Below are positions 1 through 64,000 of a stretch of DNA of 64,000 nucleotides, piece after piece (positions within the stretch are counted from its first letter, which is position 1; the number at the start of each line of letters is the position of its first letter). Origin of the DNA: Croceibacterium salegens. GTDB lineage: Bacteria > Pseudomonadota > Alphaproteobacteria > Sphingomonadales > Sphingomonadaceae. The stretch covers positions 1 to 64,000 of the forward strand of contig NZ_WTYM01000041.1 in assembly GCF_009827435.1 (NCBI RefSeq). The letters are read 5' to 3'. Both the position numbers and the translations under genes were made by a program. The notes beneath the pieces are model-generated. The model saw only the letters and a program-made list of their open reading frames with translations, ran no database searches and was not told where the DNA came from.

Positions 1-1019
1 GCTTCTGCCCCATTCGATACAAGCTGAGCGCGCGCTTCCTCATCGGAAGAAATCTCCAACCTACCCTCGTCAGATAGTGGCCCCAAGCCGCGGTCAGTGG
101 CGTGCTTCACCAAATCCGCGTTTCCAGCAGATGCAACAGGCCCGGCAGCCACCCCAGTTGTGTCGATCTCCAAATTGCCCGCAAACCCCGCACTAGGTGG
201 AACAACTTCCTGCTGGGACTGCCGGGAACTCTCCACTTCCAGCCCGGTTACCCCAAAAGAACCTGGAAACTGAGGAGCTTCGCCTACCGAAAAATGGAAG
301 CCGTCGTTAGTGGCCAGCTTTGAGACCGGAAGATTTTTGAGAGCAGGCAGGAAACTCGCTATCAATCGGGCGCCCACCCCCTCAGTGCCCGCCTGACGAG
401 AAGCTGCCTTATTCGATCCGCGGGCATCATAGTGGACTGTTCCACCAACATCAGAATCAGCCTCTAGCGACAATTCCGAAGCAGAGAAATTGAAGGCGGA
501 ATATGCATCCACTTCCAAATATGAATCATCAGAAGATTTGAGAATTGGCGCAGGATCGATACTTGCACTTGCGATTCGCTGCGATGCTTCTCCCACCGCG
601 AATTCCGCAACAATTTGGTCGCCTACCTCTGACGGGGAGGGATGTGACAAAGCACCATCTGCAACACCCCCACCATGCGACCTCTTAACCTCGCCTCGCT
701 CAAACGGCGACTTAGATGAAACAACTTCGCTCTTGAGCGGAAAAGTCTCCGCCTCGCCGAGACTTTCACCCCCTGTGGGGCTGGAGCCTGGCAAGTCGTT
801 CAGCGCCGAATTGCGTAAATCAATCGAAGACTCACGCCCGGAAAGCGCCGCGCCAAAAGTTGGCTCGTACGCATCACCGCCATCATCGAAGCCAATGTAT
901 TCCGGCTTAACAATGCCCCCTGTCACGACAGCAACCGAGATCGCGCTTAAGGTAATCGCCGCCAAGGATCTCCCATGGATGCCCGCCCGGAGATCAAAAC
1001 GGCGCAATATTACCTCCAT
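1..1019 (-). CDS. Partial hypothetical exported or membrane-anchored protein, 3' end beyond the window
   Basis: I do not recognise this protein. Reading the minus strand from the ATG at 1019 gives 339 uninterrupted codons to the left edge; checking every codon in this frame found no stop, and the codon three before the ATG is a stop. The N-terminus has basic residues (R6, R7, R11, R17) followed by a hydrophobic stretch at about 18-37, which fits a signal peptide or membrane anchor. The rest is rich in Ser, Gly, Glu, Ala and Asp and lacks cysteine, like an extended secreted or surface protein. Base composition is visibly poorer in GC and codon choice more mixed than in neighbouring genes, which suggests transfer. 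The ribosome binding site is weak. An opposing 200-codon frame at 490-1092 is treated as its shadow. Function unknown. Confidence 0.6.
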   Translation of the reverse strand, partial: MEVILRRFDLRAGIHGRSLAAITLSAISVAVVTGGIVKPEYIGFDDGGDAYEPTFGAALSGRESSIDLRNSALNDLPGSSPTGGESLGEAETFPLKSEVVSSKSPFERGEVKRSHGGGVADGALSHPSPSEVGDQIVAEFAVGEASQRIASASIDPAPILKSSDDSYLEVDAYSAFNFSASELSLEADSDVGGTVHYDARGSNKAASRQAGTEGVGARLIASFLPALKNLPVSKLATNDGFHFSVGEAPQFPGSFGVTGLEVESSRQSQQEVVPPSAGFAGNLEIDTTGVAAGPVASAGNADLVKHATDRGLGPLSDEGRLEISSDEEARAQLVSNGAE

Positions 1020-1405
1020 TTTGGCGACCTATTATGAATCAAATCGAAGCTCGCACGTCAACTCGTGCAGTTTACTTAGTTGGGGATTTTAGATGAGTGG
1101 CGACGAGCGCATGCACGCATAACCTGAATAGGGACCAAAACTGACCCCTGCATGAACAGAAACCGGTAAGCGGCGGCATGCGTCCTGATTGCGGTAAGTC
1201 GAACATCATCGGGCCAAGTACGTTCTCGATCGCACACCAAAGATAGGGCGCGAGGGTTGGTCGGTTACTAGCGATTGGACACGCGAATCTTGCCGTGTAC
1301 CACACAAGAAGATGCCCCATCCAACGGCACTAATCGGAAAAATACGGACCCAAAAGCTCGACACACAATGATGCTTTTTACCACAATAGATTCTCCGCTA
1401 GCTAG
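1020..1405. other. Gene-poor accessory gap
   Basis: No convincing gene lies in these 386 bases. The composition is AT-richer than the rest of the window, like the neighbouring partial gene. An 82-codon minus-strand frame at 1072-1320 has no recognisable domain. The stretch near 1130-1150 resembles sequences often found at the edges of decayed insertion sequences, but I see no matching inverted end or transposase, so I do not call a mobile element. Confidence 0.4.
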
Positions 1406-1597
1406 TCAATTTTGCAGAAATGCTATTTCTATAGGCGGTCCAAAGACTTTGGTGATGCGGAAGGCGAGAGGAGGCGATGGGGCGTACCTGCCAGTTTCAA
1501 TCGCATTCACGCTTTGCCGGGAGACTTCGATGCGCAGTGCAAGATCCTGGTGACTCCCGCTGCGCTCGGCAAGGAGCGCCTTGAGGCGGTTGTTCAT
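1406..1597 (-). CDS. Small XRE/HTH_3-type transcriptional regulator
   Basis: This 63-residue protein is almost entirely one Cro/C1-type helix-turn-helix: the segment LALRIEVSRQSVNAIETGRY is the usual helix 2-turn-helix 3 pattern of the short YgzD-like regulators. Such proteins are DNA-binding repressors commonly encoded next to a small membrane protein whose operon they control. The ATG at 1597 overlaps the stop of the upstream membrane-protein gene as ATGA, so the two are translationally coupled. Two features differ from typical members: SGSH replaces the common GWSQ, and the tail IEIAFLQN replaces the usual acidic IEEIF-type end. Target and signal are unknown; autoregulation is inferred from context. 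Confidence 0.75.
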   Translation of the reverse strand: MNNRLKALLAERSGSHQDLALRIEVSRQSVNAIETGRYAPSPPLAFRITKVFGPPIEIAFLQN

Positions 1598-1986
1598 TCG
1601 CCGTCTCCCGCCCTGTCGCGCTGGTTGATCCACGCCTGCCCAAGTCCCATCCCGAGTGCCCAAATCGGCACGGCCAACCAGCCGGGGACGTGCACGACGA
1701 GCCCAAAAGGTTTTGAGAAACCCCAGAACGAACCGATCGCCAGGACGAAGCCACGCCCGATCACCGAGGCGAGCATCGCGCGGTAGCGCAGGTAATCGAC
1801 CTGCTCTTCGGCGAAATAGCGTCCTATCAGGTAGATCATCCAGAGGATCGGCAGGACCGGCAGTAGCGCGACGAGGAATGCCGTGCCCCCTTTGAATTCC
1901 ATCTGTCGGTCAAGCGTGATCGCTACGCCCAGCCCGAGGATGTAGAGTAGCGAGTTTGCCGCGTTCCCTTTGGCGTAACGCACCAC
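1594..1986 (-). CDS. Hypothetical four-helix membrane protein partner of the XRE regulator
   Basis: A 130-residue protein with about four hydrophobic segments (around residues 12-25, 35-55, 70-90 and 100-118) and a polar loop EEQVDYLRYRAMLAS between helices 2 and 3. Proteins with this layout are commonly paired with short YgzD-type regulators in proteobacteria. The start is GTG at 1986; a second GTG follows directly, and neither has a strong ribosome binding site, so the start may be one codon later. It overlaps the regulator gene by four bases (ATGA) and lies six bases after the upstream small ORF. Function unknown; membrane location inferred from hydrophobicity. Confidence 0.65.
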   Translation of the reverse strand: MVRYAKGNAANSLLYILGLGVAITLDRQMEFKGGTAFLVALLPVLPILWMIYLIGRYFAEEQVDYLRYRAMLASVIGRGFVLAIGSFWGFSKPFGLVVHVPGWLAVPIWALGMGLGQAWINQRDRAGDGE

Positions 1987-1992
1987 CGCCGG

Positions 1993-2187
1993 TCAGGAAC
2001 ATTTCGGTCGGCTCCGGGCGATGCCGCGCGATAACGGGATAAGTAGGCCGGCAACGCCGGCGAAGGAAACGTACCCGGCGGTCGAAGCGATCGATTCGGT
2101 GAGCTTGAGCGCGGCGACTGCCGCAGAGCCGGCAACGAAGAGGCCGATCCAAAGGACCGGCAGGGCGTTTGCCCGCGAGGTGCTCAC
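1993..2187 (-). CDS. Small hypothetical membrane protein
   Basis: A 64-residue protein with two hydrophobic stretches (about residues 9-27 and 36-52) and a basic C-terminus ending GIARSRPKCS. It starts at GTG 2187, which overlaps the stop of the preceding ORF in a GTGA junction, so it should be read by translational coupling. It belongs to a chain of tiny membrane-protein genes leading into the XRE regulator. No family is recognised. It may represent one half of a two-segment protein whose other half is the preceding ORF. Confidence 0.5.
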   Translation of the reverse strand: MSTSRANALPVLWIGLFVAGSAAVAALKLTESIASTAGYVSFAGVAGLLIPLSRGIARSRPKCS

Positions 2188-2348
2188 ACCGTGCTTTTCA
2201 GCCGGCACTGCAATGCCCGCAACGTCGTTACGGCGAGGATCGGCAGGACCAGCAGCGTCGCTTTAGCGGCCCCACGGCCCAGGAAGCTGAACTTCGCACC
2301 GGCTGCGATGAAGAACATGGTGCCCACCCGGCACAGGGCCCAGGTCAT
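2184..2348 (-). CDS. Small hypothetical membrane protein
   Basis: A 54-residue protein starting at ATG 2348, with hydrophobic stretches around residues 8-18 and 30-43 and a basic tail ending RLKSTV. It begins inside the stop of the upstream frame (ATGA junction at 2345-2348) and ends in the GTGA junction with the next ORF. A longer frame to 2519 exists in the same phase, but its extra N-terminus is an Arg/Pro-rich shadow translation and is not included. No family is recognised; the support is the overlapping-gene architecture and hydrophobicity. Confidence 0.45.
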   Translation of the reverse strand: MTWALCRVGTMFFIAAGAKFSFLGRGAAKATLLVLPILAVTTLRALQCRLKSTV

Positions 2349-2519
2349 ATTGCTCCTAACGGGCGCTCCAGCCGAAAGACCTGGCGGCGGGCGATTGCGA
2401 ACCCGCTGACCAACACAGAAATGACGCCGGAGTAAGCCAACTCGTCGCCGATCACGCCGAAGCGGTTGAAGAGGGCCAGCGCGAGGACTGTGCCGGCGAC
2501 TAGGAGGGTAGTTTGTCAT
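2345..2519 (-). pseudogene. Frameshifted small membrane protein at the head of the micro-operon
   Basis: The minus strand codes for a clean membrane-protein sequence of about 53 residues (it begins LLVAGTVLALALFNRFG and ends FRLERPLGAI) that stops in an ATGA overlap with the next gene. The only nearby ATGs, at 2519 and 2525, are in other phases, and no start codon lies in the coding phase before the hydrophobic segment. A one-base gain or two-base loss near 2505-2515 would join ATG to the reading frame. It is therefore either a recent frameshift, a sequencing error, or a gene read from an unusual start. Confidence 0.5.
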
Positions 2520-2898
2520 GATTCATTGGTCGAGCTCCGTTGATTCAATGTAAAGGGACCCAGACATCGAATCGTTCTTTGTCGAGCGTCATTGACTTCA
2601 TGATTGGCGAGCTTGTCGCAAATGAAGCGCAATGCTCGAGCTAGTGACATGTTTACGCTTTGGGCCTATATCTACACGCATGGCAAAGAACTCGACCGTG
2701 ACGACGACTACAGCCACCGGACTCATCCGGGGGCGGTCGGTCACGGCCTGACACGGAGTCGATAGCCGCCCCGGGCCATCACGGTTCGGGCGGCACGGCG
2801 TCACTTCCTGAACCTGTTCAACTTGTCAGACGCCCTACTTCCGGTGTGCGCTGCCTTGTGTCATTGGCGTGCCACCCGACGAGTCAAGAGCGAGTGAG
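2520..2898. other. Leader region between the micro-operon and thrS
   Basis: These 379 bases hold no gene I can support. They must contain the minus-strand promoter of the micro-operon and the promoter and leader of thrS. One inverted repeat stands out: GCCGCCC at 2765-2771 and GGGCGGC at 2788-2794 with a 16-base loop. It lacks a T-run on either strand, so it is more likely a leader structure than a terminator. Direct TTGACA/TATAAT matches were not found. Confidence 0.4.
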
Positions 2899-4899
2899 AT
2901 GACGGAACATGTCAATATCAGCCTGCCGGATGGAACGGTGCGCGAGATGCCGGCCGGCTCGACGCCTGCGGACGTCGCCGCGGCGATCGGCCCGGGCCTG
3001 ACCAAGGCCGCGCTGGCTGCAAGGATCAATGGCGAGATCCGCGACCTCAATCGACCATTCGACGGCGATGCCGAGCTGGCCCTGATCACCGCGCGCGACG
3101 AGGCCGATGCGCTTGAGCTGGTGCGCCACGATTACGCCCACGTCCTGGCTGAAGCGGTCCAGACCCTGTGGCCGGGCACGCAGATTACCTTCGGTCCGGC
3201 GACCGAGGACGGCTTCTATTACGATGTGAAGGCGCCCGATTCCCGTGCGCCCTTCTCGCTCGACGACCTGCCGATGATCGAGGAGCGGATGCGCGAGATC
3301 ATCCGCGCCGACAAGCCGCTGCGCCGCGAGGTCTGGAGCCGCCAGCAGCTGATCGACAAGTGGGAAGCCGAGGGCGAGGTGTTCAAGGCCGAATGGGCCC
3401 GCGAACTGCCCGAGGACGAGGAACTGACGGTCTACTGGTCGGGTGACGACTGGCTCGACATGTGCCGCGGGCCGCACCTCGCCAGCACCGGCAAGCTCGA
3501 CCTGCAGGCCTTCAAGCTGATGCGCGTCGCCGGGGCCTACTGGCGCGGCGACCAGAAGAACGCGCAGCTGACGCGCATCTACGGTACCGGCTGGCTCAAC
3601 AAGAAGCAGCTCGACGAACACCTCCACCGGCTCGAGGAGGCAGCCAAGCGCGACCATCGCAAGATCGGACGCGAGATGGACCTGTTCCACTTGCAGGAAG
3701 AGGCGCACGGATCGGTCTTCTGGCACCCCAACGGTTACATCATCTGGCGCGAGCTCGAAGCCTACATGCGCCGCCGGCTCGATGCGGGTGGCTATGTCGA
3801 GGTCAAGACGCCGCAGGTGATGGACGCTCGCCAGTGGGAGAAGTCCGGCCACTGGGGCAAGTACCGCGAAAACATGTTCGTCATTCCCGACGAAGTGCCC
3901 AACACCGAGGACGAAGGCCCGCTGGTCTCGGACGACGCCGAATGGATGGCGCTCAAGCCGATGAACTGCCCGGCCCACGTGCTGATCTTCAAGCAAGGTA
4001 TCACGAGCTATCGCGACCTGCCGCTGCGGATGGCCGAATTCGGCTGCTGCCACCGCAACGAACCGCACGGCGCACTGCACGGCATCATGCGCGTTCGCCA
4101 GTTCACGCAGGACGACGCGCACATCTTCTGCACCGAGGACCAACTCGTCGACGAGGTGCGGAAGTTCTGCGACCTGCTCGACAGCGTCTACAAGGATCTT
4201 GGCTTCGAGGAATACGCGATCAAGCTCGCGCTCCGCCCCGACAAGCGCTTCGGCAGCGACGAGATGTGGGACCAGGCCGAGCAGGAGCTGCGCGACGCGG
4301 TCAAGGCCTCGGGCCGGGCCACCGAGGCATTCTGCTGGGAAGAACTGCCGGGTGAAGGCGCATTCTACGCGCCCAAGCTTGAATTCCATCTGACCGACGC
4401 GATCGGCCGCACCTGGCAGGTCGGCACGGTTCAGTCGGACCGGGTCATCCCGGCGCGTCTCGAAGCGAGCTATGTCGGCGAAGACGGTGAGAAACACGTC
4501 CCGATCATGCTGCACAGGGCGATTCTGGGCACGTTCGAGCGCTTCATCGGCATCCTGATCGAGCACCATGCCGGCCGCCTGCCAGTCTGGCTCGCCCCGG
4601 TGCAGGCAGTCGTGGCGACCATCGTCTCCGACGCTGACGACTACGCCACACAGGTCGCGGAGAAGCTCAAGGCCGCGGGCATCCGCGTCGAGAACGACCT
4701 TCGCAACGAGAAAATCAACTACAAGGTGCGCGAGCACTCGCTGGCCAAGGTCCCGCATCTTTTCGTCGTCGGCAAACGCGAAGCGGACGAGGGCACCGTG
4801 GCTGTGCGCACGCTCGGCGAACAGCACCAGAAGGTGATGTCGCTCGGCGAGGCGGTCGCCATGCTCACAGCGGAAGCGACACCGCCGGACCTGCGTTGA
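2899..4899 (+). CDS. thrS: Threonine-tRNA ligase
   Basis: Charges tRNA-Thr with threonine in the cytoplasm. The 666-residue length is normal for bacterial ThrRS. In order: an N-terminal TGS domain (about 1-62), the editing domain with its HxxxH zinc motif at H77-H81 and the CRGPH motif near residue 189, the class II catalytic core with zinc ligand C357 in MNCPAH, and a C-terminal anticodon-binding domain from about residue 565. I chose ATG 2899, preceded by a purine-rich GAGTGAG, because family members start just before the TGS strand; a GTG ten codons earlier is possible. The gene stands alone after a long leader. Confidence 0.98.
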
Positions 4900-4906
4900 A
4901 CCTGGG

Positions 4907-5029
4907 CTAGAAGGGGAAGGCCTGCCCGGCGGCAATCAGCGCCAGGGCACAGCCGGTCACGATCACGACGCGCATCGCGTCCGCCGAGCGGTGAACGAGG
5001 CTGCGGGTCAGTGCGACAGCTTTGGCCAT
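4907..5029 (-). CDS. Tiny hypothetical single-pass membrane protein
   Basis: A 40-residue frame running opposite to thrS, from ATG 5029 to TAG 4907. It has a basic, amphipathic start (KAVALTRSLVHRSADAMR) followed by a hydrophobic segment at about 19-34 and the end AGQAFPF. A GCGGAG sequence lies about 12 bases before the ATG. It fills most of the gap between the convergent end of thrS and galE. No family is recognised, and a frame this short could arise by chance; the membrane-helix layout and filled gap support a real gene. Confidence 0.4.
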   Translation of the reverse strand: MAKAVALTRSLVHRSADAMRVVIVTGCALALIAAGQAFPF

Positions 5030-5086
5030 GGGCGGATTGTGCTCCGCAATCCCTAACGAAGCGTTAGGAACCCGGCAGCGCCGCCG

Positions 5087-6091
5087 TCAGTCGCCGCGAA
5101 TTTCGCGCAGGCGCCGTTCCCAGGCCAGCGCGTGGTTGACGATCTCGTCGAGGTTGTCGTGCTGCGGCCGCCACGGCAGCGTCGCCTTGATGCGCGAGGG
5201 GTCGGAAACGAGCGAATCCGGATCGCCCGCGCGGCGCGGGCCCATACGGCGCTCGATCGACTGGCTGGTCACCCGGTCGACCGCGTCGAGCACTTCGAGC
5301 ACCGAGAACCCGCGGCCGTAGCCGCAGTTCATCGTCAGCGAGGTGTCCGGATTGGCGACGAGGTGTTCGAGCGCCAGAACGTGCGCGGCTGCGAGGTCCG
5401 AAACGTGAATATAGTCGCGCACCCCGGTGCCGTCGGGCGTGTCGTAGTCGGTGCCGAAGACTGCAACGTGATCGCGCTTGCCCAGCGCCGCTTCGACCGC
5501 GACCTTGATCAGGTGCGTCGCCCCGGCGGTCGACTGCCCGGTGCGCGCTTTCGGATCGGCGCCGGCGACGTTGAAGTAGCGCAGCGCGCAGTAGTTGATC
5601 GGGTGCGCCGCGGCGGTGTCCGACAGCATCTGCTCAGTCATCAGCTTCGACCAGCCGTAGGGATTGATCGGCGCCTTGGGCAGGTCTTCGCGAACCGGGC
5701 TTTTCTCGGGGATGCCGTAAGTCGCGGCGGTGCTGGAGAAGATGAAATGCTCGAGGCCGTGTGTCACCGCGGCTTCGATCAGCGCCCGGCTCTTCACGGT
5801 GTTGTTGCCGTAGTACTTGAGCGGGTTCTCGACCGATTCGGGCACGATGATCGACCCTGCAAAGTGCATGATTGCCTGCGTGCCCTGCTCGGCGAAGATC
5901 CTTGCCAGCAGCTCGGCGTCGGCGATGTCGCCTTCGTAGAACGGCACGCCCTCGGGCACGGCGAAGCGGAAGCCGGTGGTCAGGTTGTCGATCACCGCAA
6001 CAGGCCAGCCGCGGTCGGCGAGGGCGAGAACGGCGTGGCTGCCAATGTAGCCGGCGCCGCCGGTAACGAGGACGGGAGGTTTTTCGCTCAT
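5087..6091 (-). CDS. galE: UDP-glucose 4-epimerase
   Basis: Interconverts UDP-glucose and UDP-galactose using bound NAD. The 334-residue protein is an extended short-chain dehydrogenase: the nucleotide-binding GGAGYIG lies at residues 11-17, the catalytic Ser/Thr near S120-T121, and YGWSK supplies Y145 and K149. I chose ATG 6091 (MSEKPP) because it places the Rossmann fold at the usual distance from the start. It lies 48 bases downstream of the agmatine deiminase gene on the same strand and may be cotranscribed. With galU at 13.8 kb it would feed sugar nucleotides into polysaccharide and glycolipid synthesis. Confidence 0.95.
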   Translation of the reverse strand: MSEKPPVLVTGGAGYIGSHAVLALADRGWPVAVIDNLTTGFRFAVPEGVPFYEGDIADAELLARIFAEQGTQAIMHFAGSIIVPESVENPLKYYGNNTVKSRALIEAAVTHGLEHFIFSSTAATYGIPEKSPVREDLPKAPINPYGWSKLMTEQMLSDTAAAHPINYCALRYFNVAGADPKARTGQSTAGATHLIKVAVEAALGKRDHVAVFGTDYDTPDGTGVRDYIHVSDLAAAHVLALEHLVANPDTSLTMNCGYGRGFSVLEVLDAVDRVTSQSIERRMGPRRAGDPDSLVSDPSRIKATLPWRPQHDNLDEIVNHALAWERRLREIRGD

Positions 6092-6139
6092 GAAGTGGTC
6101 GTTAGCTTCTCGCTCGGCCCTGTCACGTAACAAATATTG

Positions 6140-7138
6140 TCAGGCCTGCTCCGGGACATGCTGGCTGGCGCAGTGGAAGCTGCCGCCGCCGGACAGCACC
6201 GCATCGGCGCGCAGGCCGATCGTCTCCCGGCCGGGAAACAGTGCAGCGATCGCAGCAACGCCATCCTCGTCATGCGCGGTTCCGTAGGTCGGGACGACGA
6301 CGATTTCATTGCAGATGGTGAAATTCATGAAGCTCGCCGGCTCGGCATCCTCGTCGTCGCCGACGAGGCCGGGCGAAGGGACATCGACGACTTCGACCCC
6401 CGCCTCGCGGGCGCGGGCGCGGGCGCGGGCATCGGCATAGACGGCGGCATTGGGATCGTCTGCACCGCTCGCCAGCGGGATCGCCAGCGTGTTGGGCGCC
6501 ACGAACCGCGCGAGGTTGTCGACATGGCCGTCGGTGTGATCGCCCAGCAACCCGTCGCCGAGCCACAGCACGCGGTCGAAGCCGAGATCGCGGCGCAACC
6601 GCGCCTCGATATCCGCGCGCGACAGGCCGGGGTTGCGATTTGGGTTGAGCAGGCATTGTTCAGTTGTGACCACGAGGCCCGTGCCGTCGCTGTCGATCGC
6701 GCCGCCTTCGAGGATCCAGTCGCAGAAATCGACATCGAGCCCTGCCGAACGGGCGAGCGATTCGCCGACCTCCTGGTCGCCTTCCATGTCGTCGTACTTG
6801 CCACCCCAGCCGTTGAAGCCGAAGCGCCGGGCGAAGCGCCGGCCGCTCTCGTCGAACAGCACGATCGGCCCGGTGTCGCGTAGCCAGATGTCGCCATAGG
6901 GATGCCGCTCCAGCGTCACCGCGGCGCTGACGAGCTGCCGGGCACGCGCCTCGTTGGCTTCGTCGTGCACCACCAGCCTCACGTCCTGCCCGGTCGCGGC
7001 GACGGTATTGGCATAGGCGGCGATCTGCTCCTGCGCCGGGTCGGTGAATTCCTCCCACAGGTCGGCGCGATGCGGGAATCCGATCCACAGCCAGTCCTGC
7101 CGGGCGAACTCGGCGGGCATGGGCAAGGTCGTGGTCAT
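6140..7138 (-). CDS. aguA: Agmatine deiminase
   Basis: Hydrolyses agmatine to N-carbamoylputrescine and ammonia, a step from arginine toward putrescine. The 332-residue protein has the peptidyl-arginine-deiminase fold: an N-terminal WIGFPHRADLW motif, an internal RDTGP motif (around residue 95), EGGAI, GDHTDGHVDN, and a C-terminal GGGSFHCASQH that contains the nucleophile C323. Start ATG 7138 gives the conventional MPAEF-like N-terminus. The M28 peptidase gene ends four bases upstream, so the two are almost certainly in one operon. No N-carbamoylputrescine amidase is present in the window. Confidence 0.92.
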   Translation of the reverse strand: MTTTLPMPAEFARQDWLWIGFPHRADLWEEFTDPAQEQIAAYANTVAATGQDVRLVVHDEANEARARQLVSAAVTLERHPYGDIWLRDTGPIVLFDESGRRFARRFGFNGWGGKYDDMEGDQEVGESLARSAGLDVDFCDWILEGGAIDSDGTGLVVTTEQCLLNPNRNPGLSRADIEARLRRDLGFDRVLWLGDGLLGDHTDGHVDNLARFVAPNTLAIPLASGADDPNAAVYADARARARAREAGVEVVDVPSPGLVGDDEDAEPASFMNFTICNEIVVVPTYGTAHDEDGVAAIAALFPGRETIGLRADAVLSGGGSFHCASQHVPEQA

Positions 7139-7142
7139 GGTC

Positions 7143-8825
<1,683 letters not shown>

Positions 8826-8913
8826 CGCGCTCCCTTGGCAAAGCCGCGCGCGGGGAACAAGCGCCGCGAAGCAAGGCTTGCCCTCGCCTCCCCGGCCATG
8901 CACTTGGAAGGCG

Positions 8914-11580
8914 ATGACCGAAACGAGCGAAGCCGACTGGACCGGAGCGCTGCAGCGGGCGCGCAGCCACGCGCCGTTCCTCGCTGCCGCGCTCGACCGG
9001 CGGGCCGATATTGCCGCGCTGCTGGCCGAAGGACGCGGCGAGGAGGCGCTGGCCGCCGCACCGCAAGAGCACGAGGATGTGGCCGTCGCGCTGCGCCGCG
9101 AACGGATCGGGCTGGCGCTGGCGCTGGCCATCGGCGACCTTGCCGGGGCTTTCCCGCTGACCCGCGTGACGGGCGAGCTTTCCGCCTTCGCCGACCGCGC
9201 GCTCGATGTCGCGATTGCCGCGGCGATCCGCCACCGCGTACCCGGTGCCGAGCCTGCCGGGTTCACCGCGCTAGCGCTCGGCAAGCACGGCGCACGGGAA
9301 CTCAACTACAGCTCGGACATCGACCCGATCCTGCTCTACGACCCGGCAAAACTGCCGCGCCGCGAGCGCGACGATCCGGGCGAAGCGGCGCAGCGGGTCG
9401 CGCGGCGGCTGATGGAACTGATGACCGAGCAGACCGCCGAGGGCTATGTCTTTCGCGTCGACCTGCGGCTGCGCCCGGCCTCCGAAGTCAGCCCGCTCGC
9501 GGTCAGCTTCGATGCCGCCCTGACACATTACGAAAGCTCGGCGCTGGCGTGGGAGCGCGCCGCCTTCATCCGCGCCCGGTCCGCAGCCGGCGACGTTGCC
9601 GCCGGCGAGGCCTTCCTGCGCGCGATCCGCCCGTTCGTCTGGCGCCGCAGCCTCGATTTCACCGCGCTGGAAGAAGTGCGCCGCCTGACCGCGCGCATCC
9701 GCGACAGCCATTCGGGACCGGCCGAGGCGGGCCCGGGCTTCAACCTCAAGCTAGGTCGCAGCGGGATTCGCGAGATCGAGTTCTTCGCCCAGACCCACCA
9801 GCTGATCCACGGCGGCCGCCATCCCGCGCTGCAGGTCCGCGGCACGCGCGCCGCACTCGATGCGCTGGCGGAGGAGGGGATCATCGCTTCTGGCGACGCG
9901 ATGCTGCTCGGCGACAGCTACGACCGGCTCCGCACGCTCGAACACCGCCTGCAGATGGTCCACGACCGCCAGACGCACGTGCTGCCCGAGAACCCCGAGG
10001 CGCTCGACAACGTCGCCCGCCTCGAAGGGCTCGAAGACGGCGCGGCGCTGGTCGCCGAGGTCCGATCGATCGCGCAGGAGGTGGCGCTGCGCTACGACGC
10101 GCTGCTCGGCGGGGTCGAGGAGCGCGCGCGTCCGGTCGCACCGCCGGACCAAGGCGTGCTGACGACGATCGAGGAGCGCTTCGACCGCTGGCGCGATACG
10201 ATGCGCACGCTGCGCGGGCCCGAGGCGCGCGCCGCCTTCGCCGCCTTGCGCCCGACGCTGGCCGAAGCGCTGTCGGCCGCGCCCGAGCCCGAGCGCGCGC
10301 TGGCCCGGCTCGAAACGATCATCGAGCGCGTCCCGACGGCGATCAACCTGTTCCGCCTGTTCGAAGCCCGCCCCGGGCTGCTCGATCAGGTGCTCGGCGT
10401 GGTGACGCTGGCCCAGGGGCTGGCCGACGAGCTCGGCCGTCACCCCGACCTGCTCGACGCGCTGATCGACGCGACGGCACTCGACCTGCCGGGGCCGGTC
10501 GAAAGTCTCGCCGCCGACATGCGCGAACGCGGGGGCGAGGACTACGAGACGCGTCTCGACGCAATCCGCCGGGTCGTCGGAGAGCAGCGCTTCGCGCTCG
10601 GCGTGCAGCTGGTCGAAGCGCGCCACGATCCGCTCGAAATCGCCGCCGGGCTGGCCCGGCTCGCCGAAGCGGCGCTCGAAGTCGGGGCGAGCGCGGCGGA
10701 AGAGGAATTCGCCCGCGTGCACGGCCGGATCGAGGGCAGCGACCTCGTCGTCCTCGGCCTCGGCCGGCTCGGCGGCGGGGCGCTGACGCATGCCTCGGAC
10801 CTCGACCTCGTCTACCTGTTCAGCGGCGAGTACGGGGCCGAGTCCGATGGCCGGCGGCCGCTGTCGTCGTCGCACTACTACAATCGCCTGTGCCAGCGGG
10901 TGACCGCGGCGCTCAGCGTACCGACGGCGGCCGGGGCGCTCTACGAGATCGACACGCGGCTGCGGCCGCAGGGCGCGCAGGGGCCCATTGCGGTGAGCTT
11001 GGAGAGCTTCGAACTTTACCAGCGCAACGATGCCTGGACATGGGAGCACATGGCGCTGACCCGCGCCCGTCCGGTCTACGGCCCGCCCGAAGCGCGCGCC
11101 GAACTGCAGAGGATCGTCGACAAGACATTGCGGCAGGAACGCGACCTGGTGCAGCTGCGAACCGACGTGCTCAAGATGCGCGGCGAGATGGCGGCCGCGA
11201 AGCCGCCCGCCGGGCCGCTCGACGCCAAGCTGCTGCGCGGCGGGCTGGTCGACTGCGAATTCATCGTGCACTTCCTTCAATTGCGCGAGCGAACCGGCTT
11301 CTCGCCCGACCTCGGCACCGCGATCGATGCGTTGGCTGGGGCGGGCTACCTGCCTGACGGGTTCCGCGCCGACTTCGACCTGATGAGCCGATTGCTGGTC
11401 GCCGCCCGACTGCTCGCGCCCGATGCGCAGCAGCCGCCCAAGGCCGCGGCGCGAGCGCTGGCCACCGCCTGCCGGGTCGACGACTACCAATCGCTCTTGC
11501 ATCGCCTGCGCGAAGCGCGCCAAGGCGTTGCCGAAACCTGGGCCGAGACATTCAGCGAAACCCTGGAGGATCTGACATGA
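8914..11580 (+). CDS. glnE: Bifunctional glutamine synthetase adenylyltransferase/deadenylase
   Basis: Controls glutamine synthetase by adding AMP to it and removing AMP from it in response to nitrogen status relayed by PII. The protein has 888 residues, slightly shorter than the roughly 940 of enteric GlnE. Both nucleotidyltransferase domains are intact: GKHGARELNYSSDID at residues 123-137 (deadenylylase half) and GLGRLGGGALTHASDLD near 615-631 (adenylylase half). ATG 8914 was chosen because the upstream in-phase extension translates from within the opposing peptidase gene. It overlaps bcp by four bases, so nitrogen control and a peroxidase share an mRNA here. Confidence 0.95.
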   Translation: MTETSEADWTGALQRARSHAPFLAAALDRRADIAALLAEGRGEEALAAAPQEHEDVAVALRRERIGLALALAIGDLAGAFPLTRVTGELSAFADRALDVAIAAAIRHRVPGAEPAGFTALALGKHGARELNYSSDIDPILLYDPAKLPRRERDDPGEAAQRVARRLMELMTEQTAEGYVFRVDLRLRPASEVSPLAVSFDAALTHYESSALAWERAAFIRARSAAGDVAAGEAFLRAIRPFVWRRSLDFTALEEVRRLTARIRDSHSGPAEAGPGFNLKLGRSGIREIEFFAQTHQLIHGGRHPALQVRGTRAALDALAEEGIIASGDAMLLGDSYDRLRTLEHRLQMVHDRQTHVLPENPEALDNVARLEGLEDGAALVAEVRSIAQEVALRYDALLGGVEERARPVAPPDQGVLTTIEERFDRWRDTMRTLRGPEARAAFAALRPTLAEALSAAPEPERALARLETIIERVPTAINLFRLFEARPGLLDQVLGVVTLAQGLADELGRHPDLLDALIDATALDLPGPVESLAADMRERGGEDYETRLDAIRRVVGEQRFALGVQLVEARHDPLEIAAGLARLAEAALEVGASAAEEEFARVHGRIEGSDLVVLGLGRLGGGALTHASDLDLVYLFSGEYGAESDGRRPLSSSHYYNRLCQRVTAALSVPTAAGALYEIDTRLRPQGAQGPIAVSLESFELYQRNDAWTWEHMALTRARPVYGPPEARAELQRIVDKTLRQERDLVQLRTDVLKMRGEMAAAKPPAGPLDAKLLRGGLVDCEFIVHFLQLRERTGFSPDLGTAIDALAGAGYLPDGFRADFDLMSRLLVAARLLAPDAQQPPKAAARALATACRVDDYQSLLHRLREARQGVAETWAETFSETLEDLT

Positions 11581-12050
11581 GCGATCGCCCCGACGTTGGC
11601 GACACCGTTCCCGACATCGCCCTCGAAACGCCCGACGGAGGCAGCGTGAAGGCGTCCGACTTCGCGGGTCGCAAGCTGGTGCTGTTCTTTTACCCCAAGG
11701 ACGACACCCCCGGCTGCACGACCGAGAACAAGGACTTCGGCGCGCTGGCCGGCGAGTTCGAAAAGGCCGGGACCGCGCTGCTCGGGGTCAGCAAGGACCC
11801 GCCGAAGAGACACGTGAAGTTCGCCGGGAAGTACGGCCTCGTCGCCCCGCTCGCCTCCGATGCGGAAAGCGGTGGCCTGTCCGATGCGCTCGGCATCTGG
11901 GTCGAGAAGAGCATGTACGGGCGCACATACATGGGCATGGAGCGCACCACCTACCTCGTCGGCGCCGACGGCAGGATCGCGCAGGTCTGGCGCAAGGTGA
12001 AGGTCAAGGGCCACGCCGAGGAAGTGCTGGAGGCGGCCCGGGCGTTGTGA
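11577..12050 (+). CDS. bcp: Thioredoxin-dependent thiol peroxidase (Bcp/PrxQ family)
   Basis: Reduces hydrogen peroxide and organic peroxides in the cytoplasm. The 157-residue protein has the peroxiredoxin motif FYPKDDTPGCT with peroxidatic C47. The cysteine five residues later that resolves the disulfide in E. coli Bcp is absent (TTENK follows), and C47 is the only cysteine, so it must act as a one-cysteine enzyme that relies on an external thiol. Start ATG overlaps the glnE stop (ATGA), and its own stop overlaps the DUF455 gene. Confidence 0.93.
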   Translation: MSDRPDVGDTVPDIALETPDGGSVKASDFAGRKLVLFFYPKDDTPGCTTENKDFGALAGEFEKAGTALLGVSKDPPKRHVKFAGKYGLVAPLASDAESGGLSDALGIWVEKSMYGRTYMGMERTTYLVGADGRIAQVWRKVKVKGHAEEVLEAARAL

Positions 12051-12071
12051 GCACTCGCGTTGTGAGTACTT
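12042..12071 (+). repeat. Tandem 15-base repeat at the bcp/DUF455 junction
   Basis: Bases 12042-12056 and 12057-12071 are direct tandem copies that match at 13 of 15 positions, and both contain GCGTTGTGAG. The unit covers the end of bcp and the start of the next gene, so it duplicates the GTGA junction and gives two possible in-phase GTG starts five codons apart. Slippage is a likely origin. Confidence 0.75.
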
Positions 12072-12853
12072 CCCTTGCCGGCGCGATCCGCGGCGCGCTG
12101 CTGACCGGCGAGGCGCGCGAGAAGGTCATGGCCGCGCGGCGCGTGGCGCGCGACTGGAGGCTCGGGCGGCTGGCGTTCGAGTTCGACGTGGCGATGCCCG
12201 ACCAGCCGGCCTGGCCCGCCGGGCTCGAACTGTTGCCGCCTTCGCAGATGCCCAAGCGCGGCAAGGGGGGATCGGAGAGGAACCGCGTTGCCCTGTGGCA
12301 TTCGATAGCGCATATCGAGTTCGTCGCCATCGACCTCGCGCTCGACATGGCGGGGCGCTTCGGGGCCGAGATGGGCCCCGAGTTCACCGGCGATTTTCTC
12401 AAGGTTGCTGCGGATGAAGCGCTTCATTTCGCCCTGATCGAGCGCAAGCTGCACTCGTTAGGCTCCTGTTACGGCGCTTTGCCGGCGCATTCCGGACTGT
12501 GGCAGGCCGCGCACGACACCCGCGACGATGTCGCCGCGCGACTGGCCGTGGTGCCCATGGTACTCGAGGCGCGGGGGCTCGACGTGACTCCTGCGATGCT
12601 CGGGAAGGTCCGGCAGGCGGGCGACGAATCCGGCGCGCGAATCCTCGAACGAATCCTTGACGACGAGATTCGCCACGTCGGCATCGGCGCAAAGCACTTC
12701 CGCGAGGCGAGCCGCAGGCGCGACGAATTGCCGCGGGAATTGTGGCAAAATCTCGTGAAATTGCATTTCCGGGGCGTCCTGAAGCCGCCATTCAACGACT
12801 CGGCGCGTCTCGCAGGCGGTTTACCGCGCGATTGGTACGGCGGCATTGCCTAG
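12047..12853 (+). CDS. DUF455 ferritin-like protein
   Basis: A 268-residue DUF455 protein, a family with a ferritin-like four-helix bundle. Candidate metal ligands are visible as ALWHSIAHIEFVAIDLALD, ADEALHFALIERKL and DDEIRHVGIGAKHF, that is repeated E/H patterns separated by helices. The family is related in fold to the tRNA hydroxylase MiaE, but its reaction is not established. Two in-phase GTG starts exist, at 12047 (GTGA overlap with bcp) and 12062, created by a near-perfect tandem 15-base repeat; I list the first. It ends the glnE-bcp run. Any role in oxidative stress is inference from bcp. Confidence 0.85.
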   Translation: MSTRVVSTSLAGAIRGALLTGEAREKVMAARRVARDWRLGRLAFEFDVAMPDQPAWPAGLELLPPSQMPKRGKGGSERNRVALWHSIAHIEFVAIDLALDMAGRFGAEMGPEFTGDFLKVAADEALHFALIERKLHSLGSCYGALPAHSGLWQAAHDTRDDVAARLAVVPMVLEARGLDVTPAMLGKVRQAGDESGARILERILDDEIRHVGIGAKHFREASRRRDELPRELWQNLVKLHFRGVLKPPFNDSARLAGGLPRDWYGGIA

Positions 12854-12999
12854 TTAACCTTTTCCCGGTCAACTTCGAACCAACGAGACGGCGGGGGGTT
12901 CCGTGCATCTCGAAAATATTACCGGGCAAAGTCCGGTCGGGGTGGTCTGGGGCACGAGCCCCAGGCGGGAAACGCAAATTGGACGGGAATACAGGTCGC

Positions 13000-13695
13000 A
13001 TGCATTTTAACCGAGCAATCCGCTCTATTGCCGCAATCGCCGCTTCCGCGGTGGCGATCGCTGCAAGCCCGGCGGCAGCCAACGAAACGGCCGCCGCCAC
13101 CCAGATGACCGGCGCCCTCAAGGGCAGCGCCTCGACCGAGGCTCTCGGCAACGGCGACAAGGAATTCACCCAACTCTTCGCAGGCTGGAAAGAGACCGAA
13201 CGTGGTTCGGGCTCGCTCGCAGCCCCGCGCCAGGCCGTCGCCGTGCCCTCGCGCATGCCGGTCGATACCGCCCGCATGTCGAGCGGTTTCGGGATGCGCA
13301 CGCACCCGGTCCTCGGCGGTCGCCGCCAGCACAAGGGCATCGACCTCGCTGCGCCGACCGGCACTCCGGTTTACGCCACGGCCGACGGCTACGTCGCCCG
13401 TGCCGATCGCTTCGGCACCTACGGCAATTACATCCAGATCGAGCACGGCGGCGAAATGGAAACCCGCTTCGGCCATCTCTCGGCCTTCAACGTGACGGCC
13501 GGCCAGACGGTCCACAAGGGCGACCTGATCGGCTTCGTCGGCTCCACCGGCCGTTCTACCGGCCCGCACCTGCACTACGAAGTGCGCGTCGGCGGCGAAG
13601 CGGTCGATCCGCGCCCCTACATGATCACCGCCGACATGGCGCTGTCGCAGGTCGAAGGCGGCCAGGGCGGCGGCGACGACGCGGGCGACGAATAA
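13000..13695 (+). CDS. M23/LytM-type peptidoglycan endopeptidase
   Basis: A 231-residue exported protein with a signal peptide (hydrophobic 9-24, cleavage probably after AAA at 25-27). The C-terminal half is a LytM domain with all zinc ligands: H111 and D115 in HKGID, H159 in FGHL, and HLH at 190-192. An intact site indicates an active endopeptidase that cuts peptide crosslinks in the cell wall, rather than a degenerate EnvC-type activator. The C-terminus is a Gly/Asp-rich tail (GGQGGGDDAGDE). ATG 13000 was chosen over longer frames because it starts the signal peptide. A GTTAACC sequence about 150 bases upstream recalls a CtrA half-site. A strong terminator follows. Confidence 0.92.
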   Translation: MHFNRAIRSIAAIAASAVAIAASPAAANETAAATQMTGALKGSASTEALGNGDKEFTQLFAGWKETERGSGSLAAPRQAVAVPSRMPVDTARMSSGFGMRTHPVLGGRRQHKGIDLAAPTGTPVYATADGYVARADRFGTYGNYIQIEHGGEMETRFGHLSAFNVTAGQTVHKGDLIGFVGSTGRSTGPHLHYEVRVGGEAVDPRPYMITADMALSQVEGGQGGGDDAGDE

Positions 13696-13723
13696 GTTCC
13701 TGTTGCCTGGAGGGCACGCGAAG

Positions 13724-13752
13724 GGGCGGCAGGTCGATCCTGCCGCCCTTTT
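13724..13752 (+). terminator. Rho-independent terminator after the M23 peptidase gene
   Basis: A perfect 10-base-pair stem (GGGCGGCAGG at 13724-13733 pairing with CCTGCCGCCC at 13739-13748) with a 5-base loop is followed by TTTT. It sits between the convergent M23 peptidase and galU genes. The minus strand has only a short T-run, so it mainly serves the plus strand. Confidence 0.9.
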
Positions 13753-13761
13753 CGTTTGTGC

Positions 13762-14631
13762 CTAGCCGAGCAGGCGCGTCGCCATGGCGCGCACTTCGTC
13801 GGCCATGTCCTCGCGCTCCAGCGCCAGCGTCAGTGTCGCCTCGACGAAGCCGATCTTGCTGCCGCAGTCGAAGCGCCGCCCAGCGAACGTGACGGCGTGG
13901 AACGGCTGGTTGCCGATCATCCTGGCCATCGCGTCGGTCAGCTGGATTTCACCCCCGGCGCCCTTTTCCTGGCCTTCGAGCGTCCGCATGACCTCGGGCT
14001 GGAGGATGTAGCGCCCGGAAATGATCTTGTTCGACGGCGCCTCGGCGAACGGCGGCTTTTCGACCAGCCCCTTGACCTCGGTCAGCGCCCCGCTGCTTTC
14101 GCCCGGGTCGATCACGCCGTAGCTGGAAACTTCCTCCATCGGCACCTCGAGCACGCTGATGAGGTTGCCGCCGACGTCGTTGTAGGCTTCGACCATCTGC
14201 TTCATGCAACCTGGCGAGCCGATCATCAGTTCGTCGGGCAGCATGACCGCGAAGGGCTCGTCGCCGACGATCGCGCGGGCGCACCAGATCGCGTGGCCAA
14301 GGCCCATCGGCACCTGCTGGCGCACGGTGATGATTTCGCCCGGCGTGAAGCGGGTCGGATCGAGCACCGAGAGGTCCTTGCCGCGCCCGCTCATCGTCGT
14401 CTCGAGCTCGTAGGCCATGTCGAAATGCTCGACGATGGCGGTCTTGCCGCGCCCGGTGACGAAGATCATCTGCTCGATCCCCGCCTCGCGCGCCTCGTCC
14501 ACTGCGTACTGGATCAGCGGCCGGTCGACGATCGGCAGCAGTTCCTTGGGAATGGCCTTGGTGGCGGGGAGAAATCGCGTGCCGAGACCGGCGACGGGAA
14601 AGACGGCTTTCTTGATGGGCATTCGATCCAT
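13762..14631 (-). CDS. galU: UTP-glucose-1-phosphate uridylyltransferase
   Basis: Makes UDP-glucose from UTP and glucose-1-phosphate. The 289-residue protein has the nucleotidyltransferase signature KAVFPVAGLGTRFLPATKA near its N-terminus, the KELLPIVDRPLIQYAVDEA segment, and the VEKP motif typical of GalU. Start ATG 14631 is preceded by AAGGTGG at a good distance; ATG 14622 is an alternative. It is monocistronic: the next minus-strand gene upstream belongs to a different unit beyond a divergent small gene. With galE it supplies UDP-hexoses for the envelope glycosylation genes at 36-44 kb. Confidence 0.96.
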   Translation of the reverse strand: MDRMPIKKAVFPVAGLGTRFLPATKAIPKELLPIVDRPLIQYAVDEAREAGIEQMIFVTGRGKTAIVEHFDMAYELETTMSGRGKDLSVLDPTRFTPGEIITVRQQVPMGLGHAIWCARAIVGDEPFAVMLPDELMIGSPGCMKQMVEAYNDVGGNLISVLEVPMEEVSSYGVIDPGESSGALTEVKGLVEKPPFAEAPSNKIISGRYILQPEVMRTLEGQEKGAGGEIQLTDAMARMIGNQPFHAVTFAGRRFDCGSKIGFVEATLTLALEREDMADEVRAMATRLLG

Positions 14632-14745
14632 GGCCCACCTTCTGCTGCGCTGCACACAACCCGTCAACCGGGGAAGCGAGCGCCGGCGCGATAGTCCGGA
14701 CCCATGGGGCGACAAGAGCGTTGCAAGGCGGAAAGGAGACCGCAC

Positions 14746-14988
14746 ATGGCACTACTCAAGCTCGCGACCCTCGGGGCGCTCGGATACATCGGATACAGGT
14801 TCTTGGAGAAGCGTCGCGAGGAAGATCACGCCGCGTTCGCCACAGGGCAGGGCGGCGATTCCAACTTCGCCAAGGTCCGCGATGCGGGACCGGCGGCGAT
14901 GGCCGATCCGCCCCTGCGCTCGTGGGACAAGCAGGATCAGGCGAGCGACGAAAGCTTCCCGGCTTCCGACCCGCCGGCGACCTATTGA
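14746..14988 (+). CDS. Small sphingomonad-type membrane protein
   Basis: An 80-residue protein with one N-terminal hydrophobic segment (about residues 2-17), a charged KRREEDHAAF stretch and a polar C-terminus with the motif SDESFPASDPP. Tails of this kind recur in small uncharacterised proteins of sphingomonads. ATG 14746 was chosen because an AAAGGAG ribosome binding site lies at the right distance; an in-phase upstream frame has no such site. It diverges from galU and converges on the ribbon-helix-helix gene. Function unknown. Confidence 0.7.
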   Translation: MALLKLATLGALGYIGYRFLEKRREEDHAAFATGQGGDSNFAKVRDAGPAAMADPPLRSWDKQDQASDESFPASDPPATY

Positions 14989-14989
14989 T

Positions 14990-15222
14990 TCAACGGCAGG
15001 CGCGCGCCGCCAGCCAAAGCCGCACCGCCCCGGCCAGCCCCGGGGCGGTTGCGGCCTCGATCCGCTCGGCGTCGATCCGCGCGACGAGCGCGTTGAGCGG
15101 CACGCCTTCTGCCTCGGCCGCATCGCGCAGCAGGTCCCAGAACAGCGGTTCGAGGCTGATCGAGGTCTTGTGTCCCGCGATCTCGACCGAGCGTTTGACC
15201 GGCGGGTGGTAGAACTCGCCGC

Positions 15223-15226
<4 letters not shown>
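14990..15226 (-). CDS. Ribbon-helix-helix domain protein
   Basis: A 78-residue protein whose segment [20 protein letters not shown] begins a ribbon-helix-helix fold, followed by a helix containing [12 protein letters not shown]. This matches short RHH proteins often found in alphaproteobacteria, which could bind DNA as dimers; no target is known. The GTG start at 15226 overlaps the fumC stop as GTGA, so the protein is made from the fumC mRNA. Confidence 0.8.
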
Positions 15227-16617
<1,391 letters not shown>

Positions 16618-16704
16618 GGCCGCAACCTAGCGGAAACTCGTTGCGATGCCACGCGTCACTGCCGACCGTGTGCAACCGGCAGCCCGGCCTCGGCCGGATG
16701 CCGG

Positions 16705-17427
16705 TCAATACATGTGCTGGCCGCCGTTGATGCTCATCGTCGAGCCGGTGACGAAGCCGCCTTCGTCGGAGGTCAGGAAGGCCACCCCGCGCGCGATTTC
16801 GTCGGCATGGCCGAGGCGGCCGACCGGGATGCGCGCGACGATCTTTTCGAGCACGTTCTCAGGCACCGCCGCGACCATGTCGGTATCGATGTAGCCCGGG
16901 GCGATGGCGTTGACGGTGATCCCGTAGCGCGCGCCTTCCTGGGCCAGCGCCTTGGTGAAGCCGTGGATGCCGCTCTTGGCCGCGGCGTAGTTGACCTGGC
17001 CGTATTGCCCGGCCTGGCCGTTGATCGAACCGATGTTGACGAACCGGCCCCAGCCGCTGTTCTTCATCCCGGCGAAGGTCGCCTTGGCCATGTTGAAGCA
17101 CCCGCCGAGATTGATCCTCAGCACGTCGGTCCAATCCTCGTAGCTCATCTTCAGCAGCGTGCCGTCGCGGGTGATGCCGGCATTGTTGACCACGATGTCG
17201 ATCGGGCCGACTTCGGCCTCGACACGGGCGCAACCTTCGATGCAGGCCTCATGGTCGCCGACGTTCCACTTGTAGGACTTGATGCCGGTCGCGTCGCTGA
17301 AGGCGCGGGCCTTCTCCTCGTTGCCGGCATAGTTGGCGACGACGGTGCGTCCCTGCGCCTGCAACGCTTCGCAAATGGCCCTGCCGATACCTCGGGTGCC
17401 CCCGGTAACGATCGCAACGCGTGACAT
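16705..17427 (-). CDS. phbB: Acetoacetyl-CoA reductase
   Basis: Reduces acetoacetyl-CoA to (R)-3-hydroxybutyryl-CoA with NADPH, the second step of polyhydroxybutyrate synthesis. The 240-residue short-chain dehydrogenase has the cofactor motif TGGTRGIG (8-15), NNAG (81-84), catalytic S134, Y147 and K151, and the family-typical ends SGIHGFTKALAQE and SINGGQHMY. An AAGGGAG ribosome binding site precedes ATG 17427. No thiolase or PHB synthase is adjacent, so the pathway genes are scattered. FabG is the main alternative, but the C-terminus fits PhbB better. Confidence 0.92.
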   Translation of the reverse strand: MSRVAIVTGGTRGIGRAICEALQAQGRTVVANYAGNEEKARAFSDATGIKSYKWNVGDHEACIEGCARVEAEVGPIDIVVNNAGITRDGTLLKMSYEDWTDVLRINLGGCFNMAKATFAGMKNSGWGRFVNIGSINGQAGQYGQVNYAAAKSGIHGFTKALAQEGARYGITVNAIAPGYIDTDMVAAVPENVLEKIVARIPVGRLGHADEIARGVAFLTSDEGGFVTGSTMSINGGQHMY

Positions 17428-17496
17428 GCAGTCTCCCTTCCTCAGGCTTTCCCGCTCCCGACCGCAGGCTTAGCGGGCACGGCCTTGCAGGCAAAG

Positions 17497-17517
17497 AAAA
17501 ACCCCGCCGAAGCGGGG
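17497..17517 (-). terminator. Rho-independent terminator upstream of phbB
   Basis: On the minus strand CCCCGC and GCGGGG form a 6-base-pair stem with a TTCG loop (17502-17517), followed by five T residues (17497-17501). It ends the transcript of the exported-protein gene at 17540 and separates it from phbB. Confidence 0.88.
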
Positions 17518-17539
17518 TCCGGCGGCCACGAAATGCGGA

Positions 17540-18298
17540 TCAGAATTTGAACTGGGTGCCGACGTATACCGCCTGGCTGTCGGTCTGCTTGGCGTCGGCC
17601 AGCGGAGCGAGGCTGTTGCGGTCCTGTTCGTAGCGCACGCCGGCGGTAACATCGAGGTTGCGCGTCAGGCGATAGCTGCCGCCGACAGCGACCGACTGCG
17701 CGCCGATCGAATCGCGGGTCAGTGGGAGGCTGCCGGTCTTTTCTTCCGCCTCGAGCGCGATACGCGGCTCGAAGCGGCTCTCATCCGGCCTTGCGCCCGG
17801 GCTCGGCCGGAAGGTGGCGAGATCGGGGATCGATTCGGCGGAAAGCTTCTTGTCGATCACCGAGGGCTGCGCGAAGCTCTGGTAGCCGCGCGAAATGCCG
17901 AGGTTGTAACGTGTCGGGGCGATACGGACGGCGGGCGCGCTGGCCAACTGGTCCTTCGCCGAATCGATTGCCGAGCGAACCTGGATGGCGTGGGCCGCAT
18001 CCTCGTCGATCCGCACCGCCACGGTCACCGAGCGATTCGGCCGTTCGGCAAGGCCGGCGGGAGTGAAGCGCAGCAGGCGCGCGGCGGAGCCGTTTGCGCC
18101 GACCAGCCTGGCAACGCGCGGATCGACCGAGGCTGGCGTGAAGGGGAGATTCGCAGAAGCCGACCGGCCCGACTTGCCGCCGAGAGAATCGAGCGCCCAG
18201 CCCGCGGTCGGAATGCCGGCAAGCACGAGCGAGGCAAGCGCAACGGTCGCGGCAATGCCGCCCGTCCTGCCGCTTGAACGCTTGTTGCCCACCTTCAC
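17540..18298 (-). CDS. Exported protein, possible outer-membrane beta-barrel end
   Basis: A protein of about 252 residues with an N-terminal signal sequence (hydrophobic ATVALASLVLAGIP, then a likely cleavage near GWA). The C-terminal third alternates polar and apolar residues (SYRLTRNLDVTAGVRY) and ends in YVGTQFKF; a terminal Phe is the usual signal for outer-membrane insertion. I recognise no named family. The start is uncertain: GTG 18298 has a perfect AGGAGG six bases upstream, whereas in-phase ATG 18316 (MSRRYR) has none, so I prefer GTG. Confidence 0.7.
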   Translation of the reverse strand: MKVGNKRSSGRTGGIAATVALASLVLAGIPTAGWALDSLGGKSGRSASANLPFTPASVDPRVARLVGANGSAARLLRFTPAGLAERPNRSVTVAVRIDEDAAHAIQVRSAIDSAKDQLASAPAVRIAPTRYNLGISRGYQSFAQPSVIDKKLSAESIPDLATFRPSPGARPDESRFEPRIALEAEEKTGSLPLTRDSIGAQSVAVGGSYRLTRNLDVTAGVRYEQDRNSLAPLADAKQTDSQAVYVGTQFKF

Positions 18299-18644
18299 CC
18301 TGTACCTCCTCGACATATGGTCTTTGCGCCTATCACACACCCGGCCCTTAACGGTTCCTGACCGGGTATGAAATCGTGCGACTCCGCCCTCTTTCACCGG
18401 ACGATAGGCGCAAGCGCCCCAATTTCCATGCCTTTCAGGTCGGGTGCTTCCAGTTTTCTCAAACTGTTGCAACACGTCCACAGGTGCATATGGATACCGG
18501 GAGCGCCGGGTTAAGCACGGGTTCAGCGCCCGGGGATGCATTGGCGCTTCCACATCGCGGGGATGCAGCGGCTTGCCGCCCACCGCGGTGCGGCTATAGA
18601 GGCGCTCACGGGCGAACCGCCCGCAAAGACAGACAGGACCGTTC
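18299..18644. other. Divergent intergenic region
   Basis: Between the exported-protein gene and the DUF3576 lipoprotein gene lie about 346 bases without a supported gene. It should hold two divergent promoters. A TTAAC sequence near 18349 resembles half of a CtrA site, but no second half lies at the required spacing. No terminator-like hairpin with a T-run was seen. Confidence 0.4.
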
Positions 18645-19109
18645 ATGGCACTTCCGAATATCCGCCCCGTTGCCCGCCGCTTGCAGCCCGCCCGCCTCGT
18701 GCTGGTCGCCGGGCTCGGCCTTGCGCTGGCCGCGTGCGGACACCGGCAGGACGATGTAGCGACCGACGTCGCATCGGCTTCGATCACCTCGATCGGCGTC
18801 AACTCCTACCTGTGGCGCGCCAGCCTCGAAACGCTCAGCTTCATGCCGCTGACCCAGGCCGACAGCGCCGGCGGCGTGATCGTCACCGACTGGTATTCGA
18901 ACCCGCAGAACCCGGGCGAGCGGGTCAAGGTCTCGGTCTCGATCCTCGACCAGGACCTGCGCGCCGATGCCCTGCGCGTCGCCGCCAGCCGCGAGGTCAA
19001 CCGCGGCGGGCAGTGGGTCGCCGCCCCGGTCCAGGCCGCGACGGTGCAGAAGCTCGAGGACATCATCCTCACCAAGGCGCGCGATCTCAGGCGTTCCGAC
19101 GTCGGCTAA
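18645..19109 (+). CDS. DUF3576 family lipoprotein
   Basis: A 154-residue protein with a lipoprotein signal (LAAC, C31) and a DUF3576 body: SITSIGVNSYLWRASLETLS and the segment FMPLTQADSAGGVIVTDWYS are characteristic. The family is widespread in alphaproteobacteria, and its role is not established. It sits 19 bases before leuS on the same strand, upstream of lptE and holA, an order I regard as conserved in sphingomonads. Envelope location is inferred from the lipobox. Confidence 0.88.
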   Translation: MALPNIRPVARRLQPARLVLVAGLGLALAACGHRQDDVATDVASASITSIGVNSYLWRASLETLSFMPLTQADSAGGVIVTDWYSNPQNPGERVKVSVSILDQDLRADALRVAASREVNRGGQWVAAPVQAATVQKLEDIILTKARDLRRSDVG

Positions 19110-19128
19110 AACCGCCTAGGGGGTTTTC

Positions 19129-21645
19129 ATGACCGACCAACGTTTCGATCCGTCGCGGGCCGACGGACACTGGCAGCACGCCTGGGAAGACCGGCAAGTC
19201 TTCGTCGCCGACGACGCGAGCGAACGCCCGCGTTGCTACGTGCTGGAGATGTTTCCCTACCCCTCGGGGCGGATCCACATCGGCCACGTGCGCAACTACA
19301 CCATGGGCGACGTGCTGGCCCGCTACAAGCGGCTGACCGGGCACGAGGTGCTGCACCCGATGGGCTGGGACGCCTTCGGCATGCCGGCGGAAAACGCCGC
19401 GATCGAAAAGGGCGTCCATCCCGGCGAATGGACCCGCAGCAACATCGCCAACATGAAAGCGCAGCTCAAGCGCCTCGGCATGGCCTTCGACTGGAGCCGC
19501 GAGCTGGCGACCTGCGATCCCGAATACTACGGGCACGAGCAGGCGATGTTCATCGACTTCTACGAAGCGGGCCTGGTCTACCGCAAGGAATCGGCGGTCA
19601 ACTGGGACCCGGTCGACCAGACCGTGCTGGCCAACGAACAGGTCATCGACGGCAAGGGCTGGCGCAGCGGTGCGCCGGTCGAGAAGCGCAAGCTGAGCCA
19701 GTGGTTCCTCAAGATCACCGACTTCGCGCAGGAGCTGCTCGACGGGCTCGGGACGCTCGACAAGTGGCCCGAGAAGGTCCGCGTGATGCAGGAGAACTGG
19801 ATCGGCAAGAGCACCGGCCTTCAGTTCTCGTTCGCCCTGTCGAACGGCGAAAGCCTGGAAGTCTACACCACCCGGCCCGACACGATCTTCGGCTCGAGCT
19901 TCGTCGCCGTCGCGCCCGACCATCCGGTCGCGCAGGCCGTCGCGGCGAGCAACTGCGATGCCGCCAAGTTCATCGAGCAGTGCAAGAAGGGCGGGACCAC
20001 CGCGGCCGAGCTGGAGACGGCCGAAAAGCTCGGTTTCGACACCGGCATCGGCGCGAAGCACCCTTTCACCGGCGAATACCTGCCGGTCTACATCGCCAAC
20101 TTCGTGCTGATGGAATACGGCACCGGGGCGATCATGGCGGTGCCGGGGCACGACCAGCGCGACTTCGATTTCGCCACCAAGTACGGCCTGCCGATCGTCC
20201 GCGTCGTCGCCCCCGACGCAGCCGCCGCCGATGCCCCGCTGAGCGAGGCAGAGGCCGGCGACGGTGTGCTGGTCAACTCGGGTTTCCTCGACGGAATGGA
20301 TGTCGCCAGCGCCAAGCAGGCGGTTATCGACCGCGCGGTCGGCGAAGGCTGGGGCGAAGGCAGGACCGTGTGGCGCCTGCGCGACTGGGGCGTCAGCCGC
20401 CAGCGTTACTGGGGTGCGCCGATCCCGTTCATCCACTGCGACGCCTGCGGCGTCGTGCCGGTACCCAAGGACCAGCTGCCGGTGGTGCTGCCCGAGGACG
20501 TCGACATCTCGATTCCCGGCAACCCGCTGGTGCGCCACCCGACGTGGAAGCACGTCGACTGCCCGAAGTGCGGTGCGGCGGCGGTGCGCGAAACCGACAC
20601 GCTCGATACCTTCGTCGATTCCTCGTGGTATTTCCTGCGCTTCGCCAGCCAGCCCACGGACCGCCCGTTCGATCCGGAGGTGGTGAAGAAATGGATGCCG
20701 GTCGACCAGTACATCGGCGGCATCGAGCACGCGATCCTGCACCTGCTCTACGCCCGCTTCTGGACTCGCGCGCTGGCCCGTATCCACCAGCTCGACGTCA
20801 AGGAGCCCTTCGCCAGCCTGTTCACGCAAGGGATGGTGACGCACGAGACTTATTCGCGCCGTGAGGGGGACCGCGAGGTGTTCTTCAGCCCCGACGAGGT
20901 CGACCGCTCGGGCGGGGGCGCGGTGCTGGTGGCGGACGGCGCCAAGGTCGACATCGGCCCGGTCATCAAGATGTCGAAGTCCAAGAAGAACACTGTCGAT
21001 CCGGACTCGATCATCGAACGCTACGGCGCCGATTCGGTGCGCTGGTTCATGCTGAGCGACAGCCCGCCGGAACGCGACCTGCCGTGGTCCGCCGCGGGCA
21101 TCGAAGGCTGCTGGCGCTTCGTCCAGCGGCTGTGGCGGCTGTTCGGACAATACGACGCGAGTGTTCAGGGCACCGATCAAGCGCTTGATCGACAGGTCCA
21201 CAAGACCATCGCCGCCGTGGGCGAGGATATCGAGGCGCTCTCTTTCAACAAGGCCGTGGCGCGGATTTACGGACTGACCAGCGCGGCGGAAAAGGCCGCG
21301 CCGTCGGCCACCCGCAGCGAAGCGATCCGTACCATCCTCCTGCTCGTCTCACCGATGATGCCGCACCTCGCCGAGGAGGCCTGGGCTGCGATGGGGCAGG
21401 ACGGGCTCATCGCCGATGCCGCCTGGCCCAAGGCCGACCCGGCCCTGCTGGTCGACGAAGAAGTGACCATCGCGGTGCAGGTAAAGGGCAAGCTGCGCGA
21501 TACTCTTACGGTCGCCAAGGGCTTGCCCAACGCCGATCTCGAAGCCCTTGCGTTGGCCAGCGAGAAGGTCCAGCGTTCGCTCGATGGAGCCGAAGTGCGC
21601 AAGGTGATCGTGGTGCCCGACAGGCTGGTGAATATCGTCGCGTGA
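19129..21645 (+). CDS. leuS: Leucine-tRNA ligase
   Basis: Charges tRNA-Leu. The 838-residue class I synthetase has HIGH at residues 50-53 ([11 protein letters not shown]), a CP1 editing insert over roughly 220-420 with TTRPDTIFG, the CDACG/CPKCG zinc-type segment in the middle, and KMSKS at 614-618. The anticodon-binding domain and C-terminal extension follow. It overlaps lptE by four bases (GTGA). Confidence 0.98.
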
Positions 21646-22139
21646 GGGCGCTGGCCTTCCTCGTCGCGGGTTCGCTCGCGCTCTCCGGCTGCGGCCTTTC
21701 GCCGATGTATGCCGGGGGCGGAGCGGGCCCCGTGGCGAGCGGGCTGTCGAGCGTCGAGGTCGCCCCGATCGAAGGCAAGGCCGGCTGGCTGGTGCGCAAC
21801 GCACTCAACGACCGGCTCGGGCAGACCGGTTCGACATCGCAAAACCCGCGCTACCGCCTCGACGTATTGCTCGACGACAAGCTCGAAGGGCTCGGCCTGC
21901 TGACCGACGATTCGGTCGGCCGTGAGCGGCGGACGTTGCGCGCCCGCTACCAGCTGGTCGACATCGCCAGCGACGAGGTCCTGCTCGATGCGACCGCCGG
22001 GTCCGACGCCGGTATCGACGTCGTGTCGAGCGAATATGCCACGATCGCCGCCGAGGAAACCGCGCTCGAGAACCTGTCGAAGGAAGTCGCCGACCGGATC
22101 GTCGCGCGCCTCGCGCTGACGCTCCGCAACAGCTCATGA
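21642..22139 (+). CDS. lptE: LPS-assembly lipoprotein LptE
   Basis: The outer-membrane lipoprotein that plugs the LptD barrel and helps place lipopolysaccharide in the outer leaflet. The 165-residue protein has lipobox LSGC (C17) followed by GLSPMYAG, a usual start for alphaproteobacterial LptE, and a two-layer body ending in a long helix. Its place between leuS and holA is the conserved context that identifies this poorly conserved family. GTG 21642 overlaps the leuS stop; the stop overlaps holA in ATGA. Confidence 0.9.
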
Positions 22140-23212
22140 AGGCGACGCAGCGCGACTTCCGCCAGCACGCCCCGCGCGCTGCTCGCGACGCCCGCGTGTT
22201 CTTCTTCTGCGGTCCTGACGAATCCGGCGCCAGCGCCGCCGCCGAAGCTCTCGTCGAGCTGTTCGCCGAACCGGGCGAGCGGGTCGAGCTCTCGGGAGGT
22301 GACCTGCGCTCCGACCCGGTCCTGCTGGCCGACGAGGCGCGCTCGACCTCGCTGTTCGGCGGCGCCCGGCACATCTGGGTGCGCGCCAGCGGGGACGAGG
22401 CGCACGATGCGGTCAAGAACCTGCTCGACACTTACGATGCCGGCGAAGGCGACGGCGCCTGTCCGGTGGTCGTCGTCGCAACCTCGGCGAGCGACAAGGC
22501 GCGCACCGCCAAACTGCTCGAAAAGCGCGGCGATGGGTTCGTCGGCATGTTCTACCCGCCCGACCTGCGCTCGGTGGCACACGAGGTCCGGCGCATGGCG
22601 GGCGCGCTCGGCCTCAAGATGGCCGACGACCTGAGCGAACGGATCGCCGCCGCGGCCGGCCTCGACCAGCGTCTCGCCCGCTCGGAAATCGAGAAGCTCG
22701 CGCTCTACTGCGACGCCTCGCCGCAGAGCCCGCATACCCTTACCGCCGCCGACCTCGATGCGGTCGGCGCGAGCACCGAGGAAGACGGCTTCATGCCGCT
22801 GGTCAACGCCGTGCTTTCCGGCACCGGGCCGGAGCTGGCGGGCGAGTTCCGCCGCCTGCGCGAGGTTTCGCTCAACCCGGTCGGCCTGCTGCTCGCCTTC
22901 GAACGGCGCGCGGCGCAACTCGCCCAGCTCGCCGCCCGGCTCGGCCCGCGTGGCAACGTCAACAACTTCATCGAAAGCGAACGTGCCGCGCGCCGGGTGT
23001 TTTTCGGCGATGCCCAGGACCTCAAGGTCCAGCTCTCGCTCTGGCGCGGGCAAAAACTCGATCGGCTCTTGCGGCGGTTGGCCGAAACACATCGCCAGCT
23101 CCTCAGCAACAGCCAAGCTGCCGACGTGCTGTTGGCTCAGGAACTCACTCAAATAGCCCGCCACGCGCTTGACGCGAAGCGATTGAAGCAACTTCCTAAA
23201 TTCAAGCATTAG
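22136..23212 (+). CDS. holA: DNA polymerase III subunit delta
   Basis: The clamp-loader subunit that opens the beta clamp. The 358-residue protein has the N-terminal degenerate ATPase fold (ARVFFFCGPDESGASAAAEA, with a degraded P-loop as usual for delta), a middle lid domain and a helical C-terminal collar domain (SLNPVGLLLAFERRAAQLAQ). It is coupled to lptE by ATGA, the standard alphaproteobacterial arrangement. The broken sugar transferase follows downstream. Confidence 0.95.
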   Translation: MKATQRDFRQHAPRAARDARVFFFCGPDESGASAAAEALVELFAEPGERVELSGGDLRSDPVLLADEARSTSLFGGARHIWVRASGDEAHDAVKNLLDTYDAGEGDGACPVVVVATSASDKARTAKLLEKRGDGFVGMFYPPDLRSVAHEVRRMAGALGLKMADDLSERIAAAAGLDQRLARSEIEKLALYCDASPQSPHTLTAADLDAVGASTEEDGFMPLVNAVLSGTGPELAGEFRRLREVSLNPVGLLLAFERRAAQLAQLAARLGPRGNVNNFIESERAARRVFFGDAQDLKVQLSLWRGQKLDRLLRRLAETHRQLLSNSQAADVLLAQELTQIARHALDAKRLKQLPKFKH

Positions 23213-23284
23213 AATTAATGCTCTGCGCACAACCGCCATCCGCGCACAGAGGACGATCTTCTGCAACCGCTGAGATGTTATTAG

Positions 23285-23500
23285 CATGCCGAGCCCCGCC
23301 CGCACGCCATCGGCTCGCTCGCCGGCGACAAGCTGTTTTGGGAAGTCGACAAGCTCTACTGGCACCGCCATTCGCTGCGCCCCAGCCTGACCGGCCGCCT
23401 GCAGGCCGATCTCGAGTACCTTTCCGGCTGGACCATTTGGCGCGACCTCGGGATCATGCTCGCGACCATCCGCGTGGTGGTCCACGACCGCGCCTTCTAG
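23285..23500 (+). pseudogene. Remnant of a bacterial sugar transferase (undecaprenyl-phosphate glycosyl-1-phosphate transferase)
   Basis: A 71-codon frame without a start codon translates to the C-terminal end of the WcaJ/ExoY-type sugar transferase family: PRPHAIGSLAGDKLFWEVD, then YWHRHSLRPSLTG, RLQADLEYLSGWTIWRDLG and the ending VVVHDRAF. Intact members carry the transmembrane part and most of the catalytic domain before this, and a stretch of about 20 residues between the LTG and RLQADLEY motifs. Here LTG runs straight into RLQADLEY at 23396, an in-frame internal deletion, and everything upstream is missing. It is a decayed relic that would once have started exopolysaccharide assembly. 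Confidence 0.85.
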
Positions 23501-23547
23501 GCGCACTTCGCTTGCCCCGGGCGCCGCACGGCGCCATGTGATGCGGT

Positions 23548-24276
23548 GTGAGCGCACTGCAACTCCACGAAATGCCCGATGGCCGCAAGATCGCCTTCCG
23601 CCACGGCGAAGGACGCGGTCCGGCGCTGGTGTTCCTGCCCGGCTACATGTCCGACATGGCCGGTTCCAAGGCGACTGCGCTGGCCGATTGGGCCGCTCTC
23701 GAGGGCCGCGAGTGGCTGCTGCTCGACTATTCGGGCTGCGGCGAATCTCCCGGCGATTTCGCCGACGGCACACTGAGCCGGTGGTGCGACGAGGTGGTCG
23801 CGCTGATCGAGGCGCGAATTGCCGGCCCGGTCAACCTCGTCGGCTCTTCGATGGGCGGCTGGCTCATGTTGCTGGCCGCGCGCGCGCTTGGGGCAAAAGT
23901 GGCAGGGCTTGTCGGCATCGCCGCCGCTCCCGACTTCACCGACTGGGGCTTTGACCCGAAGCAGAAGACCGCACTCGCCGCGGGCGAAACCATATTCGAG
24001 CACAATCCTTACGGTCCCGAAGCGACTCCGACCCATCCGGCCTTCTGGACCGACGGCGAAGCGCAGCTCCAGCTGGACGGTGCGGTTCCGTTCGACGGCC
24101 CGGTGCGGCTGCTCCACGGACAGGACGACACCGTCGTGCCGCCCGAAATCTCGCTACGTCTCGCCGGGGCGCTGCGTTCAAGCGACGTGCAGGTGACTCT
24201 CGTAAAGGGCGGGGACCACCGTCTTTCACGCGAGCAGGACATCACCCTGCTGTTGCAATCGGTGGCAGCACTGTGA
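23548..24276 (+). CDS. Alpha/beta hydrolase
   Basis: A 242-residue serine hydrolase: the nucleophile elbow GSSMGG places S101, the oxyanion region is FLPGYMSDM, and H224 in GGDHRLSR completes the triad, with the acidic residue probably in LLHGQDD around 190-195. No signal peptide. Substrate is unknown; the fold covers esterases, thioesterases and peptidases. The GTG start is the first in phase and gives a normal N-terminal strand. It lies 13 bases before the TPR gene. Confidence 0.85.
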   Translation: MSALQLHEMPDGRKIAFRHGEGRGPALVFLPGYMSDMAGSKATALADWAALEGREWLLLDYSGCGESPGDFADGTLSRWCDEVVALIEARIAGPVNLVGSSMGGWLMLLAARALGAKVAGLVGIAAAPDFTDWGFDPKQKTALAAGETIFEHNPYGPEATPTHPAFWTDGEAQLQLDGAVPFDGPVRLLHGQDDTVVPPEISLRLAGALRSSDVQVTLVKGGDHRLSREQDITLLLQSVAAL

Positions 24277-24289
24277 CTCGAAACGCCCG

Positions 24290-25060
24290 ATGATCCTTTC
24301 CGCCCTATCTCTCCTCGCTGCGCAGGCTTCAGCGGCGCTCTCCACCGCCGAAACCGGGCGGCTGTCGCAATGCCTCGACCAGGCGCGCAGCGACCCGGCG
24401 ACGGCAATCACCACCGCCGGCACCTGGCTCGCCGAAGCCACCGGACCGGGCAAGGCCTTGCCACAGCAATGCCTCGGCCAGGCCTACGTCAGCCTCCTGC
24501 GCTGGGATGCCGCTGAACAGGCCTTCCTTGCCGGACGCGACGCGACGGTGGATGACGAATTGCGCGCCCGGCTCGGGGCCATGGCCGGAAATGCCGCGCT
24601 CGAAGCGGGCGATACGCAAGGTGCGCTGGCGGCGCTCGCTGCCGCGGAGGTCGACGCCTCGGCAGCGGGCAAGAGCGAACTCGCCGGGACGATCGCCTCC
24701 GACCGCGCACGCGCGCTCGTCGCGCTCGGCCAGCCGCAATCCGCCAGCCAGGCCCTCGAACGGGCCCGCAAGGATGCCCCGCAGGTCGCCTATGTCTGGC
24801 TGCTCTCGGCCACGCTCGACCGGAGGCAGGACGACCTCGCCGGTGCCGCTGGCTTCATCGCCACGGCGCTGGCGCTCGCTCCGCAGGATCCGCAGATCCT
24901 GCTCGAAGCCGGGGTCATCGCCGTGCTGAGCGGCGAGGAAGACACCGCCCGCGGATACTGGCGGAACGTGATGACCTTCGCGCCCGACAACCCGGAGGCG
25001 GCCACCGCCGCGGGCTACCTTGACCAGCTCGACGGGCAAGGCCCAGTAAGCGGACGATGA
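24290..25060 (+). CDS. Exported TPR-repeat protein
   Basis: A 256-residue, Ala-rich helical protein with a short signal sequence (MILSALSLLAAQASA) and tetratricopeptide-like helix pairs, clearest in GNAALEAGDTQGALAALAAA and in ATALALAPQDPQILLEAGVI. TPR proteins mediate protein contacts; no catalytic motif is present. The gene overlaps the next one by ATGA, so it is coupled to the flavin monooxygenase, though no functional link is obvious. Periplasmic location is inferred from the signal sequence. Confidence 0.8.
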   Translation: MILSALSLLAAQASAALSTAETGRLSQCLDQARSDPATAITTAGTWLAEATGPGKALPQQCLGQAYVSLLRWDAAEQAFLAGRDATVDDELRARLGAMAGNAALEAGDTQGALAALAAAEVDASAAGKSELAGTIASDRARALVALGQPQSASQALERARKDAPQVAYVWLLSATLDRRQDDLAGAAGFIATALALAPQDPQILLEAGVIAVLSGEEDTARGYWRNVMTFAPDNPEAATAAGYLDQLDGQGPVSGR

Positions 25061-26040
25061 TCCCGCTGTCCGTCCTCGACCTCGTCCCGGTCCGCGAAGG
25101 CGGCGACGTTGCGACGGCCTTGCACGAGGCTGGCGAACTGGCGCGCGCCGCCGAAGCGGCCGGCTATCGCCGCTTCTGGGTGGCCGAGCACCACGGCAGC
25201 GAAGGCATCGCCGGCGGCGCGGTCTCCGTCGCCCTGTCGCACATCGGGCATGTTACCCGGACGATCCGCATCGGCGCGGGCGGCATCATGCTGCCAAACC
25301 ACAATCCCTTCGTCATCGCCGAGCAGTTCGGCGCGCTCGATGCCCTGTTCCCCGGCCGCGTCGACCTCGGACTCGGCCGCGCGCCCGGTGCCGCACCGAT
25401 CCTGGGGCAGGCCCTGCGCAAGGACCTGTCGCGCGCAGCCGAGTATTTCCCGCAGGACGTCGTCGAACTGCGCGCGCTGTTCACCGGCGACATCGACCTG
25501 CCGATCAAGGCCACCCCGGGCTTCGGTGCACAGATCGAGATGTGGATGCTCGGTTCGAGCCTGTTCGGCGCCCAGCTCGCCGCGCGGCTCGGCCTGCCCT
25601 ATGCCTTCGCCAGCCACTTCGCACCCGACCATCTCGACGCTGCGCTGGCGGCCTATCGCGAACAGTTTCGCCCGTCGGAGGCGCTCGAGACGCCGCACGT
25701 CATGGCGGCCATGACGGTAATCTGCGGCGAGACCGAAGAAGAGGCCGAAATCCTGTCCAGTTCGCAGGACCAGGCCTTCGTGCGCTTGCGGACCGGCGAG
25801 CCGGGCAAGCTGCCGCCTCCGATCCCGGGCTATCGCGCGACCCTGCCGGAAAGCGCCCAGGCGATGCTTGAGCGGCTCTCGGTGGCGCGTGCGGTCGGCT
25901 CGCCCGAGACCGTCGCCGCGAGGATCGACGCCTTCGTTCGCCGTACCCGGGCCGACGAGATCATCGTCTCGGGCGCGACCTTCGATCCGGCGGCGCGTCG
26001 CCGTTCGCTCGAACTGACCGCGGGAGCTTTGGTCGCCTGA
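25057..26040 (+). CDS. LLM-class flavin-dependent oxidoreductase
   Basis: A 327-residue luciferase-like monooxygenase of the MsnO8 type: the N-terminus MIPLSVLDLVPVREGG, FWVAEHHG, GAGGIMLPNHNPFVIAEQFG and GRVDLGLGRAPG are typical. These enzymes use reduced flavin and oxygen; the substrate is unknown. It is coupled to the TPR gene upstream (ATGA). Confidence 0.9.
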   Translation: MIPLSVLDLVPVREGGDVATALHEAGELARAAEAAGYRRFWVAEHHGSEGIAGGAVSVALSHIGHVTRTIRIGAGGIMLPNHNPFVIAEQFGALDALFPGRVDLGLGRAPGAAPILGQALRKDLSRAAEYFPQDVVELRALFTGDIDLPIKATPGFGAQIEMWMLGSSLFGAQLAARLGLPYAFASHFAPDHLDAALAAYREQFRPSEALETPHVMAAMTVICGETEEEAEILSSSQDQAFVRLRTGEPGKLPPPIPGYRATLPESAQAMLERLSVARAVGSPETVAARIDAFVRRTRADEIIVSGATFDPAARRRSLELTAGALVA

Positions 26041-26141
26041 CAGGAAACCCCGGCGCCCGGCAGGCGTATGGTAGGCGGAGAGACGATGCGCCCCGCAAAT
26101 TGCCCTTGCCCTGCGCCGCAAGCAGGTGCAGGGGCGCGCGC

Positions 26142-26153
26142 AACGATATCGTT
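26142..26153. promoter_or_regulatory. Palindrome upstream of the glutamate dehydrogenase gene
   Basis: AACGATATCGTT is a perfect 12-base palindrome 31 bases before the chosen start codon. A second AACGAT half follows at 26162-26167, 20 bases after the first, about two helical turns, so a dimeric regulator could bind both. Candidate operator only; the regulator is unknown. Confidence 0.35.
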
Positions 26154-26183
26154 TCAACTGTAACGATTGGGAGTCTGGCGAGG

Positions 26184-29100
26184 ATGGCGGCGAAGGGCAC
26201 CGGCAAAGCGGTCGCAAAGACGGCTCGCAAGTCACCGGCCGCGTCACCGGGAAAATCGCGCGGCAAGGCGCCGGAGCCGTTGGTCACCGAGCTCGGCGAG
26301 CGAATGGCGAATTCGCTCCTGCCCGGCGAAAAGGGCCTTTCCACGGCCCACATGGCGGAAGCGGCCGCTTTCCTGTTCGAAGCCGCCGCGCAGCGCGATG
26401 CCGACGAACCCTCTATCCTGATTCGCACCGCCCACGGCGACCGCCGCTTCATGCGGGTCGCCGTGGTCAACGACGACATGCCGTTCCTGGTCGATTCGAT
26501 TGCCATGGCGATCGCCGCGCAGGGCCTCGCCATCGACCTGCTGGTCCACCCGATCGTCGGCGCGGTGCGCGATGCCAAGGGCAAGCTGACCGCGCTCCCC
26601 GAAGATTACGCCGGCGCGCCGCGCGAATCGATGATCTACCTCGAGACCGCGCGGGTCGACGCCAAGGAGCGCCGCGAACTCGAGCGCGCGCTCGCCACCG
26701 CGCTCGCCGACGTGCGCGCTGCGGTGCAGGACTGGCCGAAGATGCGCGAACTCATGGCCGCCGACGCCGACCGCATCGAGGACAAGGAAGGCGCGACCCT
26801 GCTGCGCTGGCTCGAAAGCGGCATGCTGACCCAGCTCGGCCATGTCACCCGCCTCCGCGACGGCAGCCGTTCGCAACTGCTCGGAATCTGCCGCAAGAGC
26901 GCCCGCGACCTGCTCGCCGACGATTCCTACGACCGCGCCTTCGCCTGGTTCGACCGGCAGGAAGGCGAACCCGCCGCGCGCGCCCCGCTGATCATCAAGG
27001 CCAACCGCCTGTCGAAGGTCCACCGCCGCGTCCCGCTCGACCTTTTCATCGTGCCGCTGGTCGAAGACGGCAAGGTGGTCGCGCTGTCGATCCATGCCGG
27101 GGTCTGGACCAGCGCCGCGCTGCTCACGCCGCCCGACGAGGTGCCGGTCCTGCGCCGTCAGCTCACGGCGATGATGGAGCTGTTCGACTTCCCGCCGGCC
27201 AGCCACGACGGCAAGGCGCTGCTCCACGCCCTGACCACGCTGCCGCACGACCTCGTGATCGGCTTCTCCGACCGCGACATCGCCCGAGTGGCGACGGCGA
27301 TGATGGCGCTCGGCGAGCGCCCGCGTCCTCGTGCCGCGCTGGTCATGGCACCGCTCGCACGCCACCTTTTCGCCTTTGTCTGGCTGCCGCGCGACATGCT
27401 GTCGACCGAAGTGCGCCTGCAGATCCAGCACATGCTCGAGGAAGAAACCGAGGCCGACACGCTCGACTGGAGCCTGGTGGTCGAGGGCGGCAACCTTGCC
27501 ATGCTGCGCTACGTGCTCGACTTCCGCGGGCACGAGCATACGCCCGACGGCGCGGCGATCGACGACCGGCTGCAGCACGTGCTGCGTGGCTGGAGCGAAG
27601 CGGTCGAGGCCGAACTGCAAGGCTACGAGGCCGGACGCGCAGCCGCGCTCGCGGCACGCTTCGGCGAGAGCTTCCCGCCGAGCTACCGGGCGACCTACGG
27701 CCCGGCCGAAGCGGCCCGCGACATCGCCCGCATCCACCGCCTGTCCCCCGACGATCCCGATCGACCGCAGGGCCGCGACGCGCGGCTCTACCGCCTCGAC
27801 AGCGACAACCCCTGCAAGCTCGGCCTCAAGGTCTACCAGCTCGGCAACTCGATGCCGCTCAGCGACGCGGTCCCGGCACTGGAGAACTTCGGCTTCCGCG
27901 TGCTGTCCGAAGTTCCGACCGAGCTGTGCAACGGCGACCGCGCGACGATTCACGACTTCAAGCTCGTCCTGCCGCGCGCCGACGAGGTCGCCGCGGTGTT
28001 CGAACGCGCCGAGGCGATCGAGGCGGCGATCGGTACGGTGCTCAACGGGCTCGCCGAAGACGACGTGTTCAACCGACTCGTCATCGCCACCAGACTCGAC
28101 GAGCGCGAGGCCGGATGGATGCGCGCGCTCTATCGCTACCTGCGCCAGTCGGCGATCGCCTACACGATCTACACCGTGGTCGATGCGATGCGCGGCGCCC
28201 CGGGGGTGACCCGCGCACTCGTTGCACTGCTTCGCGCGCACCACGACCCGGCGTTCAAGGGCGACCGCGCGAATGCCGTCGAAGATGCCGAGGCCGAGAT
28301 CCGCAGCGGACTCGCTGGGGTCGATTCGATCAACCACGACCGCCTGCTACGGCTCGTCTGGCGCACCATTGCGGCTATCCTGCGGACCAACGCCTTCGCC
28401 CCGGCTGCATGCGAGGCGCTGGCTTTCAAGTTCGATTCGGCGCTCGTCCCGGACCTGCCCAAGCCGGTGCCGTGGCGCGAAATCTGGGTCTATTCGCGGC
28501 GCGTCGAGGGCATCCACCTTCGCGCCGGACCGGTCGCCCGCGGCGGCCTGCGCTGGTCCGACCGGCGCGACGACTTCCGCACCGAGATCCTCGGCCTGAT
28601 GAAGGCGCAGCGGGTCAAGAACGCGGTCATCGTCCCGACCGGGGCCAAGGGCGGGTTCTACCCCAAGCAGCTGCCTGACCCGGCCGAGGACCGCGACGCC
28701 TGGTTTGCCGAAGGCCGCGCCAGCTACGAGGTGTTCATCCGCACGTTGCTGTCGGTGACCGACAACATCGAAGGCAAGAAGGTCGTTCACCCCGAGTGCG
28801 TCGTCACGCGCGACGGCGAGGACCCCTACTTCGTGGTCGCCGCCGACAAAGGCACCGCGACCTTCTCCGACGTCGCCAATGCCATCGCCGAAGCCAAGGG
28901 CTTCTGGCTTGGTGACGCCTTCGCCAGCGGCGGCTCGAAAGGCTACGACCACAAGGCCATGGGGATCACCGCGCGCGGGGCATGGCTCAGCGTCCAGCGG
29001 CATTTTCTCGAGATGGGCATCGACGTCCAGAAGGCCCCCGTGCGCGTCGCCGGTTGCGGCGACATGTCGGGCGACGTGTTCGGCAACGGCATGCTGCTGT

Positions 29101-30932
29101 CGAAGTCGATCGAACTCGTTGCCGCCTTCGACCACAGGCATATCTTCATCGACCCCGATCCCGATGCGGCAGCGAGCTGGAAGGAGCGCAAGCGACTTTT
29201 CGGCCTGCCGCGTTCGAGCTGGTCCGACTACGACGAAGAACTCATCAGTAAGGGCGGCGGTGTCTACCCGCGCACCGCCAAGACCGTCACGATCAGCAAG
29301 GAAGTCGCTGCGGCGCTTGGCACTTCGCAGCGTGAGTTTGATCCTGAGAGCCTGATCAACGCAATTCTCAAGAGCCCGGTCGACCTGATCTGGTTCGGCG
29401 GCATCGGCACTTACGTCCGCGCCACGGCTGAAAGCGATGCGCAGGTCGGCGATCCGACCAACGATGCGCTGCGCGTGACGGCGAGCGAGGTGCGCGCCAA
29501 GGTTATCGGAGAGGGCGCCAACCTCGGCATCACCCAGGCCGGGCGCATCGAGTTCGCGCTTGGCGGCGGGCGCATCAACACCGATTTCATCGACAATTCG
29601 GCCGGGGTCGACTGCTCGGACAACGAGGTCAACATCAAGATCGCGCTCGCCGCCGCGAAGGCTTCAGGCAAACTGACCGAGCCGAAGCGTGTCGCGCTGC
29701 TCGCCGAAATGACAGACGAAGTCTCCGACCTGGTGCTGGAGGACAACCGCCTCCAGGCGCTGGCTCTGTCGATCGCCGAAACCGGCGGGCCGCGCGCCGT
29801 CGCCAGCCAGACGCGCCTGATCGAGACGCTCGAGGACATCGGCGAACTCGACCGCAAGACCGAAGGACTCGCCGACAGCGAGGCACTCGTGCGCCGCGCC
29901 GCAGACGGCAAGGGACTGACCCGACCCGAACTCGCCGTTCTGCTGTCGAACACCAAGCTGGTGCTGCAGGACGCGCTCGAAACCTGTTCGCTGACCTCCG
30001 ACAGCGCGGTCGAACCGCTGCTGCTCGGCGATTTCCCAGCAAAGATGCGCAAGCCGTTCCGTCCGCAGATCCTCGCGCACCGCCTGCGGCCCGAACTGGT
30101 CGCGACGGTTGTCGCCAACCGCATCGTCAACCGCATGGGCATGGTCCATCCCTTCGAACTGGCGGAGGAAGAAGGCGCCGGGCTCGACCGCGTCGGTGCC
30201 TCGTTCGTTTCGGCCAGCGCATTGCTCGGGCTCGACGAGGTCTGGGCCACACTCGACAGCGCCAAGATGCCCGAGACGGCGCGGCTGCTGCTGTTCGTCC
30301 ACACCGCGCACGCGCTGCGCAGCCACATGGCCGACCTGCTCCGCGCGCGTGGCTCCGAACTGGCCCCGGCACTGACCATGGCCGAACTGAGCAAGGGCGT
30401 CGCCGAGCTCGGAGAGCACGTCGACGAGCTGCTTGCCGAAGACACTCGCGACCATGCCCTGAAGATCGAGAGGGACCTCATTGCGGCCGGGGCGCCCGAA
30501 CACTGCGCCAGGATCGTCGCAAGGCTCTTCGCGATGGACGGGGCGATCGGCCTCGCCTGTCTGGCGCGCGACAGCGGACTTGCGCCGACACAGCTGGCGC
30601 GCGCCTTCGTCGATCTCGGCGCGCGGCTCGGGCTCGACTGGGCGCAGTCGGTCGCCGCCGTGATGAGCCCGTCCGACCCGTGGGAACGGCTGCTTGTGGC
30701 GGGGCTGGCGCGCGATTTCCAGCAAATGCGCTTCGACTTCCTGCGCGCGCTGGCTCGCCGCAAGCAAGCCAAGGAAGACCTGTCCGGCCTGATCGCCGAC
30801 TGGGCGACGCGCAATGCACGGGAAGTAAGCCAGTTCCGCGCCGTTATCGCCCGCGCGCAGACCGCCGCTCCGGTTGCCCCGGCAATGCTGGCCCAGATCG
30901 CCAGCCAGGCACGGAACCTGTTGCAACGCTGA
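26184..30932 (+). CDS. gdhB: NAD-specific glutamate dehydrogenase, large (about 180 kDa) type
   Basis: Oxidatively deaminates glutamate to 2-oxoglutarate with NAD. The 1582 residues place it in the giant class first studied in Streptomyces and Pseudomonas. A long N-terminal region with ACT-like folds (roughly 1-700) is thought to bind regulators; the catalytic domain follows, with GGLRWSDRRDDFRTE, MKAQRVKNAVIVPTGAKGGF and the nucleotide-binding GCGDMSGDVFGNG, then a helical C-terminal domain. ATG 26184 was chosen because a GGGAG lies upstream and the preceding in-phase codons look non-coding; the N-terminus is Lys/Ala-rich. Large GDHs usually serve glutamate catabolism. Confidence 0.95.
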   Translation: MAAKGTGKAVAKTARKSPAASPGKSRGKAPEPLVTELGERMANSLLPGEKGLSTAHMAEAAAFLFEAAAQRDADEPSILIRTAHGDRRFMRVAVVNDDMPFLVDSIAMAIAAQGLAIDLLVHPIVGAVRDAKGKLTALPEDYAGAPRESMIYLETARVDAKERRELERALATALADVRAAVQDWPKMRELMAADADRIEDKEGATLLRWLESGMLTQLGHVTRLRDGSRSQLLGICRKSARDLLADDSYDRAFAWFDRQEGEPAARAPLIIKANRLSKVHRRVPLDLFIVPLVEDGKVVALSIHAGVWTSAALLTPPDEVPVLRRQLTAMMELFDFPPASHDGKALLHALTTLPHDLVIGFSDRDIARVATAMMALGERPRPRAALVMAPLARHLFAFVWLPRDMLSTEVRLQIQHMLEEETEADTLDWSLVVEGGNLAMLRYVLDFRGHEHTPDGAAIDDRLQHVLRGWSEAVEAELQGYEAGRAAALAARFGESFPPSYRATYGPAEAARDIARIHRLSPDDPDRPQGRDARLYRLDSDNPCKLGLKVYQLGNSMPLSDAVPALENFGFRVLSEVPTELCNGDRATIHDFKLVLPRADEVAAVFERAEAIEAAIGTVLNGLAEDDVFNRLVIATRLDEREAGWMRALYRYLRQSAIAYTIYTVVDAMRGAPGVTRALVALLRAHHDPAFKGDRANAVEDAEAEIRSGLAGVDSINHDRLLRLVWRTIAAILRTNAFAPAACEALAFKFDSALVPDLPKPVPWREIWVYSRRVEGIHLRAGPVARGGLRWSDRRDDFRTEILGLMKAQRVKNAVIVPTGAKGGFYPKQLPDPAEDRDAWFAEGRASYEVFIRTLLSVTDNIEGKKVVHPECVVTRDGEDPYFVVAADKGTATFSDVANAIAEAKGFWLGDAFASGGSKGYDHKAMGITARGAWLSVQRHFLEMGIDVQKAPVRVAGCGDMSGDVFGNGMLLSKSIELVAAFDHRHIFIDPDPDAAASWKERKRLFGLPRSSWSDYDEELISKGGGVYPRTAKTVTISKEVAAALGTSQREFDPESLINAILKSPVDLIWFGGIGTYVRATAESDAQVGDPTNDALRVTASEVRAKVIGEGANLGITQAGRIEFALGGGRINTDFIDNSAGVDCSDNEVNIKIALAAAKASGKLTEPKRVALLAEMTDEVSDLVLEDNRLQALALSIAETGGPRAVASQTRLIETLEDIGELDRKTEGLADSEALVRRAADGKGLTRPELAVLLSNTKLVLQDALETCSLTSDSAVEPLLLGDFPAKMRKPFRPQILAHRLRPELVATVVANRIVNRMGMVHPFELAEEEGAGLDRVGASFVSASALLGLDEVWATLDSAKMPETARLLLFVHTAHALRSHMADLLRARGSELAPALTMAELSKGVAELGEHVDELLAEDTRDHALKIERDLIAAGAPEHCARIVARLFAMDGAIGLACLARDSGLAPTQLARAFVDLGARLGLDWAQSVAAVMSPSDPWERLLVAGLARDFQQMRFDFLRALARRKQAKEDLSGLIADWATRNAREVSQFRAVIARAQTAAPVAPAMLAQIASQARNLLQR

Positions 30933-31001
30933 CGAAATCTTTGTGACAACGATATTGCCCAAGGCCCGGTGTCCATGCATACCGGATCCGGGCACATATG
31001 A

Positions 31002-31430
31002 CATCAAGACTTGGCAGGTGGCCGTGAGCAGGGGTTCGAGGAAGTCGTCGGGCTGGAGATCGAAAACCACCTCGACAGCAAAGAAACCGTGGGCAGCAAC
31101 TACGTCCGGCGCGGCCTCTATGCCCGGCAGTTGAAGCGCTATTTCGATCTGTTCCCACGCGAGCAGGTACTGGTCCTCGAAGACCGTGAACTGAAGGAAG
31201 CCACAGAGCGCACGCTGGGTAAGATCTGCGCATTTCTTGGCGTGCCCGACTTCGCGCCAGGGCTCGACTGGCAGCCGGTCTTTGTCAGCAACTATCGAGA
31301 ACGGATGGCGCCCCAGACGCGGCAATTCCTCGCGGAGTTCTACGCCCCGCACAACGAGGAGCTTTTCGAGCTGCTCGGCCGCAGGTTCGACTGGATCGGC
31401 CCTCCCGAATTGCAGCGCGCGACCGCCTAG
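31002..31430 (+). pseudogene. Truncated sulfotransferase, 5' end missing
   Basis: The frame opens just after a stop at 30999 and has no good ATG (a TTG at 31011 is the only early candidate). Its translation matches the C-terminal half of Sulfotransfer_1-type enzymes: GFEEVVGLEIE, a conserved YVRRGLYARQLKRYFDLFPR, EQVLVLEDREL and [13 protein letters not shown]. The N-terminal half that binds PAPS (the P-loop-like motif) is absent, because glutamate dehydrogenase ends only 70 bases upstream. An active sulfotransferase cannot be made from it. It was probably truncated by deletion beside the dehydrogenase gene. Confidence 0.78.
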
Positions 31431-31488
31431 CAAACCGCACGCGGCCCACCGATCGGTGCTTGACGGCCACCGCGCTTTCGCCGAGCGG

Positions 31489-32721
31489 ATGCGAATGGAC
31501 AGCGCGGATATCGTGATCGTGGGTTCGGGCCACGGTGGCGCCCAGGCGGCCATCGCCTTGCGCCAGCAGGGTTTCGAAGGTTCGATCATGATGATCGGGC
31601 GCGATCCCTCTCCCCCGTACGAACGCCCGCCGCTGTCGAAGGAATACCTTGCCGGGGAGAAGCCGTTCGAGCGGATCTTGATCCGCCCCGAGGCCTTCTG
31701 GGCAGAGAAAGGCGTTGTGCTGCGGCCCGGCATTGCAGTGACCAAGGTCGATCCGCAGGCGAAGGAGCTGACGCTCACCGGCGGCGATACCGTTTCCTAT
31801 GGCACACTGATCTGGTCCGCGGGCGGCGATCCGCGGCGCCTGTCGTGCCCGGGCGCGGACCTCGCCGGCATCCACACCGTGCGCGACAGGGGCGATGTCG
31901 ACCGCATGATCGCGGAGCTGGAGGGCGGCGCGAAGCATGTGGTGGTGATCGGCGGCGGGTACATCGGGCTCGAGGCTGCGGCGGTCCTGCGCATGCTCGG
32001 CTGCGATGTCGTGCTGCTCGAATCCCAGGATCGCGTGCTCAGCCGCGTGGCGGGCGAGGACCTGTCGCGCTTCTACGAGACGGAGCACCGCCGCCAGGGC
32101 GTCGACGTGCGGCTCGAGGCCATGGTCGAGGCCGTCCAAGGCGACGGCGGCCGCGTCACCGGCGTCACGCTCGAAGGCGGCACGACACTGCCCTGCGACA
32201 TGGTCGTCGTCGGGATCGGCATCGTCCCCGCCATTGGCCCGTTGATCACGGCCGGCGCGGCCGGCGCTAACGGCGTCGAAGTCGACGAACTGTGTCGCAC
32301 CAGCCTGCCCGACATCTGCGCAATCGGCGACTGCGCGGCGCACGCAAATCCCTATGCCAACGGCGCGGTGATCCGCCTCGAAAGCGTGCAGAACGCGCAC
32401 GACATGGCGGCTACGGTGGCAAAGGCAATCTGTGGTGAATCAGTACCTTACAATGCCTTGCCGTGGTTCTGGTCGAACCAGTACGATCTCAAGCTGCAGA
32501 CGGTGGGTCTTTCGGCCGGGCACGATGCGACGGTGCTGCGCGGGGATCCGGCGGAGCGGAGTTTCTCGGTGGTCTACCTCAAGGAAGGCCGGGTCATCGC
32601 GCTCGATTGCGTCAACAAAACAAGGGATTACGCGCAGGGCCGCAAGCTGGTCGAGGCGCGGGCGGTGATCGATCCGGGTTTGCTGGCCGACGTGGATGTG
32701 CCGCTCAAGGAGATGCTGTAA
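31489..32721 (+). CDS. FAD/NAD(P)-dependent oxidoreductase, ferredoxin-reductase type
   Basis: A 410-residue flavoprotein with two Rossmann folds: FAD-binding [10 protein letters not shown] (12-21), [12 protein letters not shown] (a hallmark of rhodocoxin/putidaredoxin-type reductases), NAD-binding [14 protein letters not shown] around residues 146-159, and DICAIGDCA near 278. The C-terminal reductase domain follows. It likely passes electrons from NAD(P)H to a ferredoxin for a P450 or oxygenase, but no such partner lies next to it. ATG 31489 and in-phase ATG 31495 are both possible. Its 3' end overlaps the convergent queG by 17 bases. Confidence 0.9.
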
Positions 32722-33754
32722 GCCGCCCGAGCGCCCAGCGCGCCGCCTCCGCCACCACCGGATCGGGGTCCCCGGCCAGCGCGGAAATTTGCGAATGAAG
32801 CGCTCGATCTCCGCTGTTTCCGGCTGCGATGAGGCAGTTTCTGACGAATCTGTTCCGTCCGATCCGCTTGATCGGCGATCCGGAGAACTTCTGCCGGAAC
32901 CCGGCATCGTCCAGCCCGAGCAATTCGCCCAGTTTCGGAGCGATAAGGTCCTCGCGCGGGACGAAGGCGGCGTTGCGCGCGGCGTTGTCGGCGAAGCGGT
33001 TCCACGGGCACACCGCGAGGCAATCGTCGCAGCCGTAGATGCGGGTGCCGATGGCTTTGCGGAATTCCTCCGGGATCGGCCCGGCGTGCTCGATCGTCAG
33101 GTAGGAGATGCAGCGCCGCGCATCGAGCGTGTAGGGCGCGGGAAAGGCGTCGGTCGGGCACGCCTGCTGGCACGCGGTGCACGAGCCACAGCGGTCGGCG
33201 TGCGGCTGGTCGGGTTCCAGCTCCAGCGTCGTGTAGATCGCGCCCAGGAACAACCACGAACCGTGCTGCCGGCTGACGAGGTTGGTGTGCTTGCCCTGCC
33301 AGCCGATCCCCGCCGCCTCGCCGAGCGGCTTTTCCATCACCGGCGCGGTATCGACGAAGACCTTGAGCTCGGTGCCCGGCGCGCGCTCCACCAGCCAGCG
33401 GGCCAGCGCCTTGAGCGCCTTCTTCACCGTATCGTGGTAGTCGCGCCCTTGGGCATAGACCGAGATCTTCGCTTCGCCCGGCGCCAGCGGATCGACGTCC
33501 GGCGCATAGCTCATGCCCAGCGCGATGACACTCCTCGCCTCGGGCCACATCGCCTGCGGCGCGCGCCGCACGTCGGCGCGCGCCGCCATCCACTCCATCG
33601 CGCCATGCATGCCCGCGCCGAGCCATTCATCGAGCCGCCTGGCGCGCAGCGGGTCGTCGGCCGCCGGGGCGATCCCGAACGCGACGAAGCCGAGCTCGCG
33701 CGCCTTGGCCGCAAGGTCTTGCTTTATATCGCCGGTAACCGCCGCATTAACCAA
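32705..33754 (-). CDS. queG: Epoxyqueuosine reductase
   Basis: Carries out the last step of queuosine synthesis in tRNA, reducing epoxyqueuosine with a cobalamin cofactor and two [4Fe-4S] clusters. The 349-residue protein has the cluster motifs [16 protein letters not shown] and [11 protein letters not shown], and the C-terminus carries a HEAT-like repeat. No ATG lies in phase at the N-terminus; the best start is TTG 33754, preceded by AAGG. It diverges from the ABC transporter gene across only 47 bases. Confidence 0.94.
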
Positions 33755-33801
33755 GTTGAGCCTTGCTCCCGTTTACCCGCGCCGCGTATGCCGCATGCAC
33801 G

Positions 33802-34779
33802 ATGGACGTAGCGCTAGGCCAGACCTCCCCCTCCCGCAATGCATCCGGACGGCTGGCTATCGAGGCCCGCGGGCTGGTCAAGCGGTTCGACGGCACCCTC
33901 GCGGTCGACGGGGTCGACCTCACCGTCCAGGTCGGCGCGATCTACGGCATCCTCGGCCCCAACGGCGCGGGCAAGACCACGACATTGCGCATGATGCTCG
34001 GCATCATCGATCCCGACGAAGGCGTGCGCCGCGTGCTCGGTCACGACCGGCCGAGCGAAATCGCCCGGCTGATCGGCTACCTGCCCGAAGAACGCGGCCT
34101 CTACCCTTCGATGAAGGCCTACGAGGCGATCGCCTTCATGGGCGCGCTGCGCGGGATGCCGCTCAAGGAAGGGCGCGAGCGCGGCCGAAAGCTGCTCGAG
34201 GAATACGGGTTGCCGGTCGAACGGCAGATCCGCCAGATGTCGAAGGGCATGGCGCAGCAGGTCCAGCTGCTCGGCACGCTGGTCCACGATCCGCAGCTGG
34301 TGGTCCTCGACGAGCCCTTCTCCGGCCTCGACGCGATCAACCAAGGCAAGCTCGAACGGCTGATCCGCGGCCTCGCCGACAAGGGCACGACGGTAATCTT
34401 TTCGACCCACGTCATCGCCCATGCCGAACGGCTCTGCGACGAGGTGGCGATCATCGCCGGGGGCAAGGTGCCCTACGCCGGCTCGGTCGACGCCGCGCGC
34501 GACCGCATCCCGGCGCAGGTCCGGCTCGAAACCGCAAGCAAGGACGGCCCGTGGCGCGCCGCGCTGCCGCCGGGCTCGAAGGCCGAGGGCAATTTCTGGA
34601 ACTTCGCGCTGCCTGAAAGCGGCATCGAGCCGTTGCTGCGCGCGCTGATCGAGGGCGAGGCGGGCATCCTCTCGCTGTCGATCGAGCGCGCCGGGCTGCA
34701 CGACGCCTTCGTCGCCATCGCCGGCGAAGCAGCGGCCCGCGCGCTCGCAGAGGAAAAACCGCTGGAGGCGCGCAGGTGA
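33802..34779 (+). CDS. ABC transporter ATP-binding protein, NatA-like
   Basis: A 325-residue ATPase with Walker A GPNGAGKTT (52-60), a signature sequence SKGMAQQVQLL instead of the classical LSGGQ, as is usual for NatA-type proteins, and Walker B LVVLDEPFSGLD. A C-terminal extension of about 80 residues follows the ATPase domain. It is coupled to the permease gene by GTGA, forming a two-gene exporter. Substrate unknown; sodium or drug export is only a family-level possibility. ATG 33802 is preferred to an upstream TTG. Confidence 0.9.
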   Translation: MDVALGQTSPSRNASGRLAIEARGLVKRFDGTLAVDGVDLTVQVGAIYGILGPNGAGKTTTLRMMLGIIDPDEGVRRVLGHDRPSEIARLIGYLPEERGLYPSMKAYEAIAFMGALRGMPLKEGRERGRKLLEEYGLPVERQIRQMSKGMAQQVQLLGTLVHDPQLVVLDEPFSGLDAINQGKLERLIRGLADKGTTVIFSTHVIAHAERLCDEVAIIAGGKVPYAGSVDAARDRIPAQVRLETASKDGPWRAALPPGSKAEGNFWNFALPESGIEPLLRALIEGEAGILSLSIERAGLHDAFVAIAGEAAARALAEEKPLEARR

Positions 34780-36044
34780 ACGAACAGACCCCCAAGTCGC
34801 GGCTGTCGCTGCTGCGCGCCGCGCTGGTTATCGCCCGGCGCGATTTCGCCGCTATCCTGTTCAGCAGGGTGTTCTTCTTCTTCCTGCTCGGCCCGCTGTT
34901 CCCGATCATCGTCGGCGCGCTGGCCGGGGGCATCGGCAGCTCGCTCGATTCGAGCGCCGGGGAGCCCGAGATCGCCGTGGCCATGACCGCCTCCGACGAG
35001 GCCAGGCTGTTCGAGGCGCACAAGGCGCTGCGCGCCGAACTCGGCCCGGGCATGCCGCTGATCCGGCAGGTCGCCGAACTGCAGGAGGGCGAGGAATTCG
35101 ACGCCCCCGCCCTGCTCGACCGGCGCGAGGGCAATATCGCCGCGGTCCTGTCGGGCACGCTCGAACGCCCGGTGCTGACCGCGCCCGAAAGCCGTCTCGG
35201 CATGTTCCGCGGCAGCGTTGCGCTGCTCACGGCGACCGCGCTCGGCAAGTCCCCCGAGGCCTTCCCGCCGGTCGCCACGCAGGTTGTCGCGACCAGCGGC
35301 GCTTCGGACAAGCGCGGACGGCTCGCCACCGCGCAGGCCGGGCAGACGCTGCTGTTCCTGCTCATCATGCTGCTCGCCGGCATGGTGCTGTCGAACCTCG
35401 TCGAGGAGAAGGCCAACAAGATCATCGAGATCCTCGCCGCGGCGATCCCGATGGACGCGGTGTTCATGGGCAAGCTCTTCGCCATGCTCGGCGTTTCGCT
35501 GGTCGGCCTCGCGCTGTGGGGCACGGTGATTGGCGGCCTCGTCACCCTGTCCGACATGCAGGGGCCGGTCGCGGGGTTCGTCGACTTCAGCAAGCTGCCC
35601 GAACCGGGGGTCGGCTGGCCGTTGTTCTTCGTCCTCGGGGTGGTCTATTTCTCGATGGGCTACCTGCTGCTCGGCTCGATCTTCCTCGCCATCGGTTCGC
35701 TCGCGACGACGGTGCGCGAGGTGCAGACGATGTCGATGCCGGTGACGATGAGCCAGGTGCTGCTGTTCTTCTTTGCCAGCTACGCCATGGCCAAGCCGGG
35801 CGAGCCGGTCGAGCTGCTGGCCATCGCCTTCCCGCTGTCCTCGCCCTTCGCCATGCTCGCCCGTGCCGCGCTCAGCGAGTCGGTGTTCCCGCATGTCGTG
35901 GCGGTGGCGTGGCAGGCGCTGTGGGTGTTCATCGCCGTCCGCCTCGGCGCGCGGCTGTTCCGCAAGCGGGTGATGAAGTCCGGGCCGCAGCCTGTTAAGG
36001 CGAAGCGCGGACTGTTCAGGAAGGGTTCGGCCCGCCCGGCATAA
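34776..36044 (+). CDS. ABC-2 type permease, NatB-like
   Basis: A 422-residue membrane protein: one transmembrane segment at about 28-47, a large periplasmic domain of about 140 residues, then five or so segments in the C-terminal half (LFLLIMLLAGMVLSNLVEEK and later). This one-plus-several layout with a large external loop is the NatB/ABC-2 form. It is coupled to the ATPase gene upstream, and msrB follows 11 bases later, so all three may be cotranscribed. Substrate unknown. Confidence 0.88.
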   Translation: MNEQTPKSRLSLLRAALVIARRDFAAILFSRVFFFFLLGPLFPIIVGALAGGIGSSLDSSAGEPEIAVAMTASDEARLFEAHKALRAELGPGMPLIRQVAELQEGEEFDAPALLDRREGNIAAVLSGTLERPVLTAPESRLGMFRGSVALLTATALGKSPEAFPPVATQVVATSGASDKRGRLATAQAGQTLLFLLIMLLAGMVLSNLVEEKANKIIEILAAAIPMDAVFMGKLFAMLGVSLVGLALWGTVIGGLVTLSDMQGPVAGFVDFSKLPEPGVGWPLFFVLGVVYFSMGYLLLGSIFLAIGSLATTVREVQTMSMPVTMSQVLLFFFASYAMAKPGEPVELLAIAFPLSSPFAMLARAALSESVFPHVVAVAWQALWVFIAVRLGARLFRKRVMKSGPQPVKAKRGLFRKGSARPA

Positions 36045-36055
36045 GGAGAGGCGTC

Positions 36056-36550
36056 ATGACCCGATACGAAACCACTCGCCGCACCGCCCTGACCTGGCTC
36101 GGCGCCGGGTCCGCCGCCACCTTCCTCGCCGCCTGCGGCTCCTCGCCGGCCTCGGCCAAGACCTACAAGGTCAACTACTCCGATGCCGAGTGGAAGAAGC
36201 GCCTGACCCCGTCGCAGTACGAGGTGCTGCGCCACGAGGCGACCGAGCGCCCCTTCACCTCGCCGCTCAACGACGAGCACCGCAAGGGCACCTTCCTGTG
36301 CGCCGGGTGCAAGAACGAGCTCTATTCGAGCGCGACCAAGTTCGACAGCGGCACCGGCTGGCCGAGCTTCTGGCAACCGCTGGCCGGAGCGATCGGCACC
36401 TCGACCGACTTCAAGCTCGGCTATCCGCGCACCGAAGTGCACTGCGCCGACTGCGGCGGCCACCTCGGCCACGTGTTCAAGGACGGCCCCAAGCCGACCG
36501 GCCTGAGGTATTGCATGAACGGCGACGCGATGCTGTTCCGCGCGGCCTGA
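36056..36550 (+). CDS. msrB: Peptide-methionine (R)-S-oxide reductase, Tat-exported lipoprotein
   Basis: Reduces the R form of methionine sulfoxide in proteins. The 164-residue protein has the complete MsrB domain: two zinc CxxC pairs (FLCAGCKN and HCADCGGH), FDSGTGWPSFW, and the catalytic C153 in RYCMNGDAM. The N-terminus TTRRTALTWLG carries twin arginines followed by a lipobox LAAC (C27), so it is predicted to be exported folded by the Tat system and anchored as a lipoprotein. An AAGGAG site precedes the ATG. The exported MsrA at 54 kb would handle the S form. Confidence 0.95.
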   Translation: MTRYETTRRTALTWLGAGSAATFLAACGSSPASAKTYKVNYSDAEWKKRLTPSQYEVLRHEATERPFTSPLNDEHRKGTFLCAGCKNELYSSATKFDSGTGWPSFWQPLAGAIGTSTDFKLGYPRTEVHCADCGGHLGHVFKDGPKPTGLRYCMNGDAMLFRAA

Positions 36551-36591
36551 CGCGGAGACCCGGTTTCATATAGGCGGAAGCAAACTCAGTT

Positions 36592-36657
36592 CCGTTCGTG
36601 TCGAGCGGCTTCGAGACACGGTGCACGAGGCCTCCCGACTTCGCTCGAGGCGAACGG
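36592..36657. repeat. Palindromic intergenic repeat, REP-like
   Basis: CCGTTCGTGTCGAG at 36592-36605 and CTCGAGGCGAACGG at 36644-36657 are inverted copies matching at 12 of 14 positions, enclosing 38 bases that contain TCGAGCGGCTTCGAGACACG. Arms of this type (TTCGTGTCGAG and CTCGAGGCGAAC) are, as I recall, common dispersed palindromes in sphingomonad genomes. No other copy was noticed in this window. It lies between convergent msrB and the membrane-protein gene at 36677 and may act as a terminator or mRNA stabiliser. Confidence 0.6.
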
Positions 36658-36676
36658 GAAATAGGTACCTGGGCCT

Positions 36677-38446
36677 CTATATTACCCGCCACACCCTGAG
36701 CGCGCCCTGCTCGAAACCCGGCACGGGTTCGAGCCATTCCGGCGCGCGCCCGACTTGCAGTTCATCGGCAAGGTTGCCCGGGCGGTAGCGGGCGAAGGTG
36801 CCGAGCCGGTCGCCCGAGAGGCAGGCGACGAGGTAGCGGGCGTGGTCGCCCTCCACGATGGCGCGGGCATTGCCCTCGGGCCCGGCGAAGGCGTCGAAGA
36901 CCCGGCGCATCGCCGCCTGGTTGCGGTGATAGGGTCCGGCGACGACCGTGTGGCCGGTGCGGGCGAGGATTTCGGGGCCCATGTCGAACGGCGCGAAGAC
37001 GTGGGCATTGGGCAGCGACGCGAGGCGCGACAGGTCGCAGTCTCCGGCAATAGTGGGAGCAGCGGTGGGAGCGGCGGACAGGCCGTCGAAGGGCTTGGCC
37101 ACGGCGCTGGCCATAAGCGGAGTCGCCAGCAGCACGCAGCCGAGCGTCGCTACGACGCGCGGCACGGCGTTCCTGATCGCCCGCGCGCACGGCCAGTAGT
37201 TCGCCACCAGCAGCGCGGCGAAGGGCACCGCGAGCAGTTGCGCCAGCAGCCCGGCGCGCATCACCAGCAGCGACATCGCCGCCATGCCGAACGCGAGCAG
37301 TCCGAGCTCGGTCCAACGGCTGTGCACGGCGACCGAGGCCGGGCGTTGCAGCGCAAGGCGCGCGCCGGCGAGCATGATGACGATGGTCCAGACCAGCATC
37401 GCCGCGGCAGACGGCGTCTGGGTCCAGACCGGCAACCCTTCGGCGACGCGGTCGAGCCACTCGGCCTTGAGCACCGGGTCCATGCCGGCAAACGGATCGA
37501 CGGCGCAGGCGCCGAGCGGCAGGACGATCGCCAGTCCAGCGACGGTCGTGACCGGCACGAGCGCAGCGGCGCGCCCGATGGTCGCGTTCTGGCCCGGGGC
37601 CATGCGTCCGGCGAAGGCGGCCGCGGCGGCCCCGGCAAAGCCGATGAAGTGCGGCCAGCTCATCCGGTCGCATTGCGCCAGCGCCAGCCCTGCGACGGGG
37701 CGGGTGGCGAGGAACAGCAGCGGCGCGGTGAGCGCCAGTCCCGCAAGATAGCCCTCGAAGCTGCGGTCGCCCGCGCGCACGAAGCGGATGGCGAAGACGC
37801 CGCCGAGCAAGGCGGCGAAGGGCAGGCTCTCGAGCGAAACGGTCAACCCGGTGGCGGCAACCGCTCCGGCGGCGAGCGCGTTGCGCCAGCCGCCGCGCAG
37901 GGCGAACAGCGTCGCGCCAAGCGCGGCGAGCGCCTGCCAGCCGTGATGGTCGATCCTGAGCGGCATGAAGGCGTCGAGCAGAAGCGGAAAGGCGAGCGGC
38001 AGCGCGCTTGCGGCAAGGACCGCGCCCTCACCGGCACCGAGCGCGCGCATGACGGCGCGCAGCAGGAGCATGGCGAGCAGGAGCTGGAACAGCGGGACCA
38101 TCGTCATGGCGACGATCGATGCCGCGGGTTCGGGCACGAACAGCCGCGCGAGAAACAGGCAGGCGGCGATGGGCAGGTCGACCAGCCGCGACCAGTGCAT
38201 GTCGGCCCCGGCGGGCGGGTCCATGCGGTGTTGCCGCACGTCCCACCACGATTGCCCGGCGAGCCAGTCGCGCACCTGGTCGAGGCGCATGAAATCGTCG
38301 GGGTCGCCGGGCGCGAAGGCCCGCAGGTTCGGCCAGGCGATCACGAGCAGGAACAGCGCGGATACGAGCCAGAGCTGCCACGGTGCAGGCTGCCGGCGCC
38401 GCGTGCCGAGCGTGGCGGAGGCGCGGTTCTCGCTCAGCGCGAGCAT
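36677..38446 (-). CDS. Multi-membrane-span protein, oligosaccharyl/glycosyltransferase-like
   Basis: A 589-residue integral membrane protein with about 11 hydrophobic segments, the first at residues 24-38. The first external loop carries GDPDDFMRLDQVRDWLAGQS, resembling the DxD-containing first loop of STT3/PglB and related GT-C enzymes, and a soluble domain of about 150 residues closes the protein. That layout suggests a GT-C glycosyltransferase using polyprenyl-linked sugar, but this is inferred from architecture. It is the last gene of the operon with the flavoprotein and GtrA genes, overlapping GtrA by 13 bases. Confidence 0.72.
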   Translation of the reverse strand: MLALSENRASATLGTRRRQPAPWQLWLVSALFLLVIAWPNLRAFAPGDPDDFMRLDQVRDWLAGQSWWDVRQHRMDPPAGADMHWSRLVDLPIAACLFLARLFVPEPAASIVAMTMVPLFQLLLAMLLLRAVMRALGAGEGAVLAASALPLAFPLLLDAFMPLRIDHHGWQALAALGATLFALRGGWRNALAAGAVAATGLTVSLESLPFAALLGGVFAIRFVRAGDRSFEGYLAGLALTAPLLFLATRPVAGLALAQCDRMSWPHFIGFAGAAAAAFAGRMAPGQNATIGRAAALVPVTTVAGLAIVLPLGACAVDPFAGMDPVLKAEWLDRVAEGLPVWTQTPSAAAMLVWTIVIMLAGARLALQRPASVAVHSRWTELGLLAFGMAAMSLLVMRAGLLAQLLAVPFAALLVANYWPCARAIRNAVPRVVATLGCVLLATPLMASAVAKPFDGLSAAPTAAPTIAGDCDLSRLASLPNAHVFAPFDMGPEILARTGHTVVAGPYHRNQAAMRRVFDAFAGPEGNARAIVEGDHARYLVACLSGDRLGTFARYRPGNLADELQVGRAPEWLEPVPGFEQGALRVWRVI

Positions 38447-38844
38447 CGGAAGACCACGCGCGAGCGCAGCCACCAGGTCAGCACGAAGCTCGCGCCGATG
38501 GCGGCGAGCTTGGCCAGGCGCGGGTCGATCCCGGCGGTGTCGCCGAGCCCGACGATCGCGGTGGTCAGCGCCAGCCCGGCCAGCGCCGAGCCGACGAACA
38601 GCGCCTTCTGCCGCACGCGGCCGGCGCCGCGCTCGGCAACGCCGTCGGCGAAGACCGCGCGGCTCGACAGGAGCCAGTGCGCGGCGATGCCGAGCGTGTA
38701 GCCGGCGGCCGACGCGGCGGCAGGCCATGTCCCGACCGCCAGCAGCGCGAGGAAGCAGCCCATGTCGACCGCCAGCGCCCCGGCACTGGCCAACAGGTAG
38801 CGCAGGAAGCGCACGTCGCGCAGGCGGGCAGCGAGTTCGAGCAT
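38434..38844 (-). CDS. GtrA family membrane protein
   Basis: A 136-residue protein with four hydrophobic segments and the GtrA pattern FLRYLLASAGALAVDMGCFL, then SAAGYTLGIAAHWLLSSRAVF. GtrA proteins are thought to flip polyprenyl-phosphate-linked sugars across the inner membrane. Its start overlaps the stop of the flavoprotein gene (TGATG) and its end overlaps the downstream membrane-protein gene, giving a tight three-gene operon. Confidence 0.88.
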   Translation of the reverse strand: MLELAARLRDVRFLRYLLASAGALAVDMGCFLALLAVGTWPAAASAAGYTLGIAAHWLLSSRAVFADGVAERGAGRVRQKALFVGSALAGLALTTAIVGLGDTAGIDPRLAKLAAIGASFVLTWWLRSRVVFRCSR

Positions 38845-40412
38845 CAGGCGGCCTCGCGGTCGATCCGCTTCGGCACGTCGCGCACCGAGGCGAGCGCGGC
38901 GGCCTGGTCGGGAGTCGGTTCGCGCGACGGGAGCCTGGTTTCGGCACCCTCGTTGCCGGCTTCGTGGTACTCGGCGTCCTCGTTGACGCACCAGGTGTCG
39001 TAGACGCGCTCGCCGGCGAGGATGTTCTCGACCGTCAGCATGGCGGTCATCATCGCGTGGTCCTGGTTGTTGTAGCGATGCATCCCGTTGCGTCCGACGA
39101 GGTGCAGCGAGGGGAATCTCGCCTCCAGCTCGGTGCGCATCGCGGCAACGTTGGCGGCGTAGTCCTCGTCGTAGACCGGGTAGGCCTTCTCCTGCCGAAC
39201 GACCGCGCCGCCCTTGACCTTGGCCGGGTTGAGCAGGCCAAGAATTTCCATCTCGCGGGTCGCCAGTGCAACGAGGTCGTCGTCCGCCATGGCCCAGAGC
39301 CCGTCGCCCTCGAAGCAGAAGTATTCGAGACCCACGCAGGCCAGCGCCGCGTCGGGCACCATTTCGGGCGACCACGAGCGGAAGTTCTGCACCCGGCCGA
39401 CCTGCACCTTGCTGTCGTGGATGTAGATCCAGTTGTCGGGGAACAGGTCCTCACCCTCGACCATCAGCGCGATGGTGAGGAAGTCACGGTACTTGAGCTG
39501 CTTGGCCTCCATCGCGGTCTCGGGCAGCGGGTCGAGCCGCGCCGCGAGCTCGCGCATCGGCGCCGAACTGATTGCGTCCCTGGCGCGGATCACGACCTTG
39601 CCTCCGGGCCCGGTCGCGGTCATGCGCCAGTCACCGTCGTTGGCGAGCTGTTCGAGCGCATGGCCCATCAGCACCCGGCCCTTGCCGGTCGCCACGATCC
39701 TGTCGCGCGCCGCGTCCCACATCATGCCGGGGCCGAGCCGCGGGTAGCGGAATGTCTCGAGCAGCGTCTTGACCGTCTGCCCGTCGTTGGGGCGCTTGTT
39801 GAGACCGAGGCTGCGCTTGAGCCCGTCGACCACCGCGCCCCACAGGTTGAGGCCCTTGATCCGCTGCGCGGCCCAGTCGGCGCTCATCTCGTTGCACGGC
39901 ATGCCCCAGACCTTCTCGGTGTAGGTCTTGAAGAAGATCGAATAGAGCCGCTTGCCGAACTGGTTGGTGGTCCAGTCTTCGAAGCTCCTGACTTCGCCGA
40001 TCGGGAACAGCTTGTAGCGCAAGTAGCTCAGTATGCAGGCCGTCGAACGCATGACCCCGAGGTTATGAAGCGCTTCAAACGCACGCAGCGGATAACTGTA
40101 GAACTTGCCCTCGTAGTAGATGCGGCTCATCCGCGGGCGCTGGATGAAGTCGTCGGGCAGGATCTCGTTCCACAGGTCGACGACCTGCTGGCTCTTGGAA
40201 AAGAAGCGGTGCCCGCCGATGTCGAAGCGATATCCGTCGTGCTCGACGGTGCGGCTGATGCCGCCGACGTAGGTGGCGTCCCTTTCGATGATGGCGACCG
40301 ACTTGCCCGCCTTGGTCAGCAGGTAACCCGCGGTCAGTCCTGCCGGTCCGGCACCCACGATCGCCACGTCGACCGCGATTTCGCCGCGCTTGCCGCTACC
40401 GGAAAAGGTCAT
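38844..40412 (-). CDS. FAD-dependent amine-oxidase/UDP-galactopyranose-mutase-like protein
   Basis: A 522-residue flavoprotein: dinucleotide-binding GAGPAGLTAGYLL near residue 20, the GYRFDIGGHRFFSKS motif, and a C-terminal LVGRNGMHRYNNQDHAMMTA that contacts FAD. This layout is shared by protoporphyrinogen oxidase-like proteins and UDP-galactopyranose mutases; the operon with GtrA and a GT-C-like protein supports a role in sugar or lipid-linked sugar conversion. The exact reaction is unknown. It is first in the operon, with a possible CtrA site 45-59 bases upstream. Confidence 0.8.
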   Translation of the reverse strand: MTFSGSGKRGEIAVDVAIVGAGPAGLTAGYLLTKAGKSVAIIERDATYVGGISRTVEHDGYRFDIGGHRFFSKSQQVVDLWNEILPDDFIQRPRMSRIYYEGKFYSYPLRAFEALHNLGVMRSTACILSYLRYKLFPIGEVRSFEDWTTNQFGKRLYSIFFKTYTEKVWGMPCNEMSADWAAQRIKGLNLWGAVVDGLKRSLGLNKRPNDGQTVKTLLETFRYPRLGPGMMWDAARDRIVATGKGRVLMGHALEQLANDGDWRMTATGPGGKVVIRARDAISSAPMRELAARLDPLPETAMEAKQLKYRDFLTIALMVEGEDLFPDNWIYIHDSKVQVGRVQNFRSWSPEMVPDAALACVGLEYFCFEGDGLWAMADDDLVALATREMEILGLLNPAKVKGGAVVRQEKAYPVYDEDYAANVAAMRTELEARFPSLHLVGRNGMHRYNNQDHAMMTAMLTVENILAGERVYDTWCVNEDAEYHEAGNEGAETRLPSREPTPDQAAALASVRDVPKRIDREAA

Positions 40413-40456
40413 TCACGCCCCCGTCGACTGTCATGGCGGGGAGTGAAGGAAAATGG

Positions 40457-40471
40457 TTAGGTGTTGGTTAA
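40457..40471. promoter_or_regulatory. CtrA-like binding site
   Basis: TTAG, seven bases, TTAA (40457-40471) matches the CtrA consensus TTAA-N7-TTAA with one mismatch. It lies 45-59 bases upstream of the flavoprotein start on the minus strand. CtrA sites of this kind control cell-cycle and envelope genes in alphaproteobacteria. Only a pattern match. Confidence 0.35.
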
Positions 40472-40497
40472 TGGCGCGCGCACTTTGCACCGCAAAT

Positions 40498-41139
40498 TCA
40501 GGCGTTGGGCTGGCCCATCTTGAGGCCCTGCAGGAAGGCGGCGATGCGCGCGAGGTCGGCGAACTGCAGCAGGCTGTCGAAGATCAGGCCGTAGGAGGTC
40601 CCGTGGCGCCAGCGCACCTTGGTCTCGACTTCGGGCAGGCAGGCGCCCTTCATGCGCAGGCGCTGCTCGATCGCCAGCCGCGCGTCGCATTCGATCTGCG
40701 CACCCTGTAGCGAGATGTTGCGCAGCTCGGCCTCGAACTTGCCGGTCAGGCCGGACAGCGTGATGGGCATTTCGAGATTGAGGCGGATCGGCCGCTTTGG
40801 CCATTTGCCGCGACCCTCGAGCACCCGGTCGAGATCGACGTCGACCGCGAAGCGGAAGCCTGCGCGGCCATCCTTCTCCCACACCGTTTCGAGCGGCAGG
40901 CGCTCCCCGTTGGGCATCTCGAGCGAGATCGCACGATCGGTCGGCAGCGGGTGGAACAGGCGGACGCTGACCCCGCTCGCGGAAACGTCGCTCACCACGC
41001 AAAGGAATTCGCCCGAAGCCCCGACGAGCTTCGCCGTACGGATCAGCGGCGTATAGCGGGCGGCCTCGCGCTGGTCGGACCCCGCGGTGGATCCCAATTC
41101 GGCGGTCAGCGGCCGATGGTTGAATGCGGCCTGCGTCAT
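40498..41139 (-). CDS. Tandem PilZ-domain protein
   Basis: A 213-residue protein with two PilZ-like folds. The N-terminal one shows REAARYTPLIRTAKL and SDVSASGVSVRLF; the second (from about residue 110) shows RNISLQGAQIEC. PilZ domains bind cyclic di-GMP through an RxxxR motif and a D/NxSxxG motif; here REAAR (25-29) supplies the first and DVSASG the second, so the N-terminal domain could bind it, while the second lacks the arginine pair. The ATG at 41139 is preferred over a TTG one codon earlier. It is probably a c-di-GMP effector with unknown output. Confidence 0.85.
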   Translation of the reverse strand: MTQAAFNHRPLTAELGSTAGSDQREAARYTPLIRTAKLVGASGEFLCVVSDVSASGVSVRLFHPLPTDRAISLEMPNGERLPLETVWEKDGRAGFRFAVDVDLDRVLEGRGKWPKRPIRLNLEMPITLSGLTGKFEAELRNISLQGAQIECDARLAIEQRLRMKGACLPEVETKVRWRHGTSYGLIFDSLLQFADLARIAAFLQGLKMGQPNA

Positions 41140-41269
41140 CAAAACTGCACTTCCTGTCTCGCCCCGGCTTCGAAATCGGGGTGCGGTCCCAGTGCAGGAT
41201 TGCCATGAGCACGGTTGCCGAATCGCTAACGCTAACTCAGCACTGCCGGCTAGGTCGCGGGCGGGAAAT

Positions 41270-42493
41270 TTAACCTGTTGTTTTTGGCCAGTCTCCGGCG
41301 GCGAGGAACGTCGTGGCGCATCCTGCGAGGAAGGCGGCGCCGCGCGGCAGGACGCTCTCGTCGACCATCATTCGGCTCGAATGAATCGAGCAGCAGTTGC
41401 GCCAGTCGGACCCCGCTTCGGCCACGCCGAGGAAGCACATCGTACCCGGCACCTTCTCGAGCACGTAGGAGAAATCCTCCGCCCCCATCAGCGGCGCATC
41501 GAGGCGCAGGAACTCGCCGCCGAGCCCGGTGGCGACCGTTTCGGCAAGGTCGACCGCGCGTGCGTCGCAAATCGTCGGCGGGAAGCCTTCGGTGATGACC
41601 ACTTCGGCCTCGCAGTCGTGCGCCAGAGCGATGTTCTCGGCGACGCGGCGGATGTCCTCGCGCACGGCCTTGCGGGTACCGGGGGTCAGTGTGCGCATGG
41701 TGCCCTTGAGCGTGGCGTAGTCGGGCACGATGTTGTGCGCGCTGCCGGAATCGAGCTGCGTAATGGTGACGACCACCGCCTCGGCGGCGTTGAAACGCCG
41801 GGTGACCATGCCTTGCAGCGCCATGACGATCTCGCAGGCAACCGGAACCGGGTCGCGGGTGTCATGCGGCATCGAGGCATGGCCGCCGCGCCCCTTGACC
41901 TTGATGTCGATCATGTCCGCCGCCGCCAGCAGTGTGCCGACCCGCCCGGCGATCGAGCCATGCGGCGCGTTGGGCATGATGTGCAGCGCGAAGGCGGCGT
42001 CGGGCAACACCACGCCGTCGTCACCGCCACCGAGCAATCCGTCGTCGAGCATGAAGCGGGCGCCGTGGAAGCCCTCCTCGCCCGGCTGGAACATGAAGCG
42101 GACCTCGCCCGCCAGCTCGTCGACGCGCGCGGCCAGCACGCGCGCCGCGCCGGCCAGCATCGCGGTGTGGGTATCGTGCCCGCAGGCGTGCATCCGCCCG
42201 GGAATGGTCGAGGCGAAGTCGAGTCCGGTCAGTTCGTCCATCGGCAGCGCGTCCATGTCGCCGCGGAGCAGCACGCACTTGCCGGCCTTGCCCTTGTTGA
42301 GCACCGCTACCGCGCCGGTGCACGAAGGCCCCTCACGCCACTCGAGCGGCAGGTCGGCGAGTTCGGCCCGGACCTTGGCCAGCGTCCTGGGCGTTTCGAG
42401 CCCGAGCTCGGGTTCGGCGTGGATGGCACGTCGCAGGGCAGTGATGCGGTCTGCGATCGCGCGCGAGTCTTCGAGCAGGGCTTCTGTCAGCAT
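41270..42493 (-). CDS. M20D-family amidohydrolase
   Basis: A 407-residue zinc amidohydrolase of the hippurate hydrolase/IAA-amino-acid hydrolase type: RRAIHAEPELGLET near the start, DMDALPMDE, the metal motif HACGHDTHTAML (H102, C104, H106) and FQPGEEG. Such enzymes cleave N-acyl amino acids; the cysteine metal ligand is typical of M20D. It stands between the flippase gene (20 bases away, same strand) and the PilZ gene; substrate unknown. Confidence 0.92.
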   Translation of the reverse strand: MLTEALLEDSRAIADRITALRRAIHAEPELGLETPRTLAKVRAELADLPLEWREGPSCTGAVAVLNKGKAGKCVLLRGDMDALPMDELTGLDFASTIPGRMHACGHDTHTAMLAGAARVLAARVDELAGEVRFMFQPGEEGFHGARFMLDDGLLGGGDDGVVLPDAAFALHIMPNAPHGSIAGRVGTLLAAADMIDIKVKGRGGHASMPHDTRDPVPVACEIVMALQGMVTRRFNAAEAVVVTITQLDSGSAHNIVPDYATLKGTMRTLTPGTRKAVREDIRRVAENIALAHDCEAEVVITEGFPPTICDARAVDLAETVATGLGGEFLRLDAPLMGAEDFSYVLEKVPGTMCFLGVAEAGSDWRNCCSIHSSRMMVDESVLPRGAAFLAGCATTFLAAGDWPKTTG

Positions 42494-42512
42494 GCCCCGT
42501 TCGTAGCACCGG

Positions 42513-43850
42513 TCACGGCGCCTCGCCAGCCGTGGGCGGATGCGGAGTCAGCCGCGACATGACGTACCAGGCGAGCGCGCCGAGCGCGATGTAGGTGGCG
42601 ATCCCGCCAACCGCGACCGCCAGCCCCACTGTGACCGCCGTAGCCGAATCCCAGACCCAGAGGATCACTCCGGCGAGGACGATGAAACCGGCAAGGCGGC
42701 CGTACAGCGCATAGCGCGCGTGCCCGGTCGAATGCAGCACCGGCTCGAACGCCACGCTGGCGAGTTCGAGGCTGGCGGCGAAGGTCAGCGGCACGAGGAC
42801 TGCGTATCCAGCCTCGAAGTCGCTGCCGCCGATCAGGTCGAGCAGCGGCTTGCCGAACAGTACGGCAAGGATGACCACCACCGCTCCTGCGGCCGCGGCA
42901 ATCAGCGAAGTCTGCCGCACAAGACGGCGGAACTCGGCGTGCTCGGCGGCGACGCGGGCGCGGTTGATCTCGGCGTAGGCGGCGCGAGTCAGAAGCACCG
43001 AAAGCTTGCCCAGCCCTTGGCTGAGCTGGTTGGCGAGCCGGTAGAGACCGGCGGCGCGGGTGCCGACGAGATAGCCGACCGCGAGCAGGGGGCCTTGCTT
43101 GACCGCGGCATCAAGCGTCGCACTGGCGAAAGCGACGAGCGAGAAGCGCACGATCCCCGGGTTGTCCTCGCCCGCCTGGCGCCAGTCGTGCAGGTGGCGC
43201 AGGTTGACCGCCTCCGGGCACAGGCGCCGCGCCAGGATCCAGTATCCGCCCGCCTCGATCAGGTCGATCGCCGCCCAGGCGGCGAGGAACCAGACCACCT
43301 TCGGATCGGTCAGCCAGATGGCCACCGCGGCGACGAGCCGCAGGCTGGGGACCAGCGCTTCCACATAGACCCCGAGGTCGAAGCGATCGAGCGCGCGGAC
43401 GATCCCGGTCGGCGTCGAAACCAGCGCGAACAGGCTGGCCACGGTGAACCAGAACGCCGCGTGGAGATATTTGGGGTTGAGGCCGAGCGCCTCGTTGAAC
43501 TCGAAATAGATCACGAACGCTATGATCACGCCGATCAGCGCTCCGGCGAGGTCGAGCAGTGCCGAGAGCATCGACAGCCGCCCGAACGCGGCCCAGTTGC
43601 CTGTATGGACGTGCTCGGCCCCGTAGCGCACCACCACGCGCCAGGTCTGCAGGCCCGAGAAGGCGATCAGTGCCTGCGCCGATCCGAAAATTAGCGAGAA
43701 GTGGCCGAAATCCTTGAGCCCGAGCGAGCGGGCAAGGATCGCGAGATAGACGAGGCTGCACAGCCCGCCGAACCCCTTGCCGCCAAGCAGCCAGGCGGTG
43801 TTCGCCAGCATGCGTCCAAGCAGCGAGCGGGGCTGGGAGGGAGCTGGCAT
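42513..43850 (-). CDS. Polysaccharide flippase, Wzx/MATE-like
   Basis: A 445-residue membrane protein with about 12-14 segments, starting LANTAWLLGGKGFGGLCSLV and LGLKDFGHFSLIFG, the typical opening of O-antigen and oligosaccharide flippases of the MOP superfamily. It would move a lipid-linked glycan or related lipid across the inner membrane. It diverges from the nucleotidyltransferase gene across 93 bases, which places it beside the putative headgroup cluster. ATG 43850 was chosen because the long upstream in-phase frame lies opposite that neighbour. Confidence 0.87.
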   Translation of the reverse strand: MPAPSQPRSLLGRMLANTAWLLGGKGFGGLCSLVYLAILARSLGLKDFGHFSLIFGSAQALIAFSGLQTWRVVVRYGAEHVHTGNWAAFGRLSMLSALLDLAGALIGVIIAFVIYFEFNEALGLNPKYLHAAFWFTVASLFALVSTPTGIVRALDRFDLGVYVEALVPSLRLVAAVAIWLTDPKVVWFLAAWAAIDLIEAGGYWILARRLCPEAVNLRHLHDWRQAGEDNPGIVRFSLVAFASATLDAAVKQGPLLAVGYLVGTRAAGLYRLANQLSQGLGKLSVLLTRAAYAEINRARVAAEHAEFRRLVRQTSLIAAAAGAVVVILAVLFGKPLLDLIGGSDFEAGYAVLVPLTFAASLELASVAFEPVLHSTGHARYALYGRLAGFIVLAGVILWVWDSATAVTVGLAVAVGGIATYIALGALAWYVMSRLTPHPPTAGEAP

Positions 43851-43943
43851 GGCGCCTGCGCCTTTGGACGAGAGCGGCGGAGGGCGCAAGCGACGAACCC
43901 CGTAATGCTTCCCTACCCTCCCGCTGCCCGCTAGAGGCGCGCA

Positions 43944-44684
43944 ATGATCGAGAACGCCATCCTGCTCAGCGCCGGCCAGGGCAGCCGCTTGCTGCCACTG
44001 ACCGCCGAACGCCCGAAATGCCTGATCGACTTCTCGGGCCGCTCGCTGATCGGCTGGCAGGTCGAGATGCTGGCGCGAGGCGGCGTGAAGCGGATCGACG
44101 TCGTCACCGGGTTCATGACCGACATGGTCGAGGCACACCTCACCGCCATCGCCGACCCGCGCATCGAGCTGCACGTCCACTTCAACCCGTTCTACAAGGT
44201 CGCCGACAACCTCGGTTCGTGCTGGATCGTGCGCGACCGCATGGCCGCGGGCGACTTCCTGATCCTCAACGGCGACACGCTCGTCGGCGAGGATATCGTC
44301 GCCAGCGTCCAGCAGGCCTCCGGCTGGCCGGTGTCCGTCACGGTCGACGTGAAGGCCGAATACGACAGCGACGACATGAAGGTCGAACGCGCCGCCGACG
44401 GTCGCCTTGTGCACATCGGCAAGACCCTGACCGCCGAGCAGTCGAACGCGGAATCGATCGGCTTCCTCGCCTTCCGCGGCGATGGGGCGGAAGCGTTCCG
44501 CGAAGCGATACGGCAGGCGATGCGCACGCCCGACGGGGTCAATCACTGGTACCTCAAGGTCGTCGACACCCTCGCCGCGAGCGGCAAGGTCGGCACCTGT
44601 TCGATCGAAGGTCTGGGCTGGGCCGAAGTCGACTACCTCAACGACATCGAGGATGCAACCGCGCTGACCGACAGCTGGGCCTAG
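43944..44684 (+). CDS. Sugar-phosphate or phosphoalcohol nucleotidyltransferase
   Basis: A 246-residue nucleotidyltransferase with the signature AILLSAGQGSRLLPLTAERP near the N-terminus, KCLIDFSG, and an acidic ILNGDTLVGEDI that holds the metal. Proteins of this size with NADNLGSCWI-like segments include inositol- or choline-phosphate cytidylyltransferases and sugar nucleotidyltransferases; substrate cannot be fixed. Near the CDP-alcohol phosphatidyltransferase, a CDP-headgroup product is an attractive inference. Its stop overlaps the convergent HIT gene. Confidence 0.82.
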   Translation: MIENAILLSAGQGSRLLPLTAERPKCLIDFSGRSLIGWQVEMLARGGVKRIDVVTGFMTDMVEAHLTAIADPRIELHVHFNPFYKVADNLGSCWIVRDRMAAGDFLILNGDTLVGEDIVASVQQASGWPVSVTVDVKAEYDSDDMKVERAADGRLVHIGKTLTAEQSNAESIGFLAFRGDGAEAFREAIRQAMRTPDGVNHWYLKVVDTLAASGKVGTCSIEGLGWAEVDYLNDIEDATALTDSWA

Positions 44685-45106
44685 AAGCGGGCCTTCAGTT
44701 CCGCCACCAGCGCATCGCATTGCGCGTCATCGAGCGCTACCGCCTGTCCAAGCTGCGGCACCGCCGGCCAGCCGGCATCGGCAAAGCTCACGCCGCCGAA
44801 TTCGCGCGCGCCCTCGTAGCGCGGGATGACGTGGAAATGGACGTGCGGGTCGACCATCATCAGCATCAGGTAGTTGAGCTTCGCGTACCCGCAGAAATCG
44901 GCCAGCGCCGCCTCGATAGCCGAGGTCACCGACTTCAGTTCGGCATGCGCCTCGCCCGGCAGGTCGCCGAACGCGGTGGCATCGCTCTTCGCTGCCAGCA
45001 CGAGGCAGCCGAGCGTCGGCTGCGCCGGGCGCAGCAGCACGACCCAGTGTTCGAACTCCCGGACCAGCGTCGCCGGCCAGCCGAATTTCTCGATCGTCGC
45101 GTTCAT
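44681..45106 (-). CDS. HIT-family protein
   Basis: A 141-residue histidine-triad hydrolase with the motif HVHFHVIPR (about residues 88-96). Members act on nucleoside phosphoramidates, dinucleotides or nucleotide-linked sugars. Here it lies four bases downstream of the phosphatidyltransferase gene on the same strand, consistent with removing or salvaging nucleotide products of that pathway, though this is inference. Confidence 0.9.
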   Translation of the reverse strand: MNATIEKFGWPATLVREFEHWVVLLRPAQPTLGCLVLAAKSDATAFGDLPGEAHAELKSVTSAIEAALADFCGYAKLNYLMLMMVDPHVHFHVIPRYEGAREFGGVSFADAGWPAVPQLGQAVALDDAQCDALVAELKARF

Positions 45107-45110
45107 CGCC

Positions 45111-46229
45111 TCACCCTTGCGCCAGCCATGACGTCACCGGCCGGCCGCTGCGTTGCTGCGCCACGGCCTGCACCAGCCGCACGAGATGCACCGCGCAGCT
45201 TAGCACGGTCCACACCGCCACCGCGACGATGCCGATGTCTGGACGGCCGAACAGCAGGGCGACGAAGAGGACCACCATGTTGGGATTGCGCCGCGCGGTA
45301 ATCAGGCGGAAGCGGCTGTCGAAGCGCTCCCAGACGTGGATGTGGATGCCGCCGAACCAGGCGATGAAGGCCCCCTCGATCAGCCGCTGCAAAACGTAGC
45401 CGCCGACGATCGCGCCCTGCACCCACCAGAACGTGCTGTCGGACAGAGCGAGGCCCCAAGTGGCGAGGCCGGTCGCCCAGAACCACCACCAGAACGGCGG
45501 GTGGACGAGGTCTATCCCGTGGTCGAGCACGTCGCCGAACTTGCTCGAGGTGATGGTGCAGCGCGCCAGCTTGCCGTCCACGGTGTCGAGCACCATGAAG
45601 ACGAAGCCCATTGCCATGCCGAGCCAGTAGTGCCCGTGCGCGAAGGCGACCGTCGCGGCGACGCAGAGCACCGCGCCGACCGCGCTCACCGCGTTGGGGC
45701 TGAGCCCGGCCCAGGCGGCGAAGCGTGTCAGCCACAGCGCCAGTTCGGGCCACAGGTACTTTGTCAGCAGGTCGGTGACGCCTTTGTAGGCGCCGAAATA
45801 GCTCGCCCGCTCGACCGCCCGGCGATTGTCGGCGGTAAGTTCGGTCAGGAACGGGCGTTCGCGCTTGCGCAGCACCTTGTTCTCGATGGCCGCGCCGTCC
45901 TCGTAGGCGGTGGCGGTAATGCCCTCGGGCAGCGGCGCGCCATCGCGGATCGCCGCGCGCAGGGCGGCCGCCTCGTGTTCGTTGCGAGCATGGGCCAACA
46001 CCGGGACGCCGCCCAGGGTCACGACCATGCCGGGGTGCGCGGCGACGTGGCCTAGCCAGGCCGGGTCGAAGGCATGGTCGGCGTTGACCAGCACGACCGG
46101 CGTGCCGGTTCCGCCGAGTCCGGCCTTGGCGGCCATGCGCCGCACCCGCTCGCCGGTGTCGAGACCCCACATCCGGACCGGGTTGGCGCCGACGGTTTCG
46201 ACGGAAATGGCGGGCTCGGTTTCGCTCAT
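45111..46229 (-). CDS. CDP-alcohol phosphatidyltransferase with an extra N-terminal domain
   Basis: Joins an alcohol to a phosphoryl group from a CDP-linked donor in the membrane. The 372-residue protein has the complete family motif D-x2-DG-x2-AR-x8-G-x3-D-x3-D: D215, D218, G219, R223, G232, D236 and D240, with several membrane segments after residue 160. The first roughly 130 residues are not part of this family; they contain VVLVNADHAFDPAWLGHVAA and look like a nucleotidyltransferase-type Rossmann remnant, as in bifunctional inositol-phosphate enzymes of archaea and thermophiles, but lack the full signature. ATG 46229 was chosen. It diverges from the lipid kinase gene. Confidence 0.85.
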   Translation of the reverse strand: MSETEPAISVETVGANPVRMWGLDTGERVRRMAAKAGLGGTGTPVVLVNADHAFDPAWLGHVAAHPGMVVTLGGVPVLAHARNEHEAAALRAAIRDGAPLPEGITATAYEDGAAIENKVLRKRERPFLTELTADNRRAVERASYFGAYKGVTDLLTKYLWPELALWLTRFAAWAGLSPNAVSAVGAVLCVAATVAFAHGHYWLGMAMGFVFMVLDTVDGKLARCTITSSKFGDVLDHGIDLVHPPFWWWFWATGLATWGLALSDSTFWWVQGAIVGGYVLQRLIEGAFIAWFGGIHIHVWERFDSRFRLITARRNPNMVVLFVALLFGRPDIGIVAVAVWTVLSCAVHLVRLVQAVAQQRSGRPVTSWLAQG

Positions 46230-46292
46230 GCGCGGCCAGCGCTTAAGGCCGGTGCCTGCCGAGCGCAAGAAAGCCCTAGCCACCTGCGGGAC

Positions 46293-47321
46293 ATGGCGAG
46301 TAAGCGCACCCCTGCAATGAGCGACGGCATCAAGACCTTCGACGAGCTCCCGCGGCCCGCCCCGGGATCTGGTGTCGACCCGGGGGTCGCGCGACGTACC
46401 GAACGAAGCGCCCCGCTGGTCGGGGTCATCCGCAACTCGCGCAGCTATCGCAACAAGGGCCGCGAGCAAGGCGTTGCGCCCGGCGTCGACGTCATCGTCG
46501 AAACCACCACCAAGCGCCGCGAGCTGGTCGGCGTGCTCGACGGCTTCGCGGCCAAGGGCATAGACTACCTCGCCATTTCCGGCGGCGACGGCACCGTGCG
46601 CGACGTGCTGACCTGCGGCGCGGAAATCTTTGGAACCGACTGGCCGACACTCATCGTCCTGCCCAAGGGCAAGACCAATGCGCTCGCCGCCGATCTCGGC
46701 GCGCCGGAGAACTGGTCGCTTGCCGCGGCGATGGAATCCGCCCGCGCCGGCCACTTCGTGACGCGCCGGCCGCTGGTCGTGTCCGTAGCCGCCGATCCGC
46801 AGGCGCGGGTCTACGGCTTCCTGTTCGGCGGGGGGGTGTTCCACCGCACCATCAAGCTTGGGCAAGGCGCCCATCGCTGGGGCGCGTTCAACGCCGCCGC
46901 GGTCGGCCTGACGACGGCATGGGCGCTCGGCCAAGCGCTGCTCGCCGGAAGCGAAAACCCGTGGCGCCAGCGCTCGCTCATGCGGATTACCCTGCCGGGA
47001 ACCGAACAGCTGTCCGGCGGAGACGAGCGCTATGTGATGATCGCCTCGACGCTCGAGAATCTTCCGCTCGGGGTCAAACCGTTCGGGAACCTGCGCGAAG
47101 GGCTCAAGGCCATCGTCCTCGACACGCCGGCGCGGCGCAGCCTGATGCACCTGCCGATGGTCGCGCTGGGCCGGCGCAAGGACGGGCGCGGCTACCATTG
47201 TTTTGCTGCCGAGAGCTTCGGGCTCGACATTACCGAGCCCTTCATCCTCGACGGCGAGGCCTTCCCGCCGGGCAACTACCGCATCTCGACCGGCCCCTCG
47301 CTGACGTTCGTCGCGTCGTGA
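46293..47321 (+). CDS. DAGK-family lipid kinase
   Basis: A 342-residue kinase of the diacylglycerol/sphingosine/ceramide kinase fold: SGGDGTVRDVL holds the GGDGT loop at 97-101, LPKGKTNALAADLG follows, and the C-terminal ILDGEAFPPGNYRIS matches the family end. It would phosphorylate a lipid hydroxyl such as diacylglycerol or ceramide. ATG 46293 was chosen; ATG 46317 is in phase. It overlaps the next gene (GTGA). I recall that Caulobacter uses a DAGK-family ceramide kinase (CpgB) for its anionic sphingolipid; whether this is its counterpart is not shown by this sequence. Confidence 0.87.
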   Translation: MASKRTPAMSDGIKTFDELPRPAPGSGVDPGVARRTERSAPLVGVIRNSRSYRNKGREQGVAPGVDVIVETTTKRRELVGVLDGFAAKGIDYLAISGGDGTVRDVLTCGAEIFGTDWPTLIVLPKGKTNALAADLGAPENWSLAAAMESARAGHFVTRRPLVVSVAADPQARVYGFLFGGGVFHRTIKLGQGAHRWGAFNAAAVGLTTAWALGQALLAGSENPWRQRSLMRITLPGTEQLSGGDERYVMIASTLENLPLGVKPFGNLREGLKAIVLDTPARRSLMHLPMVALGRRKDGRGYHCFAAESFGLDITEPFILDGEAFPPGNYRISTGPSLTFVAS

Positions 47322-48220
47322 ATGAAGCGCTTGAAACGCGCGTTTCGGCGATGCTCGCGCGCGAAGTTCGTCCCGAAGTCGTTCGGCAGGCGCAAGTACT
47401 CGGTGAAGAGGCCGGAGCGCTGGCGGTGCTGTTCTACGGTTCGAACCTGAGGACCGGCTCGCTCGAAGGGGTGCTCGACTACTACGCGCTGCTCCCGGGT
47501 CCGGCCGAGACCGGGCTGTGGCCGCGCGTTTCCTACCGCGAGTGGGACGACGCCGGAACCGGCGAGCGGCTGCGCGCCAAGTTCGCCGAAATGTCGCTCG
47601 CCAAGTTCGCCGAGGCAGCAAGCGGCCGAAGCCTCGACACGACGATCTGGGCGAGGTTCGTCCAGCCCAGCGCGATGGTCTGGGCGAAGGACGAAGCGGC
47701 GGCGGCGGCTGTCCGCGAGGCGATTGCCGAAGCCGCCCGCACCGCCGCCCGCCTCGCCGCCGCGCTCGGCCCGGCGAAGGGGCAGCCGGACGACTATTGG
47801 AAGGCGCTGTTCCGCGCCACCTATCGGGCCGAATTGCGGGTCGAGGCGCCGGGGCGCGAGAATTCGATCCTTGCCGCCAACCCGGCGCACTTCGACGGCC
47901 TGCTGCGCGCCGCACTGGTTTCCGCCGGGGTGCCGTTCCGCGACGACGGCGGACACATCGCCCCGCAGATCGAGCCGGGCGAACGGCGCGCCATCCTGAA
48001 CTGGTGGAACAAGCGCCGCCGGCTCGGCAAGGCGCTCAACGCCGCGCGGCTGGTGCGGGCCAATTCGACCTTTGCCGGGGCCCCGCAGTACATCGCCTGG
48101 AAGATCGAGCGCCATACCGGCGTCGCGGTCGAGGTCACCCCGTGGCGCGAGAAGCACCCGCTCCTCGCCGCGCCGGGAGTGCTGTGGAAGGTGTGGCGCT
48201 CGCGCCGCAAACCCGGGTGA
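47318..48220 (+). CDS. Nucleotidyltransferase-like protein of unknown family
   Basis: I do not recognise a named family for this 300-residue protein. The N-terminal segment ALAVLFYGSNLRTGSLEGVL has the GS...D pattern of the nucleotidyltransferase superfamily (G41-S42, with D54), which resembles the phosphatidate cytidylyltransferase Tam41 of mitochondria, and a C-terminal segment is basic (NKRRRLGKALNAARLVR). No signal peptide or transmembrane helix. GTG 47318 overlaps the lipid kinase stop, and the next gene overlaps in turn (GTGA), so the three are one transcript. A CDP-lipid synthase function is a suggestion only. Confidence 0.65.
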   Translation: MNEALETRVSAMLAREVRPEVVRQAQVLGEEAGALAVLFYGSNLRTGSLEGVLDYYALLPGPAETGLWPRVSYREWDDAGTGERLRAKFAEMSLAKFAEAASGRSLDTTIWARFVQPSAMVWAKDEAAAAAVREAIAEAARTAARLAAALGPAKGQPDDYWKALFRATYRAELRVEAPGRENSILAANPAHFDGLLRAALVSAGVPFRDDGGHIAPQIEPGERRAILNWWNKRRRLGKALNAARLVRANSTFAGAPQYIAWKIERHTGVAVEVTPWREKHPLLAAPGVLWKVWRSRRKPG

Positions 48221-48969
48221 GCGCGCCGGTCCTGATCCTCGCCGGGAGCCGCCCCGACGGTCTCGACCCGATCGCCACGGCCGAGGACGTGCCGCACAAG
48301 GCGCTCGCCCGGGTCGGCGGGCTGACGCTCCTCGAGCGGGCAGTCGCCGCAGCCCGGGCCTGGGGCGCGAGCGAAGTGCTCGTCGCGGCGAACAACCCGG
48401 CGGTGGAGGACGAAGTCCGGCGGCTCGGCGCGACCCTGCTGCCGACTGCGAGCGGCCCGAGCGGCAGCGTCGCGCTGGCTTTCGAACGCACCGGCGCGCC
48501 GCTGCTGGTCACCACCGCCGACCACGCCCTGCTCGAACCCGGCTGGCTCGCCGCGCTGGTCGCCGGAACTCCGGCCGACGCCGACGTGTCGCTGATGCTG
48601 GCGCGGCGCGAGGCGGTCGAGGCCGCTGCGCCGGGCAGCCAGCGGACATGGCTGTCGCTGGCCGACGGCGACTGGTCGGGGTGCAACCTGTTTTATCTCG
48701 CGTCCGCAGCCGCTCCGACGGCGCTTGCCACCTGGCGCCGGGTCGAGGCCGACCGCAAGCGCCCATGGCGCATCGCCGCCCGGCTAGGCTGGGGCACCTT
48801 GTGGAATTTCCTGCGCGGCAAGCTGACGATGGCCGAGGCCGTCGCGCGCATAGGGCAGCGCATCGGTATCACCGCGGCGCTGGTCGCAGCGACCGACGGG
48901 CGCGCGGCGATCGATGTCGACAAGCCCGCCGACCTCGCGCTCGTGCGCGCGCTGGCCGAAGCTCAGTAG
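48217..48969 (+). CDS. MobA-like nucleotidyltransferase
   Basis: A 250-residue MobA-like NTP transferase: LILAGSRPDG at the start, HKALARVGGLTLLERAVAAA, and a central LLVTTADHALLEPGWLAAL. The usual loop GxGxR is degenerate (AGSRPDG), but the acidic DH residues remain. Coupled with GTGA to the preceding gene, it is a second nucleotidyltransferase in the cluster and could activate a headgroup alcohol phosphate. Molybdenum cofactor biosynthesis is unlikely because no other mo gene is near. Confidence 0.78.
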   Translation: MSAPVLILAGSRPDGLDPIATAEDVPHKALARVGGLTLLERAVAAARAWGASEVLVAANNPAVEDEVRRLGATLLPTASGPSGSVALAFERTGAPLLVTTADHALLEPGWLAALVAGTPADADVSLMLARREAVEAAAPGSQRTWLSLADGDWSGCNLFYLASAAAPTALATWRRVEADRKRPWRIAARLGWGTLWNFLRGKLTMAEAVARIGQRIGITAALVAATDGRAAIDVDKPADLALVRALAEAQ

Positions 48970-49466
48970 TAGCGCATCGTGATGGAAATCGGCTTGACCG
49001 CGTTGCCGACCTCGAAGGCGGTCTTCTTGTAGCTCGGCCGGCCCATGTTGAAGAGATTGAGCGAGGGGTTGTTCGACATGCCGCCACCGTCCAGCGTCAT
49101 GTCGGTCTCGCCGTTACCGTTGATATCGTGACGAATGGCGATGCCGTAGGTGCCGGCAGCGGGCACCGGCATGCAGAAGGTCATCTGCCCGGCCTTGGCC
49201 GGGGTCTCGATGCGGTTGATCCACTTGCCCTTTTCGAGCCAGTCGGACGACGCGCTGCGATAGAGCTGGACGCGCATCGTCCCCGTCGAGGCCTTGATGC
49301 CGCTGACGGTAATCAGGACGGACGGCTTCTCCCCACGGCAGGCGGCCGGGTTGTTGGAGATCGTGTTGCGATAGGTCACCCCCTGCGCGCCGGCGAAGCT
49401 CGCCCCGGCAAGCGCAGCAAGCGCAAGCCCGGTAGCGGCAAGGCGAATGGTCACTGGACGGCTCAT
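48963..49466 (-). CDS. DUF2141 exported protein
   Basis: A 167-residue protein with a signal peptide (ATGLALAALAGASFAGA) and a DUF2141 body: SGIKASTGTMRVQLYR, then GTYGIAIRHDINGNGETDMT, an EF-hand-like D-x-N-x-N-G loop that may bind calcium. Family function is unknown. ATG 49466 was chosen because a GGAG lies 9 bases upstream; ATG 49481 is the in-phase alternative. Its 3' end overlaps the convergent nucleotidyltransferase gene by seven bases. Confidence 0.85.
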   Translation of the reverse strand: MSRPVTIRLAATGLALAALAGASFAGAQGVTYRNTISNNPAACRGEKPSVLITVSGIKASTGTMRVQLYRSASSDWLEKGKWINRIETPAKAGQMTFCMPVPAAGTYGIAIRHDINGNGETDMTLDGGGMSNNPSLNLFNMGRPSYKKTAFEVGNAVKPISITMRYY

Positions 49467-49681
49467 CAAGTCGAACTCCATCGGTCGTCGGGCGCTTGTT
49501 ATCTGTGCGGAAATGAAATGGCCCCGTTCGCAGGCGATTTCTAGCCGAGCGCGCTGAATAGCCTGTGAACTTGGCTGTCAGGAGCGCTAAAGCACCGATT
49601 AGCCGCCTTGCGGCGGTGGATAACGCACCGGGCACGTTTTATGCCCGAGTCCCATACCGCTAAGGCGGCGAAGGCAGCGCC

Positions 49682-50347
49682 ATGGCAAGACCGCTTATCT
49701 CGCCCTCCATCCTTTCGGCCGACTTCGCGCGGCTCGGTGAAGAAGTGCGCGCGATCGACGCTGCCGGCGCCGACTGGATCCACGTCGACGTGATGGACGG
49801 GCACTACGTCCCCAACCTGACGATCGGCCCGGCCGTGGTGAAGGCGCTGCGCCCGCACAGCGCCAAGACCTTCGACGTCCACCTGATGGTCAGCCCGGTC
49901 GATTTCTGGCTCGAACCCTTCGCCGAAGCCGGGGCCGACATCATCACCGTCCATCCCGAAGCCGGGCCGCACGTCCATCGCACGGTGCAGGCGATCAAGA
50001 CGCTGGGAAAGAAGGCCGGGGTTTCCCTCAATCCCGGAACACCGGCGAAAATGCTCGATTACCTGATCGAGGAAATCGACCTGGTGCTGGTTATGAGCGT
50101 CAATCCGGGGTTCGGCGGGCAGAGCTTCATCGCCAGCCAGCTCAAGAAGATCGAAGCTATCCGGACGATGATCGACAAGCGCGGGCTCGACGTGCTGATC
50201 GAGGTCGATGGCGGGGTGACTGCCGAGACTGCGCCGCAATGCGTAGCCGCCGGTGCCGACGTGCTGGTTGCCGGATCGGCCACCTTCAAGGGCGGGCCGG
50301 ATTGCTACGCCGCCAACATAACCGCACTGCGAGGGGACACGGCATGA
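49682..50347 (+). CDS. rpe: Ribulose-phosphate 3-epimerase
   Basis: Interconverts ribulose-5-phosphate and xylulose-5-phosphate in the pentose phosphate pathway. The 221-residue TIM barrel has [15 protein letters not shown], the metal-site [28 protein letters not shown] and EVDGG, all conserved. It overlaps the next gene by ATGA. Confidence 0.97.
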
Positions 50348-52224
50348 GCGACCGGGCAGTCCAGGCCATGCTCCCGCTGGGGGTCGAGGAACTGGATGTC
50401 GACCCGGTCGATGACGCCGAAGCCATGGCCATCCCGCTCTCCGCAGCCAAGGAGGAACCCCTGGCGGGCAAGGCCGAAGACGAGGACAAACCCGAGCCCG
50501 GCGAACTGATCGAACCGGGCCGCGCACTGGCCATCTCCGATTTCGTGCCGCCCGACGTTTCCGCCGGCGAGCGCCTAATCCGCCTCGCCTATCGCCTCGG
50601 CGTCCCCGGCCCGACGCTCGCCGCCCCATTCCGCAAGCACCCGGCACCGCGCCTGCTGGCGACGGTCGAGAACCCCCTGCCCGGCGACCCGGTTGCCGGG
50701 ACCGCGTTGCGCGCCGGGCATTTCCTGATCCACGGGGTCAAGATCCCGATCGCCCAGCTCGACTGTTCGCCAGTCGCCCGCCTGACCCCGCCGGTCGAGC
50801 GCACGGTGCACGGCTTCACCTGGCTCGCCGACCTCGAAGCCTGCGCCCCGCGCCAGCAGTGCACGCAGATCGCCGAGCGGGTCCTCACGGCCTGGCTCGA
50901 CGCCAACCAGAAAATCGGCCGGGGCGCAGCCTGGCGCGTCGGTCATACCGGGCAGCGGCTGCTCGGCTGGCTGGTCCACGCCCCTCTGCTGCTCGGCGGC
51001 AACGACAAGCGGCTGTGCGCCCGTACGCTCACCGTGGCGTCGGAAACCGCGCGTTGGCTCGACCGCAACGTCGGCAAGGCCGAGGACCGGCTGGCCGAGG
51101 TCGCCGGATGGTGCGGCATCGTCGCTGCCGGCCTTTTGCTGCCGGAAGGCAAGCCGCGGCGGCTGTTCGGCGAGGCCGGTCTGGTCCGCGCCCTCGGCGA
51201 ACTCGTCGGCGACGATGGCGGCGTGCTGTCGCGCAGTCCGTTCGACCAGATCGAGGCGATCGCCCTGCTCACCCGGCTCGGCGCCTGCTACCGCGCGACC
51301 CGGCGCGACCCGCCGCAGGCGGTCGACGCCATGCAGCGCATGCTGGTGCCGCCGCTGCTGGCGATGATCCATTCGGACAACGCTCTCGCCTCGTGGCAGG
51401 GCTCTAGTGCGGTGAGCGAGAACAAGCTGCGCACGCTCATCGAAGCGAGCGGGGTCCGTACCCGCCCGCTCAAGGATGCCCGGCAATGGGGCTACCAGCG
51501 CGTCTCCGCCGGGCGCTCGACTCTGGTGCTCGACGCCGCTCCGCCGCCGCTCGCCCGGCACAGCCGCCATGGCTGCGCCTCGACGCTGGCCTTCGAATTC
51601 TCGCACGGGCCGAGCCGCATCGTCGTCAACTGCGGCGGTGCGGGCACCGCCGGCGGGCTCGTCCCGGTGCGCATCGAGCAGGGCCTGCGCGCCACCGCCG
51701 CGCATTCGACGCTGGTGCTCGGCGATTCCAATTCCACCGCGGTGCTGATCAACGGCAAGCTCGGCAGCGGGGTCAGCGAGGTCGAGGTCGACCGGCGGCT
51801 GGCCGAAGCGGGCAAGTCGCAGGCGACGCGAATCGAGGCGAGCCATGACGGCTACGTCTCGCGCCACGGCCTGGTGCATCGCCGCATCCTGATCCTGCGC
51901 GACGACGGTACCGAACTTCGCGGCGAGGACCTGCTCGTTCCGGCCGGCAAGAAGGGCAAGCGCGGCAAGATCGGCTACGCCATCCGCTTCCACCTCGGCC
52001 CGGCGGTCGAGGCGAGCCTGACCGACAACAAGCGCGGCGCCCACCTGGCCATGCGTGACGGGACATACTGGCAATTCCTTGCCCCGCGTAGCGAGGTGAC
52101 GATAGACGAGAGCCTGTGGATCGACGGCGATGGCCGCCCGCACCCGGTGCAGCAGCTAGTCATCGAAGGCATGGAATCGCGCAGCGGGGCGAGTTTCGCC
52201 TGGCTGTTCAAGAAAATAGGTTAG
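50344..52224 (+). CDS. Heparinase II/III-like protein
   Basis: A 626-residue protein. The N-terminus (about 1-70) is acidic and rich in Pro and Glu; a helical toroid follows (about 120-380) and a beta-sandwich at the C-terminus with [14 protein letters not shown] and [17 protein letters not shown], the order seen in heparinase II/III family members. No signal peptide is visible, so a cytoplasmic role is suggested, in contrast to secreted lyases. The catalytic residues of the lyases cannot be located with confidence. It lies between rpe (ATGA overlap) and purH (five bases). Confidence 0.82.
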
Positions 52225-52228
52225 TTCA

Positions 52229-53818
52229 ATGAGCAATGTGAGCATCAAGCGGGCACTTCTCTCGGTGTCCGACAAGAGCGGATTGGCCGATCTCGGCAGC
52301 AGGCTCGCCAAGGCAGGAGTCGAACTGGTTTCGACCGGCGGTACGGCCCGGGCGCTGCGCGAGGCCGGGCTCGAAGTGCGCGACGTCTCGGACGTGACTG
52401 GCTTTCCGGAGATGATGGACGGACGGGTAAAGACGCTCCACCCACTGATCCACGGCGGTCTGCTGGCGGTGCGCGACGATCCCGAGCACGCCGCTGCGAT
52501 GGACGCCCACGATATCGGCGCGATCGACCTCGTGGTGGTCAACCTCTACCCGTTCGAGGAAACCGTGATGCGCGGCGCGGACCGCGACACGATCATCGAG
52601 AACATCGACATCGGTGGGCCGAGCATGGTCCGCTCGGCGGCGAAGAACCACCATTACGTGACCATCGTCACCGATCCGGCCGACTACGACCTGCTCTACG
52701 CCGAGCTGGCCGACAACGACGGCGCAACCACGCTGGGGTTCCGCAAGCACATGGCGGCCAAGGCCTTCGCCGCCACCGCCGCCTACGACGCGATGATCAG
52801 CCAGTGGTTCGCCTTCGCCGACCAGCGGCAGATGTTCCCCGACATGATCGCGGTCAACGGGCGCAAGCTCGCCGAGCTGCGCTATGGCGAGAACCCGCAC
52901 CAGCAGGCGGCGGTCTATGAGCCCGTCGGTCCGCACGTATCGGGCCTGCCGCAAGCCGAGCAGGTGCAGGGCAAGGAGCTCAGCTACAACAACTACAACG
53001 ACGCCGATGCCGCGCTCGAACTCTGTGCCGAATTCAAGGGCGGCGAACCGGCGGTGGTGATCGTCAAGCACGCCAACCCGTGCGGCGTGGCGCAGGGGCC
53101 GAGCCTGCTGCAGGCGTGGACCGACGCGCTGCAGTGCGATTCCGTCTCCGCGTTCGGCGGCATCGTCGCGGTCAACCGCCCGCTCGACGGGCCGACTGCC
53201 GAGGCAATTTGTGAAATCTTCACAGAAGTCGTCGTCGCGCCCGGCGCGGACGATGCCGCGAAGGCCGCCTTCGCCAAGAAGAAGAACCTGCGCCTGTTGC
53301 TGATCGACGAACTGCCCGATCCGCGCCGCGGCGGGCTCCTGCTCAAGCCGATCGCCGGCGGGCTGCTGGTGCAGGGCCGCGACAACGGGGCGATCTCCGC
53401 TGTCGACCTCAAGGTGGTGACCAAGCGCGAGCCGACCGAACAGGAGCTCAGGGACTGCCTGTTCGCCTGGACCGTCGCCCGGCACGTGAAGTCGAACGCC
53501 ATCGTCTATGCGAAGGACGGCGCCACGGCAGGAATCGGGGCGGGGCAGATGAACCGACGCGATTCGGCGCGCATCGCCGCGATCAAGGCGAGCGAGGCGG
53601 CCGAGACCTATGGCTGGAGCGCAGCCAGGACGGTGGGCAGCGCCGTCGCCTCCGACGCCTTCTTCCCCTTCGCCGACGGCCTGCTCGCCGCGGCCGAGGC
53701 CGGGGCCACCGCGGTCATCCAGCCCGGCGGCTCGATGCGTGACGACGAGGTCATCGCGGCGGCCGACGCGGCCGGCCTGGCGATGGTCTTCACCGGGATG
53801 CGCCATTTCCGGCACTGA
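52229..53818 (+). CDS. purH: Bifunctional AICAR transformylase/IMP cyclohydrolase
   Basis: Performs the last two steps of IMP synthesis. The 529-residue protein has the IMP cyclohydrolase domain (about 1-195; [28 protein letters not shown], and the [10 protein letters not shown] motif) and the transformylase domain ([12 protein letters not shown], the [12 protein letters not shown] segment and KHANPCGVA, which includes the catalytic KH pair). It is immediately downstream of the heparinase-like gene. Confidence 0.98.
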
Positions 53819-53963
53819 TTTTCGCGCAACTCGTCGCACGTTCAAAACGGTTCATCTTGAACTGGGCGATTATGAACGCCAGCCGACTTTGCGTTCAATC
53901 TTGGGTAACCCATCGGCCCCTATCCCGACCTCACCAGACGCAACGAGACACGAAAGTTACCCC

Positions 53964-54062
53964 ATGGGCCTGTTCACCCCCGACCTCTATCGCTCCTTCT
54001 TCCTGGGCTTCGGGATCACGGCTCTGGTGCTGGCTGCACAAATCGTTCCGCAACTGGTATAA
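53964..54062 (+). CDS. Tiny single-pass membrane protein
   Basis: A 32-residue frame reading MGLFTPDLYRSFFLGFGITA and ending LVLAAQIVPQLV, with one hydrophobic helix from about residue 12 to 30. It lies seven bases before msrA and 145 bases after purH; an AAAG sequence precedes the ATG. Short proteins with a TPDLYR N-terminus followed by a helix are, as I recall, common in alphaproteobacteria but uncharacterised. Probably cotranscribed with msrA. Confidence 0.55.
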   Translation: MGLFTPDLYRSFFLGFGITALVLAAQIVPQLV

Positions 54063-54069
54063 GGGTCGG

Positions 54070-54741
54070 ATGAAGCTCAAGATACTGCTCGCATCCGCCG
54101 CGCTCGTCGCCAGCGCCTGCTCCCCCGCCATCGCCGCAGAGAACGTCGTCGCCGCTCCCGCAGCGACGCGCGTCGCCAAGGAAATCCCCGGCCTGAAGAC
54201 CGCGATCTTCGCGGGCGGCTGCTTCTGGGGCGTCGAGGCAGTGTTCAGCCACGTGAAGGGGGTGAAGAGCGCCGTTTCGGGCTACGAGGGCGGCACCAAG
54301 GCCGACGCCGACTACGAAACCGTCTCCTCCGGCCGCACCGGGCATCGTGAATCGGTCAAGGTCGTCTACGATCCCAAGGTCGTGCGCTATGACCAGTTGC
54401 TGCAGGTGTTCTTCTCGGTCGTCGCGGATCCCACGCTGAAGGACCAGCAGGGCCCCGACCGCGGCCCGCAGTACAACGCCGCGCTCGTCCCGCTGAGCAA
54501 GGAGCAGCGCGAAGTCGCCGCCGCCTACCTCAAGCAGATGCAGGCCAGCGGCAAGTGGAAGCGCCCGATCGTGACCGGGATCGCCTCCGCGGGGACTTTC
54601 TACCCGGCCGAGGACTACCATCAGGACTTCGCGCTCAAGAACCCCAACCAGGGCTACATCCGCGCATGGGACCTGCCCAAGGTCGCGGCGTTCAAGGAAA
54701 TGTACCCTTCGCTCTACAGCGCGAAGTTCCAGACCGGCTGA
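54070..54741 (+). CDS. msrA: Peptide-methionine (S)-S-oxide reductase, exported
   Basis: Reduces the S form of methionine sulfoxide. The 223-residue protein has catalytic C51 in GGCFWGVE and the family segments GYEGGTKADADYETVSSGRT and EDYHQDF. Unlike typical MsrA it starts with a signal sequence (ILLASAALVASACSPAIAA), which could be cleaved after AIAA or processed as a lipoprotein at C17. It would thus act in the periplasm, like MsrB at 36 kb. Confidence 0.94.
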   Translation: MKLKILLASAALVASACSPAIAAENVVAAPAATRVAKEIPGLKTAIFAGGCFWGVEAVFSHVKGVKSAVSGYEGGTKADADYETVSSGRTGHRESVKVVYDPKVVRYDQLLQVFFSVVADPTLKDQQGPDRGPQYNAALVPLSKEQREVAAAYLKQMQASGKWKRPIVTGIASAGTFYPAEDYHQDFALKNPNQGYIRAWDLPKVAAFKEMYPSLYSAKFQTG

Positions 54742-54776
54742 TTGCCCCTGCGGGCCGCAGGGCCTATATCCGGGCC

Positions 54777-55244
54777 ATGGCCAGCCATGCACACCATCAC
54801 CACGAGCACTCGGGGGCGAAACTCGTAACCGAGGCCGAAGAGGTCCTGACCGCCGCGGGCGAACAGTGGACCGGCCTGCGCGCCGATGTGTTCGAAGCGC
54901 TTGCCGACCAGGACAAGCCGGTCTCGGCCTACGACATCGCCGAGGAACTGGGCCGGCGCCGCGGCAAGCGCGTCGCCGCCAACAGCGTCTACCGCATCCT
55001 CGACCTGTTCGTGCGCACCAACCTCGCCAACCGCATAGAGAGCGCCAACGCCTACCTCGCGAACAGCCACCCCGGCTGCCGGCACGACTGCATCTTCCTG
55101 ATCTGCGACGACTGCGGGAAGGCCACGCACATCGACGACGACAAGCTGACCGACGCACTGCGCCAGTCGGGCAACCGCCACGGCTTCGCCAACGTGCGTC
55201 CTGTGGTCGAACTGCGCGGCCTGTGCGACGAGTGCGCCAGCTGA
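54777..55244 (+). CDS. Fur-family zinc-responsive regulator, Zur-like
   Basis: A 155-residue Fur-family repressor. The winged-helix DNA-binding part shows SAYDIAEELGRR and AANSVYRILDLF; a C-terminal zinc site is formed by the pairs C110/C113 (CDDC) and C150/C153 (CDEC). The sequence lies closer to Zur than Fur because of the GKRVAANSVYRILD pattern. An unusual N-terminal HAHHHHEH stretch (residues 4-11) could bind extra metal. Start ATG 54777. Separate from msrA by 35 bases; the repressed genes are not in the window. Confidence 0.87.
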   Translation: MASHAHHHHEHSGAKLVTEAEEVLTAAGEQWTGLRADVFEALADQDKPVSAYDIAEELGRRRGKRVAANSVYRILDLFVRTNLANRIESANAYLANSHPGCRHDCIFLICDDCGKATHIDDDKLTDALRQSGNRHGFANVRPVVELRGLCDECAS

Positions 55245-55332
55245 GCGGCATGCTGCCAGCCGAGGCAATTGCTCAGGTATTGCTCATGCACGCTTCATCG
55301 ACAGGGCGGATTTGCTCGGCTAAGCCCATCGA

Positions 55333-57255
55333 ATGACATCGCGTCCCGAAACGCCGTTGCTCGACACGGTCGACACCCCCGAAGACCTGCGCAAGCTCGA
55401 TGCGGGCCAGCTCCGCCAGTTGTCCGACGAACTGCGCGCCGAAATGATCGATGCCGTCGGTTCGACCGGCGGGCACCTCGGCTCTGGCCTCGGGGTGGTC
55501 GAACTGACCGTCGCCATCCACTACGTCTTCAACACGCCCGAAGACCGGCTGGTGTGGGACGTCGGCCACCAGGCCTATCCGCACAAGATCATCACGGGAC
55601 GGCGCGACCGCATTCGCACCTTGCGCCAGGGCGGGGGCCTCAGCGGCTTCACCAAGCGGAGCGAAAGCGAATACGACCCGTTCGGCGCGGCGCACTCGAG
55701 CACCTCGATCTCCGCCGCGCTCGGCTTCGCGGTGGCCAACAAGCTCAACGACAAGCCGGGCCGAGGTATCGCTGTTATCGGCGACGGCGCGCTCAGCGCG
55801 GGCATGGCCTACGAGGCGATGAACAACGCCGAGCAGGCGGGCAACCGGCTGATCGTCATCCTCAACGACAACGACATGTCGATCGCCCCGCCGGTCGGCG
55901 GCCTCAGCGCCTACCTCGCGCGGATGGTCTCCTCAAGCGAGTACCTCGGGCTGCGCAGCCTCGCCTCGAAGGTCGCCCGGAAGATATCGCGCCGGGTCTA
56001 TCACGGCCTCGAAAAGGCAGAGGAATACGCCCGCGGCATGGCCACAGGCGGCACGCTGTTCGAGGAGCTGGGCTTCTATTACGTCGGCCCGATCGACGGC
56101 CACAACCTCGACCACCTGCTGCCGGTGCTGGAGAACGTGCGCGACAGCGAGCTCGGGCCGATCCTGGTCCACGTCGTGACGCAGAAGGGCAAGGGCTACG
56201 CCCCGGCCGAAAACAGCGCCGACAAGTACCACGGGGTGCAGAAGTTCGACGTCATCACAGGCGAACAGAAGAAAAGCGCGGGCGGTCCGCCGGCCTACCA
56301 GAACGTGTTCGGCGAAACACTGGCCAAGCTGGCCGAGACCGACAGCCGCATCTGCGCCATCACCGCCGCCATGCCGAGCGGCACCGGCGTCGACAAGTTC
56401 GCCAAGGCGCATCCCGAGCGCGCCTTCGATGTCGGCATTGCCGAACAGCACGCAGTGACCTTTGCGGCGGGGCTTGCGGCGCAGGGGATGCGGCCGTTCT
56501 GCGCGATCTATTCGACATTCCTGCAACGCGCCTTCGACCAGGTGGTGCACGACGTGGCGATCCAGAACCTGCCCGTGCGCTTCGCGATCGACCGCGCCGG
56601 GCTGGTGGGGGCCGACGGCGCGACCCATGCGGGCAGCTTCGACGTGACCTACCTCGCTACGCTGCCGAACATGGTGGTCATGGCCCCGTCGGATGAAGCC
56701 GAGCTGGTCCACATGACCTACACCGCCGCCGAGTACGACAACGGCCCGATCGCCTTCCGCTACCCGCGCGGCGGCGGCATCGGTGTCGAATTGCCGGAGA
56801 CGCCGCAGAAGCTGGAGATCGGCAAGGGCCGCGTGGTCCGCGAAGGCAGCAAGGTCGCCATACTGTCGCTTGGCACGCGTCTAGCGGAGGCGCTCAAAGC
56901 CGCCGACCAGCTCGAGGCAAAGGGCCTGTCGACCACTGTCGCCGACCTGCGCTTCGCCAAGCCGCTCGACACTGCGTTGATCCGCAAGCTGATGACCACC
57001 CACGAGGTCGTCGTCACGGTCGAGGAAGCCGCCATCGGCGGCCTCGGCGCGCACGTCCTCACGCTCGCCAGCGACGAAGGCCTGCTCGATGCCGGCCTCA
57101 AGATCCGCACCATGCGCCTGCCCGACTTGTTCCAGGATCACGAGGACCCGACGAAGCAGTACGACGAGGCTGGCCTCAACGCCCCGCACATCGTCGAAAT
57201 GGTGCTCAGCGCCCTGCGCCACAACAGCGCGGGCGTGGAGGAAGCACGGGCTTAG
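55333..57255 (+). CDS. dxs: 1-deoxy-D-xylulose-5-phosphate synthase
   Basis: Condenses pyruvate and glyceraldehyde-3-phosphate, the first step of the non-mevalonate isoprenoid pathway. The 640 residues match the family. Thiamine diphosphate binding is shown by the [17 protein letters not shown] motif around residue 155 and its DND-type end (NDNDMSI), and the catalytic-domain motif [14 protein letters not shown] carries the conserved Glu. Four bases separate it from the next gene. Confidence 0.98.
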
Positions 57256-57258
57256 GAA

Positions 57259-57861
57259 ATGCTGGCGCTGCTCGTCGCGGCTGCAGTTTCGGCGAATGCG
57301 CCGCAGTGGATAAAAGACGGAAAGCAGCCATCGGCTGAAGATGCCGCGTCCCGCATGGCACGCTGCGACGTCACCCGTCCGAACGCAAGGTTCAACGACC
57401 TGCTTCAGGAAGATGTGCTAGCGTTTCCTTCGGACGAAGCCCTGAATGGCGTACAACTCACCTGCATTGCGCAGGTCGCATTCGATACCGGGTACGAGGT
57501 AGAATTGCCTGAATCGAACCTCGCCGCATACTACCGATCAAGTCAGGAGATTTCTCGACCGTGGACGGTCGATCTGGCGCGCGAATGGCTTGAGGAGCAA
57601 GGGAAACTCGAAGGTTTGCCCGTTCGCGATCCCTCGATGACCGACCAGCAATTTGCCAAAGTGCTTGAAGCCCATTGTGGTCCTGATGCGAAGGGCCTCC
57701 TTTCATCCGAATTCGGGCCTCATTCGATTGCTCCATCAACAGCAGGTGCAAACTTCGAGGATTTTTCTCGCACCGCAGAAGCGGGCTTATGCCTGTTGGC
57801 TTCGGGTGCGGTCGAGGACTTCGAAATCTACATTATCGGCAACGAGAAGGTGGCCGAATAG
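57259..57861 (+). CDS. Hypothetical exported protein
   Basis: A 200-residue protein that I do not recognise. It begins with a short hydrophobic signal (MLALLVAAAVSANA) and then a soluble domain with four cysteines (in MARCDV, VQLTCIAQ, EAHCGPD and AGLCLLAS), two of which could be paired. Its codon use and base composition are less GC-rich than dxs. It follows dxs by four bases and is probably cotranscribed, but its role is unknown. Confidence 0.6.
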   Translation: MLALLVAAAVSANAPQWIKDGKQPSAEDAASRMARCDVTRPNARFNDLLQEDVLAFPSDEALNGVQLTCIAQVAFDTGYEVELPESNLAAYYRSSQEISRPWTVDLAREWLEEQGKLEGLPVRDPSMTDQQFAKVLEAHCGPDAKGLLSSEFGPHSIAPSTAGANFEDFSRTAEAGLCLLASGAVEDFEIYIIGNEKVAE

Positions 57862-58010
57862 CCGTGGCAGTTTCCGCTTGGGCCTATCCGTCAACCGGTG
57901 TCGTAGTCCGATTTGACACAGTTCATCAGGCATTCCTCATCCCGGTCTCATGACCTTGCCTGAACTCTACGCCAATGGCGCCTTGTGACCGAGGCGGCAG
58001 GGGATCGAAG

Positions 58011-58436
58011 ATGAGCGAAGACAAGGGCAACCCGATGACCGGAGCTGCAATGGAACGAAACTGGCAGTCAGGGGCTCGCGAGCGGTGGGATAGCTTTTGC
58101 TACGCAAGCGCGGGTCTGCGGTACATGTTGGCGACCGAAGCGAATGCGCGGGTCCATGGCGCTGCAACCGTTGCAACAATCGCCAGCGGACTCCTTCTTC
58201 AGATTGGCAGGAACGATTGGCTCTTAATCGTTGTGGCCATCGGATGGGTCTGGACGGCCGAAGCGATCAACACCGCGCTGGAACGCCTCGCTGACAGAAT
58301 TACCCGGGACGAGGACGAACAGATCAAAGTGATCAAGGATGTTGCAGCCGGCGCCGTGCTTTCGAGTTCCATCGGCGCGGCGCTAATCGGATGCCTGGTT
58401 TTCGTGCCGCATCTGCTGCCTCTCGGAACCCAATAG
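58011..58436 (+). CDS. Diacylglycerol kinase-type membrane kinase (DgkA family)
   Basis: A 141-residue integral membrane protein of the DgkA family: an N-terminal amphipathic region, three hydrophobic segments and the catalytic ExxNTAxE motif (E84, N87, T88, E91 within TAEAINTALERLAD). The substrate may be diacylglycerol or undecaprenol. ATG 58011 was chosen because GGGGATCGAAG precedes it and GTG upstream adds Arg/Pro-rich codons. It stands alone, convergent on the helicase gene. Confidence 0.88.
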   Translation: MSEDKGNPMTGAAMERNWQSGARERWDSFCYASAGLRYMLATEANARVHGAATVATIASGLLLQIGRNDWLLIVVAIGWVWTAEAINTALERLADRITRDEDEQIKVIKDVAAGAVLSSSIGAALIGCLVFVPHLLPLGTQ

Positions 58437-58461
58437 GATTGTCTGCGCAGACCCGACGCGC

Positions 58462-60273
58462 TCAATCCCGCTTCGGCTCGCCCTTGAACTTCTTCTTGAA
58501 CGGCTTGCCCTTGAACGGCTTGCCGCCATCCTCGCCTGCCGGCCTCGACCAATCGTTGGGCTTGCCGCCCTTGCGGTGGAACTTGCCGCCCTTCCCGCCC
58601 GGCTTGGGGCCGTAGTTGCGCGGGGGCTTGCCGTCGGCACGGCGGTTGTCGCGGGCCTGGTGGCGCGGGGCCTCGGTGGGGACGATGTGGACGGTGTCGT
58701 CCGGGTCCTCGGATTCGGCAGTGCGGGCCAGCGCGGCGTCGAACTTGGCCTGCAGCGTGCGCGGAATCTCGACGAAAGTCTCGTCGGCGGTGATGCGGAT
58801 CGCACCGATCTCGTTGCGGGTGATGTGGCCGCGGCGGCACAGCAGCGGCAGGATCCAGCGCGGGTCGGCGTTCTGCCGGCGTCCGACGGAGAGGTGATAC
58901 CACACCGTGTCCTCGAAACCGGGTCGCTTGCGCTTTTCGCGGTCGGCCTCGCGCGCCTCGGGTGTGTTGGGGATCATCTCTTCGGGCTGCGGCAGCTTGG
59001 CGCGCTGGGCGTGGACCAGCGCCGCGGCGATATCCTCGGGGCTGCGCTGCACCATGAGTTCCTTGGCCAGCTCGCGGTCCTCATCCTCGAGTTCGACCGG
59101 AGCGAGCAGGTCGGCGAGCAGCCGCTCGCGGTCCTGCTTGCGGATCGCCTCGGGCGTTGGCGCCGAAATCCATTCGGCCTTGATCCCCGCTCCGTGAAGC
59201 ATGCCTTCGACCCGGCGGCGACGCGGATAGGGGACGACGAGGACGGCGGTGCCCTTCTTGCCCGCGCGCCCGGTGCGGCCCGAGCGGTGCTGCAGCGCCT
59301 CGGCGTCGCGCGGAATCTCGACGTGGATGACGAGGCTGACGCTCGGCAGGTCGAGCCCGCGGGCGGCAACGTCGGTCGCCACGCAGACCCGGGCGCGGCG
59401 GTCGCGCAGCGCCTGCAGCGCCTGGTTGCGTTCCGACTGCGAGTGCTCGCCCGATAGGGCGACGACGCCGAACCCGCGCTCCTGCAAGGTGGCGTGGAGG
59501 TGCCGGACATTGTCGCGGGTGGCGCAGAACAGGATCGCGGTTTCCGCCTCGTGGAAGCGCAGCAGGTTGACCACCGCGTTCTCGGTATCGGAGGGCGAGA
59601 CGGTCACCGCCTGGTAGGCGATATCGCCGTGGCCACGCTCCTCGCCGATGGTCGAGATGCGCAGGGCATCCTGCTGGTAACGCTTCGCCAGCGCGACAAT
59701 CGGCTTGGGCATGGTGGCCGAGAACAGCAGGGTGCGGCGCGTTTCGCCGGTGGCGTCGAGCAGTTCCTCGAGGTCCTCGCGAAACCCCATGTCGAGCATC
59801 TCGTCGGCCTCGTCGAGCACGGCGACCTTGAGCTCGGAGAGCACAAGCGCGCCGCGCTCGAGGTGGTCGCGCAGGCGGCCCGGCGTGCCGACCACGATGT
59901 GCGCGCCGCGCGACAGGGCGCGGCGTTCCTTCGACGGGTCCATCCCGCCGACGCAGCTGGCGATGCGCACACCGGCCTTGGCGTAGAGCCAGGCCAGTTC
60001 GCGGCTGACCTGCAGCGCCAGCTCGCGCGTCGGCGCGATGACGAGCGCAAGCGGGACTTCGGCGGGTTCGAGCGTGCCGGCTTCGCCGAGCAGGTCGGCG
60101 GCCATGGCAAGGCCGAAGGCCACGGTCTTGCCCGAGCCGGTTTGCGCCGAGACGATCAGGTCGCGCCCCGCGGCTTCGGCTTCGAGCACGGCAGCCTGCA
60201 CGGGCGTCGGGGCGGAATAGCCGCGCTCGGTCAGGGCGTCGGCAAGGAATGGGGGGAGGGAGGAGAAGGGCAT
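58462..60273 (-). CDS. DEAD-box RNA helicase
   Basis: A 603-residue RNA helicase: motif I AQTGSGKT (43-50), PTRELALQ, TPGRL, DEADEMLDMGF, SATMP, and the second RecA domain ending HRSGRTGRAGKKG. A DbpA-type RNA-binding domain follows (about 430-510) and a long Lys/Gly-rich tail (about 545-603) that likely binds RNA. The ATG at 60273 has no clear ribosome binding site, and a hairpin lies just upstream, suggesting leader control. The domain set fits the CsdA/DeaD cold-shock group. Confidence 0.93.
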   Translation of the reverse strand: MPFSSLPPFLADALTERGYSAPTPVQAAVLEAEAAGRDLIVSAQTGSGKTVAFGLAMAADLLGEAGTLEPAEVPLALVIAPTRELALQVSRELAWLYAKAGVRIASCVGGMDPSKERRALSRGAHIVVGTPGRLRDHLERGALVLSELKVAVLDEADEMLDMGFREDLEELLDATGETRRTLLFSATMPKPIVALAKRYQQDALRISTIGEERGHGDIAYQAVTVSPSDTENAVVNLLRFHEAETAILFCATRDNVRHLHATLQERGFGVVALSGEHSQSERNQALQALRDRRARVCVATDVAARGLDLPSVSLVIHVEIPRDAEALQHRSGRTGRAGKKGTAVLVVPYPRRRRVEGMLHGAGIKAEWISAPTPEAIRKQDRERLLADLLAPVELEDEDRELAKELMVQRSPEDIAAALVHAQRAKLPQPEEMIPNTPEAREADREKRKRPGFEDTVWYHLSVGRRQNADPRWILPLLCRRGHITRNEIGAIRITADETFVEIPRTLQAKFDAALARTAESEDPDDTVHIVPTEAPRHQARDNRRADGKPPRNYGPKPGGKGGKFHRKGGKPNDWSRPAGEDGGKPFKGKPFKKKFKGEPKRD

Positions 60274-60290
60274 GAGGGTCAATCGCAAGC

Positions 60291-60308
60291 GGCCGCACAG
60301 ACGCGGCC
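60291..60308 (-). promoter_or_regulatory. Hairpin in the leader of the DEAD-box gene
   Basis: GGCCGC and GCGGCC (60291-60296, 60303-60308) form a perfect 6-base-pair stem with a 6-base loop 17 bases before the start codon. There is no T-run, so it is not a terminator. It may affect ribosome access. Confidence 0.35.
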
Positions 60309-60454
60309 TTTGGGGGAAATCGGTTCCATCGCTGAAACGGTCGAGTGCGGCTGGCCGGGCGTGAATCGCCCCAAGGGCAGCGGCGTTTGACGCGCCCCTA
60401 GCCGCTTTTGCCGCGCTTGGCTTCCCCTGATTTCACCCCACCTCGACGGCGGGT

Positions 60455-60937
60455 TTATTCGATGCCGAGCAGCTCGATCTCGAACAGCAGCGTTGCGTCG
60501 CCCGGGATCGGGCCCCTGCCGACCGGGCCGTAGGCCATGGCCGCCGGTATCGCGAGCTCGATCGTGTCGCCCACCCCGGCCATCGGGATCGCTTCCTGCC
60601 AGGCCTTGATCAGGCCGCCTAGCGGGAAGGTCGCCGGCTGCCCGCGCTGGCGCGAGCTGTCGAAGGTCTCGCCGTCGACGAAGGTGCCGACGTAGTGGAC
60701 GGTGACCGTGTCATCGACTGTGGGATGCGCGCCGCCGCCGTTGCCCTTGGTCCGGCGCCACAGGACGCCGCCGGGCAACCACGACCAGCCTTCGGCCATG
60801 GTCCGGCTGGCCAGCGCCTGCTGCTGGGCCATGTGCCAGGCCATGTCCTGCGAGCGGTCGGGAGCGGCCTCGTCCTGCGCCAGTGCAGCGGCAGGGAGGG
60901 CGAGCGCGGCGAGCGCGGCTAAGCGGAGGTGGCGCAT
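60455..60937 (-). CDS. FKBP-type peptidyl-prolyl isomerase, exported
   Basis: A 160-residue protein with a signal peptide (AALAALALPAAALAQ) and a C-terminal FKBP domain from about residue 65: DDTVTVHYVGTFVDGETFDS, GLIKAWQEAIPMAGVGDTIE and AYGP. It would help fold proteins in the periplasm. It lies five bases downstream of the peptide transporter gene, probably in the same transcript. Confidence 0.92.
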   Translation of the reverse strand: MRHLRLAALAALALPAAALAQDEAAPDRSQDMAWHMAQQQALASRTMAEGWSWLPGGVLWRRTKGNGGGAHPTVDDTVTVHYVGTFVDGETFDSSRQRGQPATFPLGGLIKAWQEAIPMAGVGDTIELAIPAAMAYGPVGRGPIPGDATLLFEIELLGIE

Positions 60938-60942
60938 CCGGG

Positions 60943-62580
60943 TCAGCCCTGTGCCGGGTGGGCGCCGGCCGCTTCTGGCTCGGCCAGTTCGTCGCTGCCG
61001 GCAAGCTCGGCGCGGTCCTTGAGCGTGTCGAGGTGCATCAGGCGCTTCACCCAGGGGCTGACCGCCAGCACGACCACGGAGACGCCGATGGTGATCCAGC
61101 CGATCTTGGAATAGATGTCGAGCGTCAGGCTCTTCGACATCGTTCCGCTTTCGCCGCCGGTCGCCTCACCGATCTTGCCGGCGACGAAGTTGCCGACCGC
61201 GGTCATGTAGAACCAGGCACCCATGATGAAGCTGCCGAGGTGCAACGGGGCTAGCCTCGTCATGGCCGAGAGACCCACGGGCGAAAGGCACAGCTCGCCG
61301 GTGGTGTGCAGCAGGTAGATCAGGAACACGAAGACGACGCCGGTCATGACCGCCGGATCCCCTGTTCCGGCGCCCCATACGAAGACGAGGAAGCCGAGCC
61401 CGACCTGGAATAGGGCCAGGCCGAACTTGGCCGGCGCTGAAGGCTCGATGCCACGCTTGCCGAGGTATTGCCACAGCGCAGCGAACACCGGCCCGAGCAG
61501 GACGATGTAGATGGCGTTGATCGACTGGAACAGCGAGGTCGGCACGCCGCCGCGGTCGACGAACTTGTCAGTGTAGAGAGACAGCGATCCGCCAGCCTGT
61601 TCGAAAAGTCCCCAGAACACCGGGTTGAGCGCGATCAGGAACAGGATCGCGAACATCCGCTGGCGCGGTTCCCTGGGCAGCTTGAACGCTTCGTAGAGCG
61701 TGTAGGCAAGCATTGCGAAACCGAAGAAGGCGAGGATGCCGCCGATCACGTTCTGGTACTGGATGAGGAACCAGATCACCCCGACCGCGGCGATGCCGGT
61801 GGCGTAGAGCTTCATCTCGTTGCTCTTCGCCAGCGGCGCAGGCGGTTCGCCATTGCCCTTCAGGGCCGGACGGCCGAGTGCGAAGATGATCAGGCCGAGC
61901 ACCATGCCGATGCCGGCAAGCCCGAAGCCGTAGGACCAGCCGACCGTCTCGCCGAGATAGCCGACGAGGATCGTGCCGAACGCCGCGCCGACATTCACGC
62001 CCATGTAGAAGATCGTGTAGGCCGAATCGCGGCGGCCGTCGGTCATGCGGTAGAGCTGGCCGACGATGACCGAGATGTTGGCCTTGAGGAAACCCGAGCC
62101 GACGATGATCAGCGACAGCGCCAGCCAGAACACGTTGATAGCGAAATCCGCCTGCTTGGCGGCCGGGTCGGTTACGCCTTGCATACCTTCGTAGGCCATG
62201 AACAGGTGGCCGAAGGCGAGCACGATGCCGCCGAACAGCACCGCCTTGCGCTGGCCGAGCCAGCGGTCAGCGAGATAGCCGCCGAGTACCGGGGTGATGT
62301 AGACGAGGCTGGTATAGGCGCCGTAGATCAGGTTGGCCTTGCCGTCGTTGAACAGCCAGAACTTGGTCAGGTAGAGGATCAGCAGTGCGCGCATGCCGTA
62401 GTAGGAGAAGCGCTCCCACATCTCGGCGTAGAACAGCACGAACAGGCCGCGCGGGTGGCCGACCACCTCTTCGCTCTTGCGGGTGGCGATGATTCCGCCG
62501 ATCGCCAGGATGGCGAACAGCGATACGGCGGCGATCGCCGCGATCCAGTCACCTTCATTCCACGCCGCAATATCTTTCAT
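60943..62580 (-). CDS. POT-family proton-dependent peptide transporter
   Basis: A 545-residue transporter of 12-14 membrane segments. POT signatures are visible: EMWERFSYYGMRALLILYL near residues 53-71 (ExxERFxxYG) and GAYTSLVYITPVLGGYLAD. It takes up di- or tripeptides driven by protons. It is upstream of the FKBP gene on the same strand and divergent from a GntR regulator, a frequent sign of local control; a candidate operator lies between. Confidence 0.94.
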   Translation of the reverse strand: MKDIAAWNEGDWIAAIAAVSLFAILAIGGIIATRKSEEVVGHPRGLFVLFYAEMWERFSYYGMRALLILYLTKFWLFNDGKANLIYGAYTSLVYITPVLGGYLADRWLGQRKAVLFGGIVLAFGHLFMAYEGMQGVTDPAAKQADFAINVFWLALSLIIVGSGFLKANISVIVGQLYRMTDGRRDSAYTIFYMGVNVGAAFGTILVGYLGETVGWSYGFGLAGIGMVLGLIIFALGRPALKGNGEPPAPLAKSNEMKLYATGIAAVGVIWFLIQYQNVIGGILAFFGFAMLAYTLYEAFKLPREPRQRMFAILFLIALNPVFWGLFEQAGGSLSLYTDKFVDRGGVPTSLFQSINAIYIVLLGPVFAALWQYLGKRGIEPSAPAKFGLALFQVGLGFLVFVWGAGTGDPAVMTGVVFVFLIYLLHTTGELCLSPVGLSAMTRLAPLHLGSFIMGAWFYMTAVGNFVAGKIGEATGGESGTMSKSLTLDIYSKIGWITIGVSVVVLAVSPWVKRLMHLDTLKDRAELAGSDELAEPEAAGAHPAQG

Positions 62581-62655
62581 CCGACCCTCGTCCTTGTTGC
62601 CGCCACATGTGGGGAAGGCGCGCACCCTAGCGTCCTATTCGCCCATGTGAAGCGT

Positions 62656-62674
62656 GTTTCGTTTCACGCGAAAC
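62656..62674. promoter_or_regulatory. Inverted repeat in the POT/GntR divergent region
   Basis: GTTTCG (62656-62661) and CGAAAC (62669-62674) form an inverted repeat with seven bases between, in the 143-base region shared by the divergent transporter and GntR genes. Position and symmetry fit a GntR operator, but no consensus for this YtrA-type protein is known to me. Confidence 0.35.
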
Positions 62675-62723
62675 CGGCATCGCGGCTTGACCCGCTACGC
62701 TGTATTATGGCACTGATGCACTG

Positions 62724-63065
62724 ATGAGTGACGATACGCGCCCGGTCTACCTCAAGCTACGCGACCTGATTGCCGCGGCAATTATCGAGGGCCGCTACGA
62801 GGAAGGCGAAATGCTCCCCTCGGTGCGGGCTTTCGCCACCGAGCAGGGCGCCAACCCGCTGACGGTTGCCAAGGCCTACCAACAGTTCCAGGCCGATGGG
62901 CTGATTAGGGTCCAGCGTGGGGTCGGAATGTTCGTAGCCAAGGGCGCTGCCGAGCAACTGCGTGAGCGCGAGCGCCGCCGCTTCCTCGACGAGGAATGGC
63001 CTGCCGTGCGTGAGCGCATGGATCGCCTCGGCATCGTGCTCGAAAATCTCATCGAGCGCGCCTGA
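62724..63065 (+). CDS. GntR-family regulator, YtrA subfamily
   Basis: A 113-residue protein with an N-terminal winged helix: LRDLIAAAIIEGRYEEGEML, then PSVRAFATEQGANPLTVAKA and YQQFQADGLIRVQRGVGMF. The short helical C-terminus without a ligand domain is the YtrA form. It stands divergent to the peptide transporter, which it may control. Confidence 0.88.
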   Translation: MSDDTRPVYLKLRDLIAAAIIEGRYEEGEMLPSVRAFATEQGANPLTVAKAYQQFQADGLIRVQRGVGMFVAKGAAEQLRERERRRFLDEEWPAVRERMDRLGIVLENLIERA

Positions 63066-63220
63066 CTCTCGCCTTCTCGACAAAATGTATCAGGAATGTC
63101 GCCAAGCGATTGCGCTTGCTGCGTTTGTCTGCCAATTTAGCACATATCGGGTCGCTCACTGGTACTGTGACATGGCTTGCGCTCAAGGACAGCCAGACAC
63201 GTTGTGTTAGCACGGTCGCC

Positions 63221-63228
63221 GGAGGAGG
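63221..63228 (+). promoter_or_regulatory. Very strong ribosome binding site of ihfB
   Basis: GGAGGAGG ends six bases before the ATG at 63235, an ideal Shine-Dalgarno sequence that indicates high translation of this abundant nucleoid protein and fixes its start. Confidence 0.85.
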
Positions 63229-63234
63229 TACCGC

Positions 63235-63516
63235 ATGATCCGTTCTGAGCTTCTCCAAGCCATTTCAGCAGAGAACCCCGAACTGCGTCCCGACGAGGTC
63301 GAGCAGGTCGTGTCGATATTCTTCGACGAGATCGGCAAGCGCTTGGCCGACCGCGGCCGGGTCGAACTGCGCGGCTTTGGCGCATTCTCCACTCGCGGAC
63401 GCGACGCCCGCACCGGGCGCAACCCGCGTACGGGCGAGCCGGTCGATGTCCCTCCCAAGCGGGTGCCGTACTTCAAGCCTGGCAAGGAAATGCGCGAACG
63501 GCTCAACACCGACTGA
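63235..63516 (+). CDS. ihfB: Integration host factor subunit beta
   Basis: A 93-residue DNA-bending nucleoid protein. It has the long N-terminal helices ([20 protein letters not shown]), the beta-saddle [16 protein letters not shown], and the arm [12 protein letters not shown] with the conserved proline, followed by [12 protein letters not shown]. The IHF beta identity rests on the combination [10 protein letters not shown] and [10 protein letters not shown] is the alternative. The site at 63221 sets the start. Confidence 0.92.
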
Positions 63517-63542
63517 TTGCGGCCGCGTCATTGCCGACATGG

Positions 63543-63567
63543 AAGGCCCGCCGTGCGCGGGCCTTTT
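63543..63567 (+). terminator. Rho-independent terminator of ihfB
   Basis: AAGGCCCGC (63543-63551) and GCGGGCCTT (63557-63565) form a 9-base-pair stem with a 5-base loop, and TTTT (63564-63567) overlaps the end of the second arm. It is 27 bases after the ihfB stop. Confidence 0.88.
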
Positions 63568-63584
63568 CTTTGTCCAAAAGGAAA

Positions 63585-63610
63585 GGGCGCGGATCCGAAG
63601 ATCCGCGCCC
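63585..63610 (-). terminator. Terminator hairpin of the TonB receptor gene
   Basis: GGGCGCGGATC (63585-63595) and GATCCGCGCCC (63600-63610) form a perfect 11-base-pair stem with a CGAA/TTCG tetraloop. On the minus strand it is followed by TTTCCTTTT, suited to end the receptor transcript. A second hairpin (GCCCCGGC/GCCGGGGC, 63627-63646, same tetraloop) lies between it and the receptor stop. Confidence 0.82.
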
Positions 63611-63655
63611 CAGCAATTCAGGCGCCGCCCCGGCCGAAGCCGGGGCAAGGTCCGA

Positions 63656-64000
63656 TCAGAACTTCTTCTCGACCGAGACAGACCAGGTGCGCGGCAGGCC
63701 GGGCACACCGGTCACGACGCCAAGCGAGTTGGCCGTCGCATCGCTCTTCGACATGAAGTAGTACTTGTCGAACACGTTTTGGACCTCGACCGAGAACTTC
63801 CAGTCACTCTCGGCGGTCGCGTAGGTCAGGCGAGCGTTACCCAGGAAGCGGCTGGGAACCTTGCCCCAGTTGGTGTTCTCCGAGTTGACGTACACGCTGT
63901 CCTGGTAGGAACCGTCGAAACGTGCGCTAACCGTACCGGCGTCCATCTCGTAGTCGTACTGGACACCAAACGAATAGGTCAGCTCCGGCGTGTACGGCGT
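63656..64000 (-). CDS. TonB-dependent outer-membrane receptor, C-terminal end only
   Basis: The frame enters from the right edge without a start and runs to TGA at 63656. It reads as barrel strands (PELTYSFGVQYDYEMDAGTV, then RFLGNARLTYATAESDWKFS) followed by VEVQNVFDKYYFM and the ending GLPRTWSVSVEKKF. The NVFDKYY segment and terminal Phe are hallmarks of TonB-dependent receptors, here of the sphingomonad type. The gene starts beyond the window, so the plug domain and substrate cannot be judged. Likely ligands are siderophores or glycans. Confidence 0.93.
   Translation of the reverse strand, partial: TPYTPELTYSFGVQYDYEMDAGTVSARFDGSYQDSVYVNSENTNWGKVPSRFLGNARLTYATAESDWKFSVEVQNVFDKYYFMSKSDATANSLGVVTGVPGLPRTWSVSVEKKF

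Follow-up and report, generated by a model that had tools for sequence, protein, structure and literature searches.

The anionic phosphosphingolipids ceramide phosphoglycerate (CPG) and ceramide diphosphoglycerate (CPG2) have been described in Caulobacter, where CPG2 supports survival without LPS as an outer-membrane lipid able to replace it. The pathway and its orthologs in Sphingomonas wittichii have been published (PMC11324152). Two of its enzymes, CpgB (PMC10331486) and CpgD (PMC12275187), have been assayed, and a requirement for Caulobacter CpgA, CpgC, and CC_1153 was established by deletion. In vitro, CpgB also phosphorylates diacylglycerol (PMC10331486). The CC_1158 phosphoesterase is published as dispensable and is missing from S. 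wittichii. The chemistry of CPG and CPG2 has so far been partly worked out.

We analyzed a 64,000-nucleotide stretch of Croceibacterium salegens, here called the window (GCF_009827435.1, contig NZ_WTYM01000041.1, positions 1–64,000, forward strand). It contains a cassette with the following genes and neighbors:

42513..43850, minus strand: flippase, oligosaccharide/lipid family (PF01943, E=3e-15; 28% identity to CC_1166, E=2e-32)
43944..44684, plus strand: nucleotidyltransferase (NTase), predicted CpgD (PF00483, E=1e-12; 46% identity to Caulobacter CpgD, E=2e-65)
44681..45106, minus strand: HIT-family protein, counterpart of CC_1157 by position (PF01230, E=2.5e-5, above the cut-off; 54% identity)
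45111..46229, minus strand: CDP-alcohol phosphotransferase, predicted CpgA (PF01066, E=8.5e-9; 42% identity over the full length, E=3e-81)
46293..47321, plus strand: DAGK-family ceramide kinase, predicted CpgB (PF00781, E=2.5e-10; 41% identity, E=5e-59)
47318..48220, plus strand: Tam41-like nucleotidyltransferase, predicted CpgC (54–56% identity to Caulobacter CpgC, E=2e-78)
48217..48969, plus strand: CC_1153-like nucleotidyltransferase, MobA/CofC-like (PF12804, E=4e-15; 51% identity, E=7e-66)
48963..49481, minus strand: DUF2141 secreted protein (PF09912, E=6e-23)

Every frame of the cassette is open, and third-position GC is 86–91% in all of them. The kinase, CpgC, and MobA-like genes form a trio coupled by GTGA overlaps at 47318–47321 and 48217–48220, the last of them starting with GTG at 48217. 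The genes for CpgD and HIT are convergent and share 4 bases, and those for DUF2141 and the MobA-like protein overlap tail to tail at their ends. Nothing was found in a scan for consensus promoters and terminators, and Rfam and tRNA searches of the window gave no match.

An earlier note had read this DNA as a lipid-headgroup cassette with an NTase, a HIT protein, a complete CDP-alcohol transferase, a DAGK-family kinase, a MobA-like protein, and a flippase, the coupled trio spanning 46293–48969. These calls hold, since the frames are open and match Pfam families, and the transferase at 45111 retains its catalytic motif, DTVDGKLARCTITSSKFGDVLDHGID. The frame at 47318, which the note called NTase-like and unassigned, has no Pfam match and is a CpgC counterpart by sequence. 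All six cassette genes are matched in a 17-kb cluster of Caulobacter vibrioides (E 4e-42 to 3e-81, 41–54% identity). This genome was recognized as C. vibrioides because the published cpgD primer matches it exactly. Of the six primers tested, this was the only one to match, the strain being DSM 9893 and not NA1000. The headgroup function proposed in the note is borne out by these counterparts of CpgA, CpgB, CpgC, CpgD, and CC_1153, and the ceramide kinase it named, CpgB, corresponds to the product at 46293. Its statement that the window lacks serine palmitoyltransferase (Spt) is correct. The enzyme is encoded on another contig of the genome (G000 contig C53, 13097–14224, 53% identity, E=3e-135) and, with the Caulobacter counterparts, upholds the guess of a phosphosphingolipid. 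The suggestion that the pathway may be undescribed fails, given the published work on Caulobacter and S. wittichii. No convincing match to cerS, cerR, aasR, or acpR was found in the window, the rest of the contig, or 20 kb around Spt, and neither the window nor the remainder of its contig gave a match to the CC_1158 phosphoesterase.

The distribution of these genes was surveyed in 289 alphaproteobacteria, 40 of them with Spt. CpgC occurs only alongside Spt (34/34, versus 0/249 genomes without Spt), and CpgA only alongside CpgC (20/20). Among the 40 genomes with Spt, CpgD is present in all 20 that have CpgA and in none of the 20 that do not. The cassette genes are found together again in other members of the genus and family and in far relatives, and the same set is clustered in Roseomonas mucosa and on a plasmid of Diaphorobacter. 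This recurrence argues against a chance grouping; the genes co-occur across genomes and share one pathway.

From the sequence matches and structural models, we consider it very probable that these genes build the CPG and CPG2 headgroup by the route known from Caulobacter crescentus. CpgB would convert ceramide to ceramide-1-phosphate, which CpgC, judging from its fold, would most likely convert with CTP to CDP-ceramide. Glycerate or phosphoglycerate would then be joined to the activated ceramide to give CPG, probably with the assistance of CC_1153, as its co-occurrence suggests. In the CPG2 branch, CpgD would make CDP-glycerate from CTP and 2-phosphoglycerate, and CpgA would transfer phosphoglycerate from CDP-glycerate onto CPG, releasing CPG2 and CMP. 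The HIT protein may hydrolyze or transfer a nucleotidyl group in this branch, for example by removing excess CDP-glycerate or a by-product capped with a nucleotide. The flippase probably helps the lipid move outward.

The individual proteins fit these predicted roles. CpgB carries a GGDG motif at residue 97. CpgC has no NCBIfam match and, with the threshold relaxed to E 10, still none in Pfam, and a profile search against solved sequences returned chance matches only, Tam41 not among them. Its model (pLDDT 94.2, pTM 0.90) has Tam41 as its top fold match (7ecd; Z 16.4, 218 aligned residues, rmsd 3.4), and the next unrelated matches have Z 7.4. Tam41 is the mitochondrial-type CDP-diacylglycerol synthase. 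Across its structures (6ig2, 6ig4, 7ecd), CpgC shares the fold over 210–218 residues (Z 15.6–16.4), along with a YGS motif and an invariant Asp. The two differ in that identity is about 13%, CpgC has no Pfam match and another operon context, and its expected substrate is ceramide-1-phosphate. The shared fold therefore favors CTP activation of that substrate, and CpgC is most likely a CTP:ceramide-1-phosphate cytidylyltransferase.

The CpgA model (pLDDT 94) best matches AF2299 (4q7c; Z 22.8, 309 aligned residues, rmsd 3.0), followed within this group by IPCT-DIPPS (4mnd; Z 20.3). Like these proteins, CpgA has two domains, one cytoplasmic and NTase-like and the other a membrane CDP-alcohol domain. 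Identity is about 14%, however, and the N-terminal domain of CpgA falls short of the length of a full cytidylyltransferase and has no Pfam match. This domain is therefore probably non-catalytic. CpgA is predicted to attach the second phosphoglycerate, with its donor expected to come from CpgD. We compared the product at 43944 with CpgD using published active-site residues (PMC13228409). It keeps G12, R16, K26, N90, N110, G111, D112, S170, and W201, and T93 is replaced by Ser. The window protein is thus predicted to be CpgD, a CTP:phosphoglycerate cytidylyltransferase that produces CDP-glycerate.

The HIT protein has so far been set aside as unrelated to this pathway. The only paper found on CC_1157 does so, published cofitness lists do not name the gene, and the literature search found no paper joining sphingolipid, Caulobacter, and HIT domain. 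The protein at 44681 is 54% identical to the product of the Caulobacter gene between CC_1158 and lptF2. Its HIT motif, DPHVHFHV, includes the catalytic middle His, and H90 and H92 are invariant in 22 sequences; the first His of the triad is variable. Comparison of genomes suggests that this enzyme belongs to the ceramide headgroup pathway. HIT is present in 15/20 genomes with CpgA and in 0/14 with CpgC and no CpgA (p=1e-5; p=1e-4 at genus level) among the 289 alphaproteobacteria, and in 27/35 with CpgA against 0/25 without it in a family set. In 34 of 40 family loci, the HIT gene comes immediately after cpgA.

These data could also arise if HIT were a housekeeping gene placed by chance behind cpgA and hitch-hiking in an old operon. 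We regard this as a serious possibility, if somewhat short of probable. Equally similar HIT homologs occur amid unrelated genes in eight genomes without Spt or CpgA, which rules out HIT as an exclusive CPG2 marker. HIT is missing from five CpgA-containing genomes outside the family and eight inside it, and a Pseudomonas plasmid carries CpgA and CpgD without HIT. Against hitch-hiking, four CpgA-containing genomes (G080, G095, G196, and G231) encode HIT on another contig, so linkage is insufficient as an explanation, and a betaproteobacterial conjugative plasmid (Diaphorobacter) has kept the gene.

A different cytidylyltransferase replaces CpgD in four sphingomonads, two of them in the genus of the window organism. 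Asn90 is changed to Ser and Trp201 to Tyr or Phe, and all four lack HIT; in the family set, the 33 genomes with Asn90-type CpgD carry it. Four further family genomes lack HIT (G330, G409, G468, and G316), and there CpgD is absent from the surroundings of CpgA. A general rule that HIT is lost when CpgD is replaced is broken by the five CpgA-containing genomes outside the family, which have normal CpgD residues and no HIT. The altered substrate-contact residues make a headgroup exchange in the lineage plausible. We tentatively propose, as a reading that is still rather doubtful, that HIT serves specifically in the CDP-glycerate branch of CPG2 synthesis and has been overlooked there, and that in sphingomonads a variant cytidylyltransferase takes the place of both CpgD and HIT, so that the ceramide phosphate scaffold stays the same and receives another headgroup.

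Such variants raise the question of whether the window cassette itself belongs to a related phosphosphingolipid pathway that uses the same enzyme families to build a different headgroup, such as another phospho-alcohol. Among solved structures, one variant is matched best by 6pd1, a nucleotidyl transferase/aminotransferase (E=2e-15). A phosphonate headgroup was considered for the variant on this basis, and no phosphonate genes were seen by eye beside it in locus L102. For the window this alternative is unlikely, as its CpgD keeps Asn90, Asn110, Ser170, and Trp201 and still has a hydroxyl-bearing residue at 93, and the complete Caulobacter set, including HIT, is present. A glycerolipid pathway, in which the kinase would make phosphatidic acid, the Tam41-like enzyme would make CDP-diacylglycerol, and an inositol- or glycerol-type phospholipid would come from the CDP-alcohol transferase, would suit the in vitro activity of CpgB, the function of Tam41 itself, and the resemblance of the CpgA fold to archaeal CDP-alcohol transferases and PIP synthases, but it is very improbable and we reject it because CpgC co-occurs with Spt; in addition, the genome has three further CDP-alcohol transferases for housekeeping lipids, and cpgB deletion in Caulobacter leaves phosphatidic acid unchanged.

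Within the preferred CPG/CPG2 pathway, CC_1153 follows CpgC (32/34 versus 0/6) and not CpgA across genomes, and so probably acts in the CPG trunk. This is in tension with the published assignment to CPG2 only, in which the Caulobacter deletion kept CPG and lost CPG2. A CDP-alcohol transferase near CpgC would explain CC_1153 in genomes lacking CpgA; none was found by motif at six such loci. DUF2141 adjoins the CpgB-CpgC trio in about 10 of the 40 family loci, as well as in G245 and Qipengyuania, and lies between HIT and a phosphoesterase in the Roseomonas mucosa annotation. It is a recurrent neighbor and a possible accessory component. The flippase, which adjoins CpgD in many family loci, is a weak CC_1166 counterpart and a candidate transporter of the finished lipid.

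Knowing which organisms can make CPG2, and by what genes, is relevant to how outer membranes do without LPS. The CPG/CPG2 pathway is known. What genome comparison would add is the association of HIT with CpgA, that of CC_1153 with CpgC, and the variant cytidylyltransferases without HIT. The assignments it yields can be tested directly: CpgC would be a CTP:ceramide-1-phosphate cytidylyltransferase, CC_1153 would act in the CPG trunk, and HIT would act in the CPG2 branch. The headgroup exchange in sphingomonads is a testable candidate.

The window and the C. crescentus cluster CC_1168–CC_1152 (PMC11324152, PMC12275187, PMC10331486) share CpgA, CpgB, CpgC, CpgD, CC_1153, CC_1157, and, weakly, CC_1166. 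In both, the kinase and CpgC genes are adjacent with cpgA beside them, and CpgD active-site residues are retained. The arrangement differs: in the window, cpgB, cpgC, and the CC_1153 gene are the GTGA-coupled trio, divergent from cpgA-HIT, and cpgD is convergent. CC_1158 has no match in the window, and the ceramide and LptF/G genes are elsewhere or were not found there. Sphingomonas wittichii, also a sphingomonad, has, by the published description, its CPG2 genes in several regions without CC_1158 (PMC11324152, Fig. 7); that paper does not count the HIT gene in the pathway.

The cassette represents an already described pathway, here in a further organism. Synthesis of ceramide phosphoglycerate (CPG) and ceramide diphosphoglycerate (CPG2) in Caulobacter has the same parts list (PMC11324152, PMC12275187). 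The reference cluster was located by searching named genomes with a published cpgD primer, which led to Caulobacter vibrioides DSM 9893, where each cassette gene has a counterpart. Caulobacter gene numbers are given from gene order and annotation.

Cassette genes by start in the window, with protein identity to the DSM 9893 counterpart
42513, flippase, 28%
43944, CpgD, nucleotidyltransferase (NTase), 46%
44681, HIT protein, 54%
45111, CpgA, CDP-alcohol transferase, 42%
46293, CpgB, DAGK-family kinase, 41%
47318, CpgC, 54%
48217, CC_1153-like, MobA-like NTase, 51%
48963-49481, neighbouring gene, DUF2141 protein

An earlier note had listed and placed these genes, DUF2141 apart, from the sequence, and all are real. 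Third-position GC is 86-91% in all eight ORFs, flippase through DUF2141, and Pfam supports the NTase, HIT, CDP-alcohol transferase, DAGK-family kinase, MobA-like NTase and flippase assignments; the ORF at 47318 matched no family in Pfam or NCBIfam. Two GTGA overlaps, both seen in the window sequence, couple the CpgB, CpgC and CC_1153-like genes (46293-48969). That note was also correct in its sense of a lipid pathway, given the Caulobacter counterparts; its proposal that the pathway may be undescribed fails because the pathway is published. CpgB activity, CpgD activity and deletion phenotypes were shown by others in Caulobacter, and from these counterparts we infer all activities in the source organism. 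The CTP- and glycerate-binding residues of CpgD structures (PMC13228409) are kept in the window CpgD, with Thr93 changed to Ser.

The DUF2141 gene stands next to CpgB-CpgC. It is a recurrent neighbour, present at about 10 of 40 loci from the family of the source organism and also in genome G245, Qipengyuania and Roseomonas mucosa; it is possibly an accessory gene. The source genome carries a second CC_1153-like gene (contig C30, 47851-48603; 33% identity, E=3e-26).

A CpgC model built with 35 relatives (pLDDT 94, pTM 0.90) clearly matches Tam41 best (Z 16.4, 218 residues, 3.4 A), against Z 7.4 for the next unrelated folds. Tam41 is a peripheral CDP-diacylglycerol synthase, and a published InterPro hint for CpgC agrees with this assignment. 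CpgB would supply ceramide-1-phosphate, which CpgC would convert, the model suggests, to its likely product, CDP-ceramide. The CpgA model resembles AF2299 and bifunctional IPCT-DIPPS, including the N-terminal NTase-like domain.

Serine palmitoyltransferase (Spt) lies on contig C53 of the source genome (53% identity, E=3e-135). Other ceramide genes were found neither in the window, nor in the rest of its contig, nor in the 20 kb around Spt. Scattered genes are published for Sphingomonas wittichii (PMC11324152).

Four proteins were searched in the same 289 alphaproteobacterial genomes, and two more in the 40 Spt-positive genomes. CpgC occurs in 34 genomes, every one with Spt, and CpgA in 20, every one with CpgC. 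CpgD is found in exactly those 20 among the 40, and CC_1153 in 32/34 CpgC-positive versus 0/6 Spt-positive, CpgC-negative genomes. HIT is present in 15/20 genomes with CpgA, 0/14 with CpgC but not CpgA, and 8/255 of the remainder. CpgB, judged by neighbourhood only, adjoins CpgC in 11 of 12 loci. Fisher values that take genomes as independent are overstated; at genus level they are 1e-4 for HIT, 1e-4 for CC_1153 and 3e-7 for CpgD. These patterns therefore define a trunk (CpgB, CpgC, CC_1153) and a branch (CpgA, CpgD, HIT). Co-occurrence would thus give CC_1153 a trunk role, in tension with its published deletion in Caulobacter, where CPG was kept, CPG2 was lost and ceramide rose (PMC11324152).

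The Caulobacter HIT gene is CC_1157 by position, since its neighbours are the CC_1158 phosphoesterase on one side and LptF2 on the other; CC_1157 has been regarded as probably unrelated to the pathway (PMC11324152). HIT directly follows CpgA on the same strand in 34 of 40 family loci fetched around CpgA (a non-random set: the top CpgA matches, to which selected others were added), mostly with a stop/start overlap or a gap below 20 bases. In further family genomes, also sampled non-randomly, HIT occurs in 27/35 with CpgA versus 0/25 without. Both the set carried by a conjugative Diaphorobacter plasmid and that of Roseomonas mucosa include HIT; the set of a Pseudomonas plasmid lacks it. A role in the CPG2 branch would fit this distribution; HIT is a modest lead.

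A second modest lead is a variant cytidylyltransferase, about 38% identical to the window CpgD, at or near the CpgA locus in four family genomes of three genera (G354, G398 and two from the window's own genus, G477 and G518). It carries Ser in place of Asn90 and Tyr or Phe in place of Trp201; HIT was found in none of the four genomes. Asn90-type CpgD and HIT occur together in 33 family genomes, the window's included; outside the family the link is not strict. These differences may point to another headgroup where the variant replaces CpgD, which would be a headgroup exchange.

Related sets occur elsewhere. Diaphorobacter sp. JS3051 plasmid pDCB2 (49844-74746), a conjugative IncP plasmid, carries a near-complete CPG2-type set (CpgA, CpgC, CpgD, CC_1153, HIT, phosphoesterase, LptF/G, a CerS-like protein and a second CDP-alcohol transferase) adjoining mercury resistance genes. 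Pseudomonas sp. JS425 plasmid pPNP1 (60832-85698) has a ceramide and CPG-type set with CpgA and CpgD, close to a class 1 integron with sul1; its CerS-like gene is apparently split by an IS5 insertion. In one genome (G317, locus L114) CpgA is duplicated, with about 9 kb between the copies: HIT and CpgD accompany one of them, and the other has only a CC_1153-like gene next to it. Five loci (L017, L061, L065, L067, L068) encode, in addition to CpgA, a second transferase of the CDP-alcohol type that shares 33-36% identity with it, and in several clusters this gene sits between lptG and cerS. Unlike these, the Caulobacter cluster is without it; the second transferase could be the missing enzyme that takes activated ceramide to CPG.

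Follow-up and report, generated by a model that had tools for sequence, protein, structure and literature searches.

What does the protein encoded at 47318–48220, between a lipid kinase gene and a nucleotidyltransferase gene, contribute to the chemistry of its locus? The window, by which we mean the whole 64,000-nucleotide stretch analysed, belongs to the 3.6 Mb genome of Croceibacterium salegens. In the product of this gene the original prediction had seen a nucleotidyltransferase GS...D pattern recalling Tam41-type CDP-diacylglycerol (CDP-DAG) synthases, and had taken the gene to be coupled to the lipid kinase. From the fold, conservation, gene coupling and co-occurrence computed here, together with the CpgB kinase activity and the genetic need for CC_1161 reported in the Caulobacter papers, we propose that the gene probably encodes the CpgC step, with a predicted substrate and nucleotide that would make it a CTP:ceramide-1-phosphate cytidylyltransferase giving CDP-ceramide. 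The genes concerned are the following.

42513..43850, minus strand: flippase-like membrane protein, possible CC_1166 counterpart (PF01943, E 3.4e-15)
43944..44684, plus strand: nucleotidyltransferase, probable counterpart of CpgD (CC_1152), CTP:phosphoglycerate cytidylyltransferase (PF00483, E 1.1e-12)
44681..45106, minus strand: HIT-family protein, recurrent in such clusters (PF01230, E 2.5e-5)
45111..46229, minus strand: CDP-alcohol phosphatidyltransferase, probable CpgA (CC_1159) counterpart (PF01066, E 6.6e-9)
46317..47321, plus strand: lipid kinase, DAGK_cat, counterpart of the ceramide kinase CpgB (CC_1160) (PF00781, E 2.4e-10)
47318..48220, plus strand: cpgC-like gene, 300 aa (open reading frame, homologues, AlphaFold2 model, fold search, context)
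48217..48969, plus strand: MobA/CofC-like nucleotidyltransferase, probable CC_1153 counterpart (PF12804, E 4.5e-15)

The cpgC-like open reading frame is intact, with a GTG start at 47318 and a TGA stop at 48218–48220. Its placement and the GS...D pattern were as first described: LFYGSNLRTGS occupies residues 38–48, the numbering of G41, S42 and D54 is correct, and both Pfam and the coordinates set the gene between a PF00781 kinase and a PF12804 nucleotidyltransferase. GTGA stop/start overlaps are found at 47318–47321, with the lipid kinase gene, and at 48217–48220, with the MobA-like gene. Because such overlaps occur at both junctions, the kinase, cpgC-like and MobA-like genes look translationally coupled; the kinase gene is the first of this three-gene run. 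The product of 43944..44684 matches the CTP:phosphocholine cytidylyltransferase 1jyk (3.5e-9) and also 4jd0 (6e-4), which has been reported as the top structural match of CpgD (PMC12275187). The product of 48217..48969 gave a weak match to CofC (E 5e-5, under the cut-off), and CC_1153 has been described as CofC-like (PMC11324152). All 17 plasmid matches to the cpgC-like gene carry the label 'hypothetical protein' at the matched place.

The pathway to which these neighbours point has been worked out genetically in Caulobacter. There CC_1160 (CpgB) is the ceramide kinase, and the purified enzyme phosphorylates ceramide (PMC10331486). Mutants in CC_1161 (CpgC) are without ceramide phosphoglycerate (CPG) and CPG2, complementation restores both, and section 8 of that report otherwise records only moderately raised ceramide (PMC11324152). 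According to the same source, the making of CPG2 involves CC_1159, CC_1153, CC_1152 and, in part, CC_1158; CC_1159 is dispensable for CPG, and CC_1153 is needed for CPG2 and not for CPG. CpgD makes CDP-glycerate (PMC12275187). CpgC is described as required for converting ceramide-1-phosphate to ceramide phosphoglycerate and as working 'via an unidentified mechanism' (PMC13228409); papers of 2025 and 2026 present the first head-group step in these terms. With ceramide diphosphoglycerate, Caulobacter can survive the loss of LPS (PMC12275187), and the same lipid is the presumptive polymyxin target in that organism (PMC11324152).

An InterPro domain of CC_1161 was noted as suggesting a CDP-DAG synthase, and an NDP-activated ceramide was proposed (PMC11324152). 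CDP-synthase-like activation by CC_1161 has thus already been suggested in print, and what is new here is the Tam41 fold and the tight coupling to the kinase. The term Tam41 has no occurrence in PMC11324152, and no Cpg terms occur in PMC11087976. In the literature searched, mostly open-access papers, we found no paper combining 'CDP-ceramide' with 'bacteria' and, judging by titles or abstract openings, none assigning a mechanism to CpgC.

The likeness to Tam41 emerged most clearly from structure. An AlphaFold2 model of the window protein (made with A1) had a mean pLDDT of 92.5 and a pTM of 0.89, and its five best PDB chains in Foldseek were all Tam41 (6ig4, 6ig2, 7ecd; E 2e-7 to 1e-6), at moderate TM-scores of 0.48–0.54 by query length and 11–14% identity; aminoglycoside nucleotidyltransferases followed at E 1.6e-4. 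With VIA-align, residues 14–252 of the model superposed on the CTP-Mg complex 7ecd with a Z of 17.1 (215 aligned residues, 3.1 Å), and Schizosaccharomyces pombe Tam41 scored 16.1 (6ig4) and 15.7 (6ig2), against 6.8 over 112 residues for the next family. The original prediction had looked to structure prediction as a check, and the best match of the model is indeed Tam41. As modelled, the window protein appears to consist of a nucleotidyltransferase domain followed by a second domain of Tam41 type. A model of L135, a diverged relative 31% identical to the window protein, behaved likewise, with Z values of 19.7, 17.4 and 16.7 to Tam41 and 7.2 to the next family.

Profiles place the protein further away. 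The profile search against Tam41, also named as a check, came out negative for the window protein itself, which has no Pfam match, PF09139 (cut-off 24 bits) included, and there are no PF09139 matches in its own genome. Among 48 homologous sequences a PF09139 signal with an E of 1 or less came from only three, and a single one exceeds the cut-off: L135 passes at 28.8 bits, and L161 falls just short at 21.8 bits. NCBIfam yielded for the same 48 only weak, single-member matches. When the PDB was searched by profile or phmmer, neither the window protein nor A1, A2, A3, L133 or L135 gave a Tam41 match, and with L161 the same kind of search touches 6ig2 at E 1.6 only. In this weak phmmer alignment with S. 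pombe Tam41, KYAV stands opposite KYGV and ARFAQP opposite GRFQKP. Canonical Tam41 was found above the PF09139 cut-off in none of 398 genomes of the phylum, where the best match (E 2.2e-4) is a cpgC relative adjoining a kinase gene. Since 14 control genomes, Caulobacter vibrioides among them, likewise gave no match, absence of Tam41 from the phylum is not to be concluded. Common descent of the window protein and Tam41 is well supported; by profile the two are distant sisters, and the window protein falls outside the filed Pfam membership. The Tam41 idea therefore stands in the sense of a protein that works like Tam41, as the fold (Z 17.1) indicates; that it is a Tam41 proper is not supported, because the window protein misses Pfam's profile for that family.

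Conservation was followed in two sets: the window protein with 29 relatives, alignable over their length, and a wider set of the window protein with 47 homologues, thinned from 81 sequences to about 62% identity or less and drawn from searches of the relatives, the class and the phylum (L190–L193 were omitted from A2 for odd length). G41, S42 and D54, on whose conservation the idea had been staked beforehand, held in both: they are invariant in 30/30 sequences, and in the wider set G41 and D54 are found in 48/48 and S42 in 47/48, with one Ala. Also invariant in all 48 are Y40, P69, K88, W111, R113, Q116, P117, E172, R174, E176, Y258, K262 and H266. The main motifs, all on the plus strand, are these.

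47432..47443, plus strand: F39-Y40-G41-S42, predicted GS nucleotide-binding motif (Y40 and G41 48/48, S42 47/48, F39 42/48)
47477..47479, plus strand: D54, single catalytic-type acidic residue (48/48)
47579..47581, plus strand: K88, invariant lysine (48/48)
47648..47668, plus strand: W111-A-R-F-V-Q-P117 motif (W111, R113, Q116 and P117 48/48)
47831..47845, plus strand: E172-x-R174-x-E176 motif (all three 48/48)

A GS..D string by itself is weak evidence, and the pattern is more than chance here because it is conserved and the fold agrees with it. At position 56, two after D54, where ordinary nucleotidyltransferases have their second acid, Tyr is found in 46/48 sequences. Tam41 is said in a review to retain only one of the fold's three acids (PMC11646218), and the lone D54, as judged from the alignment, would fit this. 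In the L161 alignment at E 1.6, the residue equivalent to K88 stands opposite a Lys in S. pombe Tam41, and the R, F and P of the W111–P117 motif align with the R, F and P of the Tam41 stretch. Tam41 is also described as having a C-terminal membrane helix that is amphipathic and carries positive charge (PMC7018664). The last 84 residues of the window protein contain 18 K/R and five D/E, and the helical moment of residues 281–297 is low (0.22).

Taken as a whole, the window protein resembles Tam41/TAMM41 (PF09139; 6ig2, 6ig4, 7ecd) in its two-domain fold, GS motif, single catalytic-type Asp, basic C-terminal part and lack of a membrane helix; unlike Tam41, it lies below Pfam detection at about 14% identity, in a sphingolipid rather than a cardiolipin context, with ceramide-1-phosphate as its predicted acceptor. 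The predicted reaction, CTP and a lipid phosphate giving a CDP-lipid, is shared with CdsA (PF01148) and archaeal CarS, whereas those enzymes are membrane-embedded (PMC7018664) and the best 19-residue hydropathy mean of the window protein is 0.99. A CdsA-type polytopic membrane enzyme was accordingly rejected, there being no match to PF01148 or any other Pfam family and no membrane helix by hydropathy.

We then considered the company that the gene keeps. Among 59 relatives the cpgC-like gene is present in 46 and the kinase, at E 1e-8, in 43. Wherever found, the kinase gene immediately precedes the cpgC-like gene in the same orientation (43/43), and none of the 13 relatives without the cpgC-like gene yielded a kinase; three relatives with the gene gave no match to the kinase at that threshold. 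The co-occurrence has a Fisher p of 1.4e-10, in genomes that are related, so that events are not independent. The coupling to a lipid kinase was therefore correctly foreseen, and with the Tam41 resemblance both parts of the earlier interpretation find support. Among 80 named close loci, a set that leans to close relatives because it comprises the best 80 of at least 586, the first recognised gene on the upstream side is the kinase in 74 and on the downstream side a MobA-like gene in 17, and 20 loci have a CpgA-like gene in the stretch. Because the MobA-like and CpgA-like genes vary, the constant unit is the kinase with the cpgC-like gene. Of the three-gene setting originally described, the kinase partner is thus retained, but the downstream nucleotidyltransferase is not a general partner, with its 17/80 loci and the role of CC_1153 in CPG2 rather than CPG.

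At greater distance the cpgC-like gene occurs in 38/289 genomes in a class-level search and in 27/398 in a phylum-level search. We picked 20 class-level loci by hand among these 38 genomes. In 19 of them the stretch includes ceramide-synthesis genes, one or more of cerR, acpR, spt and CerS, and the sole exception is L160, a near relative; LptF is present in 18 and LptG in 17. The kinase is present in 17/20, with none in L154, L157 and L158; the count is 14/20 under an overlap filter, which drops kinases overlapped by over-long ORFs. Gene labels in these loci were first assigned by eye, and Pfam for L147 agrees (AMP-binding, epimerase, phosphopantetheine site, class I/II aminotransferase, metallophosphoesterase, LptF/LptG twice, fatty acid hydroxylase and GNAT), the names serine palmitoyltransferase and CerS going beyond the Pfam classes. 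After L160, L147 and L148 (scores 220) have the cpgC nearest the window's within the 20-locus set, and they too carry HIT, flippase and CpgA-like genes. A CerS candidate was detected in 58/59 relatives, including 46/46 with the cpgC-like gene.

The order in L141 is aasR-cerR-acpR-spt, cpgC, kinase, CDP-alcohol transferase, phosphoesterase, LptF, LptG and CerS. This follows the Caulobacter order CC_1165–CC_1154 (PMC11324152); unlike Caulobacter, L141 is without a CC_1157 counterpart and has a second CDP-alcohol transferase and a hydroxylase between LptG and CerS. The cpgC of the same genome (L119) and the window protein share 39% identity. The window gene resembles cpgC (CC_1161, CCNA_01219) of Caulobacter crescentus in adjoining a ceramide-kinase-type gene among CPG/CPG2-pathway genes, namely CpgA-, CpgD-, CC_1153- and flippase-like neighbours. 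It differs in that the CerS-like and serine palmitoyltransferase-like genes lie on other contigs of the genome and in that no CC_1158-type phosphoesterase adjoins it in the window; sphingolipid genes are reported to be scattered in Sphingomonadales (PMC11324152). The gene context makes the window protein the probable counterpart of Caulobacter CpgC and, as such, a sphingolipid counterpart of a known kind of enzyme.

These results suggest a route in which the kinase encoded at 46317–47321 would make ceramide-1-phosphate, a step known from Caulobacter. The Tam41-fold protein, having no membrane helices, would dock on the membrane, probably through its basic C-terminal part, with CTP bound at the GS motif and Mg2+ on D54. 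From the fold, the active site and the gene coupling we infer that CMP would be moved from CTP to ceramide-1-phosphate, yielding pyrophosphate and CDP-ceramide. A CDP-alcohol phosphotransferase might then swap CMP for glycerate, giving CPG, and a second phosphoglycerate would be added by CpgD, CpgA and a CC_1153-type protein. The lipid is most likely ceramide-1-phosphate rather than phosphatidate, because the context is that of sphingolipids and an ordinary CdsA is also present in the genome. If true, the Tam41 fold is employed on sphingolipids and CDP-ceramide is predicted as a bacterial intermediate; the Tam41-like assignment reduces the question of how ceramide-1-phosphate becomes CPG to one assay, with CTP and ceramide-1-phosphate.

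The alternative that survives best, although we regard it as unlikely, is that CpgC itself is the CPG synthase, joining ceramide-1-phosphate and a glycerate unit in one step, perhaps with transient use of an NTP and without free CDP-ceramide, as in the model of Zik et al. retold in PMC11324152. Of the biosynthetic genes examined in Caulobacter, only CC_1160 and CC_1161 proved necessary for CPG once those for ceramide are set aside (PMC11324152), which favours a single step. The distribution of CDP-alcohol transferases points the same way: a CpgA-like protein (E 1e-20) is found in 22/59 relatives, and of the 26/46 gene-bearing relatives with no such match, 14 have two or fewer PF01066 proteins, many relatives thus being without a dedicated enzyme of this class. 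Against it, the protein has the fold and active site of an enzyme converting CTP and a lipid phosphate into a CDP-lipid, and direct attachment of glycerate has been called energetically not very favourable (PMC11324152).

That the protein is instead a second CDP-DAG synthase, acting on phosphatidate and feeding CDP-DAG to a head-group pathway, seems improbable: its nearest solved structures are CDP-DAG synthases, but the gene keeps company with a lipid kinase and with ceramide genes, Caulobacter makes neither CPG nor CPG2 when it is lost (PMC11324152), and a separate CdsA (PF01148, 140.8 bits) is present in the genome, which makes a bulk CDP-DAG role unlikely and led us to rule out a bulk CDP-DAG synthase. 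Slightly less probable still is another nucleotide or acceptor, for example activation of a later intermediate, or AMP or GMP transfer. A shared fold reveals neither the substrate nor the choice of nucleotide, and the next structural neighbours (Z 6.8) are the aminoglycoside nucleotidyltransferases, ANT(4') among them, which resemble the window protein in first-domain fold and GS motif. Unlike it, these enzymes have a two-acid active site, and they match only about 110 residues of the first domain, compared with 215 for Tam41; an aminoglycoside nucleotidyltransferase was rejected on this single-domain match. Moreover, CC_1161 is needed for CPG itself (PMC11324152) and therefore acts before CPG. 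A catalytically dead or regulatory partner that stabilizes the kinase, as the tight linkage (43/43) might suggest, is very improbable given active-site residues invariant in 48/48 sequences and a purified Caulobacter kinase that phosphorylates ceramide (PMC10331486).

Returning to a cytidylyltransferase that makes CDP-ceramide, we asked which enzyme would take up the product. To our knowledge, no enzyme using CDP-ceramide is known. Two or fewer PF01066 proteins would amount to little beyond a housekeeping PgsA and phosphatidylserine synthase, as these are presumptively named. The counts leave either a housekeeping enzyme that takes CDP-ceramide, another kind of enzyme for the third step, or direct formation of CPG. 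A fuller version of the proposal, to which we give somewhat less than an even chance, is that a dedicated Tam41-fold CTP:ceramide-1-phosphate cytidylyltransferase opens a CDP-ceramide branch parallel to that of CDP-DAG, and that in species without a CpgA-like enzyme the housekeeping phosphatidylserine synthase or PgsA takes CDP-ceramide. Relatives with both cpgC and a CpgA-like gene have a mean of 3.4 PF01066 proteins and those with cpgC only a mean of 2.8; these counts point to no dedicated CDP-ceramide partner in the family that tracks the gene. With regard to phosphatidylserine synthase as a user of CDP-ceramide, we note in passing that serine resembles glycerate.

In the tree of the wider CpgC protein alignment (48 sequences), the product of the window cpgC gene, a predicted CTP:ceramide-1-phosphate cytidylyltransferase, clusters in an 8-row group (support 100/99) that includes proteins from orders of the class other than its own, and a wider group of 12 rows adds the homologues L114, L128, L133 and L184 (support 99/96). 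The version carried by its relatives within the same family and order makes up a separate 19-row set (support 96/95), and the window protein falls outside it. Since it groups with proteins of other orders and not with the type of its own family and order, the sequence data suggest that the operon has been exchanged horizontally.

Clusters containing a fatty acyl-AMP ligase, cpgC, the kinase, a CDP-alcohol transferase, a CpgD-like nucleotidyltransferase and LptF/LptG were also found on plasmid pDCB2 of the betaproteobacterium Diaphorobacter sp. JS3051 (L197) and plasmid pPNP1 of the gammaproteobacterium Pseudomonas sp. JS425 (L198). Because both plasmids are typed as IncP, and pDCB2 as conjugative, the ceramide phosphoglycerate pathway looks portable.

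Among the 59 relatives searched, two carry a match to the CpgA-like CDP-alcohol transferase and no cpgC; the match is weak in G007 (E 1.2e-21) and strong in G021 (64% identity), and a search of the latter genome for the ceramide-synthase candidate CerS was also without a match. At class level, the LptG–CerS operon holds a second CpgA-like gene in 5 of 20 loci, lying between the LptG and hydroxylase genes (L141–L144 and L154; PF01066, E 1.6e-9 in L141). A pDCB2 gene occupies a similar position:

L197:7908-9116, CDP-alcohol transferase

This second transferase is a candidate for the missing ceramide phosphoglycerate synthase in species carrying that copy.

Two neighbours of cpgC recur:

48963-49481, DUF2141 protein
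44681-45106, (-) strand, HIT-family protein

Considering 80 loci that were the best of at least 586, and are thus biased towards close relatives, a DUF2141 gene lies within the examined stretch in 79 and is the first recognised gene after cpgC in 63; it recurs in 5/20 class-level loci. The HIT-family protein, a recurrent member of ceramide phosphoglycerate clusters, is absent from the genes named in those portions of the published pathway descriptions that were consulted. Its gene occurs in 17 of the same 80 close loci and in 3/20 class-level loci; clusters that carry it include L147, L148, L149, L197 and L199. The HIT-family protein might hydrolyse a CDP-linked intermediate.
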